This document shows, in pieces, positions 1 to 52,468 of a DNA stretch of 52,468 bases. Within the stretch, counting starts at the first letter, position 1, and the number at the start of each line of letters is the position of its first letter. The DNA is from Gammaproteobacteria bacterium (GTDB lineage: Bacteria > Pseudomonadota > Gammaproteobacteria > Natronospirales > REEB76). The stretch is from positions 1 to 52,468 of the forward strand of contig JAGWOR010000015.1 in assembly GCA_028870845.1 (NCBI GenBank). The letters are read 5' to 3'. The position numbers and the translations under genes were made by a program. A model generated the notes under the pieces. It searched no databases and was not told where the DNA came from. It saw only the letters and a program-made list of their open reading frames with translations.

Positions 1-843
1 CGGGCGGCGGTGGCGCACGCGAGAGCGTGCCTGCCGCGCTCGGAACGACGGATTTGCCGGGCGCTGGGGATTCACCGGTCCAGCATTCGTTATGAGCCCG
101 AACCGCGGGCCGATGAGGCGCCGCTCACCCAGGCGGTACTGCGCCTGGCGAGCCAGTACGGCCGCTACGGCTACCGGCGGGTCACGGCCCTGCTCAACAC
201 CGAGGGCTGGAGCGTCTCCCGGTACCGGATCGAGCGGATCTGGAAGCGGGAGGGGCTGAAAGTGCCTCAGAAGCAACCTCGGCGTAGACGCCTGTGGCTG
301 GCGGACGGGAGCTGCATCCGCCTACGCGCTGAGTACAAGAACCACGTCTGGAGCTGGGACTTCGTCATGGACCGTACCCACGACGGGCGACCCATCAAGA
401 TCTTAGTGATTATCGACGAGTTCAGCCGCCGCTGCCTGGCACTCTACGCCGCCCGGCGCATCCGCAGCCACGAGGTACTCGAGGTGTTCGCCGACCTGAT
501 GCTGGAGCACGGTGTTCCCGACTACATACGAAGTGACAACGGCCCAGAGATGGTGGCAAAGAACCTGAGGGCCTGGCTCAAGGCCGTGGGCAGCGAGACG
601 CTCTACATCATGCCGGGCAGTCCCTGGGAGAACGGTTACTGTGAATCGTTCAACGGCAAGCTCAGAGACGAACTGCTCAACGGCGAGATCTTCTACACCC
701 TCAAGGAAGCTCAGGTGGTGCTGGAGATGTGGCGCAAGGAGTTCAACACCCGACGGCCGCACAGCTCGCTCGGCTACCGACCACTGGCACCCGAGACGTT
801 CATGCCATCAATCCCACTACACAGACAGGAGGTGTGCGCGTAA
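1..843 (+). CDS. IS3-family transposase OrfB, 5' end cut by window
   Basis: DDE transposase of an IS3-family insertion sequence; it catalyses strand transfer of the element. The integrase core shows the three acidic positions: WDFVMD (first Asp), SDNGPE (second Asp) and the NGYCESFNGKLRDE segment (Glu). An N-terminal HTH_21-like stretch (YGRYGYRRVTALL) and the C-terminal RPHSSLGYRPLAPE are typical of the family. The reading frame is open back to base 1, so the GTG at position 10 is probably not the true start. In this family OrfB is usually made by frameshifting from a short upstream OrfA, which would lie outside the window. No internal stop is seen, so the visible part looks intact. Confidence 0.93.
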   Translation, partial: RAAVAHARACLPRSERRICRALGIHRSSIRYEPEPRADEAPLTQAVLRLASQYGRYGYRRVTALLNTEGWSVSRYRIERIWKREGLKVPQKQPRRRRLWLADGSCIRLRAEYKNHVWSWDFVMDRTHDGRPIKILVIIDEFSRRCLALYAARRIRSHEVLEVFADLMLEHGVPDYIRSDNGPEMVAKNLRAWLKAVGSETLYIMPGSPWENGYCESFNGKLRDELLNGEIFYTLKEAQVVLEMWRKEFNTRRPHSSLGYRPLAPETFMPSIPLHRQEVCA

Positions 844-889
844 ACTCAGACTGGAACCTCAACCTGGACCAAATCGTTCAGGCCGGTCA
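841..889 (+). mobile_element. Probable right end of the IS3-family element
   Basis: IS3-family elements end in CA at the right terminus, shortly after the transposase stop. Here the stop is followed by about 45 bases ending in GGCCGGTCA at 889, a plausible terminal repeat (its reverse complement begins TGACCGGCC). The left end is outside the window, so neither the inverted-repeat match nor a target duplication can be checked. The exact boundary is inferred. Confidence 0.45.
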
Positions 890-1080
890 ATTCGGCAGGA
901 TACTGCTGCAGCCTGCGAAGGAGCAACGATGACCGTAGCCAAGCCAGCGATTTCCAGCCCTTAATCACCGGCGCTTTGGATTTGGATGGCGGCTCCGGAT
1001 TGCGAACGCCGCGAACATGCGTCGGTTCGTCGCCAACATGCAGTCATTGGCCTGCGGATGGGATAACTGGCATGTTGTCA
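890..1080. other. Gene-free stretch between IS end and toxin-antitoxin operator
   Basis: No convincing gene. A good Shine-Dalgarno sequence (AAGGAG near 920) precedes an ATG at 929, but that frame closes after 11 codons at 964. It may be the start of a gene broken by the insertion, or chance. Nothing else recognisable is seen up to the operator at 1081. Confidence 0.4.
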
Positions 1081-1119
1081 GTACTCTTGAAAGTACAGTT
1101 TATGATACTATTATTAGTA
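1081..1119 (+). promoter_or_regulatory. Two-site operator upstream of the toxin-antitoxin pair
   Basis: Two inverted repeats with the same architecture lie just upstream of the antitoxin gene: GTACT-N6-AGTAC at 1081-1096 and TACT-N6-AGTA at 1106-1119. Their centres are 24 bp apart, a little over two helical turns, so both could be bound from one DNA face. The TATGATACT stretch between them could hold the -10 element. Phd/YefM antitoxins, with the toxin as co-repressor, typically bind such paired palindromes to autoregulate the operon. Binding is inferred. Confidence 0.6.
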
Positions 1120-1145
1120 CTTGAATTTCGTGGCCGGAGGCGGGC

Positions 1146-1403
1146 ATGAGCACGATCAGCGCTAACAAACTGAAGACCAAGGGCGTATCGGCGATTGCCG
1201 AGGCGCTGACTGATGCGCCCGAGGCGGCCGTGTCTGTGCGCGGCAACAACCGCTTCGTGGTGATGGACATTGAGCACTATCACTACCTGCGCGAATGTGA
1301 GCTGGCGGCAGCCTTGGCCGAGAGTCAGGCCGATCTCGACGCCGGACGTTTCGTCGAGGAATCAGTTGGAGCGCACTTGAAGCGGCTGGCGAAGATCAAG
1401 TAG
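1146..1403 (+). CDS. Phd/YefM-type antitoxin
   Basis: An 85-residue antitoxin of the Phd/YefM (prevent-host-death) family. The N-terminal half (ISANKLKTKGVSAIAEAL, then VSVRGNNRFVVMDIEHYHYL) matches the DNA-binding and dimerisation fold; the charged C-terminal tail is where such proteins wrap around and neutralise the toxin. It is immediately followed by the toxin gene with no gap, as expected for a co-translated pair. Two palindromes upstream (1081-1119) suggest autorepression. Family assignment is by motif; the toxin partnership rests on adjacency. Confidence 0.85.
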   Translation: MSTISANKLKTKGVSAIAEALTDAPEAAVSVRGNNRFVVMDIEHYHYLRECELAAALAESQADLDAGRFVEESVGAHLKRLAKIK

Positions 1404-1676
1404 ATGTATACGCTGGTCTTCACCGACCAGTACAACCGGCGTGCGGCGCGCTTTCTGAAGCGCCACCCGCAGGTGCGCGAGCAGTACCGCAAGACATTGC
1501 TGCTATTGCAAGCCAATCCGCATCATCCCTCGCTGCGCCTGCATGCCTTGAGCGGGCGGTTGACCGGGCTGCATTCGGTATCAATCAACTTGTCCTATCG
1601 CATCACGCTTGAGCTGATCATCCACGGCAAACGGATCGTACCGGTGAACGTAGGCGATCACGATGCGGTGTACTGA
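1404..1676 (+). CDS. RelE/ParE-superfamily toxin
   Basis: A 90-residue basic protein of the RelE/ParE superfamily, in the YafQ/RelE-like branch. Typical features are the N-terminal YTLVFTDQYNRRAARFLKRH strand-helix, the HPSLRLHALSG turn and the C-terminal VNVGDHDAVY strand. RelE-like members cut mRNA on the ribosome and ParE-like members target gyrase; sequence alone does not decide which applies here. The ATG follows the antitoxin stop directly, so translation is probably coupled. Its location beside an insertion sequence fits a mobile stability module. Confidence 0.85.
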   Translation: MYTLVFTDQYNRRAARFLKRHPQVREQYRKTLLLLQANPHHPSLRLHALSGRLTGLHSVSINLSYRITLELIIHGKRIVPVNVGDHDAVY

Positions 1677-1704
1677 CGAGGTGTCACGGGAACATCGAGC
1701 ACGA

Positions 1705-1959
1705 ATGACGATTTCTCCCAACAGCGGCAGGACGATTACTTCGGATACCTTGGGCTTCTATGTGCGGGATAAGGTGGAATCCGCACAGGTGTCCATGGAT
1801 CGAATCAGCGAGATCGCAACCACATTGAATATCATCACCTACGATGCTGCCTACCTGGAGCTGGCGCTGCGTCGCCAGTGCAAACTGGCCACACTCGATC
1901 AAGCGCTGGTCGCGGCCGCCCGCCGCGCGAAACATCCGGTAGTGACTGGAACCGAATAA
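1705..1959 (+). pseudogene. VapC (PIN-domain) toxin remnant, C-terminal part
   Basis: From about 1789 the translation resembles the C-terminal third of VapC-type PIN ribonucleases: ISEIATTLNIITYDAAYLEL, then RRQCKLATLDQALVAAARRA, which contain the later conserved acidic positions (YDAAYLE and LATLD). The N-terminal PIN region with the first catalytic Asp is missing; the preceding residues do not look like a PIN fold. No VapB antitoxin is nearby. It is best read as a decayed fragment left between the active-looking toxin-antitoxin pair and tldD. The left boundary is uncertain. Confidence 0.6.
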
Positions 1960-1968
1960 TCCATCCAC

Positions 1969-3411
1969 ATGAACAACAATCCCCTGCAGATCGCCAGACA
2001 AAACCTGCTCGCGCCGGGCGGGCTTGACGAACAGGCCATCGCACGCACGCTTGACGGCATGCTGCGTTATCGCGTGGACGCGGCCGATCTGTATTTTCAG
2101 GCCACCCGCCACGAGACCTGGTCGCTGGAGGACGGCATCGTCAAGGACGGCAGCTACAACATAGAGCAGGGCGTGGGAGTGCGGGCTGTGTCCGGCGACA
2201 AGACCGGCTTCGCCTATTCCGACGAGATCGTGCTGCCGGCGCTCACCCGGGCCGCCGACATGGCGCGTGCCATCGCCAAACAGGGCGGCCGCCAGGGAAT
2301 GCAGGCCTGGCATGGCCGCCAGATGCCGCAGCTGTACCTGCCCATGGATCCGATCGCCACGCTCCGGGACCAGGACAAGGTGGATTTGCTGATGCGCGTG
2401 GATGCGGAAGCACGCCGGCTGGACCCACGTGTCAAACAAGTCATGGTGAGCTTGTCCGGCGTGCATGAAACCGTATTGGTGGCCGCCAGCGACGGCACCC
2501 TGGCGGCGGATGTGCGGCCGCTGGTGCGCTTCAACGTCACGGTGATCGCGGAGCACCAGGGGCGCAGGGAGCAGGGTTACGCGGGCTGTGGCGGCCGTTT
2601 CGGCTATGAATTTTTCGCGAACCCGGAGCGCTGCTTCGATTATGTGCGCCAGGCGGTGCATACGGCGCTGGTGAACCTGGAAGCCGGACCGGCGCCGGCC
2701 GGCAACATGACCGTGGTGCTGGGGCCAGGCTGGCCCGGCATCCTGCTGCATGAGGCCATCGGCCACGGCCTGGAAGGCGACTTCAACCGCAAGGGCACTT
2801 CGGCGTTCGCCGGGCGCATGGGTGAAAAGGTGGCCTCGGAGCTATGCACCGTGGTGGACGACGGCACCCTCAAGGACCGCCGTGGTTCCCTGAACATGGA
2901 TGACGAAGGCACCCCCACCCAGTGCACCACGCTGATTGAGAACGGCATCCTCAAAGGCTATCTGCAGGACAAGCTCAATGCGCGGCTGATGGGCATGGCG
3001 CCCACCGGCAACGGCCGGCGTGAATCCTTCGCGCACCTGCCCATGCCGCGCATGACCAACACCTATATGCGCGCTGGCAAGCACGACCCCCAGGAAATCA
3101 TCCGCTCGGTGGAACGCGGACTGTACGCGGTTAATTTCGGCGGCGGTCAGGTGGACATCACCAACGGCAAATTCGTATTTTCCGCCAGCGAAGCCTATCT
3201 GATCGAACACGGCAAGATCACCCGGCCGGTGCGCGGCGCCACGCTCATCGGCAATGGCCCGGACGTGCTCACGCGGGTATCCATGGTGGGCAACGACCTC
3301 AAGCTGGATGACGGGGTGGGCACCTGCGGCAAGGACGGCCAGAGCGTGCCGGTGGGCGTCGGCCAGCCGACCCTGCGGGTGGACGGACTCACGGTGGGCG
3401 GTACGGGCTGA
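1969..3411 (+). CDS. tldD: Metalloprotease TldD
   Basis: TldD forms a heterodimeric zinc protease with TldE/PmbA, which is encoded at 5746-7098. In Escherichia coli the pair degrades unfolded or leaderless peptides such as the CcdA antitoxin and processes microcin B17. The 480-residue length matches the E. coli protein (481). The zinc motif HEAIGH is at residues 261-266, in the TldD subunit as expected. The glycine-rich C-terminal core ([17 protein letters not shown]) is also conserved. The neighbouring purK is convergent. Confidence 0.96.
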
Positions 3412-3446
3412 GAGCCGGGGGCATTCGCTACCGGCTGACTTGTTTA

Positions 3447-3482
3447 CGCCGTCGGTACTTGTCGGGTTGGCGGCTGTTTTTT
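3447..3482 (+). terminator. Candidate terminator between tldD and purK
   Basis: A weak stem, CGCC at 3447-3450 with GGCG at 3469-3472, is followed by a six-T run at 3477-3482 in the tldD direction. The loop is long (18 nt) with some internal pairing possible, so this is a modest candidate. It overlaps the purK stop region. Confidence 0.35.
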
Positions 3483-4614
3483 AATCATCAACCAGGCCTG
3501 GAAATTTCTTGAGACAGGCAGCCAGCTGTTTGCGTGTCTTGCACACAAGCGTGGCGTGACCCAGCTTGCGCGCCGGGCGCGGCTGTTTGCCGTAATCGTG
3601 ATAATGGGCGCCAGGGATTTTCAAGACCGCATCCCTCTCCGGCATCTGACCGATGAAATTCACCATGGCCGAAAAGCCGGTGGTCGTGGTGTCACCCAGC
3701 GGCAAATCCAGCAGCGCGCGCAGGTGGTTTTCGAACTGGCTGGTCACCGCCCCTTCGATGGTCCAGTGCCCCGAATTGTGGACGCGCGGCGCGGTCTCGT
3801 TGGCGATCAGCTGTCCACGGCTGACGAAAAATTCTATGGTGAACACGCCGGCATAATCGAAATGCCGCATGATGCGCAGCGCGTGTTTTTGCGCCAGTGC
3901 CTGCAGTTTTTTGTCGTGATAGGGCGCCATGGAAATGCGCAGAATGCCGTCACGATGCCGGTTTTCAGCCAGCGCATAGAATGCGGTTTGCCCGCTGCGG
4001 CTGCGCACACCGATGATGGAAACCTCGCGGCTGAACTCGATGAATTGCTCCAGGATCAGCGGCACGCCGCCCAGGGCATTGAAGGCGCTGCCCAGTTCCG
4101 CCGGACTGCGGATGAAACGCTGGCCACGGCCGTCATAACCCAGGCGCCTGGTTTTTAGCACTGCCGGATAGCCGATTGCCTGAATGGCTTCCTCCAGCTC
4201 GGGCATGCTGTCCACGGCCCGATAGCGGGCGGTGGGGATGCGCAGTTCCTGAAACAGTTCTTTTTCCAGCAGCCGGTCCTGGCCGGTGGCCAGGGCTGCC
4301 ACCGGCGGCAGGAAGGTTTTGCTTTTGGGGATATCCCCAAGGGCATCCACCGAAACGTTTTCCACGTCATAGGTGAGCAGATCCACGGAGGCTGCCAGTT
4401 CAGCAAGTTTCCTTGGGTCGTTGAATTCTCCGGGAATGATGCGCGCCACCTGGCCACCAGGTGAATCCGGGCTTTTGTCCAGGAACACGAACTGCAGCCC
4501 CAGGGGATAACCTGCCAGGGCCAGCATGCGACCCAGCTGGCCGGCACCGACAATTCCAATGGTTTTAACCGCGGCGGCACTCACCGGCGGCTTGGCTTTA
4601 CTGGTCTGCATCAC
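3481..4614 (-). CDS. purK: N5-carboxyaminoimidazole ribonucleotide synthase PurK
   Basis: PurK uses ATP and bicarbonate to convert AIR to N5-CAIR in de novo purine synthesis; PurE then converts N5-CAIR to CAIR. The 377-residue protein starts with a short tail, then IGIVGAGQLGRMLALAGYPL, the family signature, followed by an ATP-grasp domain (LILEQFIEFSREVSIIGVR) and the conserved ETAPRVHNSGHWTIEG near the C-terminus. It lies 63 bp downstream of purE on the same strand, the usual purEK order. Confidence 0.95.
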   Translation of the reverse strand: MMQTSKAKPPVSAAAVKTIGIVGAGQLGRMLALAGYPLGLQFVFLDKSPDSPGGQVARIIPGEFNDPRKLAELAASVDLLTYDVENVSVDALGDIPKSKTFLPPVAALATGQDRLLEKELFQELRIPTARYRAVDSMPELEEAIQAIGYPAVLKTRRLGYDGRGQRFIRSPAELGSAFNALGGVPLILEQFIEFSREVSIIGVRSRSGQTAFYALAENRHRDGILRISMAPYHDKKLQALAQKHALRIMRHFDYAGVFTIEFFVSRGQLIANETAPRVHNSGHWTIEGAVTSQFENHLRALLDLPLGDTTTTGFSAMVNFIGQMPERDAVLKIPGAHYHDYGKQPRPARKLGHATLVCKTRKQLAACLKKFPGLVDD

Positions 4615-4677
4615 AGTTCCATTCCATATGCCGGAAGTTGTGCCATGACTGGAATGCGGGCTTGCACGGCATGCGGA

Positions 4678-5166
4678 TTACTTGGACGGATCGGGATTAT
4701 TGAGCACCGCTTCAGTCTGTGCGCGACGATACGCCTCCAGGCGCTGGCGGATATCTGCATGTTTGTTGCCGAGGATGGCGGCTGCCAGCAATGCGGCATT
4801 CACCGCGCCGGAATCGCCGATGGCCAGCGTGCCCACGGGGACGCCGGCCGGCATTTGCACGATGGACAGCAGCGAATCCACGCCCTTGAGGGCCTTGGAT
4901 TTCACCGGCACGCCCAGCACCGGCAGGATGGTTTTGGCTGCCGCCATGCCGGGGAGATGCGCGGCGCCGCCGGCGCCGGCGATGATCACTTCCAGGCCGC
5001 GGCCGGCGGCGCTGGAGCAATATTCGTACAGCAGGTCCGGCGTGCGATGCGCCGACACCACCCGTTGCTCGAATGGTATGCCCAGCTGATCGAGAGTTTT
5101 GGCGGCATGCTCCAGGGTCTCCCAATCGGACCTGGAGCCCATGATGAGGCCGACGAGGGGTTTCAT
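4678..5166 (-). CDS. purE: N5-CAIR mutase PurE (class I)
   Basis: PurE moves the carboxylate of N5-CAIR to give CAIR. The 162-residue chain carries the class I signatures: GSRSDWETL near residue 10, SAHRTPD near residue 39 with the catalytic His, and [11 protein letters not shown] around residue 65. Presence of PurK confirms the class I route. It precedes purK and follows darP by 49 bp on the same strand, so a darP-purE-purK transcript is possible. A TAGAAT hexamer lies only a few bases upstream of the ATG and could be a separate -10 element. Confidence 0.95.
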
Positions 5167-5215
5167 CTCGATATTCTACCCGTTGCCGCCGGGCTGAGAA
5201 ACCGGGCTTGCGCGA

Positions 5216-5710
5216 TCACAGGAAGCCTTGCAGGTAACGGAACAGCTCCCTTGCGCGGCGTGGCTGCTGCACGCCGCCGGCATCCTTGACGGCATCGCGG
5301 AGCAGGCGCCGCAGATGCTGGCGGTCCGCCTGGGGAAACCGCAGCAGAAATTCAGCGAGCGCGGCATCACCCTCGGCGAGCAGGCGGTCACGCCAGTACT
5401 GGCACTGGTGAAACCGGGCTTTGGAGAGATTATCAATACCGGCAAATTCTTCCAGTTTGGCGCGCAAGGGTTGTGGGTCGATGTCGCGCATCAGGCGCCC
5501 GATGTACTGGCGCTGGCGTTTCAGGGCGCCGCGTGCGCTTATGCGCCTGGCGTCTTCGATGGCATTCCGCAGGTTGTCCGGCAAGGGCATCAGGTCAAGC
5601 TGGCTTTTGGGCAGCGCCATGAGGCGTTCGCCCAGTTTTTGCAGTGCTTCCGCCGCGCGCTTCACCTGTGTGCGGCTGCGCTCTTCGGGCATGTGGTCGT
5701 TGTTGTCCAT
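5216..5710 (-). CDS. darP: Ribosome-associated protein DarP (YjgA)
   Basis: DarP/YjgA binds late 50S ribosomal precursors and promotes assembly, including the peptidyl-transferase centre. The 164-residue protein has the usual pattern: SRTQVKRAAEALQKLGERL, then LPLPDNLRNAI-like residues, KRQRQYIGRLMRDID and the C-terminal RELFRYLQ. It is divergent from pmbA with 35 bp between start codons, an arrangement also seen in enterobacteria. An in-frame Met at residue 7 is an alternative start. Confidence 0.93.
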   Translation of the reverse strand: MDNNDHMPEERSRTQVKRAAEALQKLGERLMALPKSQLDLMPLPDNLRNAIEDARRISARGALKRQRQYIGRLMRDIDPQPLRAKLEEFAGIDNLSKARFHQCQYWRDRLLAEGDAALAEFLLRFPQADRQHLRRLLRDAVKDAGGVQQPRRARELFRYLQGFL

Positions 5711-5745
5711 GGGGTTACAATGCGCGTTTTCCGGAAGTTCTAATT

Positions 5746-7098
5746 ATGCACGTCAAGCGCATTCCCGACACCACGGCGTTGAAGCAGGCGGATCTTGAAA
5801 ACCTGGTGACCGGGATATTGGTCGAAGCCCGCAAGCTAGGCGCCAGCCAGGCGGAAGCCGGCGCCAGCATGGATTCTGGCCTGACGTTGACGGTGCGCTT
5901 GGGTGATGTGGAAACTCTCGAATACCAGCGCGATTGCGGTCTTGGCATCACCGTGTATTTCGGCGGCCGCAAGGGTACGGCCAGCACTGCGGACCTGTCC
6001 AGCAAGGCTGTGGAAGAAGCGCTGCGCGCGGCGGTCAGCATTGCGCGCTACACCGCCGAGGATGAATGTGCGGGACTGGCGGACGCAACGCTCATGGCGC
6101 GGGATATTCCGGATCTGGACCTGAACCATCCCTGGACGCTGGCGCCTGATGCTGCCATTGAGATCGCGCGCACCTGCGAGGAAGCGGCGCGTTCGTTTGA
6201 CCGCCGCATCGAAAATTCCGAGGGCGCCACCGTCGGCACCCATCAGGGCATGCGGGTGTACGGCAACAGTCACGGTTTCATGGGCGGATATGCCAGTAGT
6301 GCGCACAGCCTGACCTGTTCGGTGATCGGCCGCCAGCAAGACAGCATGCAGCGCGATGATTGGTACACCGCGGCGCGCGACCCCCTGGACCTGGAATCGC
6401 CGGAGTCCGTGGGCAGGAAGGCCGCGCAACGCACTGTGGCCCGGCTGGGGGCGCGCCGGCTCACCACCCGCGAAGCGCCGGTACTGTTCGCCCCTGATAT
6501 GGCACGTGGGTTGATCGCGCATTTTCTCAGCGCCATGCGCGGTGCTGCCCAATACCGGCAGTCATCGTTTCTGCTGGGGGCGGCCGGTAAGCCGGTGTTT
6601 CCTGATTTCATGCAGCTGTCGGAACGCCCGCACCTTAAAAAGGCGCTAGCCAGTGCAGCTTTCGACAACGAAGGCGTGGCCACTCGCGATGCCGAGATCG
6701 TGGACCGGGGGATTGCCGCCAGCTATCTCCTGGACAGCTATTCGGCGCGCAAGCTCAAGCTCGCAAGCACCGGGCATGCGGGTGGAATACGCAACCTCCT
6801 GGTTAAACCGGGCAAACACGACTACTCGGGGCTACTGCATCAAATGCATACCGGGCTGGTGGTCACGGACCTGATGGGACAGGGAGTGAATCCGGTCACC
6901 GGTGATTACTCCCGAGGCGCCTCCGGTTTCTGGGTCGACAAGGGCGAGATCGCCTATCCGGTGGAGGAGATCACCATCGCCGGCAATCTCAAGGACATGT
7001 ACCGAAATATCATAGCGGTGGGCAACGACGTGGATGAACGCTCAGCGATCCGTACCGGTTCCATCCTGATCAGCAGTATGACAATCGCGGGTGAGTAA
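5746..7098 (+). CDS. pmbA: Metalloprotease subunit PmbA (TldE)
   Basis: PmbA/TldE is the partner of TldD (1969-3411) and forms the wall of the protease chamber without its own HExxH zinc site; none is seen here. The frame is open further upstream, but the ATG at 5746 gives 450 residues, equal to the E. coli protein, and begins MHVKRIPDTTALKQ; upstream residues overlap darP and are not family-like. Conserved core: EGATVGTHQGMRVYGNSHGF and the C-terminal GNLKDMYRNIIAVGNDV. A TACAAT hexamer at 5716-5721 may be its -10 element. Confidence 0.95.
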   Translation: MHVKRIPDTTALKQADLENLVTGILVEARKLGASQAEAGASMDSGLTLTVRLGDVETLEYQRDCGLGITVYFGGRKGTASTADLSSKAVEEALRAAVSIARYTAEDECAGLADATLMARDIPDLDLNHPWTLAPDAAIEIARTCEEAARSFDRRIENSEGATVGTHQGMRVYGNSHGFMGGYASSAHSLTCSVIGRQQDSMQRDDWYTAARDPLDLESPESVGRKAAQRTVARLGARRLTTREAPVLFAPDMARGLIAHFLSAMRGAAQYRQSSFLLGAAGKPVFPDFMQLSERPHLKKALASAAFDNEGVATRDAEIVDRGIAASYLLDSYSARKLKLASTGHAGGIRNLLVKPGKHDYSGLLHQMHTGLVVTDLMGQGVNPVTGDYSRGASGFWVDKGEIAYPVEEITIAGNLKDMYRNIIAVGNDVDERSAIRTGSILISSMTIAGE

Positions 7099-7275
7099 GC
7101 TGCGAGTGTTGCCGGATGAATATCAACTTGCCAGGAATTATTGCTGCGCAAGTGCTGCGAAGCGCAATCTTGAATTTTGTTATTTTGTCGTGCTGTAGAA
7201 AATAACAACGACAGGCTGACGGTAGCGAATCACGAGGGTAATGTAGTGGTGAAGATTTTCACGGGCAAATAACAC

Positions 7276-8124
7276 ATGACGTTTACCATCATCGTGCATG
7301 GTGGGGCCGGAGCGGTGGATCCGTCCTCCCTGGAAACTCGCAGGCAGGGTTGCCTGGCCGCCGCGCAAGCCGGTTTGCGCATCCTTGCGGCTGGGGGTCT
7401 GGCACTGGATGCGGTGCAGGCGGCGGTGGTGGCGCTGGAGGACAATCCGCTGTTCAATGCCGGTACCGGTTCGACCCTGAACCGCGAAGGTCTGGTTGAG
7501 ACCGATGCGGCCATCATGGATGGCAGCAATCTGCGCGCCGGCGCAGTGGCGGCTGTAAGCGGCATCCATAATCCCATCCAGCTGGCGCGCGCGGTCATGG
7601 AGCACAGCCCGCACGTGTTGCTGGCGGGCGAGGGAGCCTATGTTTTTGCCAAGCACCACGGTGTCGCCACTTGTAACCCGGATGAACTCATCGTGCCCGC
7701 GCAACGCAACCACTGGCATGAAAAACACGGCACTGTGGGCGCGGTGGCGCTGGATACCCATGGCCGGCTGGCATCCGCCACCTCCACCGGCGGCGTATTC
7801 GATAAATTGCCGGGGCGCATCGGCGACACGCCGCTGATCGGCTGCGGCACCTATGCAAACCTGCAGGCAGCCGTTTCCTGCACCGGCCTGGGTGAAGACA
7901 TTACGCGCACCACACTGGCGCGCCATGCCGCCTATCTGGTGGAGCAGGGCATGATGGTTGCTGAGGCGGCGGCACGCGCGATCAGTGAATTCAGCGCCGC
8001 CACCGGCAGCGAAGCCGGCCTGATACTGGTGGACCGGTCCGGCAGAACGGCGCATGCGCGCAATACCAGCAACATGCCGGTTTGTGCCATGCATGCCGAT
8101 GGCCATACGGATCTGCAAAGCTGA
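7276..8124 (+). CDS. iaaA: Isoaspartyl peptidase/L-asparaginase (Ntn hydrolase)
   Basis: A plant-type asparaginase of the Ntn-hydrolase fold that removes isoaspartyl residues from dipeptides and hydrolyses asparagine. The precursor cleaves itself at the Gly-Thr in HGTVGAVALD, making Thr153 the N-terminal nucleophile of the beta chain. The TSTGGV and GDTPLIGCGTYA segments line the active site and VHGGAGAVD starts the alpha chain. At 282 residues it is shorter than E. coli IaaA (321), mostly in the linker before the cleavage site. It stands alone, preceded by 177 bp of partly AT-rich DNA that may hold a promoter (TTGAAT near 7170, TGTAGA near 7194). Confidence 0.92.
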   Translation: MTFTIIVHGGAGAVDPSSLETRRQGCLAAAQAGLRILAAGGLALDAVQAAVVALEDNPLFNAGTGSTLNREGLVETDAAIMDGSNLRAGAVAAVSGIHNPIQLARAVMEHSPHVLLAGEGAYVFAKHHGVATCNPDELIVPAQRNHWHEKHGTVGAVALDTHGRLASATSTGGVFDKLPGRIGDTPLIGCGTYANLQAAVSCTGLGEDITRTTLARHAAYLVEQGMMVAEAAARAISEFSAATGSEAGLILVDRSGRTAHARNTSNMPVCAMHADGHTDLQS

Positions 8125-8213
8125 TCATAGAAAGTCTTATATCCAGCCGCATTGCCTGCAGCTTTTCTCGTCTAAACTCAGTAAGCAGGAGTAATACAAG
8201 CAATGCGGGGATA

Positions 8214-9077
8214 ATGGGCGTACGTTACATATTGTTTTCGATCTCCCTTGCGGTGTTCACCGGCGCATTCTGCTGGCTGCTGACATGGCCGCTCATGTCG
8301 GTTGCGCCACGCCTGCGGTTTAAACCGGCATTTCCGGATTTGGTCCTGAACGGCTTCGCGGAGCACGCCCGCCTGCGTTTGCAACGGTGCGAGAAACACC
8401 TGTACCTGCTCACATATACCGCGATCATCACTGCTGCGGCATTTTTGTTGCTGTGGTTTTTCGGCAGGCCGGCGGTTCGCGGCTGGATTGCTGTTCTCGC
8501 CTTCAGCATCGCCTGTATGCTGGCGGTGGCCTGGGTCGCTTTCACTGTGCTTCAGATTCGCAACTGGAGCGATTTGCGTTTCACGGCGCGCGCGGACGCG
8601 GTTATGGGGACAGCGCTCGCCAGGCTGGCACTGCAGGGTCAGCGTGTTTTTCACGGCATGTCGGTAGGAGATATACGCATCGATCACGTGGTTGCCGGCC
8701 CGCGCGGCGTGTTCGCGGTGAAAGTCGTGGCACGCCGGGTGCAAAACGAAAGCGGCATGGTGCGGCTGAGCGAACGCAGCCTGAAATTCGATGACGGCAC
8801 CTGGCTGACTGACCCGCTCGCCGAAGTAGAGTTATGTGCGCGCCTGCTGGGTAAAATTGTCAGCCGGGTAGCAAAACATCGCCTGACCGTCCGGCCGGTA
8901 TTGGCTGTGCCGGGGTGGAACGTGGCTCCCGTCAACGACGGCGACCTCTTGCTTCTGAATGAAAAAAATGCCGTAATGCTGCCCGGCTGGAGCCGGCCCG
9001 CGGATCATCTGATGGAACAGGACATTGCCGAGCTGCACGAGCGGCTGGTGAGGCTGTGCGTCAACCGCTATTGGTAG
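8214..9077 (+). CDS. Membrane-anchored NERD-domain protein, nuclease motif degenerate
   Basis: A 287-residue protein with hydrophobic segments at about residues 7-30, 66-83 and 91-113, then a cytoplasmic NERD (nuclease-related) domain from about 125 to 250. NERD domains carry the restriction-endonuclease-like D...ExK pattern. Here the Asp of IDHVV (D157) is kept, but where relatives read GVYAVETKT-like residues this protein reads GVFAVKVVA, so both the Glu and the Lys are replaced (K170, V172). It is therefore probably not a nuclease. The ATG at 8214 is preferred because the upstream frame overlaps the previous gene and lacks family character; the ribosome site is weak. Function unknown. Confidence 0.75.
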   Translation: MGVRYILFSISLAVFTGAFCWLLTWPLMSVAPRLRFKPAFPDLVLNGFAEHARLRLQRCEKHLYLLTYTAIITAAAFLLLWFFGRPAVRGWIAVLAFSIACMLAVAWVAFTVLQIRNWSDLRFTARADAVMGTALARLALQGQRVFHGMSVGDIRIDHVVAGPRGVFAVKVVARRVQNESGMVRLSERSLKFDDGTWLTDPLAEVELCARLLGKIVSRVAKHRLTVRPVLAVPGWNVAPVNDGDLLLLNEKNAVMLPGWSRPADHLMEQDIAELHERLVRLCVNRYW

Positions 9078-9133
9078 GCTTTACTTAGAATTCAGATACC
9101 TCCTGGAATATTTGAATCACATGGATAGGATTG

Positions 9134-9158
9134 CCGGCAGACTGGCCGGAATTTTGTT
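9134..9158 (+). terminator. Candidate intrinsic terminator after the NERD gene
   Basis: A perfect 5-bp GC stem (CCGGC at 9134-9138, GCCGG at 9145-9149, 6-nt loop) is followed by AATTTTGTT. It sits between the NERD gene and the start of the BNR-repeat gene. The short stem and interrupted T run make it moderate. Confidence 0.42.
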
Positions 9159-9211
9159 ACCTGCGCCCGTTGAATGTGGGCCTTTGCCTGTACAACCACT
9201 GGAGATCCACC

Positions 9212-12200
9212 ATGCGCATTTTACGCCATGCTGTCGTGACGATATTGGTGTTGTTGCTGGCGGCGCCGGCTTTTGCCGCCGCCACCCAGCCGTCCAAAGG
9301 CAATAGCCTGCTGCAGGCATTGCAATGGCGGCTGATCGGACCGTTTCGCGGCGGCCGTTCAGTGGCGGTGGCGGGCGTAGCCAGTGAACCGTACACCTTC
9401 TATTTCGGCGGAGCTGGCGGCGGAGTGTGGAAAACCACCGATGGCGGTATCCACTGGCGGAACATATCCGACAAGTTTTTCAAGACCGCACCGGTGGGGG
9501 CGCTGGCGGTAGCGCCTTCGGATCCCAACGTTATATATGCCGGCATGGGTGAATCCTTCATTCGCGGTGACATGATTACCGGCGACGGAATCTACAAATC
9601 CACGGATGCGGGCAAGACCTGGGAACACATGGGACTGACTGACACCCGCGTGATCAGCGAGATCGTGGTGGATCCGAAAGACTCCAATAGCGTGTACGTC
9701 GCGGCCCTGGGTCACGTATTCGGCCCGAATCCGCAGCGCGGCATATACAAATCCACTAATGGCGGAAAGACCTGGGAAAAAGTGCTGTACAAAAACGATC
9801 AGACTGGCGCCGCCGACATAAGCATCGATCCGCACAATCCACGCATCCTGTTCGCCTCCCTGTGGCAGGCGTCGCGCCGCCCCTGGATGATGTCCAGCGG
9901 CGGTCCGGGCAGCGGCCTGTACAAGTCCACGGATGGCGGCGAGACCTGGACGGACATTTCCCATAACCCAGGCCTGCCGGTGGGCATCCTGGGAAAGATC
10001 GGCGTGTCGGTATCGGGCGCCGACCCCAACCGTGTGTATGCCATTATCGAAGCCAAAAACGGCGGTGTATTCCGTTCCGACGACGATGGCGCCACCTGGC
10101 AGCGTCTGTTCCATGGGTCGGAACTCACCCAGCGCGCCTGGTATTACATGCGCATCTACGCAGATCCCAAAAACGCCGATGTGGTGTATGCCCCGCAGGT
10201 GGACGGGCTGTTCAAGTCGGTGGATGGCGGCGCCAGCTTCAAGCCGCTGGATACGCCTCACGGTGACAATCACGTGATGTGGATCAGCCCCGTGAATCCG
10301 CAGATCATGGTGGAAGGCAACGACGGCGGCGCCACGGTGAGCTATGACGGCGGCAACAGCTGGAGCAGCGAAGACAACCAGCCCACGGCAGAAATTTACC
10401 ATGTGACCCTGGACAACCAGTTTCCATACCACATCTACGGCGCTCAGCAGGACAACAGCACCATCGACATCGCCAGCCGCGGTGAAGGCGGCGGCATCGG
10501 TCTGCGTGACTGGCAGCCCTCCGCCGGTGGCGAGAGCGGCTGGGTGGTGCCGGACCCCGACAACCATTGCGTGGTCTACGGCGGCGGCTACAGCGGACTG
10601 CTGGAGCGACTCAACCACTGCACGCAGCAGGTGCGCCTGCTGGATCCATGGCCCAACAATCCCATGGGTCACGCGGCCGCCAATATCAAAGAACGCTTTC
10701 AGTGGACCTATCCGATCCTGGTGCCGGCCAACGAGCCGCACACCATCTACGTGGGATCGCAATACGTGCTGCGCAGCCGTGATGACGGCATGAGCTGGCA
10801 GACCATCAGCCCGGATCTCACCCGCAATGACAAGGCCAAACAGGCTGCCTCCGGCGGGCCGATCACCAAGGACAACACCTCGGTGGAGTATTACGACACG
10901 GTGTTCGCGCTGGCGGAATCGCCGGTCAAGGCCGGGGTGCTGTGGGCCGGTTCCGATGACGGCCTGGTGCACGTTTCCACCGACGACGGCGCCCACTGGC
11001 AGAATGTCACGCCCAGGGGCCTGCCCGAGTGGAGCACCGTCTCCATCATCGAGCCATCGCATTTCGATGCTGGGAGCGCTTTCCTGGCCGCCTACCGCTA
11101 CCGGCAGGATGATTTCCATCCTTACCTGTTCAAGACCAGTAACTACGGCAAGAGCTGGACGCGCATCGACAACGGCATTCCAGCGGATGAACCCAGCTTG
11201 GTGATCCGCCAGGACACCAGGGATCCGAACCTGTTGTTCGCAGGCACTCAGCGCAGCGCATACGTATCCTTTGACGGCGGCGGCCGCTGGCAGTCGCTGG
11301 CGCTCAATCTTCCGGCGCTGCAGGTTTCCGACATGGCCATCCAGAGCAGCGCCGATGACCTGGTGATCGCCACCCATGGCCGGGCTTTCTGGGTGCTGGA
11401 CAATCTCGGCGTACTGCGCCAGCTGGCAACGGCGCATGCCGGCGAAACCCGGCTGTTCGCATCAGAACCCGCCTATCTGCTTGCGGGTGGCGGCTTTGGC
11501 GAAGGCCCGGGAGACAACCAGGGTCAGAATCCGGCCAATGGCGCGGTCATTTTCTATAACCTGAAATCGGCCCCAGCCAAGGATGCGCCCGCGACCCTGA
11601 CCATCCTGGATGCCCAGGGCCATCAAATCCGCCGGTTCAGCAGCGCCACGGACGCCAGCGGCAAGCCGGTGAAAGCAGAAACCGGCTTCTATAACCAGGC
11701 AAAACCGCAGCCCGGCCAGCTGCCGGCCAAAGCCGGCATGAATCGCTTTGTATGGGATCTGCGTTACCCGGATGCCACTCACGTGCCCGGTGCGGTGCTG
11801 TGGTTTGGCAGCATGCGCGGCCCCAAGGTGCTGCCCGGCGACTACACCTTGAAACTGGCAGTAGACGGCGACACCTATACGCAGAGGCTGACGGTGGTCA
11901 ATGATCCCCGTTCCAAGTTGAGTGCCACTGACATGGCGGCGCGCCAAGGGCTGCTTATGCAGATCTACGCCAAGCTGGACCAGACAGACAAGGCCATTAA
12001 CGGCCTGCGCAGCCTGCGGTCCCAGATTGAAGACCTGGAAAACCGTTATGCCAAATCCGCTCAGGCAGCGGCGCTGAAAAACGACGCCAAACCCATCCTC
12101 GATCAGCTGACCGGTATTGAGGACGCGCTCATCCAGAGCAAAGCTCACGCCAGCGAGGACGTGCTCAACTATCCGATTCGCTTGAACAACAAACTCGCGG

Positions 12201-12391
12201 CGCTCATGACCAGCGTGGAGTTCAGCAACTCACGGCCCACGGCCCAGGCCTACGCGGTGTTCAAGGAGCTGACGGAGCAGACCGATGCGCAGCTTGCGCG
12301 CTGGCAGGATGTGAGTAGACATGATCTGCCGGCGCTTAACCAGAAGATCCAGGCGCTTGAGTTACCGGTGATCTACCTGAAACCGGATTGA
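9212..12391 (+). CDS. Secreted BNR/Asp-box beta-propeller protein (VPS10/sortilin-like)
   Basis: A 1059-residue exported protein. Residues 1-22 form a signal peptide (MRILRHAVVTILVLLLAAPAFA). The mature part has about eleven Asp-box motifs of the S/T-x-D-x-G-x-x-W type, such as TDGGIHW, TDAGKTW, TNGGKTW, TDGGETW, DDDGATW, RDDGMSW and TDDGAHW, spread over the first two thirds, so it should fold as one or two large beta-propellers like the VPS10/sortilin and exo-glycosidase BNR group. A C-terminal domain (about 760-1059) has the FVWDLRYPDA segment common in this family. Such proteins are often labelled glycosyl hydrolase, but no catalytic residues are evident, so substrate and role are unknown. 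GGAGA at 9201-9205 supports the ATG at 9212. Confidence 0.85.
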   Translation: MRILRHAVVTILVLLLAAPAFAAATQPSKGNSLLQALQWRLIGPFRGGRSVAVAGVASEPYTFYFGGAGGGVWKTTDGGIHWRNISDKFFKTAPVGALAVAPSDPNVIYAGMGESFIRGDMITGDGIYKSTDAGKTWEHMGLTDTRVISEIVVDPKDSNSVYVAALGHVFGPNPQRGIYKSTNGGKTWEKVLYKNDQTGAADISIDPHNPRILFASLWQASRRPWMMSSGGPGSGLYKSTDGGETWTDISHNPGLPVGILGKIGVSVSGADPNRVYAIIEAKNGGVFRSDDDGATWQRLFHGSELTQRAWYYMRIYADPKNADVVYAPQVDGLFKSVDGGASFKPLDTPHGDNHVMWISPVNPQIMVEGNDGGATVSYDGGNSWSSEDNQPTAEIYHVTLDNQFPYHIYGAQQDNSTIDIASRGEGGGIGLRDWQPSAGGESGWVVPDPDNHCVVYGGGYSGLLERLNHCTQQVRLLDPWPNNPMGHAAANIKERFQWTYPILVPANEPHTIYVGSQYVLRSRDDGMSWQTISPDLTRNDKAKQAASGGPITKDNTSVEYYDTVFALAESPVKAGVLWAGSDDGLVHVSTDDGAHWQNVTPRGLPEWSTVSIIEPSHFDAGSAFLAAYRYRQDDFHPYLFKTSNYGKSWTRIDNGIPADEPSLVIRQDTRDPNLLFAGTQRSAYVSFDGGGRWQSLALNLPALQVSDMAIQSSADDLVIATHGRAFWVLDNLGVLRQLATAHAGETRLFASEPAYLLAGGGFGEGPGDNQGQNPANGAVIFYNLKSAPAKDAPATLTILDAQGHQIRRFSSATDASGKPVKAETGFYNQAKPQPGQLPAKAGMNRFVWDLRYPDATHVPGAVLWFGSMRGPKVLPGDYTLKLAVDGDTYTQRLTVVNDPRSKLSATDMAARQGLLMQIYAKLDQTDKAINGLRSLRSQIEDLENRYAKSAQAAALKNDAKPILDQLTGIEDALIQSKAHASEDVLNYPIRLNNKLAALMTSVEFSNSRPTAQAYAVFKELTEQTDAQLARWQDVSRHDLPALNQKIQALELPVIYLKPD

Positions 12392-12438
12392 CGGCAGCGG
12401 GCGACTTTGAGCGGACAGTGGTGCGTAGGTCTTATGCA

Positions 12439-13164
12439 CTACTTCTGCCCGAGGTTCGCCTGTAGAAAGCCGATGGCTTCCTGCCAGGCCAGTTCCGCGG
12501 CCTTGGGCGCATAGTTGGCGCGTTCCTCGCACAGGAAGGCATGGCCTGCGCCAGGGTAGACTGAAAGCGTATAACGCTTTTTCGCTGCCGACAGGGCTTC
12601 GGCCACGCGCGCATGTTCCGACGGAGGGATGCCCGTGTCGTCGGCGCCGTAACCCAGAAAAATCGGCGTCTGCATCTTGTGGGCCTCGCCGATGGGCGGG
12701 GTGCGGCCGAAGCGGTCCTTGCCGCCCTCGGGTGAAATGCCGCCGCCATAAAAGCCCACTGCGGCTTTCAACTGATCCGGAAAACGGCAGTTGGCATAAA
12801 AGGCAAAACGCCCGCCCATGCAGAAGCCGATAATGCCCAGCCGGTTCCGATCCACTTGCTTCTGCTGCTGCAGCCAGTCGAGAGTCTGGCCGATCTCGTT
12901 CAATACCTGGTCGTCACGGATGGTGGGGATCTTGGCCATGACCTTGTCCATGTCCGTGTAGCTGATCACTTCGCCGTGAAAGATGTCGGGTGCCGCGGCT
13001 ACGAATCCGGCTTTGGCAAGGCGCCGGCACACACCCTGGATATGGCCGGTGATTCCATAGGCCTCCATGATCACCACCAGGCCGGGAAATGGCCCGCTGC
13101 CGTCCGGGTGCGCGGCATAGGCATTCAGCTTTGCATTGATTTGTGTGTTAGTTGGCGTGTTCAT
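12439..13164 (-). CDS. Dienelactone hydrolase family protein
   Basis: An alpha/beta hydrolase of the dienelactone hydrolase (carboxymethylenebutenolidase) family, 241 residues. The nucleophile is Cys115 in GFCMGG, with Asp near 175 (GADDTG) and His208 (GAGHAF) completing the triad; the Glu in VIMEAYG is also typical. Members open cyclic esters, but many chromosomal copies have no known substrate. A clear GGAGG lies 7 bp before the ATG. It follows the RND permease gene by 29 bp on the same strand, so it may be read from the efflux operon. Confidence 0.88.
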   Translation of the reverse strand: MNTPTNTQINAKLNAYAAHPDGSGPFPGLVVIMEAYGITGHIQGVCRRLAKAGFVAAAPDIFHGEVISYTDMDKVMAKIPTIRDDQVLNEIGQTLDWLQQQKQVDRNRLGIIGFCMGGRFAFYANCRFPDQLKAAVGFYGGGISPEGGKDRFGRTPPIGEAHKMQTPIFLGYGADDTGIPPSEHARVAEALSAAKKRYTLSVYPGAGHAFLCEERANYAPKAAELAWQEAIGFLQANLGQK

Positions 13165-13193
13165 GGGATACCTCCAGTCGATTCAGGCAGTGA

Positions 13194-16100
13194 TCAACCG
13201 CCTGCTTGCGGTTCCGGTGTCTCGGATTGCGCAAGACGGCTGCGTTTACGCACGCGCTCGCTCAAATGTTCCATGGCCACATAGAAAGCCGGCGTGATGT
13301 ACAAGGTCAGCGCCTGGGAGAACAGCAGCCCTCCCACCACCGCGATGCCCAGCGGCCGGCGGGTTTCGGCGCCCTGGCCGGCGCCCAGGGCGATGGGCAA
13401 CATGCCAAAGATGGCGGCCATGGTGGTCATCATGATGGGACGGAAACGCACCATACAGGCCTCGATGATGGCATCCCGGGCGTTCAGCTGCTGTTCGCGT
13501 TTCATCTGGATGGCGAAGTCCACCATGATGATGCCGTTTTTCTTCACCAGCCCCACCAGCATGATCAGGCCCACGAAACTGTAGATGTTGAGATCCTGGT
13601 TGAACAATATGAGCGACAGCAATGCGCCCACCATGGCCAGCGGCAGGGCCGTGAGGATGGTGATGGGATGGATGAAATGCTCATAGAGAATGGCCAGCAC
13701 CATGTAGATGACCAGGATGGTGACGATCAGCAGGATCGGCAGGTCTACCAGCGATTGCTGGAAAGTGGCGGCGTTGCCGGCGAAGGTCCCGGTGATGTCC
13801 GCCGGTAGTTTGGCGCTGGCCAGCGCCTCAATCCTCTGGGTAGCGTCACCCAGCGAAACTCCAGGCGCCAGGTTGAAGGAAAGATCCACCGAGGGCAGCT
13901 GTTGATAGTGGTCCACCTGCAGCGGACCCACGCCGGGAGTGATGGTGGCCACGCTGGACAGCGGCACACTGGTGTTGTTGGCGCCGCGCACATACAGGGC
14001 ATCGAGGGCCGCCATGTTGGTCTGATATTGCGGCGCCAGCTGCAGGATGACCCAGTACTCGTCGGTCGAGCCATAGATGGTGCTGACCTGGTTGCCGCCG
14101 TAGGCGTCGTAGAGAGCCGACTGGATTTCATCCGCGGTAACACCCAGCGCCGAGGCCTTGTCACGCAGGATGTGCACGTTGATCTGCGGGTTGTTTAATT
14201 GCAGATCGCTGTTCACATCCTGGATGCCGGGCACCTGCTGCAGTAACGGCAGAAATTTGACCGCCGCCTTGTCGAGCGTGTCCACATCCAGTCCCTGGAT
14301 TACGTAGTCATAATTGCTGCTGCCGCCATAACCGCCGATGCGGATTGCCGGCGGGTTGGTGAAGTACACCTGCATGTTGTGTACCGGCGCCACCGCTTTG
14401 CGCAGCTGCTGGATGACCTGGTCGGCGGTGGCGTGACGCTGGTCAAAGTCTTTAAGCATGATGATGATGCGGCCGATGTTGCCGCCGGCTGCACCGCCCT
14501 GTCCCTGTCCGGCGCTGGAGATGGCGCGTTCCACATTGGGATTTTTGCGCACAATATCCGCAACCCGGTTCTGGAGTTTTACCAGTTCTGGAAAAGTGAT
14601 GCCTTCGGGCGCTTGGGTGCTGCCGATGATCAGGCCGGTATCCTCCGTAGGAATGAAGCCCTTGGGAACCACCGCGAAGAAATAGAACGTGAGCACCAGC
14701 ATGGCTCCGGCCACCACCAGCATGGTGCGCCAGTGGTCCACGGACCAGGCCAGACTCTTGCCGTAAGCTTCGCGGGATTTGTTGAATGCCGATTCCAGTG
14801 TGCGATACAGACGGCCGTGCTGGGGACTTTCTTTGAGAAACCGGCTGCACAGCATGGGCGTTAGGGTGAGCGATATGAATCCTGATATGAGGATGGCGAT
14901 GGCGACCGTGACGGCGAATTCGCTGAACAGGCGCCCGAGCATCCCGCCCATGAGCAGGATGGGCAGGAATACCGCCACCAGCGACAGGGTCATGGATACC
15001 ACGGTGAAACCGATTTCCTTGCTGCCGATCAGCGCCGCGCGCATGGACGGCTCGCCTTTCTCGCGGTAGCGCACGATGTTTTCCAGCACCACGATGGCGT
15101 CGTCCACCACGAAACCCACGGCCAGGGTCAATGCCATGAGCGACAGGTTATCGATGCTGAATCCCGCCAGCTTCATGATGGCGAAAGTGCCGATGATCGA
15201 GGTGGGCAGCGCCAGGGCGGAGATGATGGTGGCGCGGATGTTGCGCAGGAACACAAAGATCACGCCCACCACTAGGATAATGGCCATAACCAGGGCCAGC
15301 TTCACGTCGTCGATGGTGCTGGCCACGAAAGCGGCATGGTCGTGGAACAGCTGCACTGTCGCATCCCCGGGCGCTTCCCGGGTAAGCTGAGGCAGCAGTG
15401 CGTTCACCGCCTTGGATATGGCCACAGCATTGGAGCCCGGCTGGCGCTGTACGGAAAGCATGATGGAGGGCCGCAGCTTGCCGTTGTCCACAGCCTTATC
15501 GAAGATCTCGGTTATCTGCTTGTTGGCCTGTATGCTGTTGATGGCTTCGCCCACATCCGAAAGATGCACGGGCGCACCGTTCTGGTAGGCAACCACCAGA
15601 TTGTTGTAGGCCGCGGCATCATCCAGCTGGCCGTTGGCCTGGACCGTATAAGTGCGGGTGGCGCCGTACAGCGTGCCGGAAGGCAGATTGGTATTGCCGC
15701 TCTGCACCGCCTGCGCCACCTGGGTGATGGTCAGGTTGCGGGCCGCCAGGGCGTAGGGATTCAGGTACAGCCGCACTGCATATTTCTGGGCGCCGAACAC
15801 GTTCACCTGGGCCACGCCGGGGATCATGGAAATCTGCTCGGCTATGCGGGTTTCTGCGTACTCGTCCAGCACCGGCATGGACACATTGCTGGCGGTCATG
15901 CCGATGAAAATGATGGGTGAGTCTGTGGGGTTCTCCTTGTGCAGGCTCGGCGGCTGCGGAAGATTGGCCGGCAGCCGGTTCATGGCCTGGGAAATGGAAG
16001 TCTGCACGTCCATGGCGGCATCATCGATATTGCGCGACAGGTCGAATTGCAGGGTAATGGATGTACTGCCCATGGTATTCACAGAGCTCATGGAAGTGAG

Positions 16101-16334
16101 CCCGGAAATGGTCGAGAACTGGCGCTCCAGGGGGGTAGCCACAGAGGCTGCCATGGTTTCCGGATCGGCGCCCGGCAGGCTGGCGTACACGCTGATGGTG
16201 GGGAAGTCCACGTTCGGCAGTTCACTGACCGGGATTGTGAAATAGGCCACCATGCCGAAAATCAGCAGAGCCGACATCACCACCGTGGTCATGACTGGCC
16301 GGTGGATGAATGGTGCGGATGGATTGATGTTCAT
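13194..16334 (-). CDS. RND efflux pump permease (HAE-1/MdtB-like)
   Basis: The inner-membrane, proton-driven component of a tripartite drug efflux pump, 1046 residues, normal for the family. It opens with NINPSAPFIHRPVMTTVVMS followed by TM1; the periplasmic VELPNVDFPT-like segment (SELPNVDFPTISVYASLPGA) points to the MdtB/MuxB branch. TM4 contains the proton-relay Asp pair in VVDDAIVVLEN. The start overlaps the adaptor stop by four bases (ATGA), so translation is coupled. Substrates cannot be predicted from sequence. The dienelactone hydrolase gene follows. Confidence 0.95.
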   Translation of the reverse strand: MNINPSAPFIHRPVMTTVVMSALLIFGMVAYFTIPVSELPNVDFPTISVYASLPGADPETMAASVATPLERQFSTISGLTSMSSVNTMGSTSITLQFDLSRNIDDAAMDVQTSISQAMNRLPANLPQPPSLHKENPTDSPIIFIGMTASNVSMPVLDEYAETRIAEQISMIPGVAQVNVFGAQKYAVRLYLNPYALAARNLTITQVAQAVQSGNTNLPSGTLYGATRTYTVQANGQLDDAAAYNNLVVAYQNGAPVHLSDVGEAINSIQANKQITEIFDKAVDNGKLRPSIMLSVQRQPGSNAVAISKAVNALLPQLTREAPGDATVQLFHDHAAFVASTIDDVKLALVMAIILVVGVIFVFLRNIRATIISALALPTSIIGTFAIMKLAGFSIDNLSLMALTLAVGFVVDDAIVVLENIVRYREKGEPSMRAALIGSKEIGFTVVSMTLSLVAVFLPILLMGGMLGRLFSEFAVTVAIAILISGFISLTLTPMLCSRFLKESPQHGRLYRTLESAFNKSREAYGKSLAWSVDHWRTMLVVAGAMLVLTFYFFAVVPKGFIPTEDTGLIIGSTQAPEGITFPELVKLQNRVADIVRKNPNVERAISSAGQGQGGAAGGNIGRIIIMLKDFDQRHATADQVIQQLRKAVAPVHNMQVYFTNPPAIRIGGYGGSSNYDYVIQGLDVDTLDKAAVKFLPLLQQVPGIQDVNSDLQLNNPQINVHILRDKASALGVTADEIQSALYDAYGGNQVSTIYGSTDEYWVILQLAPQYQTNMAALDALYVRGANNTSVPLSSVATITPGVGPLQVDHYQQLPSVDLSFNLAPGVSLGDATQRIEALASAKLPADITGTFAGNAATFQQSLVDLPILLIVTILVIYMVLAILYEHFIHPITILTALPLAMVGALLSLILFNQDLNIYSFVGLIMLVGLVKKNGIIMVDFAIQMKREQQLNARDAIIEACMVRFRPIMMTTMAAIFGMLPIALGAGQGAETRRPLGIAVVGGLLFSQALTLYITPAFYVAMEHLSERVRKRSRLAQSETPEPQAGG

Positions 16335-17440
16335 TGCGGGTGTGCGCCGGACGCTGCGGGTTGCGCGGTATTGAGTATCACCGGTACGTCATTTTTCAGG
16401 GACCTGGGCACGTGGGTGACTACCAATTCTCCTGCCTTGAGTCCCTTGGAGATCACAGCCAGGTCGCCGATCTGCCGGTCCTGGGTAACCGGTACGATCA
16501 CCGCCTTGTTATCGACCACCGTATAGACGAAATTGCCGTTCTGGCCGGCTTGCACGGCGGAGTCCGGTATCACCAAAGCATTCGGTTGGATTGTGAGCTG
16601 GATGGTTACGCCTACATACTGGCCGGGCCACAACTGCACGCGCCGGTTGGGAAGCTCCGCCTTGAGCATTACCGTGCCGGTGTCGGTGTTCACGGTGTTG
16701 TCGATGAACACCAGCTGGCCGACACCTAAATCACCGGTGCCATCCTCGTGGGTGATATACACGCGGATGGAATTTGCGGCGTCATACTGGCGGACTTCTG
16801 GCAGCTCCTGTTGGGGGATGTTGAACTGCACCAGAATCGGCTGCATCTGATTGATGGTGACCAATGGCGTAGCGCTGCTGGGGCTGACTACGTTTCCGGC
16901 TTTCACCGTCAAATTACCTGTGAGGCCGTCGATTTGCGAACGGATAACGGTGTAGGAAAGATTGATCTGCGCCTGCTGCAGGGCCGCTTGAGCCTGGGTG
17001 GCAGCAGCCACGGTGCTTTCATAGGTCTGCGGTGAAACGTAGTCCTTGGCTGCCAAGGGCGCTTCCCGGTCTGCTTGGGCCTTGGCGGTGAGGTAGGCGG
17101 CCTTGGCCGAGGCCAGGGCCGCCTGGAAAGGCGCGGGATCGATCAGAAACAGCTGCTGGCCCCGATGTACGTACTGGCCTTCCTTGAAATACACCTTCTT
17201 GAGGACGCCGCTCACCTGCGGTTGCACCAATACGGTGTGTTCCGATTGCACCTGCCCGACCACCGAGAATTGGATTGGCATGGGTTTGATAATTGCAGCG
17301 GTTGTGTCGACCGGCAGCGCTTCGATCCGGTGTTTACGATCAGCTAGGTGCGAGTTGCTTATGATGCGCCAGGCAACCAGCACGACCAGCATGGCCACTA
17401 CCAATGCGACGATGCTGAGGACCCTGGTTTTTTTACTCAT
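16331..17440 (-). CDS. RND efflux periplasmic adaptor (MFP)
   Basis: A 369-residue membrane-fusion protein that bridges the RND permease and the outer-membrane channel. Residues 7-27 form an N-terminal membrane anchor. The lipoyl half-motifs (VQPQVSGVLKKVYFKEGQYV, later GLTGNLTVKAGNVV) flank an alpha hairpin rich in Ala and Gln, with the beta-barrel and membrane-proximal domains after it. It overlaps the upstream outer-membrane factor and the downstream permease by ATGA on each side, giving a tightly coupled three-gene operon. Confidence 0.94.
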   Translation of the reverse strand: MSKKTRVLSIVALVVAMLVVLVAWRIISNSHLADRKHRIEALPVDTTAAIIKPMPIQFSVVGQVQSEHTVLVQPQVSGVLKKVYFKEGQYVHRGQQLFLIDPAPFQAALASAKAAYLTAKAQADREAPLAAKDYVSPQTYESTVAAATQAQAALQQAQINLSYTVIRSQIDGLTGNLTVKAGNVVSPSSATPLVTINQMQPILVQFNIPQQELPEVRQYDAANSIRVYITHEDGTGDLGVGQLVFIDNTVNTDTGTVMLKAELPNRRVQLWPGQYVGVTIQLTIQPNALVIPDSAVQAGQNGNFVYTVVDNKAVIVPVTQDRQIGDLAVISKGLKAGELVVTHVPRSLKNDVPVILNTAQPAASGAHPQ

Positions 17441-18804
17441 GGTGACTCCGTGATATCCGTCGGCGCATTCAAACCGCCGACTGCGTGCCCTAAGGCCGCT
17501 TGTGCCGTGAACCAGTTGAGCCTGGACTGTACCTGCTGGGCGCGGGCGCTGGCCAAGGTGGATTGGGCGGCCAGCAATGTCAGGATTGGATCCAGGCCGA
17601 TGTGATAGCGCGCCATGGCCACATCCAGCGCCTGCTGCGCACTCTTCATTTGCGCATCCGTGGTGGCCAGACTTACTTTTGCGGTGTACAGGTTCTGGTA
17701 TGCCTGCCAGACTTCCAGCTCCACCGATTGCACCAGCTCGGCCGTGGTCTGCTGGGAGATATCCACTGCGGCACGTGCCTGCCGGCTGGCGGCTTGATCG
17801 CCGAAGCCGGCGAACAGGGGAATGCTAAGGGTGAGTCCGGCCGAATAGTTATCCGCTGCCTGGCTTACGCCGCCGCTCACCGTGCGGGTCTGTCCGGCGG
17901 AGGCATCCAGCGTGAGGCTCGGTAAGCCGGTTCCCTGGGTAGCCTCGAGTGTGGCAATGGCCTTTTGTTCGCTGGCTTTAGAGGCGAGAAGTTCCGGACG
18001 TGCGGCACGCGCTTGCGCGAGCAGGGTCGAGATGTTGGCGGACGGCATTTGCGCATTGATTTTCTGGTTCCAGGGCGCCAGTTCCAGGCGGGTATCGGCG
18101 CTGAAACCCACCGCCACCGCCAGCCCGCCCCGGGCCACCGCCAGCTGTCCCTGACTCTGCTGCAGGCTGAGTTGTGCGCCCGCCAGCGCGGCTTCTGCCA
18201 GATACACGTCACCCACCGTGGCCAAACCTGCTTTCTGATTTTGCCGGGCGGCATCCAGGCTGGTTTCCGAATCCTTAACGCTCTCTTCATCGGCCTGTAC
18301 CAGAGACTGCAGTCCCAGCACCTGGTAATAGTCCTGTTCCACCGACAGGATCACGTCCTGGATGGTCTGGCTGTTGGAAAGCTCTGCCGCCGTAAGGGCG
18401 AACTTGGCCGCGTCCAGGTTGCCGGATCGGCTACCAAAATCCCACAGCAGATAACTCAAGCTGATGCTGGGCGAATAGCGTGTCTGGGCGTTGTTGGAGG
18501 CGCCGCTGAAATTTACCGTGCGGCTGCGGGTGATGTTGTAATTCGCGGTGATCAACGGCCAGTAGCCGGCGCGCGCCAGTTCCACGCCCGCCTGACTGGA
18601 GCGGATCTCCGCCCAGGCCAGTTGTGTCTGCGGGTTGTTGCTTAGCGTCAGATCGGTGAGTTGCATCAGGGTGTAAGCGTGATCCGTCTGCGGTGTCGAC
18701 GGTTCTCCGGAGTTTGCCAGGACCGGCGCATTACCCAGCAGCACACACAGCAGGGTGGCCAGGAAGCAGCGGGCGAAAGTGTTGAACGAAAACATGCAAG
18801 TCAC
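17437..18804 (-). CDS. Outer-membrane efflux protein (TolC/OMF family)
   Basis: The outer-membrane channel of the RND operon, 455 residues with the start used here. The open frame runs upstream to 18912, but a GTG at 18804 has AAGGA six bases before it and leads quickly into a signal peptide (FARCFLATLLCVLLGNAPVLA); the ATG at 18795 is the alternative. Two OEP repeats with coiled-coil-forming Ala/Gln/Leu stretches follow. It is the first gene of OMF-MFP-RND and is divergent from the OmpR-type regulator at 19035. Confidence 0.92.
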   Translation of the reverse strand: MTCMFSFNTFARCFLATLLCVLLGNAPVLANSGEPSTPQTDHAYTLMQLTDLTLSNNPQTQLAWAEIRSSQAGVELARAGYWPLITANYNITRSRTVNFSGASNNAQTRYSPSISLSYLLWDFGSRSGNLDAAKFALTAAELSNSQTIQDVILSVEQDYYQVLGLQSLVQADEESVKDSETSLDAARQNQKAGLATVGDVYLAEAALAGAQLSLQQSQGQLAVARGGLAVAVGFSADTRLELAPWNQKINAQMPSANISTLLAQARAARPELLASKASEQKAIATLEATQGTGLPSLTLDASAGQTRTVSGGVSQAADNYSAGLTLSIPLFAGFGDQAASRQARAAVDISQQTTAELVQSVELEVWQAYQNLYTAKVSLATTDAQMKSAQQALDVAMARYHIGLDPILTLLAAQSTLASARAQQVQSRLNWFTAQAALGHAVGGLNAPTDITESP

Positions 18805-18919
18805 CGGCAATCCTTCAAACTCGATGCTGGAGATGTATTGACCGGGACAACAGGAGCGGACGCGTGTGAAACTGCGAATGCACCAACCGGCGTTGGTTAT
18901 TTTCCCATTCACGGCGCAG

Positions 18920-18962
18920 TTGCAACCGGTCTGTTACACTTTGATACACATCAGCGTATCAA
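18920..18962. promoter_or_regulatory. Promoter-like elements and inverted repeat between efflux operon and two-component genes
   Basis: A perfect 7-bp inverted repeat, TTGATAC at 18941-18947 and GTATCAA at 18956-18962 with an 8-nt spacer, lies in the 230-bp divergent region. On the plus strand TTGCAA (18920-18925) and GATACA (18943-18948) are 17 bp apart and could be a promoter for the regulator gene, overlapping the left arm. A regulator bound here could control both directions. Which protein binds is unknown; OmpR-type regulators usually prefer direct repeats. Confidence 0.45.
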
Positions 18963-19034
18963 CGAACATTCCGCGGCTCTGTTGAGGGATAAAATTCCGA
19001 AACGGCTGATTACCTAAAAAGGTCTGAATGGGGC

Positions 19035-19760
19035 ATGACTGCTGCGGATCACATTCTGGTAGTGGATGACGACACGGAAATCCGGGCGTTGCTGAAGGAG
19101 TATCTGTCACGCCAGGGGTTTCGCGTCACCGCAGTGGCGGACGGACCTTCCATGGAACAGGTCATGGAAGATCAGCGCTTCGATCTGGTGGTGCTGGACG
19201 TGATGCTGCCGGGCGAAGACGGCATCAGCCTGTGCCGAAAACTGCGCGGCCGTTCGACCATTCCGGTCATCATGCTGACCGCACGTGGCGACGAGCAGGA
19301 CCGCATCGCCGGACTCGAGACCGGTGCCGACGATTACCTGCCGAAACCATTCAATCCGCACGAGTTGTCGGCGCGCATCAACAGCGTGCTGCGACGCGCG
19401 CGCAGTCTTCCGCAGGATCTTTTCCCGGAAGATGTGCAGGCCTACCGGTTCGGAAACTGGCGGCTGCAGACTGCAACCCGACAGTTGCAGAATGCCGAAG
19501 GCACAGTGGTGCCATTATCGGGCGCGGAATACCGGCTGTTGTGCATCTTCATGCGCTATCCGAATAGCGTACTTTCACGCGAGCGCCTCATGGAGCTGTT
19601 GCGCGGCCGTGACCGCAATATCCCTTTCGACCGCAGCATGGATGTGCAGGTCAGCCGCCTGCGCCAGCGGCTGCGGGACGATGGGCGCAATGCGGGCATC
19701 ATCCGTGCGGTGCGCGGCGAAGGCTATGTGTTCTCACTACCGGTGCAGGTGGAAAAATAG
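19035..19760 (+). CDS. OmpR-family response regulator
   Basis: A 241-residue response regulator. The receiver domain has the acidic pocket D11-D13, the phosphoacceptor Asp55 (VVLDVMLPGEDG) and Lys104 (YLPKPF). The C-terminal winged helix (about 140-238) is of the OmpR/PhoB type, ending in VRGEGYVFSLP. The kinase gene follows with no gap. The divergent RND operon is the obvious candidate target, as in many regulator-efflux pairs, but this is inferred from position. Confidence 0.94.
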   Translation: MTAADHILVVDDDTEIRALLKEYLSRQGFRVTAVADGPSMEQVMEDQRFDLVVLDVMLPGEDGISLCRKLRGRSTIPVIMLTARGDEQDRIAGLETGADDYLPKPFNPHELSARINSVLRRARSLPQDLFPEDVQAYRFGNWRLQTATRQLQNAEGTVVPLSGAEYRLLCIFMRYPNSVLSRERLMELLRGRDRNIPFDRSMDVQVSRLRQRLRDDGRNAGIIRAVRGEGYVFSLPVQVEK

Positions 19761-21134
19761 ATGCAGCTGATCCCGCATTCATTGTTTGGCCGCCTGGTGC
19801 TGGTTCTGCTGGCGGGATTGGTGGTAGCGCAGTTTTTGAGCACCACCATCAGTCTGTCGGAACGCGACCGGGCGCTGTTCTCATTCAGCGATGAACAATG
19901 GGCGCAGCGGGATGCCGCGGCAGTTGAACTTCTGAACTCTGTAACCCCTGAAGAGCAGCAACGCATCGCCTCGATACTCACCACGCCGCGCCTGTTCGTC
20001 AGCGTCAGCTCCGACACGCCGGTAGCCGGCAAGGCGGACGAACAGGCCGCAGATTTCCAGAAGTTGCTGCAGAAACTTCTCGGTCCCGAGCGCCAGGTGC
20101 GCGTGGTGGTGGCGCAAATCACCCCGGCCCAGGTGGCTCAGGCCCGGGCGGTGCAGCCGGGAAGCGGACCCGTGGATGTGCCGCGCCAGCACAGCATCAC
20201 GGAGGTGCGTCTCGACAACGGTCAGTGGGTAAGCTTTGACCATCCACGCCCCTGGCATGTGAGCGACCGGCCCTGGCGATTGCTGCTGAGCCTCGCGGTC
20301 CTGCTGGTTTCCGTGATTCTGCTGTCGCTGCTGGCAGTACGCTGGGTTACCCGCCCATTGACGACGCTGTCCATTGCGGCCAGCGAGCTGGGAAGAGACC
20401 TGCGGCGTGCTCCCATGCCGGAAACCGGACCCACCGAAGTACGCGGCGCAGCGCGCGCCTTCAACGACATGCAAACCCGGCTGGTGAACTACATCGAAGA
20501 TCGCACCCGCCTGTTGACCGCCATTTCCCACGACCTGAAGACGCCGATTACACGCATGCGCCTGCGGGCAGAAATGCTGGAAGATGAATCCCTGAAAGAA
20601 AAAATAGTGCGCGACCTGCAGGAAATGGAAAACATGACCAATGCCACGCTGGATTTTCTGCGTGGATTGGAGGTCAGCGAAGCACCGCAATCCGTCGACC
20701 TGATGGCGCTGCTGGAGAGCCTGCAGCAAGACGCGGTGGAAACCGGCCGGAATGTGAGCCTGCAGGGAAGCATCAGCAAAGAATATAACGGCAGGCCCCT
20801 GGCCCTGCGGCGCTGTCTTGATAACCTGGTGAATAACGCGGTGCGCTATGGTAAACGCGCCATGATCAGTGTCGAAGACGATGGCAACGCAGTGATCATC
20901 CGTGTGCGGGATGCCGGAATCGGCATACCGGAAAGCATGCTGGAAAAAGTCTTCGAACCCTACTATCGTCTGGAGGAAGCCCGCAGCCAGGCGGGCGGCG
21001 GCACCGGTCTAGGACTGGGAATTGCCCGCAACATCGCCACTCTGCATGGTGGCACGCTGGTGCTGCGCAACCATCCGGAGGGCGGTTTGGAAGTTGTGCT
21101 TACCTTGCCGCGCCGCCATGACTTCCGGAGCTGA
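19761..21134 (+). CDS. EnvZ-type sensor histidine kinase
   Basis: A 457-residue membrane kinase: TM1 at about residues 10-30, a periplasmic sensor domain of about 140 residues, TM2 at about 172-194, HAMP at 195-245, and a dimerisation domain with the phosphoacceptor His257 in ISHDLKTPITRMRLRAE. The ATPase domain shows the N box (LDNLVNNAVRYG), DAGIGIPE and GGGTGLGLGIA. It begins at the base after the regulator stop. The signal is unknown; partnership with the RND operon would fit drug or envelope stress sensing. Confidence 0.94.
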   Translation: MQLIPHSLFGRLVLVLLAGLVVAQFLSTTISLSERDRALFSFSDEQWAQRDAAAVELLNSVTPEEQQRIASILTTPRLFVSVSSDTPVAGKADEQAADFQKLLQKLLGPERQVRVVVAQITPAQVAQARAVQPGSGPVDVPRQHSITEVRLDNGQWVSFDHPRPWHVSDRPWRLLLSLAVLLVSVILLSLLAVRWVTRPLTTLSIAASELGRDLRRAPMPETGPTEVRGAARAFNDMQTRLVNYIEDRTRLLTAISHDLKTPITRMRLRAEMLEDESLKEKIVRDLQEMENMTNATLDFLRGLEVSEAPQSVDLMALLESLQQDAVETGRNVSLQGSISKEYNGRPLALRRCLDNLVNNAVRYGKRAMISVEDDGNAVIIRVRDAGIGIPESMLEKVFEPYYRLEEARSQAGGGTGLGLGIARNIATLHGGTLVLRNHPEGGLEVVLTLPRRHDFRS

Positions 21135-21179
21135 GGGTTTCAATGCCGGGCCCAGAGCCTGACCTGGCCTCAAACCGGT

Positions 21180-22265
21180 TTAAGTCAGCAGACTTTCACC
21201 GCGGTCAGATGCGGCAAGCAGTTCATCCAGTTTTGCAGTCACGTCCGCCACGCCGATTAAATCCATGGCCGCCGGGTCCCGTACCCGGGTGCCCCAGCGG
21301 GCCGTGGCCGCATCCAGATGATTGAACTGGCGCATGGCTTCAGGATAGCGGTTCACGCACCAACGGCGGCTGAGATAGGGCGCGGCTCGCTCGGGGTTGG
21401 TGCTAGCATACAGACCGATCACCGGCGTGCCCACCGCCGTTGCCATGTGCGCGGGCCCGGAATCCGGTGAGATCAATACCCTGGCGCGTTGCAGCAGCGC
21501 CAGCAGCTGCTTGAGATCGGTCTGGCCGATGAGATTGATAGCGCGTTGACGCATGGCAGCCTGGATGCGTTCGCCGACTTCGCGCTCCACCGCGCTCGGC
21601 CCGCCGCTGAGCAGCACCCTGAGGCCATGTTTTTCCACGGCGTAATCCGCCAGTTCCGCGTAGCGTTCGGCGCGCCAGTTGCGGAAGTTGCGGAAGCGCG
21701 CGTTGGCGCAGGGGCTGATGATGAGCGCGGTATCGCCTTCGGGGATTTGTTCGCGGGCGTATGCGCGGGAATTTTCCGGAACCGGAATGTCCCAACGCAG
21801 CACGCGTTCAGATACGCCGCAGGCCTCGGCGAAGCCAAACAGGCTGTCCATAACATGCTGGCGGGGCTTGAAGTCGATACGCCGGTTGGTGAACAGCCAT
21901 TGCCAGTCATGAGCGCGCTGGCGATCGAAACCAAGTTTGATTGGTGAGCGTACGGCATATGTGCTCGCCAGGCTGGCACGCAGTGACATCTGCATGTGCA
22001 GCAACAGATCAAAGCGGCGGCCACGCAGCGTCTTGCGCAGCGTGCGGTATGCAGCCAGACCTTTGGCTTTATCGAAAATGATAAACTCAATGCCCGGTAT
22101 ATCCGCCACCAGGCTTGCTTCCAGCCTGCCGATGATCCAGGTGAAGTGCGTCCCCGGCCAGGCCGCCTGCAGACTGCGCACCACCGGCAAGGTATGGCAG
22201 ACATCGCCCACGGCGGAAAGGCGCAGGATGCAGACACGGGCAGGCGGTTTAATCATTTGGGGCAT
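21180..22265 (-). CDS. Glycosyltransferase family 9 (LPS heptosyltransferase-like)
   Basis: A 361-residue GT9 enzyme of the WaaC/WaaF/RfaQ type that adds heptose to the LPS inner core from ADP-heptose. The start (RVCILRLSAVGDVCHTLPVV) and the C-terminal donor site (LLALLQRARVLISPDSGPAH, then GTPVIGLYASTNPERAAPY) are characteristic. The clustered hldE, waaA and kdkA support an LPS role. The WCVNRYPEA tail differs from typical WaaC or WaaF, so the exact position of transfer is unsure. Start is ATG at 22265, with an alternative at 22256. It is divergent from kdkA with five bases between starts. Confidence 0.9.
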   Translation of the reverse strand: MPQMIKPPARVCILRLSAVGDVCHTLPVVRSLQAAWPGTHFTWIIGRLEASLVADIPGIEFIIFDKAKGLAAYRTLRKTLRGRRFDLLLHMQMSLRASLASTYAVRSPIKLGFDRQRAHDWQWLFTNRRIDFKPRQHVMDSLFGFAEACGVSERVLRWDIPVPENSRAYAREQIPEGDTALIISPCANARFRNFRNWRAERYAELADYAVEKHGLRVLLSGGPSAVEREVGERIQAAMRQRAINLIGQTDLKQLLALLQRARVLISPDSGPAHMATAVGTPVIGLYASTNPERAAPYLSRRWCVNRYPEAMRQFNHLDAATARWGTRVRDPAAMDLIGVADVTAKLDELLAASDRGESLLT

Positions 22266-22270
22266 GGCGG

Positions 22271-22981
22271 ATGGCTGAACGCACAGTCACCACAAAACGT
22301 GGATTCATCCTATACGATGATGCGCTCACAAGCCACGCAGGCGGCGAATTGTTCTCGGCGCGTCACTGGGCAAAGCGGTCGTCATTGCGCGGCGCAGTTG
22401 GCGGTCGCGGGAATACCTGGATACTGGGAAATACCGATGATGGCTGGGTATTGCGCCATTACCGGCGCGGCGGCCTGGTGCGGCATTTCACCCGGGACTT
22501 TTACCTGTGGCACGGGCTGGAAAACACCCGGCCCTGGCGCGAATGGCGGCTGCTCGCATACTTATATATGCAGAAGCTGCCGGTGCCGCAACCGGTTGCC
22601 GCCCAGGTGATTCGCCACGGCCTGGTCTATCGCGGCGACCTGATCACCCGGCTGATCCCGGAAACTCAATCACTGGCGGCGCGTCTGGCGGAAGGCAATA
22701 TCGGACGTCTGCCATGGATAGCCATCGGCGCCTGTATCCGTCGCTTCCACGCGGCCGGAGTATTTCATGCCGACTTGAACGCCCATAACATCCTGATCGG
22801 CAATCAGGAGCACATTTACCTGGTGGATTTTGACCGGGGCGAACGGCGTGCGCCGGCACGGCGCTGGCAGCAGGAAAATCTCAGACGTTTGTTGCGCTCG
22901 CTGCGCAAACTGGCGATCCCCAGCGTGGTCGAAAGGCGCGTGTGGCCGGAATTGCTCACGGGTTATAACCGCGCTGCCTGA
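22271..22981 (+). CDS. kdkA: 3-deoxy-D-manno-octulosonic acid kinase
   Basis: KdkA phosphorylates O-4 of the Kdo residue on lipid A, using a protein-kinase-like fold. The 236-residue protein has the catalytic loop HADLNAHNIL (H166, D168, N173) and the metal-binding DFDRG (D186). In known organisms KdkA occurs where a single Kdo is attached by a monofunctional WaaA; a WaaA gene lies at 25420. The ATG is preceded by GGGG seven bases upstream. It converges on the lpxL-like gene with one base between stops. Confidence 0.92.
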   Translation: MAERTVTTKRGFILYDDALTSHAGGELFSARHWAKRSSLRGAVGGRGNTWILGNTDDGWVLRHYRRGGLVRHFTRDFYLWHGLENTRPWREWRLLAYLYMQKLPVPQPVAAQVIRHGLVYRGDLITRLIPETQSLAARLAEGNIGRLPWIAIGACIRRFHAAGVFHADLNAHNILIGNQEHIYLVDFDRGERRAPARRWQQENLRRLLRSLRKLAIPSVVERRVWPELLTGYNRAA

Positions 22982-22982
22982 T

Positions 22983-23870
22983 TCAGTCGCGTGGTACCTG
23001 TTTGAAGCGGTCGTGGCTCCAAAGATATTGTTCCGGTGCGCGGCGTATGAATTCTTCCAGCAACTTGTTGATGCGTGTTGCATCCCGCAGCGGATCATCG
23101 GAAGGAAAATTTTCCAGGGCCGGGAAAATCTGCAGGCTGTATCCACGGCTACCGGGCAAGCGTATGCCGAAGAACGGCACCACAGCCGCCTCGCTGGAGC
23201 GCGCCACCCGGGACAGTGCCGGACTGGTGGGCGCCGGTACGCCGAAGAACGGCACCATAATGCTGCCTTTGCCGCGATAGCCCTGATCGATGGCATACCA
23301 TACTGGCTTGCCCTGTTTCAGGCTCTTAAACAACTGGCGAACGTCATTGCGCGGGATCGCCTGATCGAACAGGCGCACGCGATTACGGCGCATGACTTCT
23401 TCGATGACCGGATTAGGGATGGGCCGGTACATCAAGTGCAGGTCGGTATACAGGCCGAGGATGCGCCCCACCATTTCCAGCTGGGTGAAATGTCCCGCCA
23501 GCAGCAGCACACCATGGCCGTGTGCGCGCGCCGCCTGCAGATGTTCCATGCCGCTGACTTCGCAGATCAGCCGGCGCAAGCGCTTCTCGCTCATCCACCA
23601 GCACATGCCGAATTCGATGACGCCCATCCCCAGGGAGTAAAAATGCTTTCTGGCGATGTGCAGGCGCTGCGCTTCGGTCATTTCCGGAAAGCAGGCGCGC
23701 AAATTAAGCAGTGTGATCCGCCAGCGGCGTTTGGCCAACAACTTCATTAGCCAGCCCAGGACGTGTCCAAAGCACAGCTGCACCCGGTATGGGCACCATA
23801 CGGCAAGGCGGATGAAGCCGAACAGCAGCCAGGTGGGCCAATAGCGGGGTTGCAGCAACTGGTAGCGCAT
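22983..23870 (-). CDS. lpxL: Lipid A late acyltransferase (LpxL/HtrB family)
   Basis: An inner-membrane acyltransferase that adds a secondary acyl chain to Kdo-lipid A. The 295-residue protein has a hydrophobic N-terminus (about 11-28) and the catalytic HX4E motif, H127-F-T-Q-L-E132, followed by the YRPIPNP and RRNR segments typical of the family. LpxL and LpxM are hard to separate by eye; LpxL/HtrB is the more likely call for a single copy. It is divergent from hldE. Confidence 0.9.
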   Translation of the reverse strand: MRYQLLQPRYWPTWLLFGFIRLAVWCPYRVQLCFGHVLGWLMKLLAKRRWRITLLNLRACFPEMTEAQRLHIARKHFYSLGMGVIEFGMCWWMSEKRLRRLICEVSGMEHLQAARAHGHGVLLLAGHFTQLEMVGRILGLYTDLHLMYRPIPNPVIEEVMRRNRVRLFDQAIPRNDVRQLFKSLKQGKPVWYAIDQGYRGKGSIMVPFFGVPAPTSPALSRVARSSEAAVVPFFGIRLPGSRGYSLQIFPALENFPSDDPLRDATRINKLLEEFIRRAPEQYLWSHDRFKQVPRD

Positions 23871-23953
23871 GCGTTGATAAGGCTTTGGGATAGGGCTTTC
23901 AGTTTACGGTTGGCATGACTGCCTGGACAACTGCCTGGATGCGTTCGGCCCCG

Positions 23954-23962
23954 TGTTATGAT
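23954..23962 (+). promoter_or_regulatory. Extended -10 promoter element for hldE
   Basis: TGTTATGAT is an extended -10 (TGn plus TATGAT at 23957-23962), 33 bases before the hldE ATG. No good -35 hexamer lies at the usual distance, which an extended -10 can tolerate. This supports the internal start at 23996. Confidence 0.45.
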
Positions 23963-23995
23963 GCGGCGCGTCTTCCGTGGCCTGCCGGGGTCTGC

Positions 23996-25414
23996 ATGCA
24001 CATCCGCATACCGAGTTTTGAAGGCGTACGCGTGCTGGTGGCGGGGGATGTGATGCTGGACCGATACTGGTTCGGCGCCACCAGCCGCATATCCCCAGAA
24101 GCGCCGGTACCGGTGGTGCACGTGCAGTCCACCGAAGAGCGGCCCGGTGGGGCCGGCAATGTGGCGGTGAATCTCGCCAGCCTGGGTGTGCGTTGTACGG
24201 TGCTCGGTATCACCGGGGATGACGCCGTTGCCGACAGCCTGGCTGCCAACATGCAGAAACGCGGTGTTGAATGCCGCTTCACCCGGATCAGGAACGCTTC
24301 CACCACGACCAAATTGCGGGTGTTGTCGCGTCACCAGCAGCTGATCCGCCTGGATTTCGAGGCGGGTTTCGGCGGCCAGGCGGGCACACCGCTGCTGCAG
24401 GACTTCAAAACAGCACTGGCGGACACCGATGCTGTCATTCTTTCGGATTACGGTAAAGGCAGCCTCAACGGCGTGCAGGCGCTGATCGCGGCCGCGCGCG
24501 ATGCCGGCAAGACGGTTCTGGTGGACCCGAAGGGCCGGGATTTCAGCAAGTACCGGCACGCCAGCGCCATTACCCCCAACTTGGCGGAACTGGAAGCGGT
24601 GGTGGGTGAGTGCCCGGATCAGGATGCCATTGTCAGCAAGGGCGAAAAGTTGCGCGCCGAGCTTGGCCTGCAGGCGTTGCTGGTGACGCGTGGCGAGCAT
24701 GGCATGACTCTGTTGGAATCGGGCAAACCACCCGTGCACCTGCCCACCCAGGCACAGGAAGTATCGGATGTGACCGGCGCCGGCGACACCGTGATTGCGC
24801 TGCTGGCAGCGGGACTGGGCGCCAAACTGGATTTTCCCGAGGCTGCTGCGCTCGCCAATTTTGCCGCCGGCCTGGTGGTGGCAAAACTCGGAGCAGCCTC
24901 GGTAACACCGCCGGAATTGCGTCTCGCAGCCCACAGCCGCAACGGCGATGGCGTGCTGGACGAGGCTGCCGTGATGGATGCCATTGCGCACGCGCGCAGC
25001 CAGGGTGAGCGCATCGTCATGACCAACGGTGTGTTCGACATCCTGCACGCCGGACACGTGGCCTATCTCACCGAAGCCCGCCGTCTGGGCGACCGGCTGA
25101 TCGTGGCGGTGAATGATGATGCTTCCGTGCGGCGGCTCAAGGGCGAGAACCGCCCGATCAACCCGTTACGGAACCGCATGCAGGTTCTGGCGGCGCTGGC
25201 GTGCGTCGACTGGGTGGTGCCGTTTTCAGAAGACACACCCGAGCGGCTGATCTGCAAGCTGTTGCCGGATATTCTGGTGAAAGGCGGCGATTACAAACCG
25301 CAACAGGTGGCCGGCTACCGCTGCGTCACCGCAAACGGCGGGCAGGTGCGCATTCTCCAGTTCCTGGACGGTGTTTCCACTACCGCCACCATTGAAAAAA
25401 TCCGCAAACACTGA
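23996..25414 (+). CDS. hldE: Bifunctional heptose-7-phosphate kinase / heptose-1-phosphate adenylyltransferase HldE
   Basis: HldE makes ADP-D-glycero-beta-D-manno-heptose for the LPS core through two steps: phosphorylation at O-1 and, after GmhB, adenylylation. The N-terminal PfkB-type kinase (residues 1 to about 315) has the DVTGAGDTVIALLAAGLG anion hole and base; the C-terminal nucleotidyltransferase starts at MTNGVFDILHAGHVAYLTEA with its HxGH motif. With the ATG at 23996 the protein is 472 residues, close to E. coli HldE (477); the longer upstream frame adds unrelated residues. Five bases separate it from waaA. Confidence 0.95.
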   Translation: MHIRIPSFEGVRVLVAGDVMLDRYWFGATSRISPEAPVPVVHVQSTEERPGGAGNVAVNLASLGVRCTVLGITGDDAVADSLAANMQKRGVECRFTRIRNASTTTKLRVLSRHQQLIRLDFEAGFGGQAGTPLLQDFKTALADTDAVILSDYGKGSLNGVQALIAAARDAGKTVLVDPKGRDFSKYRHASAITPNLAELEAVVGECPDQDAIVSKGEKLRAELGLQALLVTRGEHGMTLLESGKPPVHLPTQAQEVSDVTGAGDTVIALLAAGLGAKLDFPEAAALANFAAGLVVAKLGAASVTPPELRLAAHSRNGDGVLDEAAVMDAIAHARSQGERIVMTNGVFDILHAGHVAYLTEARRLGDRLIVAVNDDASVRRLKGENRPINPLRNRMQVLAALACVDWVVPFSEDTPERLICKLLPDILVKGGDYKPQQVAGYRCVTANGGQVRILQFLDGVSTTATIEKIRKH

Positions 25415-25419
25415 AGCGC

Positions 25420-26691
25420 ATGGCACGTTTCCTCTATTCGCTGGCCATGCTGTTATTGCTGCCATTCGCTTTTGCCTGGATGTTCTGGCGCACCTTACGG
25501 CAGACCGGCCATGTAGACCGCCTGGGCGAGCGCTTCGGAAGCTCACCCTACCTGCCACCCAATGAAATCATCTGGCTGCACGGTGCTTCGGTGGGGGAAA
25601 TCCGCGCCCTGTCGCCGCTGGTGAAAACCCTGCATCATGAATTTCCCAAGCAGCCGCTGCTGGTCACCAGTTTCAGCGGCAGCGGCCGCGCCCAGGCCCA
25701 GGCTCTGTTCGGCGGCCAGGCGCTGGTAGCCCAGATTCCCTACGACCTGCCGTTTTGCGTGAACCGCTGGCTGAAGTGCGTGAGCCCGGCGGTGGGCATC
25801 ATCCTGGAGACCGAGATCTGGCCGAATCTGTACGCTGCGTGCGCACGCCGCCGCATCCCGCTGCTGCTGGTGAGCGCACGCCTCTCAGAGCGCAGTCTCA
25901 GGCGTTTCCGGCGCATCCCGGGGTTGGTGCGTACTTCCCTGGCTCAGGCGACTGCGGTGGCCGCACAGACGCGCGCGGATGCCGAGGGTTTTCACCAGCT
26001 GGGGGCAGGCCAGGACCGCATATCGGTCATAGGCAACCTAAAGTTCGACGTGCAGCTACCGGATAAACTCAGGCAGGAAGGCCGCAGCCTGCGCACCCGC
26101 CTGTTCGGCAAGGCCACCGTGATCGTGGCTGGCAGCACCCGCGAAGGTGAGGAGCAACAAGTGCTGGAGGCCTTCCGCAAGCTGCTCACCCGGCACCCGG
26201 ACTGCGTGCTGCTGCTGGCGCCGCGCCATCCTGAGCGAGCCATTTCGGTTGCCGAACTGGTCAAGCAAAGCGGATTCGCCTGCCTGCGCCGCAGCACCGG
26301 CGAATCACTCCTCAAATCCGGTGAGGTGCTGTTGCTGGATTCACTGGGCGAACTCACACAGTTCTACGCGGCCGGGCATGTGGCTTTTGTGGGCGGCAGC
26401 CTGGTGCCGGTGGGTGGGCATAATCTGCTGGAACCGGCGGCCCTCGGCCTGCCGGTGCTTGCCGGCCCGCACCTGGATAACGTCAGCGACATCGCCGCTA
26501 TGCTCAAGGATGCCGGCGGACTGATCGTGGTGCCGGACGCAGAAAAGCTGGCAGAAGCATTCATCTGGCTGGTGGCCAATCCGGCGACCCGCCAGCACAT
26601 TGGCCAGGCCGCGGAGCACACCGTGACCGCCAACCGTGGCGCACTCGACAGGGCCATGAAACTGATCCGCCTGGTGCTGGCCCGGAAATGA
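25420..26691 (+). CDS. waaA: 3-deoxy-D-manno-octulosonic acid transferase WaaA (KdtA)
   Basis: WaaA transfers Kdo from CMP-Kdo to lipid IVA. The 423-residue GT30 enzyme has an N-terminal membrane anchor (about 3-22), the acceptor-site WLHGASVGEIRAL, and the donor-site FVGGSLVPVGGHNLLEPAAL. It is probably co-transcribed with hldE, five bases upstream. Presence of kdkA suggests it may add only one Kdo; that is inferred from known co-occurrence, not from residues. Confidence 0.95.
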   Translation: MARFLYSLAMLLLLPFAFAWMFWRTLRQTGHVDRLGERFGSSPYLPPNEIIWLHGASVGEIRALSPLVKTLHHEFPKQPLLVTSFSGSGRAQAQALFGGQALVAQIPYDLPFCVNRWLKCVSPAVGIILETEIWPNLYAACARRRIPLLLVSARLSERSLRRFRRIPGLVRTSLAQATAVAAQTRADAEGFHQLGAGQDRISVIGNLKFDVQLPDKLRQEGRSLRTRLFGKATVIVAGSTREGEEQQVLEAFRKLLTRHPDCVLLLAPRHPERAISVAELVKQSGFACLRRSTGESLLKSGEVLLLDSLGELTQFYAAGHVAFVGGSLVPVGGHNLLEPAALGLPVLAGPHLDNVSDIAAMLKDAGGLIVVPDAEKLAEAFIWLVANPATRQHIGQAAEHTVTANRGALDRAMKLIRLVLARK

Positions 26692-26692
26692 T

Positions 26693-26714
26693 GCACCCGG
26701 CGGGGGCCGGGTGC
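26693..26714. terminator. Strong hairpin between convergent waaA and tolC-like genes
   Basis: A perfect 8-bp GC-rich stem, GCACCCGG at 26693-26700 and CCGGGTGC at 26707-26714 with a 6-nt loop, sits just after the waaA stop in the gap between convergent genes. No T run follows on either strand, so it may act as a bidirectional barrier or an mRNA 3' end stabiliser and not a classic terminator. Confidence 0.5.
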
Positions 26715-26748
26715 AGTGTAAAAGCAAGCAGCTGGCTGCGGTGCCGCA

Positions 26749-28209
26749 TCAATTTTTCGGCGGAAGCGCCGGCGGCATGTCTGTGGTGCTTGATGCCGCC
26801 GGAATATCCATGGACGGCATGGGAGTGGGAACCTGCAGCAGTACGTTGATCTGCTTCAGGTCCTGGGGTGAAAGGATTCCGGCCGCCTGCTTGAGCTGCA
26901 ACAAGCTGGTCAGGTAGTTATCCCGGCTCTGGGCAAAGTTGGTCTGGGCGGTCACCAGGTTCTGGCGCGCCAGCAATACGTCCACGATGGTGCGGGTGCC
27001 CACCTGCATGCCGGTCTCCATGGCCTGCAGCGATGTCTGGTTGGATTTTACCGACTGCCGCAGGGCCTTAACCTGTGAGATGCCGGTTAACACTCCTAAA
27101 TACGAGGTTCGCGTCTGCTGCACGGTTTGACGGGTGATCAGCTGCACCTGATCCATGGCGGCATCGTATTGGCGCTCAGCCTGGGTTACCTGTGCGCTCA
27201 CACCACCACCGGAAAAGATGGGTACGTTTAATTGCAGGATGGCGGTATTGCCCGTGTTGTTCTGGGCCTGAGTTATCACATTGGATGCCCCGGTGATGTT
27301 CGATTCTTGGGTATTGTCATTTTTGTTGTGGCTCAGAACCAGATCGAGTGTCGGGTAATGACCACTGCGTTTGATAGAGACATTGGCGGAAGCAACCTTG
27401 GCCCCCGCCTGGGCCGCCATCAGATTTGGGTTTTGCTGGAGCGCCGTGTCCACCCACTTGGTAGTGTTATCGGGATTGGGTGTACGCAACGGCATGTCGG
27501 TCACCGGTTCCTGCAGTTCACCCACTGGCTGGCCGGTGATGGCGCGCAGGCTTTCATCGGCACTGATGACCTGCTGTTGTGCGGCGATTTCGTTGGCCAC
27601 CGACTGGTCATAGGCGGCCTGGGCGTTCTGCACGTCAGTGACCGCGCTCATGCCCACCCTGTACTTGGCCTGAGTCTGGTCCAGCTGTTTCTGGTTGGCC
27701 AGGGTGGCGGCATGATCAGCCGCCAGGGTGTCACGTGCAGTGATCACATTGAAATAAGCGGTGGCGGTGCGCACGATCAGGTCCTGTTGGGCGGCGATGA
27801 ACTGCGCCTGTGCCTGGGCCACGCTGGCGTCCGCCTGCTTGATGTTCTCCCACGCCGCCCAGTTGAAGATCGGCTGAGTCAATTGGGCAGTATAGTCTGT
27901 GGTATAGGAATGGTTGCTGGCGTTAGCTTGTACGTACGTGTTCGTGTTTGGATCGTAATAAAGCGGGATCTGGCCGCTGGTTTTGGTGATATTTCGCGAA
28001 CCGCTAAGTGTCACATTCGGAAGATACCCGGCGCGGGCGATGGGTTTGTTTTCCAGGGTCGCCTGGTAATTCGCCTGGGCTTGGGCGAAGGTGGGGTCGT
28101 TCTTGAGCGCCAGCTGGTACACATCCCAGAGGTCAGCACCCCGGGCCGGAACTGCCATCAGTGCGCTTGCCGCCATGACTGCAAGTAGAAGCGAGGTTAG
28201 TATTTTCAC
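26749..28209 (-). CDS. tolC: TolC-family outer-membrane protein
   Basis: Outer-membrane channel for type I secretion and efflux. With the GTG at 28209, which has AAGGA six bases upstream, the protein is 486 residues and begins with a signal peptide (KILTSLLLAVMAASALMAVPARGA) followed by DLWDVYQLALKNDPTFAQAQ, the standard TolC mature start. The longer open frame to 28284 adds 25 unlikely residues. Two OEP repeats are visible; the C-terminal tail is Pro/Ala-rich. Its permease partner is not encoded beside it, which is normal for a shared TolC. Confidence 0.93.
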   Translation of the reverse strand: MKILTSLLLAVMAASALMAVPARGADLWDVYQLALKNDPTFAQAQANYQATLENKPIARAGYLPNVTLSGSRNITKTSGQIPLYYDPNTNTYVQANASNHSYTTDYTAQLTQPIFNWAAWENIKQADASVAQAQAQFIAAQQDLIVRTATAYFNVITARDTLAADHAATLANQKQLDQTQAKYRVGMSAVTDVQNAQAAYDQSVANEIAAQQQVISADESLRAITGQPVGELQEPVTDMPLRTPNPDNTTKWVDTALQQNPNLMAAQAGAKVASANVSIKRSGHYPTLDLVLSHNKNDNTQESNITGASNVITQAQNNTGNTAILQLNVPIFSGGGVSAQVTQAERQYDAAMDQVQLITRQTVQQTRTSYLGVLTGISQVKALRQSVKSNQTSLQAMETGMQVGTRTIVDVLLARQNLVTAQTNFAQSRDNYLTSLLQLKQAAGILSPQDLKQINVLLQVPTPMPSMDIPAASSTTDMPPALPPKN

Positions 28210-28274
28210 CGTAGTTCCTTGTAACTGTTTCCCATAGGTGTACTGGTTGGATATAACACTAAAACATTTGAGGC

Positions 28275-28315
28275 CGGCTTGCAAGCCGATGGGACCATGG
28301 AGATTTTATCGGCTT
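28275..28315 (-). terminator. Inverted repeats after the rhodanese gene
   Basis: AAGCCGAT (28283-28290) and ATCGGCTT (28308-28315) form an 8-bp stem with a 17-nt loop, and a perfect 14-bp palindrome CGGCTTGCAAGCCG (28275-28288) overlaps the left arm. The structure lies between the rhodanese stop and the tolC-like start. It could end the upstream transcript or serve as a binding site before tolC. There is no strong T run. Confidence 0.4.
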
Positions 28316-28325
28316 CCCGGCGGGT

Positions 28326-28652
28326 TTAATAACGTGCCATGCCGGGGTCCAGGCTGGCAGCCCAGTCCTCTATACCGCCGGCCAGGTTGATCACGTCCCT
28401 GAAGCCCTGGGCTTGCATGAAGGCCGCCACCTGCTGGCTGCGGTTACCGTGGTGACACAGCACCACATAGGTTTGTTCCGGGTTCAGTTCGCCGAGATGC
28501 TCGCGCAGCTCGTCCATGGGGATGTGCAGGCTGTCCGGCAGGCGCACACGCTCCACCTCCCAGGGTTCGCGTACGTCCAGGATGGTTACCGACTGCGGGG
28601 ACCTGGTCTGCAGTTCGGCTACTTCCCGCGGCGTCAGCGAGCGTACCGGCAT
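28326..28652 (-). CDS. Single-domain rhodanese
   Basis: A 108-residue sulfurtransferase domain. The catalytic Cys66 is in the active-site loop CHHGNRS, and the ILDVREPWE segment near the N-terminus is the usual CH2-type rhodanese signature. Single-domain rhodaneses move sulfane sulfur; the physiological donor and acceptor are not known. It lies 9 bp downstream of the PCMT-like gene and upstream of tolC on the same strand. Confidence 0.9.
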   Translation of the reverse strand: MPVRSLTPREVAELQTRSPQSVTILDVREPWEVERVRLPDSLHIPMDELREHLGELNPEQTYVVLCHHGNRSQQVAAFMQAQGFRDVINLAGGIEDWAASLDPGMARY

Positions 28653-28661
28653 GCGCTATCC

Positions 28662-29315
28662 TTAAAACCGGAACTGTAGCGGCTGCGGCGCATTCAGCAG
28701 CGGCGGCAACGCGGTTTCGAACAGGCTTTCCCGCGACCATGCATCTTCGGCCACACGCGTGACCAGCAGCGCTTCCATTACCGGGGGTTCGCCAGTGATC
28801 ACGAACAGACGGCCGCCGATATTCAGATGCCCGGCATAGCTTTCCTCATATACCGGCAGGGAGGCGGTGATGGCGATCACGTCGAATCGCTGTTCCAGCC
28901 AATCCAGCTGTGTGCCATCACGGGTTTCCAGACGCACGTTGTAAATGCCCAGGTCACGGAGTATTTTGCCGGCGCCCGCAGTGAAATCCGGGAAGATATC
29001 TACAGAAAGCACTTCACCGCCAAGTTTAGCCAGGCAGGCGCTGATGAAACCGCTGCCGCTGCCGATTTCCAGCACGCTGTCATCCGCTTGCGGGTCGAGG
29101 GCCTGCAGCATCCGGCCTTCCACTTTTGGCGCCATCATTACCTGCTCATGGGCAAGCGGAATCTGGGTATCAGCGAATGCCAGCTGGCGATAGGCCGGCG
29201 GCACGAATTGATCACGTGGCATCGCCGCGATGATTGACAGCACACGGCGGTCCAGCACTTCCCAGGCCCGCAGTTGCTGGTTGATCATCTGGTTGCGGAG
29301 GTACTGGATATCCAT
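28662..29315 (-). CDS. Protein-L-isoaspartate O-methyltransferase-like protein
   Basis: A 217-residue SAM-dependent methyltransferase of the PCMT family. The N-terminal MINQQLRAWEVLDRRVL and the SAM-binding VLEIGSGSGFISACLAKLGG are clear. Canonical Pcm has a TGSGYQTAVLA-type loop and conserved acceptor-binding residues that are only partly kept, so this belongs to the Pcm-like branch often found beside tolC and may act on another substrate. It is followed by the rhodanese gene. Confidence 0.82.
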   Translation of the reverse strand: MDIQYLRNQMINQQLRAWEVLDRRVLSIIAAMPRDQFVPPAYRQLAFADTQIPLAHEQVMMAPKVEGRMLQALDPQADDSVLEIGSGSGFISACLAKLGGEVLSVDIFPDFTAGAGKILRDLGIYNVRLETRDGTQLDWLEQRFDVIAITASLPVYEESYAGHLNIGGRLFVITGEPPVMEALLVTRVAEDAWSRESLFETALPPLLNAPQPLQFRF

Positions 29316-29584
29316 AAGCTTTGAGTCTGAACACGCCAGTTTGGGCTGCCGAGGGTAAGCATTTTAGCCATCATTGGCAAGCGAAAAAGTCACGAGGGCC
29401 TGTGATTCCATGTGTACTTCCGCAGAATATGTGCAGCAAGCCCGCTCAGGCAAGGCAGGTGTGACGAAACCTGCCCGGGGTGTGTCGAACCGTGGTTTTC
29501 CCGCATGACTGGGATGGCGTTTTGGCGTTATCTTGATGGCTGAAGCACGGCAATAGCTGGGAACAGGATTTAGCGGAGCGCGTG

Positions 29585-30685
29585 ATGGGAACAGCCAACG
29601 CCAGGAAACGGCCGGGTTTTCGCAGTTCGCTGGCTGTAGTCATCGGAGGATGGCTGCTGTTTTCACTGTTACTGGCGCTCGGTGACCATTTAAGCCCCAT
29701 GGCCAGGGACATGAGCCTGGAATCGGCGCTCGGCAGTGCATTGCTGGCAAGCCTGCCCTGGGCGCTGGTGGCGTTGCTGCTGCTCTCGGGTCAGCGCCGC
29801 AGCCTGAGGCAGCTGCCCGGCAAGGCCTGGCTGTTCGGACAGTTGCTGCTGGGATTATTGCTGGTGTTCTTCATTCTGATGCTGGCATACAGCTGGCAGT
29901 ATCCGGTGCTGGGCTTGACCGGCATTCAACACAGCGGGGGACTGCGACAGATGCTGCTGGCCGGCATGCCGCGTGGTGTCCTGCTGTACGCGGGCGTGTG
30001 GGGCATCTGCCAGGCGGGCTTGATGTGGCGTGATTACACCCGCGCCAGCCGCGAACTGGTGAAGGCTGAATTGCGGCGCCTGCGCACCCAGCTCAATCCG
30101 CATTTTCTGTTCAACACCCTGAATGCCATCGCGGAATTGGGCTACGAAAATCCGGAAGCCGCCGACCTCACCATCACCCAGCTGAGCGGGCTGCTGCGCA
30201 AATCGCTGGATGACAGCCGCCAACAGGAAATCGCGCTGCGCGACGAACTGGATTTTCTGGAACGCTACCTGGCTATCCAGCAGACCCTGCTGCAGGACCG
30301 CCTGCATGTGGAACTGGAGATCAGCGAAGACACGCTCAACGCGCGCGTGCCCGGCATGATCCTGCAGCCGCTGGTGGAAAACGCCGTGACCCACGGCGTG
30401 GGGCGCAGCGGCACCGGTTACCTAACGGTGCGCAGCCGGCGCCAGGGCGAGCATTTGGTACTGGAAGTGGAGGACAATGGCTGGGGTCTGGTGATCGCCG
30501 ATCCGCGCAACAGCGGCGAGGGCATAGGCATCAGCAATACCCGCGCGCGACTGAGTTATCTTTATGGCGATTCCGGCAATCTTGAACTGCGCAGTAAGCC
30601 CGGCGAAGGGCTGACCGCGCGGCTCAACATCCCGTTTCACGAGGCCTTTGCCTACGATGAAAATCCGTACTTTGATCGTCGATGA
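29585..30685 (+). CDS. algZ: LytS/AlgZ-type sensor histidine kinase
   Basis: A 366-residue kinase with about four N-terminal membrane helices (13-33, 53-70, 82-103, 125-145) and a His_kinase domain with the phosphoacceptor His173 in TQLNPHFLFNTLNAIAE, then an ATPase domain with LVENAVTHGV and EDNGWGL. This domain order matches AlgZ/FimS. The ATG at 29585 is preferred over the GTG three bases earlier because GGAG is six bases upstream of it. The regulator gene overlaps its end by 29 bases. Confidence 0.88.
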   Translation: MGTANARKRPGFRSSLAVVIGGWLLFSLLLALGDHLSPMARDMSLESALGSALLASLPWALVALLLLSGQRRSLRQLPGKAWLFGQLLLGLLLVFFILMLAYSWQYPVLGLTGIQHSGGLRQMLLAGMPRGVLLYAGVWGICQAGLMWRDYTRASRELVKAELRRLRTQLNPHFLFNTLNAIAELGYENPEAADLTITQLSGLLRKSLDDSRQQEIALRDELDFLERYLAIQQTLLQDRLHVELEISEDTLNARVPGMILQPLVENAVTHGVGRSGTGYLTVRSRRQGEHLVLEVEDNGWGLVIADPRNSGEGIGISNTRARLSYLYGDSGNLELRSKPGEGLTARLNIPFHEAFAYDENPYFDRR

Positions 30686-31412
30686 CATGCCGCTGTCGCG
30701 GCAACGCACGCGCCGCTACCTGTCCAGCGAGGCGGACGTGGAGATCGTGGGCGAATGCGGCGATGCGGAATCGGCTTTGCAGGCCATCGAAACCCAGGTT
30801 CCCGACCTGGTGCTGCTGGACGTGCAAATGCCCGGCATGAACGGCCTGGAGATGCTGCAACGGATTCCGGTTGGCCAGCGACCGGCGGTGGTGTTCATCA
30901 CGGCATTTGACGAATTCGCGGTGCCCGCATTCGCGGCACACGCCGTGGATTTCCTGCTCAAGCCCTTCGACCGCGAGCGCGTGGAAAAAGTCATGGGCAG
31001 GGTGCGTGCGCACCTCCAAGCCAGAGCCAACGTACCCCCGATAATGCCGCCGGAACCGGCGGCGGAACAGAAAGGTCCCTATCTGAACCGCATCGCGGTC
31101 AAATCCGTGGGCCGCACGCTGTTCGTGTCCATCGACGGCGTCGACTGGCTGGAAACCGCCGGCAATTACGTGTGCCTGCACGTGGGCAAGGAAACCCACC
31201 TGGTGCGCGAGACCATGAACCAGATCGAAGCGCAGCTGGATCCCGCCCAGTTCGTGCGCATCCACCGTTCCACCATGGTGCGCATCGAGGCCATCCGCGA
31301 AATCCAGCCGCTGTTCAACGGCGACCGTGCCGTGATCCTGCGGGACGGCAGCCGCCTGACCATGAGCCGTTCCTACCGCGACAAGGCCCGCGCCGCCCTG
31401 GGCACGGTCTGA
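30657..31412 (+). CDS. algR: LytTR-family response regulator (AlgR-like)
   Basis: A 251-residue regulator: receiver domain with D9/D10, phosphoacceptor Asp55 (LVLLDVQMPGMNG) and Lys in FLLKPFDRERV, then a C-terminal LytTR DNA-binding domain (about 145-251, including FVRIHRSTMVRIEAI and LTMSRSYRDKAR). The ATG at 30657 starts MKIRTLIVDD, the expected receiver beginning. It overlaps the kinase gene, so the two are co-translated. An AlgR-box-like sequence at 31492 suggests it controls the exporter genes that follow. Confidence 0.9.
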   Translation: MKIRTLIVDDMPLSRQRTRRYLSSEADVEIVGECGDAESALQAIETQVPDLVLLDVQMPGMNGLEMLQRIPVGQRPAVVFITAFDEFAVPAFAAHAVDFLLKPFDRERVEKVMGRVRAHLQARANVPPIMPPEPAAEQKGPYLNRIAVKSVGRTLFVSIDGVDWLETAGNYVCLHVGKETHLVRETMNQIEAQLDPAQFVRIHRSTMVRIEAIREIQPLFNGDRAVILRDGSRLTMSRSYRDKARAALGTV

Positions 31413-31491
31413 GAGCCGCGCAAACCGGCGTTCGCGGCGTGAGTTGCGCCGCGTCATGATGCCGTCATCTGCGCCCCGTCCCATCACAGAC

Positions 31492-31501
31492 ACGGTTCGT
31501 C
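31492..31501 (+). promoter_or_regulatory. AlgR-box-like site upstream of ABC exporter operon
   Basis: ACGGTTCGTC differs by one base from the AlgR core ACCGTTCGTC described in Pseudomonas aeruginosa. It lies in the 126-bp gap between the AlgR-like gene and the adaptor gene, about 40-70 bases before the adaptor start. A ten-base near match can arise by chance; position next to an AlgR-like gene raises its weight. Confidence 0.4.
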
Positions 31502-31538
31502 ACACAATCATTGTGGCCTTGACCGCTGCCGCCTAAAG

Positions 31539-32792
31539 TTGCAGGTATCAAGCACGGGAACCCAGGCATTGGACAAGAAAGACGCGCTCAACGCCCTGAA
31601 GATCGACCGGGACGCCCCGGCTCCGCCTGCCGGCCGTCGCCGCTGGTGGATCGGCGGCATGTTGGCGGCTGTGGTGGTGGCGGCATCGGTCATCACCTGG
31701 TGGGCGTTCCGGCCCGGCGCGGTGCCGGTGCAGACCCTGACGGTGGCGGTGCAGGGCGGAGCTGACCCCGGCGGCAGCATCCTCAATGCCTCCGGTTACG
31801 TGGTGGCGCAGCAGCAGGCCACGGTGTCGTCGCAGATCACCGGCATGATCGATGCGGTGTACGTGGATGAAGGCATGTACGTGAAAAAAGACCAGGTGCT
31901 GGCGCGCCTGGACGACAGCGCCGCGCTTGCCGCGGTGGCCACCGCCGAGAGCCAGCTGCAGGCGGATCAGGCGCTGGTGGCGCAGAATCAGGCGCAGTTG
32001 CTCAAGGACCAGCAGAACCTGACCCGCACCCAGACGCTTGCCAAACAGGGTCTGCTGAGCCAGTCGGATCTGGATAACGCGCGGGCCGCCGTGGATATGG
32101 ACCAGGCCGAACTCCAACATGCCCAGGGCCAGGTAAAAGTGGACCGGGATTCTCTGCGCAGCAGTAAAATTTTTCTGGATTACACCGTGATCCGTGCGCC
32201 GTTTTCCGGTGTGGTCACGGAAAAATACGCCCACCCCGGCGAGATGATTTCGCCGGCCGCAGTCGGCGGCTTCACCAAAACCGGCATCTGCATGCTGGTG
32301 GACATGAAATCCCTGGAAATCGACGTGGACGTGAATGAAGCCTACATCGAACGCGTGCACAGCGGCATGCGCGTGGATGCAGTGCTGGACGCCTACCCCG
32401 ACTGGCACATTCCCGCCCACGTGATCAGCGTGGTGCCCACCGCCAACAAGGAAAAAGCCACCGTCAAGGTGCGCATCGCCTTCAATAAGCTGGATCCGCG
32501 CATCCTGCCGCAGATGGGCGTGCAGGTGTGGTTCTATGCGGAAAAAGGCCAGAACCTGCAGCCGCAGGCGGCCACCATCAGCATTCCGCTGAAGGCGGTG
32601 CATGGCTCCGGCGCCTCCCAGTACGTCTACCTGGTGGAGCAGGGGCGCGCCCGCAAGCAGGCCGTCAAGACCCTGCCGGCAGCCAATGACCAGCTAAGCG
32701 TTCTGTCGGGCCTGAACGGCGGCGAACAGCTGGTGGTGTCTTCCAAGACACCGCTGCAGGATGGCGAAAAAGTCCAGGAGCAGAATCCGTAA
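31539..32792 (+). CDS. HlyD/MacA-type periplasmic adaptor
   Basis: A membrane-fusion adaptor of an ABC exporter, up to 417 residues. A membrane anchor (GGMLAAVVVAASVITWWAF) is followed by the lipoyl motif (VSSQITGMIDAVYVDEGMYV), a Gln/Ala/Leu-rich helical hairpin (about 125-205), the second lipoyl half and a beta-barrel domain. The frame offers TTG starts at 31539 and 31569; the second gives MDKKDALNALKIDRD, which looks more like relatives, so the start is uncertain. It is the first gene of a run with ATPase, two permeases and a lipoprotein. Confidence 0.88.
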   Translation: MQVSSTGTQALDKKDALNALKIDRDAPAPPAGRRRWWIGGMLAAVVVAASVITWWAFRPGAVPVQTLTVAVQGGADPGGSILNASGYVVAQQQATVSSQITGMIDAVYVDEGMYVKKDQVLARLDDSAALAAVATAESQLQADQALVAQNQAQLLKDQQNLTRTQTLAKQGLLSQSDLDNARAAVDMDQAELQHAQGQVKVDRDSLRSSKIFLDYTVIRAPFSGVVTEKYAHPGEMISPAAVGGFTKTGICMLVDMKSLEIDVDVNEAYIERVHSGMRVDAVLDAYPDWHIPAHVISVVPTANKEKATVKVRIAFNKLDPRILPQMGVQVWFYAEKGQNLQPQAATISIPLKAVHGSGASQYVYLVEQGRARKQAVKTLPAANDQLSVLSGLNGGEQLVVSSKTPLQDGEKVQEQNP

Positions 32793-32832
32793 ACACCGGA
32801 AATCACAGGTAACCAATTTCCAGGAGAAGCAT

Positions 32833-33549
32833 ATGTCCGCAGTTGCCGCAGAAAGCACCCGAAACCAGCCGCTGGTCAACCTGCACGGCGTCACCAAACT
32901 CTACAAGCGCGGCGCCGAAACCGTGGAAGTGCTGAAGCGCCTGGACCTGACAGTGCCGCGTGGTGACTTCCTGGCACTCATGGGGCCGTCCGGCTCCGGC
33001 AAGACCACGCTCATGAACATCCTGGGGGGCTTGGACCGGCCTACCTCCGGCGAAGTCATCATCGATGGCCAGCCCATCCACTCCCTGAGCGACGGTGCTT
33101 TGTCGGCATGGCGCGCGCGCCATGTGGGCTTCGTGTTCCAGCTATACCACTTGCTGCCGGTGCTGAACGCCGAGCAAAACGTGGCGCTGCCGCTGATGCT
33201 TACCAAGCTGGGAGCGGCCGAACGCAGGAAGCGCGCCATGGCGGCGCTTACCCTGGTGGGTCTGGAAGACCGTGCCAAGCACAAACCCGCGGAACTCTCC
33301 GGCGGCCAGGAGCAGCGTGTCGGCATCGCCCGCGCCATCGTCACCGATCCCACCCTGCTGCTGTGCGACGAGCCGACCGGCGACCTGGACCGCAAGGCCG
33401 GCGATGAAATCCTGGAGCTGCTGCAACTGCTCAACAAGGAGCACGGCAAGACCATCATCATGGTGACCCACGATCCGCATGCCGCCGCCAAAGCCCAGCG
33501 CACTCTGTTTATGAACAAGGGCGTGTTGAGCCAGGAGCCGGAGGCATGA
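32833..33549 (+). CDS. ABC transporter ATPase (MacB/LolD type)
   Basis: A 238-residue ATPase that powers the adjacent FtsX-type permeases. Motifs: Walker A GPSGSGKTT, signature LSGGQEQRVGIARAI, Walker B LLLCDEPTGDLD and the switch His in MVTHD. AGGAG six bases before the ATG at 32833 fixes the start; the longer frame from 32761 overlaps the adaptor gene and lacks family character. The stop overlaps the next start (ATGA). Confidence 0.94.
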   Translation: MSAVAAESTRNQPLVNLHGVTKLYKRGAETVEVLKRLDLTVPRGDFLALMGPSGSGKTTLMNILGGLDRPTSGEVIIDGQPIHSLSDGALSAWRARHVGFVFQLYHLLPVLNAEQNVALPLMLTKLGAAERRKRAMAALTLVGLEDRAKHKPAELSGGQEQRVGIARAIVTDPTLLLCDEPTGDLDRKAGDEILELLQLLNKEHGKTIIMVTHDPHAAAKAQRTLFMNKGVLSQEPEA

Positions 33550-34706
33550 ACACCCTGACATTGATCGCCGGGGCATTCCAGCGCCGCAAGGCGCGCACCC
33601 TGTTCACCTTCCTGTCGGTGGTGGTGGCCTTCATGCTGTTCTGCATCCTGGCGGCGGTGCGCGAGGGCATGGTGGGGCAGGTGAAGATCTCCATTGCCGA
33701 GCGCCTGGATACCTACAACAAGGTGAATCAGGGCAACATGTTGCCCCTGAGCTACTACGACAAAATCGTCTCGGTGCCGGGAGTGACGGCGGTGGCGTAT
33801 TTCACCGGTTACCAGGGCCACTACCGCGATGAGAAGAACAAGTTCCAGGTGGTGGCCACCAACGCCAGCGAGCTTTTCAAGGTATACCAGGAATTCAGCG
33901 CGCCGCCGGCGCAGCATAAAGCCTGGCTGGCTGACCGGCAGGGTGCGGTCGCCGGGCCGCTGCTGGCCAAGCGCATGGGCTGGAAGGTGGGCGATAGCAT
34001 CCCGGTGCTGGGTGGTCCGGCACAGAAAGACGGCAGCAAGACCTGGTATTACCACCTGGATGGCATCTATCAGACCAACCTGCCCACCGCCTATCAGAGT
34101 TTCTTCGTGACCCACTACCAGTATTACAACCAGGGTGTCGCTAACACCCAGGCCCAGAACGTGGTGGGCCAGTACACCGAGCGCATCGACGATCCCCGCA
34201 ATGCCCAGGCCATCTCCAGCGCCATCGACAAGATCTTTGAGAACGCCACGCCCCAGACCCTGACCCGGTCGCAGGCCCTGGAGTCGGTGAGCTTCATGCG
34301 CCAGTTCGGCGACATCACCGCCATGGTGATCTACGTGGGCATCGCGGTGTTCTTCACCATGCTGCTGATCATCGGCAACACCATGGCCCAGTCGGTGCGT
34401 GAGCGCACTTCGGAATTCGCCATGTTGCGGGCCTTGGGATTCAGGCGCCCGTGGCTGGCGGTGCTGGTGCTGCAGGAATCCCTGCTGCTCATGGGCGCGG
34501 GCGGCATCCTGGGATTGATCCTGGGGTATGAGGCGGCGCATCTGCTGGCGCCCAGCGTCGGCAACGTGCTGCAGACTTTCGGCATGACCTGGAATGCCGC
34601 GCTCCTGGGAATCATGCTGTGCCTGGTATTTGGTTTACTGGCGGGACTGGTGCCCATGCAGCGGGTGTCCCGTTTGCGCGTGGCCGATGCCCTGCGGAGG
34701 GCGTGA
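33546..34706 (+). CDS. ABC transporter permease, FtsX/MacB type (first)
   Basis: A 386-residue permease with one N-terminal membrane helix (about 18-38), a large periplasmic domain of the MacB_PCD type (about 40-255) and three C-terminal helices forming the FtsX domain, including TSEFAMLRALGFRRPW, the coupling segment that contacts the ATPase. Type VII ABC systems of this kind push substrates through the periplasm with a MacA-like adaptor and TolC and do not move them across the inner membrane. Its start overlaps the ATPase stop. Confidence 0.92.
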   Translation: MNTLTLIAGAFQRRKARTLFTFLSVVVAFMLFCILAAVREGMVGQVKISIAERLDTYNKVNQGNMLPLSYYDKIVSVPGVTAVAYFTGYQGHYRDEKNKFQVVATNASELFKVYQEFSAPPAQHKAWLADRQGAVAGPLLAKRMGWKVGDSIPVLGGPAQKDGSKTWYYHLDGIYQTNLPTAYQSFFVTHYQYYNQGVANTQAQNVVGQYTERIDDPRNAQAISSAIDKIFENATPQTLTRSQALESVSFMRQFGDITAMVIYVGIAVFFTMLLIIGNTMAQSVRERTSEFAMLRALGFRRPWLAVLVLQESLLLMGAGGILGLILGYEAAHLLAPSVGNVLQTFGMTWNAALLGIMLCLVFGLLAGLVPMQRVSRLRVADALRRA

Positions 34707-34707
34707 C

Positions 34708-35877
34708 ATGGGCGGTAGTTTGAAGCAGACCATTGCAATCAGTGCCTGGAACCTGCGCAGCATGAGCGCAAGGCTCAAGCCATCGGCGGTGGCGGTGACG
34801 GGATTCTTCGGCGTGGTGCTGGTGTTCGTGGCGGTGCTGTCCATACAGAAAGGCTTCACCGCGGTGTTCAACAACACCGGTTCCAACGACGTGGCCATCG
34901 TCAGTTTGAACGGCCCTGGCAACATGGACGGCAACGCCCTGAAGACCATCGGACAGACTCCGGGCGTTGCCCAGGGGCCGGAGGGCCCGGTGCTGATGGG
35001 AACTTTCCTGTCGTCCGCACAGATTCCCACCCGCAGCAGCGGCCTGCTGGGCACGGTAAATTTCCGCGGCGTGGGCCCGCAGATGCCGGGGGTGTGGCGC
35101 ATGTTCCATATCGTCCAGGGCCGCATGTTCAAGCCCGGATTGGACGAGATCATCGTGGGCAGGCAGGCCGAGCGCCTGTTCCGGGGGTTGTCCATCGGTG
35201 ACGTGCTCAAGTGGAACCATCACGACTGGAAAGTGGTGGGCGTGTTCACCATGAACGGCGGCATCCATGAATCCGAGATCCTGACCGACGCCAACCAGCT
35301 GCAGGCAGCCTACAACGCCACCAACAGCTACGCCAATGCCTACGTGCGCCTGACGTCGGCGTCGGCATTCCCGGCCTTCAAGAAAGCCATCGAACACGAT
35401 CCCCAGCTGAGTGTCACCGCGGTGCAGGAAAGCGAAAATTTCCGCCAGAGCGGGCAGGACCTGAAGACCGTGATGACGCTGATCGGCGGCATCATCACGC
35501 TGCTCATGGGCATCGGCGCCATCTTCGGCGCCATCAACATCATGTATTCCAATATCGCCAGCCGCATGGGCGACATCGCCACCCTGCGGGCGCTGGGATT
35601 CGCGCGCCTGCCGATCCTGTGCGCCATCCTGGTGGAAGGCATGGTGTTGGGACTGGCCGGTGGCGGCGCCGCGGCATTCATCGCCTACCTGATCTTCAAC
35701 GGCTACCAGGCCAGCACCCTGGGCAACGGCGCGCTCATGGCCTTCAGCTTCCAGGTGACGCCCGGGCTGATTTTCTCCGCCTTGCTGCTGGCCATTGTCA
35801 TGGGCTTCATCGGCGGACTGTTCCCCGCCATCCGCGCCGCGCGCCTGCCGGTGGCCACAGCCCTGCGGGAAATCTGA
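34708..35877 (+). CDS. ABC transporter permease, FtsX/MacB type (second)
   Basis: A 389-residue permease with the same plan as its neighbour: an N-terminal helix near 25-45, a periplasmic domain, and three C-terminal helices with DIATLRALGFARLPIL as coupling segment. GGAGG seven bases before the ATG at 34708 fixes the start; the upstream frame overlaps the first permease. The two genes probably make a heterodimer. A lipoprotein gene follows after 21 bases. Confidence 0.92.
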   Translation: MGGSLKQTIAISAWNLRSMSARLKPSAVAVTGFFGVVLVFVAVLSIQKGFTAVFNNTGSNDVAIVSLNGPGNMDGNALKTIGQTPGVAQGPEGPVLMGTFLSSAQIPTRSSGLLGTVNFRGVGPQMPGVWRMFHIVQGRMFKPGLDEIIVGRQAERLFRGLSIGDVLKWNHHDWKVVGVFTMNGGIHESEILTDANQLQAAYNATNSYANAYVRLTSASAFPAFKKAIEHDPQLSVTAVQESENFRQSGQDLKTVMTLIGGIITLLMGIGAIFGAINIMYSNIASRMGDIATLRALGFARLPILCAILVEGMVLGLAGGGAAAFIAYLIFNGYQASTLGNGALMAFSFQVTPGLIFSALLLAIVMGFIGGLFPAIRAARLPVATALREI

Positions 35878-35898
35878 GACATTGAAGGGAGACAAAGC

Positions 35899-36471
35899 AT
35901 GAAACTTAAAATATCCGTTTTCAGCCTGCTTGTGTTGCTGCTGTGCTCCGCATGTTCCCGCGGTGACGCGCCGCAGGTCAATATGAATTTCAATTACCTG
36001 TTCAACAGCGGCAACCACAGCGTGCAAGTGGAAGACGGCCGGGTGATCATCACCAACGATGCCGGAAACCAGGCCGTCATCACCCAGCCTGGCGCCTTGA
36101 CCATCGAAGGCAAGCAAGTCACGGTCACACCCCAAGCCAAAGACAACCTGCAGCAGTACCTGCAGACAACCCAGCAGATCCGGCAGCAGGGCATGGATAT
36201 CGCCAAGCACGCCGGCAGTTTTGCCATGGGCATCGTAGGTGACGTGCTCGGCGGCCTGTTCAGCGGTAAAAATGATCAGGATATCGAACGCAATGCCAAC
36301 CACAGCGCCGCTCAATTCAAGCAATCGGTGCTGCCCATCTGCGAAAGCGTGCAGAAACTCATTCAAGTGCAGGACGCCGTGGCGGTGAAGGTCCCGGCTT
36401 TCAAGCCCTACGCGGTGATCGAGGACAAGGACGCCAGCGACTGCGTCAAGGACGTGAATTCCAAGGATTAG
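35899..36471 (+). CDS. Lipoprotein of DUF2884 (YggN-like) type
   Basis: A 190-residue exported protein. The N-terminus (MKLKISVFSLLVLLLCSAC) is a lipoprotein signal with the modified Cys at residue 19. The following pattern, VQVEDGRVIITNDAGNQAVI and LTIEGKQVTVTPQAKDNLQQ, resembles DUF2884/YggN proteins of gammaproteobacteria, whose role is unknown. It closes the adaptor-ATPase-permease-permease run, 21 bases after the second permease, and may work with that exporter. Family assignment is from memory of the pattern and is moderate. Confidence 0.65.
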   Translation: MKLKISVFSLLVLLLCSACSRGDAPQVNMNFNYLFNSGNHSVQVEDGRVIITNDAGNQAVITQPGALTIEGKQVTVTPQAKDNLQQYLQTTQQIRQQGMDIAKHAGSFAMGIVGDVLGGLFSGKNDQDIERNANHSAAQFKQSVLPICESVQKLIQVQDAVAVKVPAFKPYAVIEDKDASDCVKDVNSKD

Positions 36472-36540
36472 TTCGCGCATATCTGGCTATGCTTCGGCCC
36501 TGAGAGCAGTCCACTAGGACGTCGACTTGAATGTTCTTTG

Positions 36541-36577
36541 CCATCTCCCTGGATGGGAGGGGGCCAGGGTGAAGGTG
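36541..36577 (-). repeat. REP-like repeat, left copy (inverted)
   Basis: Read on the minus strand this stretch gives CCTTCACCCTGGCCCCCTCC and onward, a variant of the repeat at 36903-36940. It contains a small hairpin, CTCCC (36545-36549) with GGGAG (36555-36559). It directly precedes the DUF559 gene and is inverted relative to the copy after it. Confidence 0.6.
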
Positions 36578-36578
36578 A

Positions 36579-36899
36579 GTGAAGGGATTTGCGCAATATC
36601 TAAGGATTCACCAGACCGATGCGGAGCGGTTATTATGGAAGCAACTGCGAAACCGCCGCTTTGAGAGTTACAAATTCCGTCGCCTAGATTCCCTTGGACC
36701 TTACATTGTTGATTTTATCTGTTTTGAAGCGAACCTCTTCATTGAAGTAGATGGAGGTCAGCATACTGTGCAGCGGGAAACAGACGAAACCAGAAGCCAT
36801 TGGTTACGTTCGCGTGGCTTCACGGTATTACGCTTCTGGAACAATGAGGTACTTAAACAGATTCAGTCAGTGCTGGAAACGATTAAGCTGAATCTGTGA
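36579..36899 (+). CDS. DUF559 endonuclease-like protein
   Basis: A 106-residue protein of the DUF559 family, related to very-short-patch-repair (Vsr) and restriction-like PD-(D/E)XK nucleases. Family pattern: TDAERLLWKQLRNRRF, YKFRRLDSLGPYIVDFICFE, LFIEVDGGQH and LRSRGFTVLRFWNNEVL. The acidic residues of VDF and IEVDGG would form the active site. It starts at a GTG with a weak AAGG upstream. Base composition is clearly more AT-rich than its surroundings, and inverted REP-like repeats flank it, which suggests horizontal arrival. Function unknown. Confidence 0.85.
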   Translation: MKGFAQYLRIHQTDAERLLWKQLRNRRFESYKFRRLDSLGPYIVDFICFEANLFIEVDGGQHTVQRETDETRSHWLRSRGFTVLRFWNNEVLKQIQSVLETIKLNL

Positions 36900-36902
36900 T
36901 AT

Positions 36903-36940
36903 CCCCCTCACCCCAACCCTCTCCCGCAAGGGCGAGGGGG
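36903..36940 (+). repeat. REP-like repeat, right copy
   Basis: CCCCTCACCCCAACCCTCTC and onward, with a GC-rich hairpin CCCTC-TCCC-GCAA-GGGC-GAGGG at 36917-36938. This family of repeats is widespread in beta- and gammaproteobacteria. The copy starts three bases after the DUF559 stop and is in inverted orientation to 36541-36577; a third relative is at 49671. Confidence 0.65.
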
Positions 36941-36997
36941 TTAAGAGTTAGAGTCGACATCAGAGCTGAAACCTCGGCCCTGGGTCCGCATCTTTGT

Positions 36998-37003
36998 TAT
37001 AGT
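36998..37003 (+). promoter_or_regulatory. thiC: -10 element of the thiC transcript
   Basis: TATAGT lies eight bases before the start of the riboswitch P1 helix, so transcription would begin close to the first aptamer base. The -35 region at the usual distance is poor. The position relative to the aptamer is the main support. Confidence 0.45.
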
Positions 37004-37010
37004 AGTTAGC

Positions 37011-39032
<2,022 letters not shown>

Positions 39033-39083
39033 TGTGCACATGTGCTGGCCTAATCTAAAGTCCGGGCAATAGCAGATGCCGCC

Positions 39084-39614
39084 GTGCCTAAGCCGGTCAT
39101 TTTCACCATTGGCCATTCGAACCGTTCCATTGAAGACTTCATTCAGCTGCTGCAAGTGCATGGTGTTGAATCGCTGGTGGATATCCGCACGATTCCGAAG
39201 TCGCGTCACAACCCGCAGTTCAATCTGGATGCGCTGAAACAATCTCTGCAGCTGGTGCAAATCCGGCACCTGTACATAAAAAGTCTCGGCGGCCTGCGGC
39301 ATGCGGCCAGGAATTCTGTGAACCTGGGCTGGCGCAATGCCTCATTCCGCGGCTTCGCCGACTACATGGCCACACCGGAATTTGAACAAGGCCTGCAGGA
39401 ATTGATGCGGATTGCGGAGGACAAGCCCACTACAATCATGTGTGCCGAGGCGGTACCCTGGCGCTGCCACCGTTCACTGGTCGCGGATGCGCTGATCAAG
39501 CAGGGCTGGGTGGTACGCGACATCATGAACCGGACCAAAGCCCCCCGGCACCGCATGACCCCGTTTTTGAAGATCAGGAACGGACGGTTGATCTACCCTG
39601 AGCCGCAAGCCTGA
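39084..39614 (+). CDS. DUF488 domain protein
   Basis: A 176-residue protein of the DUF488 family. The N-terminal FTIGHSNRSIEDFIQLL, SLVDIRTIPKSRHNPQF, and C-terminal CAEAVPWRCHRSLVADAL are diagnostic; the Cys and Arg of the latter look like a phosphate- or nucleotide-handling site, but the activity is not known to me. It starts with GTG and no strong ribosome site. It may be read through from thiC 51 bases upstream. It converges on the ClC gene with one base between stops. Confidence 0.85.
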   Translation: MPKPVIFTIGHSNRSIEDFIQLLQVHGVESLVDIRTIPKSRHNPQFNLDALKQSLQLVQIRHLYIKSLGGLRHAARNSVNLGWRNASFRGFADYMATPEFEQGLQELMRIAEDKPTTIMCAEAVPWRCHRSLVADALIKQGWVVRDIMNRTKAPRHRMTPFLKIRNGRLIYPEPQA

Positions 39615-39615
39615 T

Positions 39616-41457
39616 TCAGCGTTTGCGCAACAGCAGACGGCCTGCGGCCAGCAACAGGGATTCGGGCAGCTTCAGGATGCGCTCTGCCTGGCGCTCCTCA
39701 TTGATATCTCGCAGCCGCGCTTCCAGGATGTGATCCATGGCGATTACGCTCAGTACGCGTTCAGGGTTTTCACGCTCCACCACCGGCATGCTGGAAATTT
39801 TCGCCGCCGCCATCTGGTTCGCCAGTTCGCGTAAGGTCATATCCGGATAGCCGACAACGATGTTGTGCCCCATGATCTGCCCGATCTTGGATCCGGGCGG
39901 CAGATTGCGCTTCAGCATCGCGCCCAGCAGGTTACGCTGGGTAACGATGCCGACCAGGCGATCATCGTCATCCAGGACGGGATAGAGCCGCTGTACATGA
40001 TCGATTTGCTGCAGGGAGGAATTATCGCGCTCGCGGGCAGCGGCGCCAGCGGCCCTGCGCACGGTGGTGTCCGGCCGGAAGCTCAGAAAATGCCGCGGCA
40101 TGATCTCGCCGGCGAGAAAAATTTCCAGCGGGTCCACGGAATACTCGCGGCTCAGGTGCGAGCCACGGCGCACCACTTTCTCGGTGAGCACCGAGCGTTT
40201 CAGCACCAGCACCGAAATCAAGTAGGCGACGACGGACGCGACGATCAGCGGCATGATCGCATCCCATTGATGAGTCAGTTCCATGGCGAACACCACGCCC
40301 GTGAGCGGACTGCGCATGACGCCGCCCACCACCGCGGCCAGGCTCATGAGTGCCCAAAAACCGGGAGCGACGGGAGGGAATACAAACGCCAGCAAGGAAC
40401 CGAGCGCCGCTCCGATCATGAAAACCGGGGCCAGCACGCCGCCGGAAGTGCCGGAGCCCAGGGACAGGCTCCAGATCAGGGTTTTGACCACCAGGATGCC
40501 GATGATGAGCGCCAGGGTGGCTTTGCCCGCCAGCAAGCTGCCGATCACGTCATAGCCGACACCCAGGGCGCGCGGTTCGAACAAACCGCCCAGGCCGATG
40601 ATCAGGCCGCCGATAGCCGGCCACCACATCCAATGGATAGGAAGTTTGCGGAACATATCTTCCGAAAAATACACTAGCGAGGTAGCGACCCAGGCTACAA
40701 CGCCACCAACTACGCCGGCCACGGCACATAAAATGAGAATTGGGAATACCAGCGGCGGGAGCGCATGTTGTGTCTGGAATAACGGCTGAAATCCCAGCAG
40801 CAGCCAGCGCAGGGCTGTGGCCACCACCACCGCGATTGATACCGGTACGAAGGAGCGCGGCCGGAACTCGAACAGCAGCAGTTCAATGGCCAGTAGGATC
40901 GACGCCAGCGGGGCGTTAAAAGTTGCCGCCATGCCCGCCGCAGCACCTGCCACCAGCAGGGTTTTACGCTCGTCGGCGGTGAGCTTGAGCGTTTGGGCGG
41001 TGAGCGAGCCTAATGCCCCGCCGGTCATGATGATCGGGCCTTCGGCACCAAACGGTCCGCCGGTGCCGATGGTGATGGCGGCAGACACCGGTTTCAGGAT
41101 TGCGACCCGCGGTTTGATCTTGCTGCCTCCCCGCAAAATGGATTCGATGGCTTCCGGCATGCCGTGGCCGCGTATTGCTTCCGAACCGTAACGTGCCATG
41201 ACACCCACCACCAGCCCTCCGGCCACCGGCGCCACCAGCACAATCCACCAGGCATGCTGCCCGGCTCCGGGTGCCACAAGGCCGGTGGCGAAACGCTGGT
41301 AGAAAACCGCGTTGGTGATGAACCCGATCAGTTTGAGGAGGGCGTCGGCGACCACCGCGGCCACGGCGCCTACCGGCACTGCCAGCCCGCAAATGAACAG
41401 CATGCGGGGACGCACTTCGAAGTCCCCAAGACGGTCTGTTACACGGTGTGCAGTCAT
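39616..41457 (-). CDS. ClC-family chloride channel/antiporter with CBS domains
   Basis: A 613-residue membrane protein. The ClC core (about 20-440) has the selectivity motifs GTGGPFGAEGP, with the gating Glu, and SGTSGGVLAP; the third (MRSPLTGVVFAMELT) is also present. After the last helix two CBS domains follow (about 465-575: EIMPRHFLSFRPDTTVRRAA, IGQIMGHNIVVGYPDMTLRE), which in this family bind adenine nucleotides and regulate gating. It may carry out chloride/proton exchange or passive conduction; the sequence does not settle this by eye. A 20-bp palindrome lies 41 bases upstream of the start. Confidence 0.92.
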   Translation of the reverse strand: MTAHRVTDRLGDFEVRPRMLFICGLAVPVGAVAAVVADALLKLIGFITNAVFYQRFATGLVAPGAGQHAWWIVLVAPVAGGLVVGVMARYGSEAIRGHGMPEAIESILRGGSKIKPRVAILKPVSAAITIGTGGPFGAEGPIIMTGGALGSLTAQTLKLTADERKTLLVAGAAAGMAATFNAPLASILLAIELLLFEFRPRSFVPVSIAVVVATALRWLLLGFQPLFQTQHALPPLVFPILILCAVAGVVGGVVAWVATSLVYFSEDMFRKLPIHWMWWPAIGGLIIGLGGLFEPRALGVGYDVIGSLLAGKATLALIIGILVVKTLIWSLSLGSGTSGGVLAPVFMIGAALGSLLAFVFPPVAPGFWALMSLAAVVGGVMRSPLTGVVFAMELTHQWDAIMPLIVASVVAYLISVLVLKRSVLTEKVVRRGSHLSREYSVDPLEIFLAGEIMPRHFLSFRPDTTVRRAAGAAARERDNSSLQQIDHVQRLYPVLDDDDRLVGIVTQRNLLGAMLKRNLPPGSKIGQIMGHNIVVGYPDMTLRELANQMAAAKISSMPVVERENPERVLSVIAMDHILEARLRDINEERQAERILKLPESLLLAAGRLLLRKR

Positions 41458-41764
41458 ACTGGGCGAGGAACCCGGATCAATATGATGTTATTGCAAAGTT
41501 CGCTTCACGAAGCGAACAATTTTAAAGTGCGCACTTGAGCGATGAAGTGGCCAGCCGGCCTCGAAATATGTTTAGAATACTACCAAGCGGATTTTCAGGA
41601 TAGGCCACCTTTCCAATGAACCATGCACGCATGCATCCTGAGCCGATTTTGCCGAGATTTGTGTCATTTGCAGCAGGCGGCGGAAATCCAGCGGTTCATC
41701 CAAACGGACAGGGATAACAGACGCAAGGCATGAGACGTGCGGACTTGAATGCGAGGATTTATAC
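41458..41764. other. 307-bp gene-free region between ClC and secreted protein genes
   Basis: Divergent promoter region. Apart from the palindrome at 41498-41517, it contains AT-rich stretches (TATGATGTTATTGC near 41481 and TTTAGAATAC near 41570) that could carry promoters, but no clear pair of hexamers. I see no small gene or structured RNA. Confidence 0.4.
41498..41517. promoter_or_regulatory. Perfect 9-bp palindrome upstream of the ClC gene
   Basis: GTTCGCTTC-AC-GAAGCGAAC, a perfect inverted repeat with a 2-nt centre. The small centre argues for a dimeric protein operator and against an RNA hairpin. It starts 41 bases before the ClC ATG, within reach of its promoter. The binding protein is unknown and no regulator gene is adjacent. 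Confidence 0.5.
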
Positions 41765-42118
41765 ATGAGAAATCGGTTGATAACCCTGATTGCATGCTTG
41801 TTCCTGTATGCCGGCGCCGCTGTTCCGGGCTTTGCGGCGGCTAAATTCCATACCATGGTGCCCAAGTCGCAGATTCCCGAGGTCACCAAACATGTGGAGG
41901 AGTGGCATAACCAGCAATATCCGGATTGCAAGTTTGTGTCCCTGGTGGGTATAAAAGTCGTGAAACAGCACAAAGACACCTCGAACGAGGTCTGGACGAT
42001 CCTCGGCTGTGATCACAAGCAGTTCCAGTACCGGGTGTTCATCAAGCAGTATTTCAGCGGCATATCCAGCGAAGTGAGTAACCTGGATTATTCGCCATTA
42101 AAAGTGCATAAAAACTAA
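41765..42118 (+). CDS. Small secreted protein, unknown
   Basis: A 117-residue protein with a clear signal peptide (MRNRLITLIACLFLYAGAAV, cleavage after GFAAA or nearby). The mature part of about 90 residues has two cysteines (PDCKF and ILGCDH), so one disulfide is possible in the periplasm. The central SLVGIKVVKQHKDTSNEVWT is strand-rich. I do not recognise the family. GAGG at 41747 is rather far from the ATG. It is the first of three small secreted-protein genes around panB. Confidence 0.7.
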   Translation: MRNRLITLIACLFLYAGAAVPGFAAAKFHTMVPKSQIPEVTKHVEEWHNQQYPDCKFVSLVGIKVVKQHKDTSNEVWTILGCDHKQFQYRVFIKQYFSGISSEVSNLDYSPLKVHKN

Positions 42119-42179
42119 GCAGAATATTGCAGCCCAGATCGTATTGGTAACAAATATGAAATTGAACAGGGATGCGAAG

Positions 42180-42641
42180 ATGAAGAAAGCCATATACGCA
42201 ATGGGCATTACTGTGCTGCTCGCCATGGTTGCTGCAAACGCAGACAATCAGGCTAGCCGCTGGTTGTCTCCCAACGATCCGACGGCGCGCCTGATTACGG
42301 TGGTGGAAACCATGTGGACGGATGCGAACTGCGGCCCACAGCCGGCTGTCCTCAATGCCGCCATCGCCGATGATTTCCAGGGCACCTCCACCCAGGGAGC
42401 GCGCTATGCAAAGTCCGAAGCCCTGAAAGTGGACCACGATCGCGATTGCCGGATGCAGGCAATCCACATCCGGCAGTTCGGGGAATCCCTGGCCATGGCA
42501 TATGGCAACGAAAGCAGCCTGGTCAGGAAGGGAGGCGGCGCCGAGGAAAAGCGCTGCCTGGCCTGGACCGATACCTGGCTGAAGCGCAATGGCAAATGGC
42601 AGATCGTTGCCGCTCAGGACAATGTGGTTGATTGCAAATAA
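42180..42641 (+). CDS. Secreted NTF2-like/DUF4440-type protein (copy A)
   Basis: A 153-residue exported protein (signal MKKAIYAMGITVLLAMVAANA). The ending CLAWTDTWLKRNGKWQIVAA is like SnoaL/DUF4440 NTF2-fold proteins. It is a paralogue of the product of 43436-43903: both share RWLSP, DDFQGT or EDFQGT, AYGNESS, WTDTWL and GKWQIVAAQDN, and four cysteines at matching places (CGP/CSS, DCR, RCL/HCL, C-terminal DC/TC). Starts at 42156 and 42180 are possible; AGGGA suits the latter. Ligand or activity unknown. Its stop is 29 bases before panB. Confidence 0.75.
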   Translation: MKKAIYAMGITVLLAMVAANADNQASRWLSPNDPTARLITVVETMWTDANCGPQPAVLNAAIADDFQGTSTQGARYAKSEALKVDHDRDCRMQAIHIRQFGESLAMAYGNESSLVRKGGGAEEKRCLAWTDTWLKRNGKWQIVAAQDNVVDCK

Positions 42642-42670
42642 CCGGGTTATGCAGACACTGTGGCTCGAAG

Positions 42671-43432
42671 ATGGACATGACCGGTAAAAAACTCAGCGCG
42701 GAATCATTACGGCGCATGAAATCGGTGGCGCCGATCCCCATGCTCACGGCCTATACCACTCCGGTGGCCCGCTGTCTGGAGCAGGCCGGCGTGGCGGTGA
42801 TCCTGGTGGGAGATACGGTGGGCATGGTGGAGATGGGCTTCGACAGCACCCGGCATGTGACCATGGAGCACATGCAGTACCACATCGGCGCGGTGCGCCG
42901 CGGCGCGCCCAACACCCACATCATCGGTGATTTTCCCTACCGGTCCGATCGCGATCCGGATACGGCGCTGCGCAACGCCCGCTTGCTGCTGGCGGCAGGC
43001 GCGGACAGCGTCAAGCTGGAAGGTCCCAAGTACGAGGTTATTCACCATCTGGTCAAGAATGGCATTGATGTGGTGGGCCATACGGGACTCACGCCCCAGA
43101 CCGCTGCCAATTTTAAGCAAGTTGGAAAAGACGCTGCCGAGGCAGAGCGGGTTTTAGATGAAGCCAAAGGCATCACTGAAGCCGGCGCATTCTTATTGGT
43201 ACTGGAACACATTCCGGACGCACTGGCGGAGAAAATCACAACGGCTGTCAAAATACCCACCATCGGTATCGGTGCGGGTAAAAATTGCGACGGCCAGGTG
43301 CTGGTGATCAACGATGCCATCGGCATGGGTGACCGTTGGCCGCCGTTCTCCCGCCAGTACGCTTACGTAAGCAAGACAATCACCGAGGCGGCCAAGACGT
43401 TTGTGAGCCAGGTTAAAAAAAGAAAATTCTGA
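42671..43432 (+). CDS. panB: 3-methyl-2-oxobutanoate hydroxymethyltransferase PanB
   Basis: PanB makes ketopantoate from 2-oxoisovalerate and methylene-tetrahydrofolate, the first pantothenate-specific step. The 253-residue chain has the metal-site VILVGDTVGMVEMGFDST, the IIGDFPY strand, DSVKLEG and the catalytic Glu in LVLEHIP, with IPTIGIGAG closing the barrel. It is a little shorter than E. coli PanB (264). panC is not adjacent; instead, two paralogous secreted-protein genes flank panB. ATG 42671 is chosen, with 42677 as alternative. Confidence 0.92.
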   Translation: MDMTGKKLSAESLRRMKSVAPIPMLTAYTTPVARCLEQAGVAVILVGDTVGMVEMGFDSTRHVTMEHMQYHIGAVRRGAPNTHIIGDFPYRSDRDPDTALRNARLLLAAGADSVKLEGPKYEVIHHLVKNGIDVVGHTGLTPQTAANFKQVGKDAAEAERVLDEAKGITEAGAFLLVLEHIPDALAEKITTAVKIPTIGIGAGKNCDGQVLVINDAIGMGDRWPPFSRQYAYVSKTITEAAKTFVSQVKKRKF

Positions 43433-43435
43433 AAT

Positions 43436-43903
43436 ATGAAACTATTGGTTTATGTCGCTGCGGCGACGGTATTAATGGCAATCAGTACCGCACAGGCGGC
43501 TGATTTAACAGGCCGTTGGCTGTCACCCGGTGATCCCGTGGCCAAAATCATCACCCATTATGAAGATATGTGGGCTCATACCGCCTGCTCATCGGTGCCG
43601 GAAGCTCTCAAAGCCGCTTTTGCAGAAGATTTTCAGGGCACAGCCCCGAATGGCCAACGCTACGGGAGGCCAACAGGGAATTGGGGTGGTAATGGCACTA
43701 ATCTCGATTGCCGGCTCCAGAAGATCCAGATCCGGCTGTTTGGAGATTCAGTCGCCGTCGCTTACGGCAACGAGAGCAGTGTCAGCAAGCAGAAGGACGG
43801 CCGGCTGCTGAAACACTGCCTGGTCTGGACCGATACCTGGCTGATGCGCAAAGGGAAATGGCAGATTGTGGCTGCCCAGGATAATCGCGTGACCTGCCAA
43901 TGA
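43436..43903 (+). CDS. Secreted NTF2-like/DUF4440-type protein (copy B)
   Basis: A 155-residue exported protein with signal MKLLVYVAAATVLMAISTAQA and an NTF2-like ending (CLVWTDTWLMRKGKWQIVAA). It is a paralogue of copy A at 42180-42641, with four cysteines conserved between them, suggesting two disulfides. The gene starts three bases after the panB stop, so it is probably translated from the same mRNA. Function is unknown; a small-molecule-binding pocket or an orphan enzyme are both possible for this fold. Confidence 0.78.
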   Translation: MKLLVYVAAATVLMAISTAQAADLTGRWLSPGDPVAKIITHYEDMWAHTACSSVPEALKAAFAEDFQGTAPNGQRYGRPTGNWGGNGTNLDCRLQKIQIRLFGDSVAVAYGNESSVSKQKDGRLLKHCLVWTDTWLMRKGKWQIVAAQDNRVTCQ

Positions 43904-43936
43904 CAGTTACGCAGTTGCTCGATAAGCTCACACCCC

Positions 43937-44013
43937 CGCCCGGGCTAGATGCACGTCGCGGGCACGCTGGCGCAACACCCGTGTCGGGACCTTGCCTTCC
44001 GCCAGTTCCGCCA
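43937..44013 (-). pseudogene. 77-bp duplicate of the 3' end of the membrane GAF gene
   Basis: This stretch matches 47138-47214 with two mismatches in 77 bases. On the minus strand it reads ELAEGKVPTRVLRQRARDVH then LARAGV and a stop, almost the same as the C-terminus of the protein at 47129-48877 (I to V and M to V changes). The homology begins abruptly beside the CPBP gene stop (44025). It looks like the leftover end of a paralogous gene or a recombination scar. Confidence 0.75.
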
Positions 44014-44024
44014 GTTAATACGCA

Positions 44025-44771
44025 TCACACAAATAATATATTCATGACATTCGCCAGGTTGTGGAAGGCTACACCCGGCCAAACGCTACCGGTGCGTTCC
44101 CGCAGCCACGCCAGCACCACGCCCATGACAAAGGCGAAGATCATTTCCACCCAGTAGATGTGGTGCACGCTGAAGCCGTGGATGTCCAAGCCGTGCAGCA
44201 GGCCGAACATCACGCTGGTGATGACGAGACCCCAGCCGAACCGCGCGCCGAGCAGCTTCCAGGGACGGCCAAACAACTCGTTCAGCAGAGCCAGCAGCAC
44301 GCCGCGGTAAACAAATTCCTCCCCCAGGCCAGGCATGGTGGCCTCATACAAGAATTCAGGCAGCTTCACATGCAGGCTGAAATGCGCACCCAGCAGCAAC
44401 TGCAGCGGCGTATTTACGATGGCATAGAGCACGCAGACGATGGTCATCACCCGCCAGCTTCCCTGAATGGTCTTGAAGCTCAAACCCGTGGCGGATGCCG
44501 TGAATCCCGGCACGAAAGCTAGCAATAGCAGCGGCCAGGACAGCTCCAGCAGCTTGCCTTGCCAGTTCCAGCCGCCCCAGCCCGGTATCACCGTGATGAC
44601 CTTGAACAGGAATATCAGCCCGATGTCTAGGGTCAGGAATACGGCGAACAGGAACAGGGGAGTCAGGCGTGCAGGCTTGGGCGAGGTCAGGAACGCCAGC
44701 GCGAACAGCGGTATCAGGCAGGCAAGATAAATGCCGGCCGTGCCGGCGACGCTGATCAGATAATTTTCCAC
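44025..44771 (-). CDS. CPBP-family intramembrane metalloprotease
   Basis: A 248-residue membrane protein of the CPBP (CAAX protease and bacteriocin-processing) group, with about seven helices. The three motifs are present: GLGEEFVYRG with the paired Glu and Arg, FGLLHGL with His, and FHNLANV with His and Asn. Bacterial members have been linked to bacteriocin maturation or self-immunity, but no peptide gene is evident nearby. The start is GTG at 44771, fixed by AAGGAG six bases upstream. A long imperfect palindrome lies upstream at 44825-44873. Confidence 0.9.
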   Translation of the reverse strand: MENYLISVAGTAGIYLACLIPLFALAFLTSPKPARLTPLFLFAVFLTLDIGLIFLFKVITVIPGWGGWNWQGKLLELSWPLLLLAFVPGFTASATGLSFKTIQGSWRVMTIVCVLYAIVNTPLQLLLGAHFSLHVKLPEFLYEATMPGLGEEFVYRGVLLALLNELFGRPWKLLGARFGWGLVITSVMFGLLHGLDIHGFSVHHIYWVEMIFAFVMGVVLAWLRERTGSVWPGVAFHNLANVMNILFV

Positions 44772-44824
44772 CTTATTCTCCTTATTTTTATGGAAAGCGG
44801 TGATTTATTGTGCTTGATAGTAGC

Positions 44825-44873
44825 TGAACAATAGCGTTCATTAACCAGGAAAACCTGATTTAATAGTTGTTCA
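44825..44873. promoter_or_regulatory. Long imperfect palindrome upstream of the CPBP gene
   Basis: Outer arms TGAACAA (44825-44831) and TTGTTCA (44867-44873) are perfect; inside, CAGG-AAAA-CCTG forms a tight hairpin with flanking TTAA/TTAA pairing. The whole 49 bases can fold into an extended AT-rich stem on either strand. It is 54 bases before the CPBP start and lies in AT-rich DNA unlike the rest of the window. It could be an operator, a leader hairpin, or a terminator for LysR transcription coming from the right. Confidence 0.45.
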
Positions 44874-45016
44874 TAAATAAAAACAGAAAACAGTGTAAAC
44901 CCGGATTGGATCAATGCTGTCACGCATGGCAGGGTGAAGTATTCAAGTTTTTGCGTGCACTCGTGTGCCTTTCCAGTAAGGATTTTTCCATACACACATA
45001 ACGAAATACCCCAACC

Positions 45017-45892
45017 CTATACGGAAGCCAGGAACGCCTTGATCAGTGCGCCCCGGTAGCGTGTTTTGTGCAATACCAGCGACAAGCTGCGGCGCAGGTC
45101 CAGGAACGGTGTTGGTAACACCACAAGACGGTGGGCGGCGACTGCATCATCAACCGCTGCTGCCGGCAGGCACGCGATGCCTAGTCCGGCCACTACCGCC
45201 TGTTTGATTGCTTCCACCTGTCCCAGTTCCATTACCACTTGCCCGCCTGGCAAAGCCGACAGCGCCCGTTCGTTCAGGGCGCGCGTGGCAGAACCGGGTT
45301 CACGCATGATCCAGCGTGTGCCAGAGAAATCATGCGCGCGCAAGCGACGCCGCTTGGCTAGTACATGATCCGGCCGCGCACACACCACCAGCACATCTTC
45401 GCGCCACGCTCGCACTTCCAACTGCGGATGTGAGACCGGTCCTTCCACGCAACCCAGATCGAGAGTGTGGTCCAGCAATCCGGCAACAATGGCGTCGGTA
45501 TTTCCAACGGTCAGGTGCACTGCAACCTCGGCATACATCTTGACGAAAGTCCCCAGCAGGGAGCCGACCAGGTAATTGCCCACAGTGTTGCTGGCGCCCA
45601 GACGCAGTTCGCCTGTCATCTGCTGTGTCTGCTCACTGGTATGACGATAGAGTTCCCGCATGCGCTCGAGGATTTCCCGCGCCATCGGCAGGAGATCGCG
45701 ACCATGGTGGTTCATGTGCAGGCGCCCACGTTCGCGGTCAAAAAGCGGTGTGCCGAGCTGTCGTTCCAGTTCGGCCAAGGTCATGCTCACTGCCGGTTGG
45801 GTCAGGTGCAGTTGCTCGGCAGCCGCACGTACACTGCGGGACGTGGCGGTGGCGACGAATGCCTCGAGTTGTCGTGCGGTAATGCCAATCAT
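45017..45892 (-). CDS. LysR-family regulator (divergent to YeiH-type transporter)
   Basis: A 291-residue LysR-type regulator: N-terminal winged helix (ITARQLEAFVATATSRSVRA, then HLTQPAVSMTLAELERQLG) and a C-terminal co-inducer domain (about 90-291). It is divergent from the YeiH-type transporter gene and probably controls it, the usual LysR arrangement; YeiE of E. coli is in the same context. The open frame begins with TTG at 45895, but ATG at 45892 is likelier. An AT-rich palindrome in the shared 92-bp gap is a candidate binding site. Confidence 0.92.
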   Translation of the reverse strand: MIGITARQLEAFVATATSRSVRAAAEQLHLTQPAVSMTLAELERQLGTPLFDRERGRLHMNHHGRDLLPMAREILERMRELYRHTSEQTQQMTGELRLGASNTVGNYLVGSLLGTFVKMYAEVAVHLTVGNTDAIVAGLLDHTLDLGCVEGPVSHPQLEVRAWREDVLVVCARPDHVLAKRRRLRAHDFSGTRWIMREPGSATRALNERALSALPGGQVVMELGQVEAIKQAVVAGLGIACLPAAAVDDAVAAHRLVVLPTPFLDLRRSLSLVLHKTRYRGALIKAFLASV

Positions 45893-45918
45893 CAATATAT
45901 CTTATAGGCATTATCAAT

Positions 45919-45934
45919 ATTAATAAATATTAAT
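45919..45934. promoter_or_regulatory. Candidate LysR operator
   Basis: ATTAAT-AAAT-ATTAAT, a symmetric AT-rich site centred in the gap between the divergent lysR and yeiH-type genes. It contains T-N11-A spacings expected of LysR-type boxes. Its position would let one bound tetramer repress lysR and activate the transporter. AT-rich symmetry is common by chance, so confidence is moderate. Confidence 0.5.
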
Positions 45935-45956
45935 TCTGGCTCTGGAACCCCAGAAT
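45933..45956 (+). promoter_or_regulatory. Inverted repeat in the YeiH-type gene leader
   Basis: ATTCTGG (45933-45939) and CCAGAAT (45950-45956) form a perfect 7-bp stem with a 10-nt loop, ending 28 bases before the transporter ATG. It may be part of the regulator target or a leader hairpin. Confidence 0.4.
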
Positions 45957-45984
45957 CACCGTTTTCCAATTGCGAGCTATCCCT

Positions 45985-47025
45985 ATGCCGGTCGCTGAAG
46001 CCAATACCCTGGATAGCAATGTTCTGACCGGCACCGTGGACTCAAGGATCTGGCCGGGCCTCATCCTGGCCGCAATCATTGCCTCGGCCGCATTGGTTCT
46101 GGGTCACCTGCTGCCGCTGGTCGGCGGTCCAGTGTTCGGCATCGTGCTAGGCATCCTGGTGCGGAACATGCGTGAACCGGCCGTGCGTTTCCAGGCCGGA
46201 ATCCGTTTTGCCGGCAAGCAGATTCTGCAGTGGTCGATTGTGGCATTGGGCCTGGGATTGAGCCTGCATCAGGTCGCGCGCACCGGGCTCTCATCGCTGG
46301 GCGTGACTTTTGTCACAATGAGCGCCGCCTTTGGATCGGCATATGTGCTTGGAAGGTTGCTCGGCATTCCTGCCAAATTGAAGACCTTGATCGGTGTCGG
46401 CACTGCCATCTGCGGCGGATCTGCGATCGCTGCAGTCACACCCATCATCAAACCGGATGACCACGAAACTGCATTTGCGATCTCCACCATTTTCCTGTTT
46501 AACCTGGTCGCGGTATTGCTGTTCCCTATGCTCGGCCATGTGATGCATCTCTCCGCCCAAGGATTCGGTATGTGGGCTGGCACGGCAATCAACGATACTT
46601 CGTCGGTGGTCGCTGCTGGTTACAGCTACAGCAAGGCGGCCGGTGACTACGCTACGATTGTCAAACTTACGCGGGCCACGCTGATCATTCCGGTCTGCCT
46701 TTCGCTGGCGTTGTATGAAGCCTGGCGGCACAAGAAACACGGCACCAGCGATTTTCACCTGGCAGAAATATTCCCGTGGTTCATCTTGTGGTTTCTGGTT
46801 GCTTCAACAGCACGGACCTTGGGCTTGATACCCGCCGGGTGGCAAGCGCTGATTCATGACGGCGCCGAGTTCATGATCATTATGGCGCTGTCGGCAATCG
46901 GCCTGTCCTCGGATCTGAGACGCATGGCCGCCACCGGCATGAGGCCGATTCTGCTAGGCCTGGGAGTGTGGGCGGCCGTGGCGTTGAGCAGCCTCGGCAT
47001 GCAATCGTTGCTTGGACAACTCTGA
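45985..47025 (+). CDS. YeiH-family putative sulfate exporter
   Basis: A 346-residue inner-membrane transporter with about ten helices of the YeiH (Cons_hypoth698) family. Characteristic stretches are GVGTAICGGSAIAAVTPIIK, FGMWAGTAINDTSSVVAAGY and the conserved Lys/Arg of IVKLTRATLI. Family members are annotated as sulfate/sulfonate exporters on limited evidence. ATG at 45985 starts MPVAEANTL; a TTG at 45970 is the alternative. It is divergent from its likely LysR regulator. Confidence 0.9.
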   Translation: MPVAEANTLDSNVLTGTVDSRIWPGLILAAIIASAALVLGHLLPLVGGPVFGIVLGILVRNMREPAVRFQAGIRFAGKQILQWSIVALGLGLSLHQVARTGLSSLGVTFVTMSAAFGSAYVLGRLLGIPAKLKTLIGVGTAICGGSAIAAVTPIIKPDDHETAFAISTIFLFNLVAVLLFPMLGHVMHLSAQGFGMWAGTAINDTSSVVAAGYSYSKAAGDYATIVKLTRATLIIPVCLSLALYEAWRHKKHGTSDFHLAEIFPWFILWFLVASTARTLGLIPAGWQALIHDGAEFMIIMALSAIGLSSDLRRMAATGMRPILLGLGVWAAVALSSLGMQSLLGQL

Positions 47026-47067
47026 AATCAAAGTCAAAATATTCCATCGCCGTGGGGAAACGTGGGG

Positions 47068-47087
47068 TAAAACAGAGGCGGCCTCTG
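47068..47087 (-). terminator. Intrinsic terminator of the membrane GAF gene
   Basis: On the minus strand CAGAGG-CCG-CCTCTG (47073-47087) is followed by TTTTA (47072-47068). It lies about 40 bases after the stop of the gene at 47129-48877, as expected for a terminator in that direction. Confidence 0.5.
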
Positions 47088-47128
47088 GTTACTCTCCAAA
47101 AAAGCAGACAACGCAATCAAACGTAAGA

Positions 47129-48877
47129 TTATGTACTCGCCCGGGCTAGATGCATGTCGCGGGCACGCTGGCGCAACACCCGTGTCGGGATCTTGCCTTC
47201 CGCCAGTTCCGCCACGATGGTTTCATTGTCACGGGCGCGCAGGATGCGCAGCGCAGCACCCACGTCGCTGGCCACCTGGGTCAGCAGGGTTTTCTCGTCC
47301 ATGGCGTAATGCGTGCTCGGCCGGTTCTGACACACCACGGCACCGCGCAGGTTGCCCAGCACCATCATGGGGAACACGCAGCCGTCGTTGCCCAGGGCAC
47401 TGCCCACGTCCGGCAGTTCCACCGCGGTGCGCTCGGTGCGCAGCGCCACCAGCGCCGCATCATCGATGTCCAATTCCTCCGGATACTTATCCGCGCCGCC
47501 TTGGCGTAGCCGCTTGTAACCCTGCGTTTCCGCCGAATAGATGGCAACCGCCGGCGCGTTCATGCGCAGCTGGATTTCCCGCACTGCTGCATCCAGCAGC
47601 TTCGATGCATTTTCCATGTGGCCCGCCTGGCGGGCGAAGGCCCTGAGCGCATTTTCCGCCAAATATTTTCTGCGGAAGAACACCCGTTCCACGATGCGGT
47701 CCATGTACAAGCGCACACGGCCGAGAACGATGCCCAGGGCCAGCGGCACCACAATCTGCAGCAACAGGCCGGTGTGCTGGCCGAGCGTGGCGCGCAGGGC
47801 CACGCTGTTCAAGGCGGCTACGATGCCCACCACCAGCGCGGTGGTGGCGCCATATACCAGGGAGCGGTCCAGCACCACGGAAATATCCACCACTCGGTGG
47901 CGCAGCACCGTGTAGGCGAAACCACAGAAGCCGATGCCGATGAATGTGCTCTGCACTGCCAGGGTTGTGACGATGTCCATGACGGAGGTGTTACTCAAAA
48001 ATATGCTCACCAGCAGCATCGCAGTGCTGAACAGCAGCCACCTCAGGTGTGGTTTTTGGGACTGCAATGCGCGGCTGTAACCGACGACCAGCATGAGCGC
48101 CGGTACTATATAGGCAGCGGTGAACAGCATGCCAAATGCCGGCCGCATTAATCCTGCCCAGCCACTCACGGCAAAGATGAGATGCCCGCCCAGAATAGTG
48201 GCAATGCCAATGGCCAGGATCAGGGCAAAGCCAGAACGTGCGTAAAATCTAGTGCGTGGTTTAAGGCTTGTACCCAGGAGCGTTTCGATCATGAGATAGA
48301 AAGCAATGCGGCCCAGGCTGTAGGCGGCGATGGCCAGCGACTGCATCCAAAGACCGAGTGTGCCATCTGCTCCAAGTCCGTAGTTAAAGCCAAAACCGAG
48401 TGACGTGACCACCAGCCAAGCTGCCATATAACCGGCGGCCTTGTTTCGGCCGCGCCACAGGACCAGCAGTCCCAGTACCGAAAGCAGGAGGTTATTCCCC
48501 AAAAAGATCCAGCTGGAAACGAGTGCGCGCTGGCTGAGCGCGACAGGAACCGTGGTAACCGGTACGGTCGTAAGCATTTCTCCCCTGCGGACGACGATCC
48601 GGTAGGTCCGAGATGCCGGCAACGGGCCTTGCATGTCGTAGACAGCGATGGCGGAGCGAGTGCTCGAATCCAGTGCTTGCAGGTCAACATGGTCCCCCGT
48701 TTGAAATCCAGGAGGCAAAGGGATCCCGGCACTGGGATGCACCACCGCGGTGTGTGCGTCCATGACACTGAGAGAAAACGGGAAATCGTGGATAGTGAAC
48801 GAGCCCCAGGTAGTCCAGAATCCACCGACGAGCAAAAGAATGGAGAGGAATATCCGAAACCCAAAGGAATGTGACAT
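47129..48877 (-). CDS. Multi-helix membrane protein with C-terminal GAF-like domain
   Basis: A 582-residue protein. After an N-terminal helix (about 6-26) comes a periplasmic domain of about 100 residues, then seven or eight helices (about 120-385), a charged link (RIVERVFFRRKYLAENALRA) and a GAF-like domain (about 410-555). The layout resembles a sensor kinase input, but there is no histidine box or ATPase domain, so it may signal through a partner or be a shortened kinase. GGAGG five bases before the ATG at 48877 fixes the start. Its last 26 codons recur at 43937-44013. The divergent neighbour is a DHFR-like gene. Confidence 0.72.
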   Translation of the reverse strand: MSHSFGFRIFLSILLLVGGFWTTWGSFTIHDFPFSLSVMDAHTAVVHPSAGIPLPPGFQTGDHVDLQALDSSTRSAIAVYDMQGPLPASRTYRIVVRRGEMLTTVPVTTVPVALSQRALVSSWIFLGNNLLLSVLGLLVLWRGRNKAAGYMAAWLVVTSLGFGFNYGLGADGTLGLWMQSLAIAAYSLGRIAFYLMIETLLGTSLKPRTRFYARSGFALILAIGIATILGGHLIFAVSGWAGLMRPAFGMLFTAAYIVPALMLVVGYSRALQSQKPHLRWLLFSTAMLLVSIFLSNTSVMDIVTTLAVQSTFIGIGFCGFAYTVLRHRVVDISVVLDRSLVYGATTALVVGIVAALNSVALRATLGQHTGLLLQIVVPLALGIVLGRVRLYMDRIVERVFFRRKYLAENALRAFARQAGHMENASKLLDAAVREIQLRMNAPAVAIYSAETQGYKRLRQGGADKYPEELDIDDAALVALRTERTAVELPDVGSALGNDGCVFPMMVLGNLRGAVVCQNRPSTHYAMDEKTLLTQVASDVGAALRILRARDNETIVAELAEGKIPTRVLRQRARDMHLARAST

Positions 48878-48966
48878 AGGGACCTCCAATTGAGGCTGAA
48901 TCCTACGACATCCGGGGATAAACGGCATTACACTGTAGCGTGCCGGCCTGATTAACGAGACATTCT

Positions 48967-49629
48967 ATGGCCAAGCTCCGTGTTGCAAGTTTTGGGGTTT
49001 CCCTGGACGGTTACGGCGCAGGTCCAAACCAGGATCTGAAAAATCCGCTGGGCGTGCGCGGCCCGGAACTGATGGACTGGTTCTTCCATACACGCTGCTG
49101 GGAGCAGCATCAAGGCCACGAAGGCGGCGAGACCGGCGCGGATAACGACATGGCGGAACGGGGTTTCGAGAACATCGGCGCCTGGATTATTGGGCGCAAC
49201 ATGTTCGGCCCCATCCGCGGCCCCTGGCTGGACGAAAACTGGAAGGGCTGGTGGGGTGAAGAACCGCCGTATCACGTGCCTGTATACGTACTCACGCATT
49301 ACAAGCGCGCACCGATTGAGATGAAGGGCGGCACGGTATTCCACTTCGTCACCGATGGCATTGAGTCCGCATTGAGGCTGGCTAAGGCCGCTGCCGGCAA
49401 CCGCGACGTGCGCCTGGGCGGTGGCGTGGCCACCGTCCGTCAGCATCTGCAGGCACGGCTGATCGACGAACTGCATCTGGTGATACGGCCCGTGCTGATG
49501 GGAGCGGGCGAGAATCTTTGGAACGGCTTGGATATGCATGCCCTGGGTTATGAATGCACCAGGCAGGTGGTGGGTGAGCGGGCCAACCATGTGTTTTTGA
49601 GTAAGCGCAATAAAGCAGCGAGTAGATAG
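48967..49629 (+). CDS. Dihydrofolate reductase-like (RibD C-terminal family) protein
   Basis: A 220-residue protein of the RibD_C/dihydrofolate-reductase superfamily. The N-terminal SFGVSLDGYGAGPNQ, middle GAWIIGRNMFGPIRGPW and C-terminal VRLGGGVATVRQHL, DELHLVIRPVLMGAGENLW are typical of the single-domain YyaP/YwjB-like members. These are NADPH-fold reductases with unknown substrates. It stands alone, divergent from the membrane GAF gene and followed by a repeat-rich gap. Confidence 0.87.
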   Translation: MAKLRVASFGVSLDGYGAGPNQDLKNPLGVRGPELMDWFFHTRCWEQHQGHEGGETGADNDMAERGFENIGAWIIGRNMFGPIRGPWLDENWKGWWGEEPPYHVPVYVLTHYKRAPIEMKGGTVFHFVTDGIESALRLAKAAAGNRDVRLGGGVATVRQHLQARLIDELHLVIRPVLMGAGENLWNGLDMHALGYECTRQVVGERANHVFLSKRNKAASR

Positions 49630-49670
49630 CATTCAGAGAGTAGATGAAGAGTATGTAACTATATTATTAG

Positions 49671-49726
49671 TTGCCCTCACCCTAATCCTCTCCTGCCACG
49701 TAAGAAGGGAGTAGGAAGGAGGGCAA
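49671..49726 (+). repeat. REP-like hairpin, third copy
   Basis: The core CCCTCACCCTAATCCTCTCC is the same family as the repeats around the DUF559 gene (36541 and 36903). Here the ends are a perfect 8-bp inverted repeat, TTGCCCTC at 49671-49678 and GAGGGCAA at 49719-49726, so the whole 56 bases form one long imperfect hairpin. No nuclease gene accompanies this copy. Confidence 0.6.
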
Positions 49727-49771
49727 AAATGTATAAATGTTTATTTTGGAAAGCCATGAAAAGGTCCACTT

Positions 49772-49840
49772 CGTCATTCCAGCGGAAGCCGGAATCCAGT
49801 TTTATCCAGAGCCTGGACACCGGCTTTCGCCGGTGTGTCG
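49772..49840. repeat. Second repeat family (CGTCATTCC type), inverted pair
   Basis: CGTCATTCCAGCGGAAGCCG, continuing to GGAATCCAG, is followed after 13 bases by CTGGACACCGGCTTTCGCCG and GTGTGTCG, its imperfect inverse. Each half is itself a short palindrome around GGAAGCC or CTTTCG. Related repeats are common between genes in many proteobacteria. The pair lies 47 bases before the DUF1697 start. Confidence 0.6.
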
Positions 49841-49886
49841 TTTAATATTTAGTTACCTTTGATACTCGAAGGAGAAACAACGGTCC

Positions 49887-50417
49887 ATGGCGCTGGTAGC
49901 ATTTCTGAGAGGTATCAACGTAGGCGGCCACCGGACCTTCCGCCCCAGCTTGCTCGCCAGGCAGCTGGCTCGATACCAAGTCACCAACATCGGTACGACG
50001 GGAACCTTTGTAATCCACCGTGCCATCACCAAAACGAAACTTCGCGCCGAACTGGCACACAGACTGCCCTTCGATGCCCAGGTCATGATCTGTGAAGGCC
50101 GCGAGCTGCTTGCCCTGGAAGCGGTTAACCCATTTCGTAGGGCGCCCAAGGGAACCGGCGTGACTCATTTTGTTAGCATCCTGCCCCGGCGGCCCCGCCG
50201 GGCTCCCTCACTGCCGATCCGGCTGCCTGAGAAAGGCGCGTGGCTATTGAAAATTCTGGCGGTGGAGGGGCGCTTCGCGTTTGGTGTTTACCGCCGGCAT
50301 ATGAAGGTCATCGGTTACCTGGGCATGCTCGACAAGCTGCTGGGCATGCCGGTAACAACGCGCAACTGGAACACCATGCGGTTCGTCATGGAGGAATTGC
50401 ATAAGCCCGGATACTGA
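49887..50417 (+). CDS. DUF1697 family protein
   Basis: A 176-residue protein of DUF1697. The start MALVAFLRGINVGGHRTFRP and the end TTRNWNTMRFVMEEL (the T-R-N-W-x-T signature) are diagnostic, and TNIGTTGTFVIHR corresponds to the usual V-x-S/T-G-N-F/V strand. The family has a known fold but no established activity. A GGAG lies upstream (49870) rather far from the ATG. It is probably a single-gene unit after a repeat-rich gap. Confidence 0.87.
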   Translation: MALVAFLRGINVGGHRTFRPSLLARQLARYQVTNIGTTGTFVIHRAITKTKLRAELAHRLPFDAQVMICEGRELLALEAVNPFRRAPKGTGVTHFVSILPRRPRRAPSLPIRLPEKGAWLLKILAVEGRFAFGVYRRHMKVIGYLGMLDKLLGMPVTTRNWNTMRFVMEELHKPGY

Positions 50418-50485
50418 CCAGCCTGTCATTAAGCATTAATATCTTTCCGTTACGTTGCATCACAACCACCCTGTTGGTGGTAAGT

Positions 50486-50749
50486 ATGGATTGGGTTAAC
50501 TCTGCCGGGCCGAGTGTACTTGGCCCGGGTAACGTCGATCGTTGGTGGTGGTGGTTCCAGCAGGAACCGCAAATTATCGTGATCCAGCCGATTCCAAAAG
50601 ATTCGGGCGGCGAGCTGCGTTTTATAGATCAAAGTGTGGAGCGCAACCAGGATGGAACCACCACCTATCACATCAGCGTGATCAATGACGGCACAACCGC
50701 CATCGAATACACCCTGCTGGGCGAGTTTCTGACCCAGCCCATGTCCTAA
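50486..50749 (+). CDS. Small protein, unknown
   Basis: An 87-residue protein without a recognised family. It contains a tryptophan run (DRWWWWFQQ) followed by a strand-rich region (PQIIVIQPIP, LRFIDQSVERNQDGTTTYHI, SVINDGTTAIEYTLLGEF) that could be a small beta-sandwich. No signal peptide is seen. ATG at 50486 has GGTGG nearby; GTG and TTG starts a few codons upstream are possible. It is followed after 13 bases by another orphan small gene, so the two may be co-expressed. Confidence 0.5.
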   Translation: MDWVNSAGPSVLGPGNVDRWWWWFQQEPQIIVIQPIPKDSGGELRFIDQSVERNQDGTTTYHISVINDGTTAIEYTLLGEFLTQPMS

Positions 50750-50762
50750 CCGGAGGTGCGTC

Positions 50763-50999
50763 ATGAAACTGCATGTGATCTGCGATAGGGACGGCAACAT
50801 TGCTTCGCTGCATTCCGCGGTTGTGAGCGGGCCCCAAGCTTCGATTTCCTCCGCCGGGGTAATGCCTGGACCGGGACAGACCATGCATGCCATAGAAATT
50901 CCTGAAGAACTGAGGTCATTGTCGCTTACGGGAATTCACCGTGAATGCAAAGTAAAGCCGGGCAGTGATGGGCCCGCGCTGGTGCGGGCGGTTCGGTGA
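50763..50999 (+). CDS. Small protein, unknown
   Basis: A 78-residue protein. GGAGG six bases before the ATG is a strong ribosome-binding site and supports a real gene. The sequence (MKLHVICDRDGNIASLHSAV, HAIEIPEELRSL) suggests two strands and a helix. I do not recognise the family. It starts 13 bases after the preceding small gene. Confidence 0.6.
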   Translation: MKLHVICDRDGNIASLHSAVVSGPQASISSAGVMPGPGQTMHAIEIPEELRSLSLTGIHRECKVKPGSDGPALVRAVR

Positions 51000-51038
51000 A
51001 AATAGCCTATTCCTGACCAGAAATTGGAAGGAGAGATT

Positions 51039-51433
51039 ATGGACAGCATCGTGCATTTTGAAATGCCGTACGAAGACCGCCAGCGTGCGGCAAAATTCTA
51101 CACATCGGTGTTTGGCTGGCGCATGCAGATGCTGGGCAAGGACATGGACAATTATCTGCTGGCTACCACCACCGAGACCGGCGAAAAGGGCCAGAATCCG
51201 CCCGGGGCCATCAACGGCGGCCTGTTTCCAAGAAGCGCGACTGGCCCATGCAGCATCCCTCCGTGGTGATTGCGGTACTCGACATCAAGGCATCCATACA
51301 GAAAGTGAAAGCAGCAGGCGGCCAGGTATTGGGTGAACCCATGAGGATTCCGGGCGTCGGCCAATATGTTTCCATTACGGATCCGGAAGGCAACCGGGTG
51401 AGACTGCTGCAGCCGGTGCCTCGCAACCAATAA
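51039..51433 (+). pseudogene. Glyoxalase-fold (VOC) protein broken by a single frameshift
   Basis: Two frames join to make one VOC-superfamily protein of about 130 residues. Frame one (51039-51230) gives SIVHFEMPYEDRQRAAKFYT, SVFGWRMQMLG and PPGAINGGLFP; the second frame (from about 51231) gives MQHPSVVIAVLDIKASIQKV and ends PEGNRVRLLQPV, the usual second beta-alpha unit. Restoring one base in the CC at 51228-51229 gives GGLFPKKRDWPMQHPS-like continuity. Without it the first frame stops at 51269. It is either a recent pseudogene or a sequencing error. AAGGAG five bases before the ATG is intact. Confidence 0.8.
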
Positions 51434-51562
51434 CTGCCGCCGCACAGGTTAAAACCGTCTAGGCACGGATCGGGCACACGCATACAATGAGTCGCAAATG
51501 GGGGCGATATGGGAACTATCGTTGTTTGATACCTGCTAATTACACGGCATAGGGAGGCAGAC

Positions 51563-52054
51563 ATGAAGTCAAATCAATTGATTGTCAATTTGCTGTTGCT
51601 GATGACGGCTGCGCTTTTCAGCAGTACTGCAACCGCCGAACCGATGCAGACCGTCGGCATGCAACCGGTTGCATTGAATCTTTCCCAGCAAAAATTTTCA
51701 CCGGCTCCCGGTTATCCAGCCTGCATGAGCATGGCGGTTCTCAGCGGTAACCCCGCAAAGGAACCATCCCTGATCGTGCTGAAGTTCAAGAGCGGCTGCA
51801 CCGTCCCCTGGCATTGGCATACACCCAACGAACATCTGATGCTGGCCAGCGGCGTGGGCAAGGCCGAGATGAAAGGCGGCAAAATGGTGACCTTGAAGTC
51901 GGGCGGTTATGTGTTGGTGCCGGCTCATGAGGTGCACATGTTCACCTGTAAGTACCGCTGCGTGCTGTTCCTGTCTTCCGACGGCCCGTTTGACACCCAC
52001 TACGTGGATGCCACGGGAAACGAGATCCCGCCGGAGCAGGCGCTGAAAAAATGA
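51563..52054 (+). CDS. Secreted cupin-domain protein
   Basis: A 163-residue exported protein (signal MKSNQLIVNLLLLMTAALFS, cleavage near TATAEP). The mature part is a single cupin barrel: motif 1 PWHWHTPNEHLMLASG has the HxH and Glu metal ligands, and motif 2 PAHEVHMFTC supplies the last His. Such periplasmic cupins often bind a metal, but no substrate can be assigned. GGAGG upstream of the ATG is clear. It appears to be a single-gene unit. Confidence 0.85.
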   Translation: MKSNQLIVNLLLLMTAALFSSTATAEPMQTVGMQPVALNLSQQKFSPAPGYPACMSMAVLSGNPAKEPSLIVLKFKSGCTVPWHWHTPNEHLMLASGVGKAEMKGGKMVTLKSGGYVLVPAHEVHMFTCKYRCVLFLSSDGPFDTHYVDATGNEIPPEQALKK

Positions 52055-52241
52055 CCATGTCTATCATCGATTGATACGAGGAAAGCCTTTATGGGTCTCT
52101 TCCTTTATTGCGGTCGAAGTTTCTCCCGGCTCAGGAGAATGCAGGAATGCATATCAGTTATTGCTGTCGTTATCCAAGGACTATCAAAGACACGAAATAC
52201 ATAATTCGTTCCTGTAGAATCATGCATCTTTATCGTCCATC

Positions 52242-52468
52242 ATGGATTCTTCAATGAAACAACTGCTGGAGGAAGCCGCCCGGCGCGCCATTGCCTATCT
52301 TGAACATGTGGACAAACGCGCGGTGCCGCCATCACCGGCTGCGGTGGCGAAACTGGCGACATTGAATCAACCGTTGCCGGAACAAGCCACTTCCCCCGAT
52401 AAAGTCCTGCAGATGCTGGATGAAACCTGTTCTGCTGCCACCATGGCCATTTCGGGGCGGCGAGTCTT
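52242..52468 (+). CDS. PLP-dependent decarboxylase (aromatic amino acid type), start only
   Basis: The first 75 codons of a gene cut by the window end. The translation (MDSSMKQLLEEAARRAIAYL, then LPEQATSPDKVLQMLDETCS and ATMAISGRRV) resembles the N-terminus of group II pyridoxal-phosphate decarboxylases, where the lid helix is followed by a conserved GGRYFGFV-like strand. ATG at 52254 is an alternative start. The catalytic Lys region lies outside the window, so substrate and integrity are unknown. Confidence 0.7.
   Translation, partial: MDSSMKQLLEEAARRAIAYLEHVDKRAVPPSPAAVAKLATLNQPLPEQATSPDKVLQMLDETCSAATMAISGRRV

Follow-up and report, generated by a model that had tools for sequence, protein, structure and literature searches.

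BoxC repeats, also described as PIT or TM(ECO) elements, were already known from E. coli in the 1990s, are recorded in >260 genomes and have been tied to genome instability (PMC4666352). They have a three-arm design and can occur as inverted pairs, five of which are given for strain K-12 in Table 1 of the same paper. The E. coli TM motif forms a triplex in vitro; a stable triplex in vivo is unsupported, and Holder et al. (2015) never found mobility genes around the motif (PMC4666352). The repeat was described there without a carrier gene.

In REP/REPIN systems, tagged hairpins in inverted orientation frame the gene of a RAYT (TnpA-REP), an enzyme of the HUH/Y1 type, and gene-less pairs and solitary copies are served in trans. 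The tag is GTAG or CGTC beside the palindrome (PMC3733652). Insertion sequences and MITEs have a related plan, with a single gene within terminal inverted repeats, dispersed copies and gene-less derivatives.

Among nucleases, YcjD has been placed in the PD-(D/E)XK superfamily and linked to Vsr (PMC1189080). The homing endonuclease I-Bth0305I (PDB 3r3p), whose catalytic domain is related to DUF559, has a single target and is unframed by terminal inverted repeats. A limited search of the open-access literature found no earlier report of a link between DUF559 and BoxC and, within the same limits, no known link of the YcjD/DUF559 family to repeats. DUF559 (PF04480) is the family to which E. coli YcjD belongs, and it had been without an assigned function.

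A DUF559 Gene Between Inverted Repeats

The window, i.e., the whole stretch of 52,468 nucleotides that was analysed, holds a DUF559 gene with a terminal repeat at either side (Table 1). A sequence-only reading of this DNA had described just such a gene bracketed by inverted hairpin repeats, and the description was borne out. The product matches PF04480 with an E value of 5.5e-38 (129.6 bits in a profile search, curated cut-off 20.6); the right repeat is exact in its core, and the left one is degenerate, with 2 mismatches among 18 specified core bases. The protein retains the invariant residues D45, E56, D58, Q61 and H62 (D...ExD...QH), and D45, E56 and D58 are invariant across 18 DUF559 sequences, the window protein among them. 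The gene is AT-richer than its surroundings, as the same reading had stated, with 45.8% GC against 60.1% for the window, which puts it in the bottom 0.6% of 321-nt windows. It is the single DUF559 gene detected in its own genome (2.42 Mb, 87.6% complete).

The right repeat (CCCCCTCACCCCAACCCTCTCCCGCAAGGGCGAGGGGG) begins 3 nt past the stop codon. The start codon directly abuts the end of the inverted left repeat, which is less worn in its G007 orthologue (L016). A third, gene-less copy, placed at 49671 by the sequence-only reading, is present at 49674. Genome-wide, the core has 3 exact copies and 11 overlapping matches at <=3 mismatches, compared with 4 for the reversed control pattern, and a head-to-head repeat pair lies on contig C36. 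Directly downstream of the cassette is a TPP riboswitch (Rfam RF00059, 37009-37131). It precedes thiC, a gene identified from its position and sequence. A cassette in the thiC leader region is found only in the window's genome (G000) and in G007, where the DUF559 gene has an early stop.

Table 1. Features of the cassette and of the solitary repeat, in positions of the window.
Feature	Positions	Strand	Basis
Left BoxC-type terminal repeat, inverted, degenerate; hairpin outside, tag on the gene side	36545..36578 (approx.)	-	Core match 36555-36575, 2 mismatches
DUF559 (YcjD-family) nuclease gene, 106 aa, GTG start	36579..36899	+	PF04480 match, invariant residues, predicted fold
Right BoxC-type terminal repeat: tag CCCTCACCC, linker CAA, stem CCCTCTCCC, loop, closing arm	36903..36940	+	Exact core match 36905-36925
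Solitary gene-less BoxC-type repeat	49674..49724	+	Core match, 2 mismatches; hairpin z -3.4

The pair in the window is a weak example of its own class. It scores just 18 in the motif-free test described below (threshold 36), and the individual window hairpins have modest folding z-scores (-2.0, -1.8 and -3.4). A repeat search confined to the window missed the family; the degenerate left copy can only be matched when mismatches are allowed. With such a left copy and such z-scores the window alone is not decisive, and DUF559 loci were therefore surveyed comparatively.

Framed DUF559 Genes in Other Bacteria

The survey took in 134 DUF559 loci from the window's genus, from a class-wide sample (184 genomes) and from one-per-species genomes across bacteria. 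In the motif-free test, the 150 nt on the upstream side of a gene were aligned with the reverse-complemented 150 nt on its downstream side, and a score of at least 36 was counted as matched. In the first set (same genus plus gammaproteobacterial sample) matched inverted repeats were found at 33 of 54 DUF559 genes (61%) and at 0 of 120 neighbours; in the second, across bacteria, the counts were 51 of 79 (65%) and 0 of 165. Pooled, 84/133 DUF559 genes are framed versus 0/285 neighbouring genes, and the enrichment at DUF559 borders on which the sequence-only reading depended is therefore present. Survey p-values are indicative only because the loci are related by descent. Neither far flanks nor shuffled flanks ever reached the threshold of this alignment, and about one third of the DUF559 genes are without recognisable matched ends. 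With a fixed motif, both ends were marked at 24 of 134 DUF559 genes compared with 0 of 196 controls, and the orientation with the tag beside the gene and the hairpin outside was seen at 73 ends versus 14.

Framed loci occur in Alpha-, Beta- and Gammaproteobacteria, Desulfobacterota, Nitrospirota and Chloroflexota (SAR202, Dehalococcoidia), as well as in a Planctomycetota bin, Aminicenantes, Rokubacteria, Kuenenia and others. Many of the positive loci come from MAGs, so that single taxon labels call for caution. The architecture and the wide recurrence of the cassette are computationally established.

Many DUF559 frames (L013, L018, L022, L026, L041 and others) read on into the 3' repeat and gain tails, e.g., PHPNPLPRGEG. 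Such C-terminal tails in database proteins are probably translated BoxC repeat. At L107 in Klebsiella pneumoniae (NZ_CP093490), a broken, unannotated DUF559 with BoxC repeats 3' of it lies between cysP and a Dyp-type peroxidase gene.

Anatomy of the Repeats

Moving outward from the gene, each end has a tag, a 3-nt linker (or a small extra hairpin), a stem, a loop and a closing arm. The sequence changes from lineage to lineage, with variants such as CCCTCACCC-NNN-CCCTCTCCC, CCCCCATCC-TAA-CCTTCCCCC and AAATCCCCC-NNN-CCCCCTTT; despite this variation, both ends of a given locus match one another. In 134 ends whose stem is asymmetric and pyrimidine-rich, the tag is closer to the mirror image of the stem arm than to a direct copy (75 ends versus 17), and the mean fit of the mirror set, 0.753, is higher than in all 200 shuffled sets (maximum 0.672). 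Since the C-rich tag is almost a mirror of the 5' stem arm, one strand could fold as a hairpin plus a third strand, i.e., an intrastrand triplex, for which such a mirrored third arm is required.

The three-arm design of BoxC is found in both places where it was sought, as the core pattern in the window copies and as the mirror relation over the 134 ends. The repeats are the BoxC or intrastrand-triplex (TM) motif, and the mirror design was derived from sequence before the published motif was matched. A BoxC copy ~165 bp downstream of E. coli ycjD agrees in every letter with TMECO no. 9 (PMC4666352). In contrast to BoxC as described, the repeats here form the two ends of DUF559 cassettes, in many phyla. 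Their mirror-image C-rich tag (CCCTCACCC or its lineage variants) also sets them apart from RAYT/REP elements. Left and right linkers, compared for distinct types (type A and type B), were identical in 6 of 24 cases versus 4.3 expected, a count that discriminates neither way.

Inverted pairs without a gene are found as well. From the coordinates in PMC4666352, four of the five K-12 pairs are oriented like the ends of DUF559 cassettes and lie 16-27 bp apart, and gene-less pairs of the same orientation, 23-34 bp apart, occur in G043, G051, G091, G101 and G125. In G051 and G125 the pairs (L072, L073, L083 and L084) mix two arms, CTCACCC/CCCTCTCCC and CTCATCC/CCTTCTCCC. This recalls the pairing of type A with type B reported for E. 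coli BoxC.

Dispersed Copies and Filled, Empty and Reduced Sites

Near-identical framed copies are dispersed in the manner of insertion sequences in G041, Sphingomonas cavernae and Legionella anisa. G041 has three cassettes (L025, L048 and L049) at unrelated sites, 89-98% identical over ~500-640 bp (the closest pair 98.3% over 534 bp) and nested within an outer inverted repeat (ACCAAAGGTATCTACACAAGTTGGTAACAACTGG). Of the 14 DUF559 matches in Sphingomonas cavernae, three are copies with 96-97% identity over 511-528 bp, and the likeness of these three ends shortly beyond the hairpins. Legionella anisa contains ~10 DUF559 copies and fragments, many of them 95-98% identical.

The search for empty sites in relatives that the sequence-only reading had proposed turned up filled, empty and reduced ones. 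In G008, which belongs to the window's genus, a decayed cassette lies between two genes that we take, from their translations, to be 3-hydroxyanthranilate-dioxygenase-like (3HAO) and amidohydrolase-like. In G000, G001, G002, G005 and G006 the same two genes abut. These are empty alleles from which the hairpin is absent, and both ends therefore arrived with the gene. Most of the Xanthomonas species examined, and Pseudoxanthomonas too, have the cassette between hpd and hmgA. Two Xanthomonas species (G222 and G233) have exactly one hairpin left at this spot, and G223 has a relic. The single hairpins look like precise loss; slippage between two palindromes would give the same result. The Xanthomonas cassette, like that at some other sites, is of old date and has descended vertically.

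Insertion sites vary between loci (thiC, 3HAO, hpd-hmgA and sapF-fabI). At thiC, the intergenic regions of relatives are too diverged for a base-level alignment of empty sites. By eye, no target-site duplication could be made out at the junctions in G008 or at the copies in S. cavernae. In E. coli, ycjD lies between sapF and fabI and is carried by 3365 of 5426 complete genomes, as a single-copy gene at one fixed site; it appears not to be moving there now. The sapF-fabI interval of ycjD-less strains was considered as an empty site and rejected, for the eef operon occupies the spot (PMC12817139), so that E. coli gives no clean comparison of filled and empty sites.

What has been observed comprises copies dispersed within genomes, sites with and without the cassette, inverted pairs lacking a gene, a preferred orientation and the association with DUF559, and the cassette is, with good probability, a mobile unit. 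It differs from insertion sequences and MITEs in its size (~400-530 bp) and in having no known transposase domain or recognised target duplication.

Candidate Enzymes

Genomes were counted as repeat-bearing when they held at least 2 repeat copies net of control (n=183 gammaproteobacterial genomes). DUF559 is over-represented among the repeat-bearing genomes (odds ratio 13.8, p 9e-10). The link of Y1 transposases with the repeats is weaker (odds ratio 4.0, p 0.006), and the DUF559 link persists within Y1-positive and within Y1-negative genomes. A second repeat variant is found mostly where DUF559 is framed by that same variant (4/5 versus 6/36 genomes, p 0.009). No match to the Y1 transposase profile (PF01797) was found in the window's own, 87.6% complete genome, and Y1 was also undetected in the repeat-rich genomes G053, G091, G126 and G170.

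The likeness to REP elements and RAYTs drawn in the sequence-only reading holds as an analogy, gene-less inverted pairs included. It fails on identity: the repeats are of the BoxC/intrastrand-triplex kind (PMC4666352), and the genome yielded no Y1. The cassette works like a RAYT/REP system or an insertion sequence, yet it is not a member of RAYT/REP, since the Y1 enzyme and the GTAG or CGTC tag were both tested for and neither was found; in place of the HUH/Y1 enzyme there is a PD-(D/E)XK nuclease.

A mobile cassette could nevertheless owe its movement to another enzyme (a RAYT/Y1 transposase) or to host recombination or replication slippage at palindromes, with DUF559 as a passenger in some other role. 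This is unlikely, although slippage can yield the single-hairpin loss seen in Xanthomonas, Y1 transposases do show their weak association, and 11 of 33 repeat-bearing genomes are without a strong DUF559 match (G023 among them has a degraded fragment). These 11 genomes are the main gap in the argument. The DUF559 association is the stronger one and is present in both Y1 strata, Y1 is undetected in the five genomes named above, and none of the 285 neighbouring genes is framed likewise, all of which speaks against another mover. RAYT was tested in this role and accounts for the repeats less well than DUF559.

Repeat-rich genomes without DUF559 include G051, G053 and G125. In G053, several BoxC repeats are no more than ~120 bases away from the end of a contig (C1, C7, C8, C19 and C20), and multi-copy cassettes may therefore be missing from the assembly.

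The predicted structure of the window protein (mean pLDDT 88) is nearest to 3hrl, a Neisseria DUF559 protein, followed by I-Bth0305I and, more weakly, Vsr. The relation to I-Bth0305I has an E value of 6e-5 by fold and 4e-4 by sequence profile. By profile and predicted fold, the protein is a member of the Vsr-like YcjD/DUF559 nucleases (PMC1189080; PDB 3hrl). Matches to transposase profiles were none, and defence-system profiles gave nothing useful. Toxin B subunits matched in a structure-sequence search at E 0.03 or worse and were judged spurious. A cutting enzyme whose family has mobile relatives would be a plausible mover.

The presence of I-Bth0305I and Vsr among the nearest folds is also what might be expected of a homing-type or host-defence nuclease that is carried beside BoxC hairpins already in place, or inserts into them, with the repeats serving as its target or as a safe place to land and spreading otherwise. 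The two gene-less Xanthomonas sites that hold exactly one hairpin fit this account and the mobile cassette alike. Varied sites and repeat-free empty alleles argue against homing: at the 3HAO/amidohydrolase alleles both ends came with the gene, and DUF559 cassettes keep conserved ends at differing sites, whereas a homing enzyme has a single target. Gene-less inverted pairs exist in addition, and the account is improbable.

That hairpins at gene borders act only on transcription, terminating it or insulating a small selfish or defence gene, and have no role in movement, is very improbable. PIT/BoxC elements were without promoter and terminator activity in earlier work cited by PMC4666352, neighbouring genes do not have the repeats, and neither the fixed tag-inside orientation nor the dispersed near-identical cassettes, with intact ends in recent insertions, would be explained. 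A chance placement of C-rich intergenic repeats next to a small gene, to which the degenerate left repeat and modest z-scores of the window could be credited, is refuted by the surveys (84/133 DUF559 genes versus 0/285 neighbours, with shuffled flanks never at threshold) and has a negligible probability.

Possible Mechanism and Implications

Movement of the BoxC-ended cassette by DUF559 itself is the best single explanation, and one that we favour with modest confidence. Positions 36545-36940 would then be a partly decayed minimal mobile cassette with the order hairpin, linker, tag, DUF559 gene, tag, linker, hairpin. The protein, a small PD-(D/E)XK nuclease and a relative of Vsr and I-Bth0305I, would most likely recognise the structured BoxC-type ends and nick or cut at them. 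The whole cassette, or in trans a pair of ends without the gene, would be copied or released and then inserted elsewhere, with the joining done by host repair. Solitary BoxC repeats and close inverted pairs would be non-autonomous derivatives or leftovers. We infer both the part of DUF559 as mobilising enzyme and this chemistry. Against the explanation stand the repeat-bearing genomes without DUF559, the fixed ycjD, the old cassette of Xanthomonas, the lack of a recognised target duplication and the unframed third of DUF559 genes. The idea of a mobile DUF559 cassette put forward in the sequence-only reading is largely supported.

The recurrence of the DUF559-BoxC pairing over many phyla suggests that the nuclease is the missing engine that spreads BoxC, and ycjD of E. 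coli K-12 makes DUF559 a concrete candidate enzyme for this spread. A wider proposal is more tentative, and we hold it as possible rather than probable: BoxC/triplex repeats may be the ends of unrecognised minimal transposable elements of many phyla, whose sole enzyme is a Vsr-like DUF559/YcjD protein that recognises the intrastrand triplex, and which mobilise gene-less pairs and solitary repeats in trans. If DUF559 does spread BoxC, the origin of a whole bacterial repeat class would be explained, a Vsr-like nuclease would be added to the enzymes by which repeat families are known to spread, and there would be a small enzyme with a possible capacity to read an unusual DNA structure.

Other Repeats in the Window

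Beside the solitary BoxC copy, at 49760-49850, there is another repeat-like palindrome (CATTCCAGCGGAAGCCGGAATCCAG and ACACCGGCTTTCGCCGGTGT), possibly of a second intergenic repeat family. A direct repeat of 77 nt is found at 43937-44013 and 47138-47214, 3.2 kb apart, and the 97% identity of its two copies suggests a recent duplication or gene conversion.
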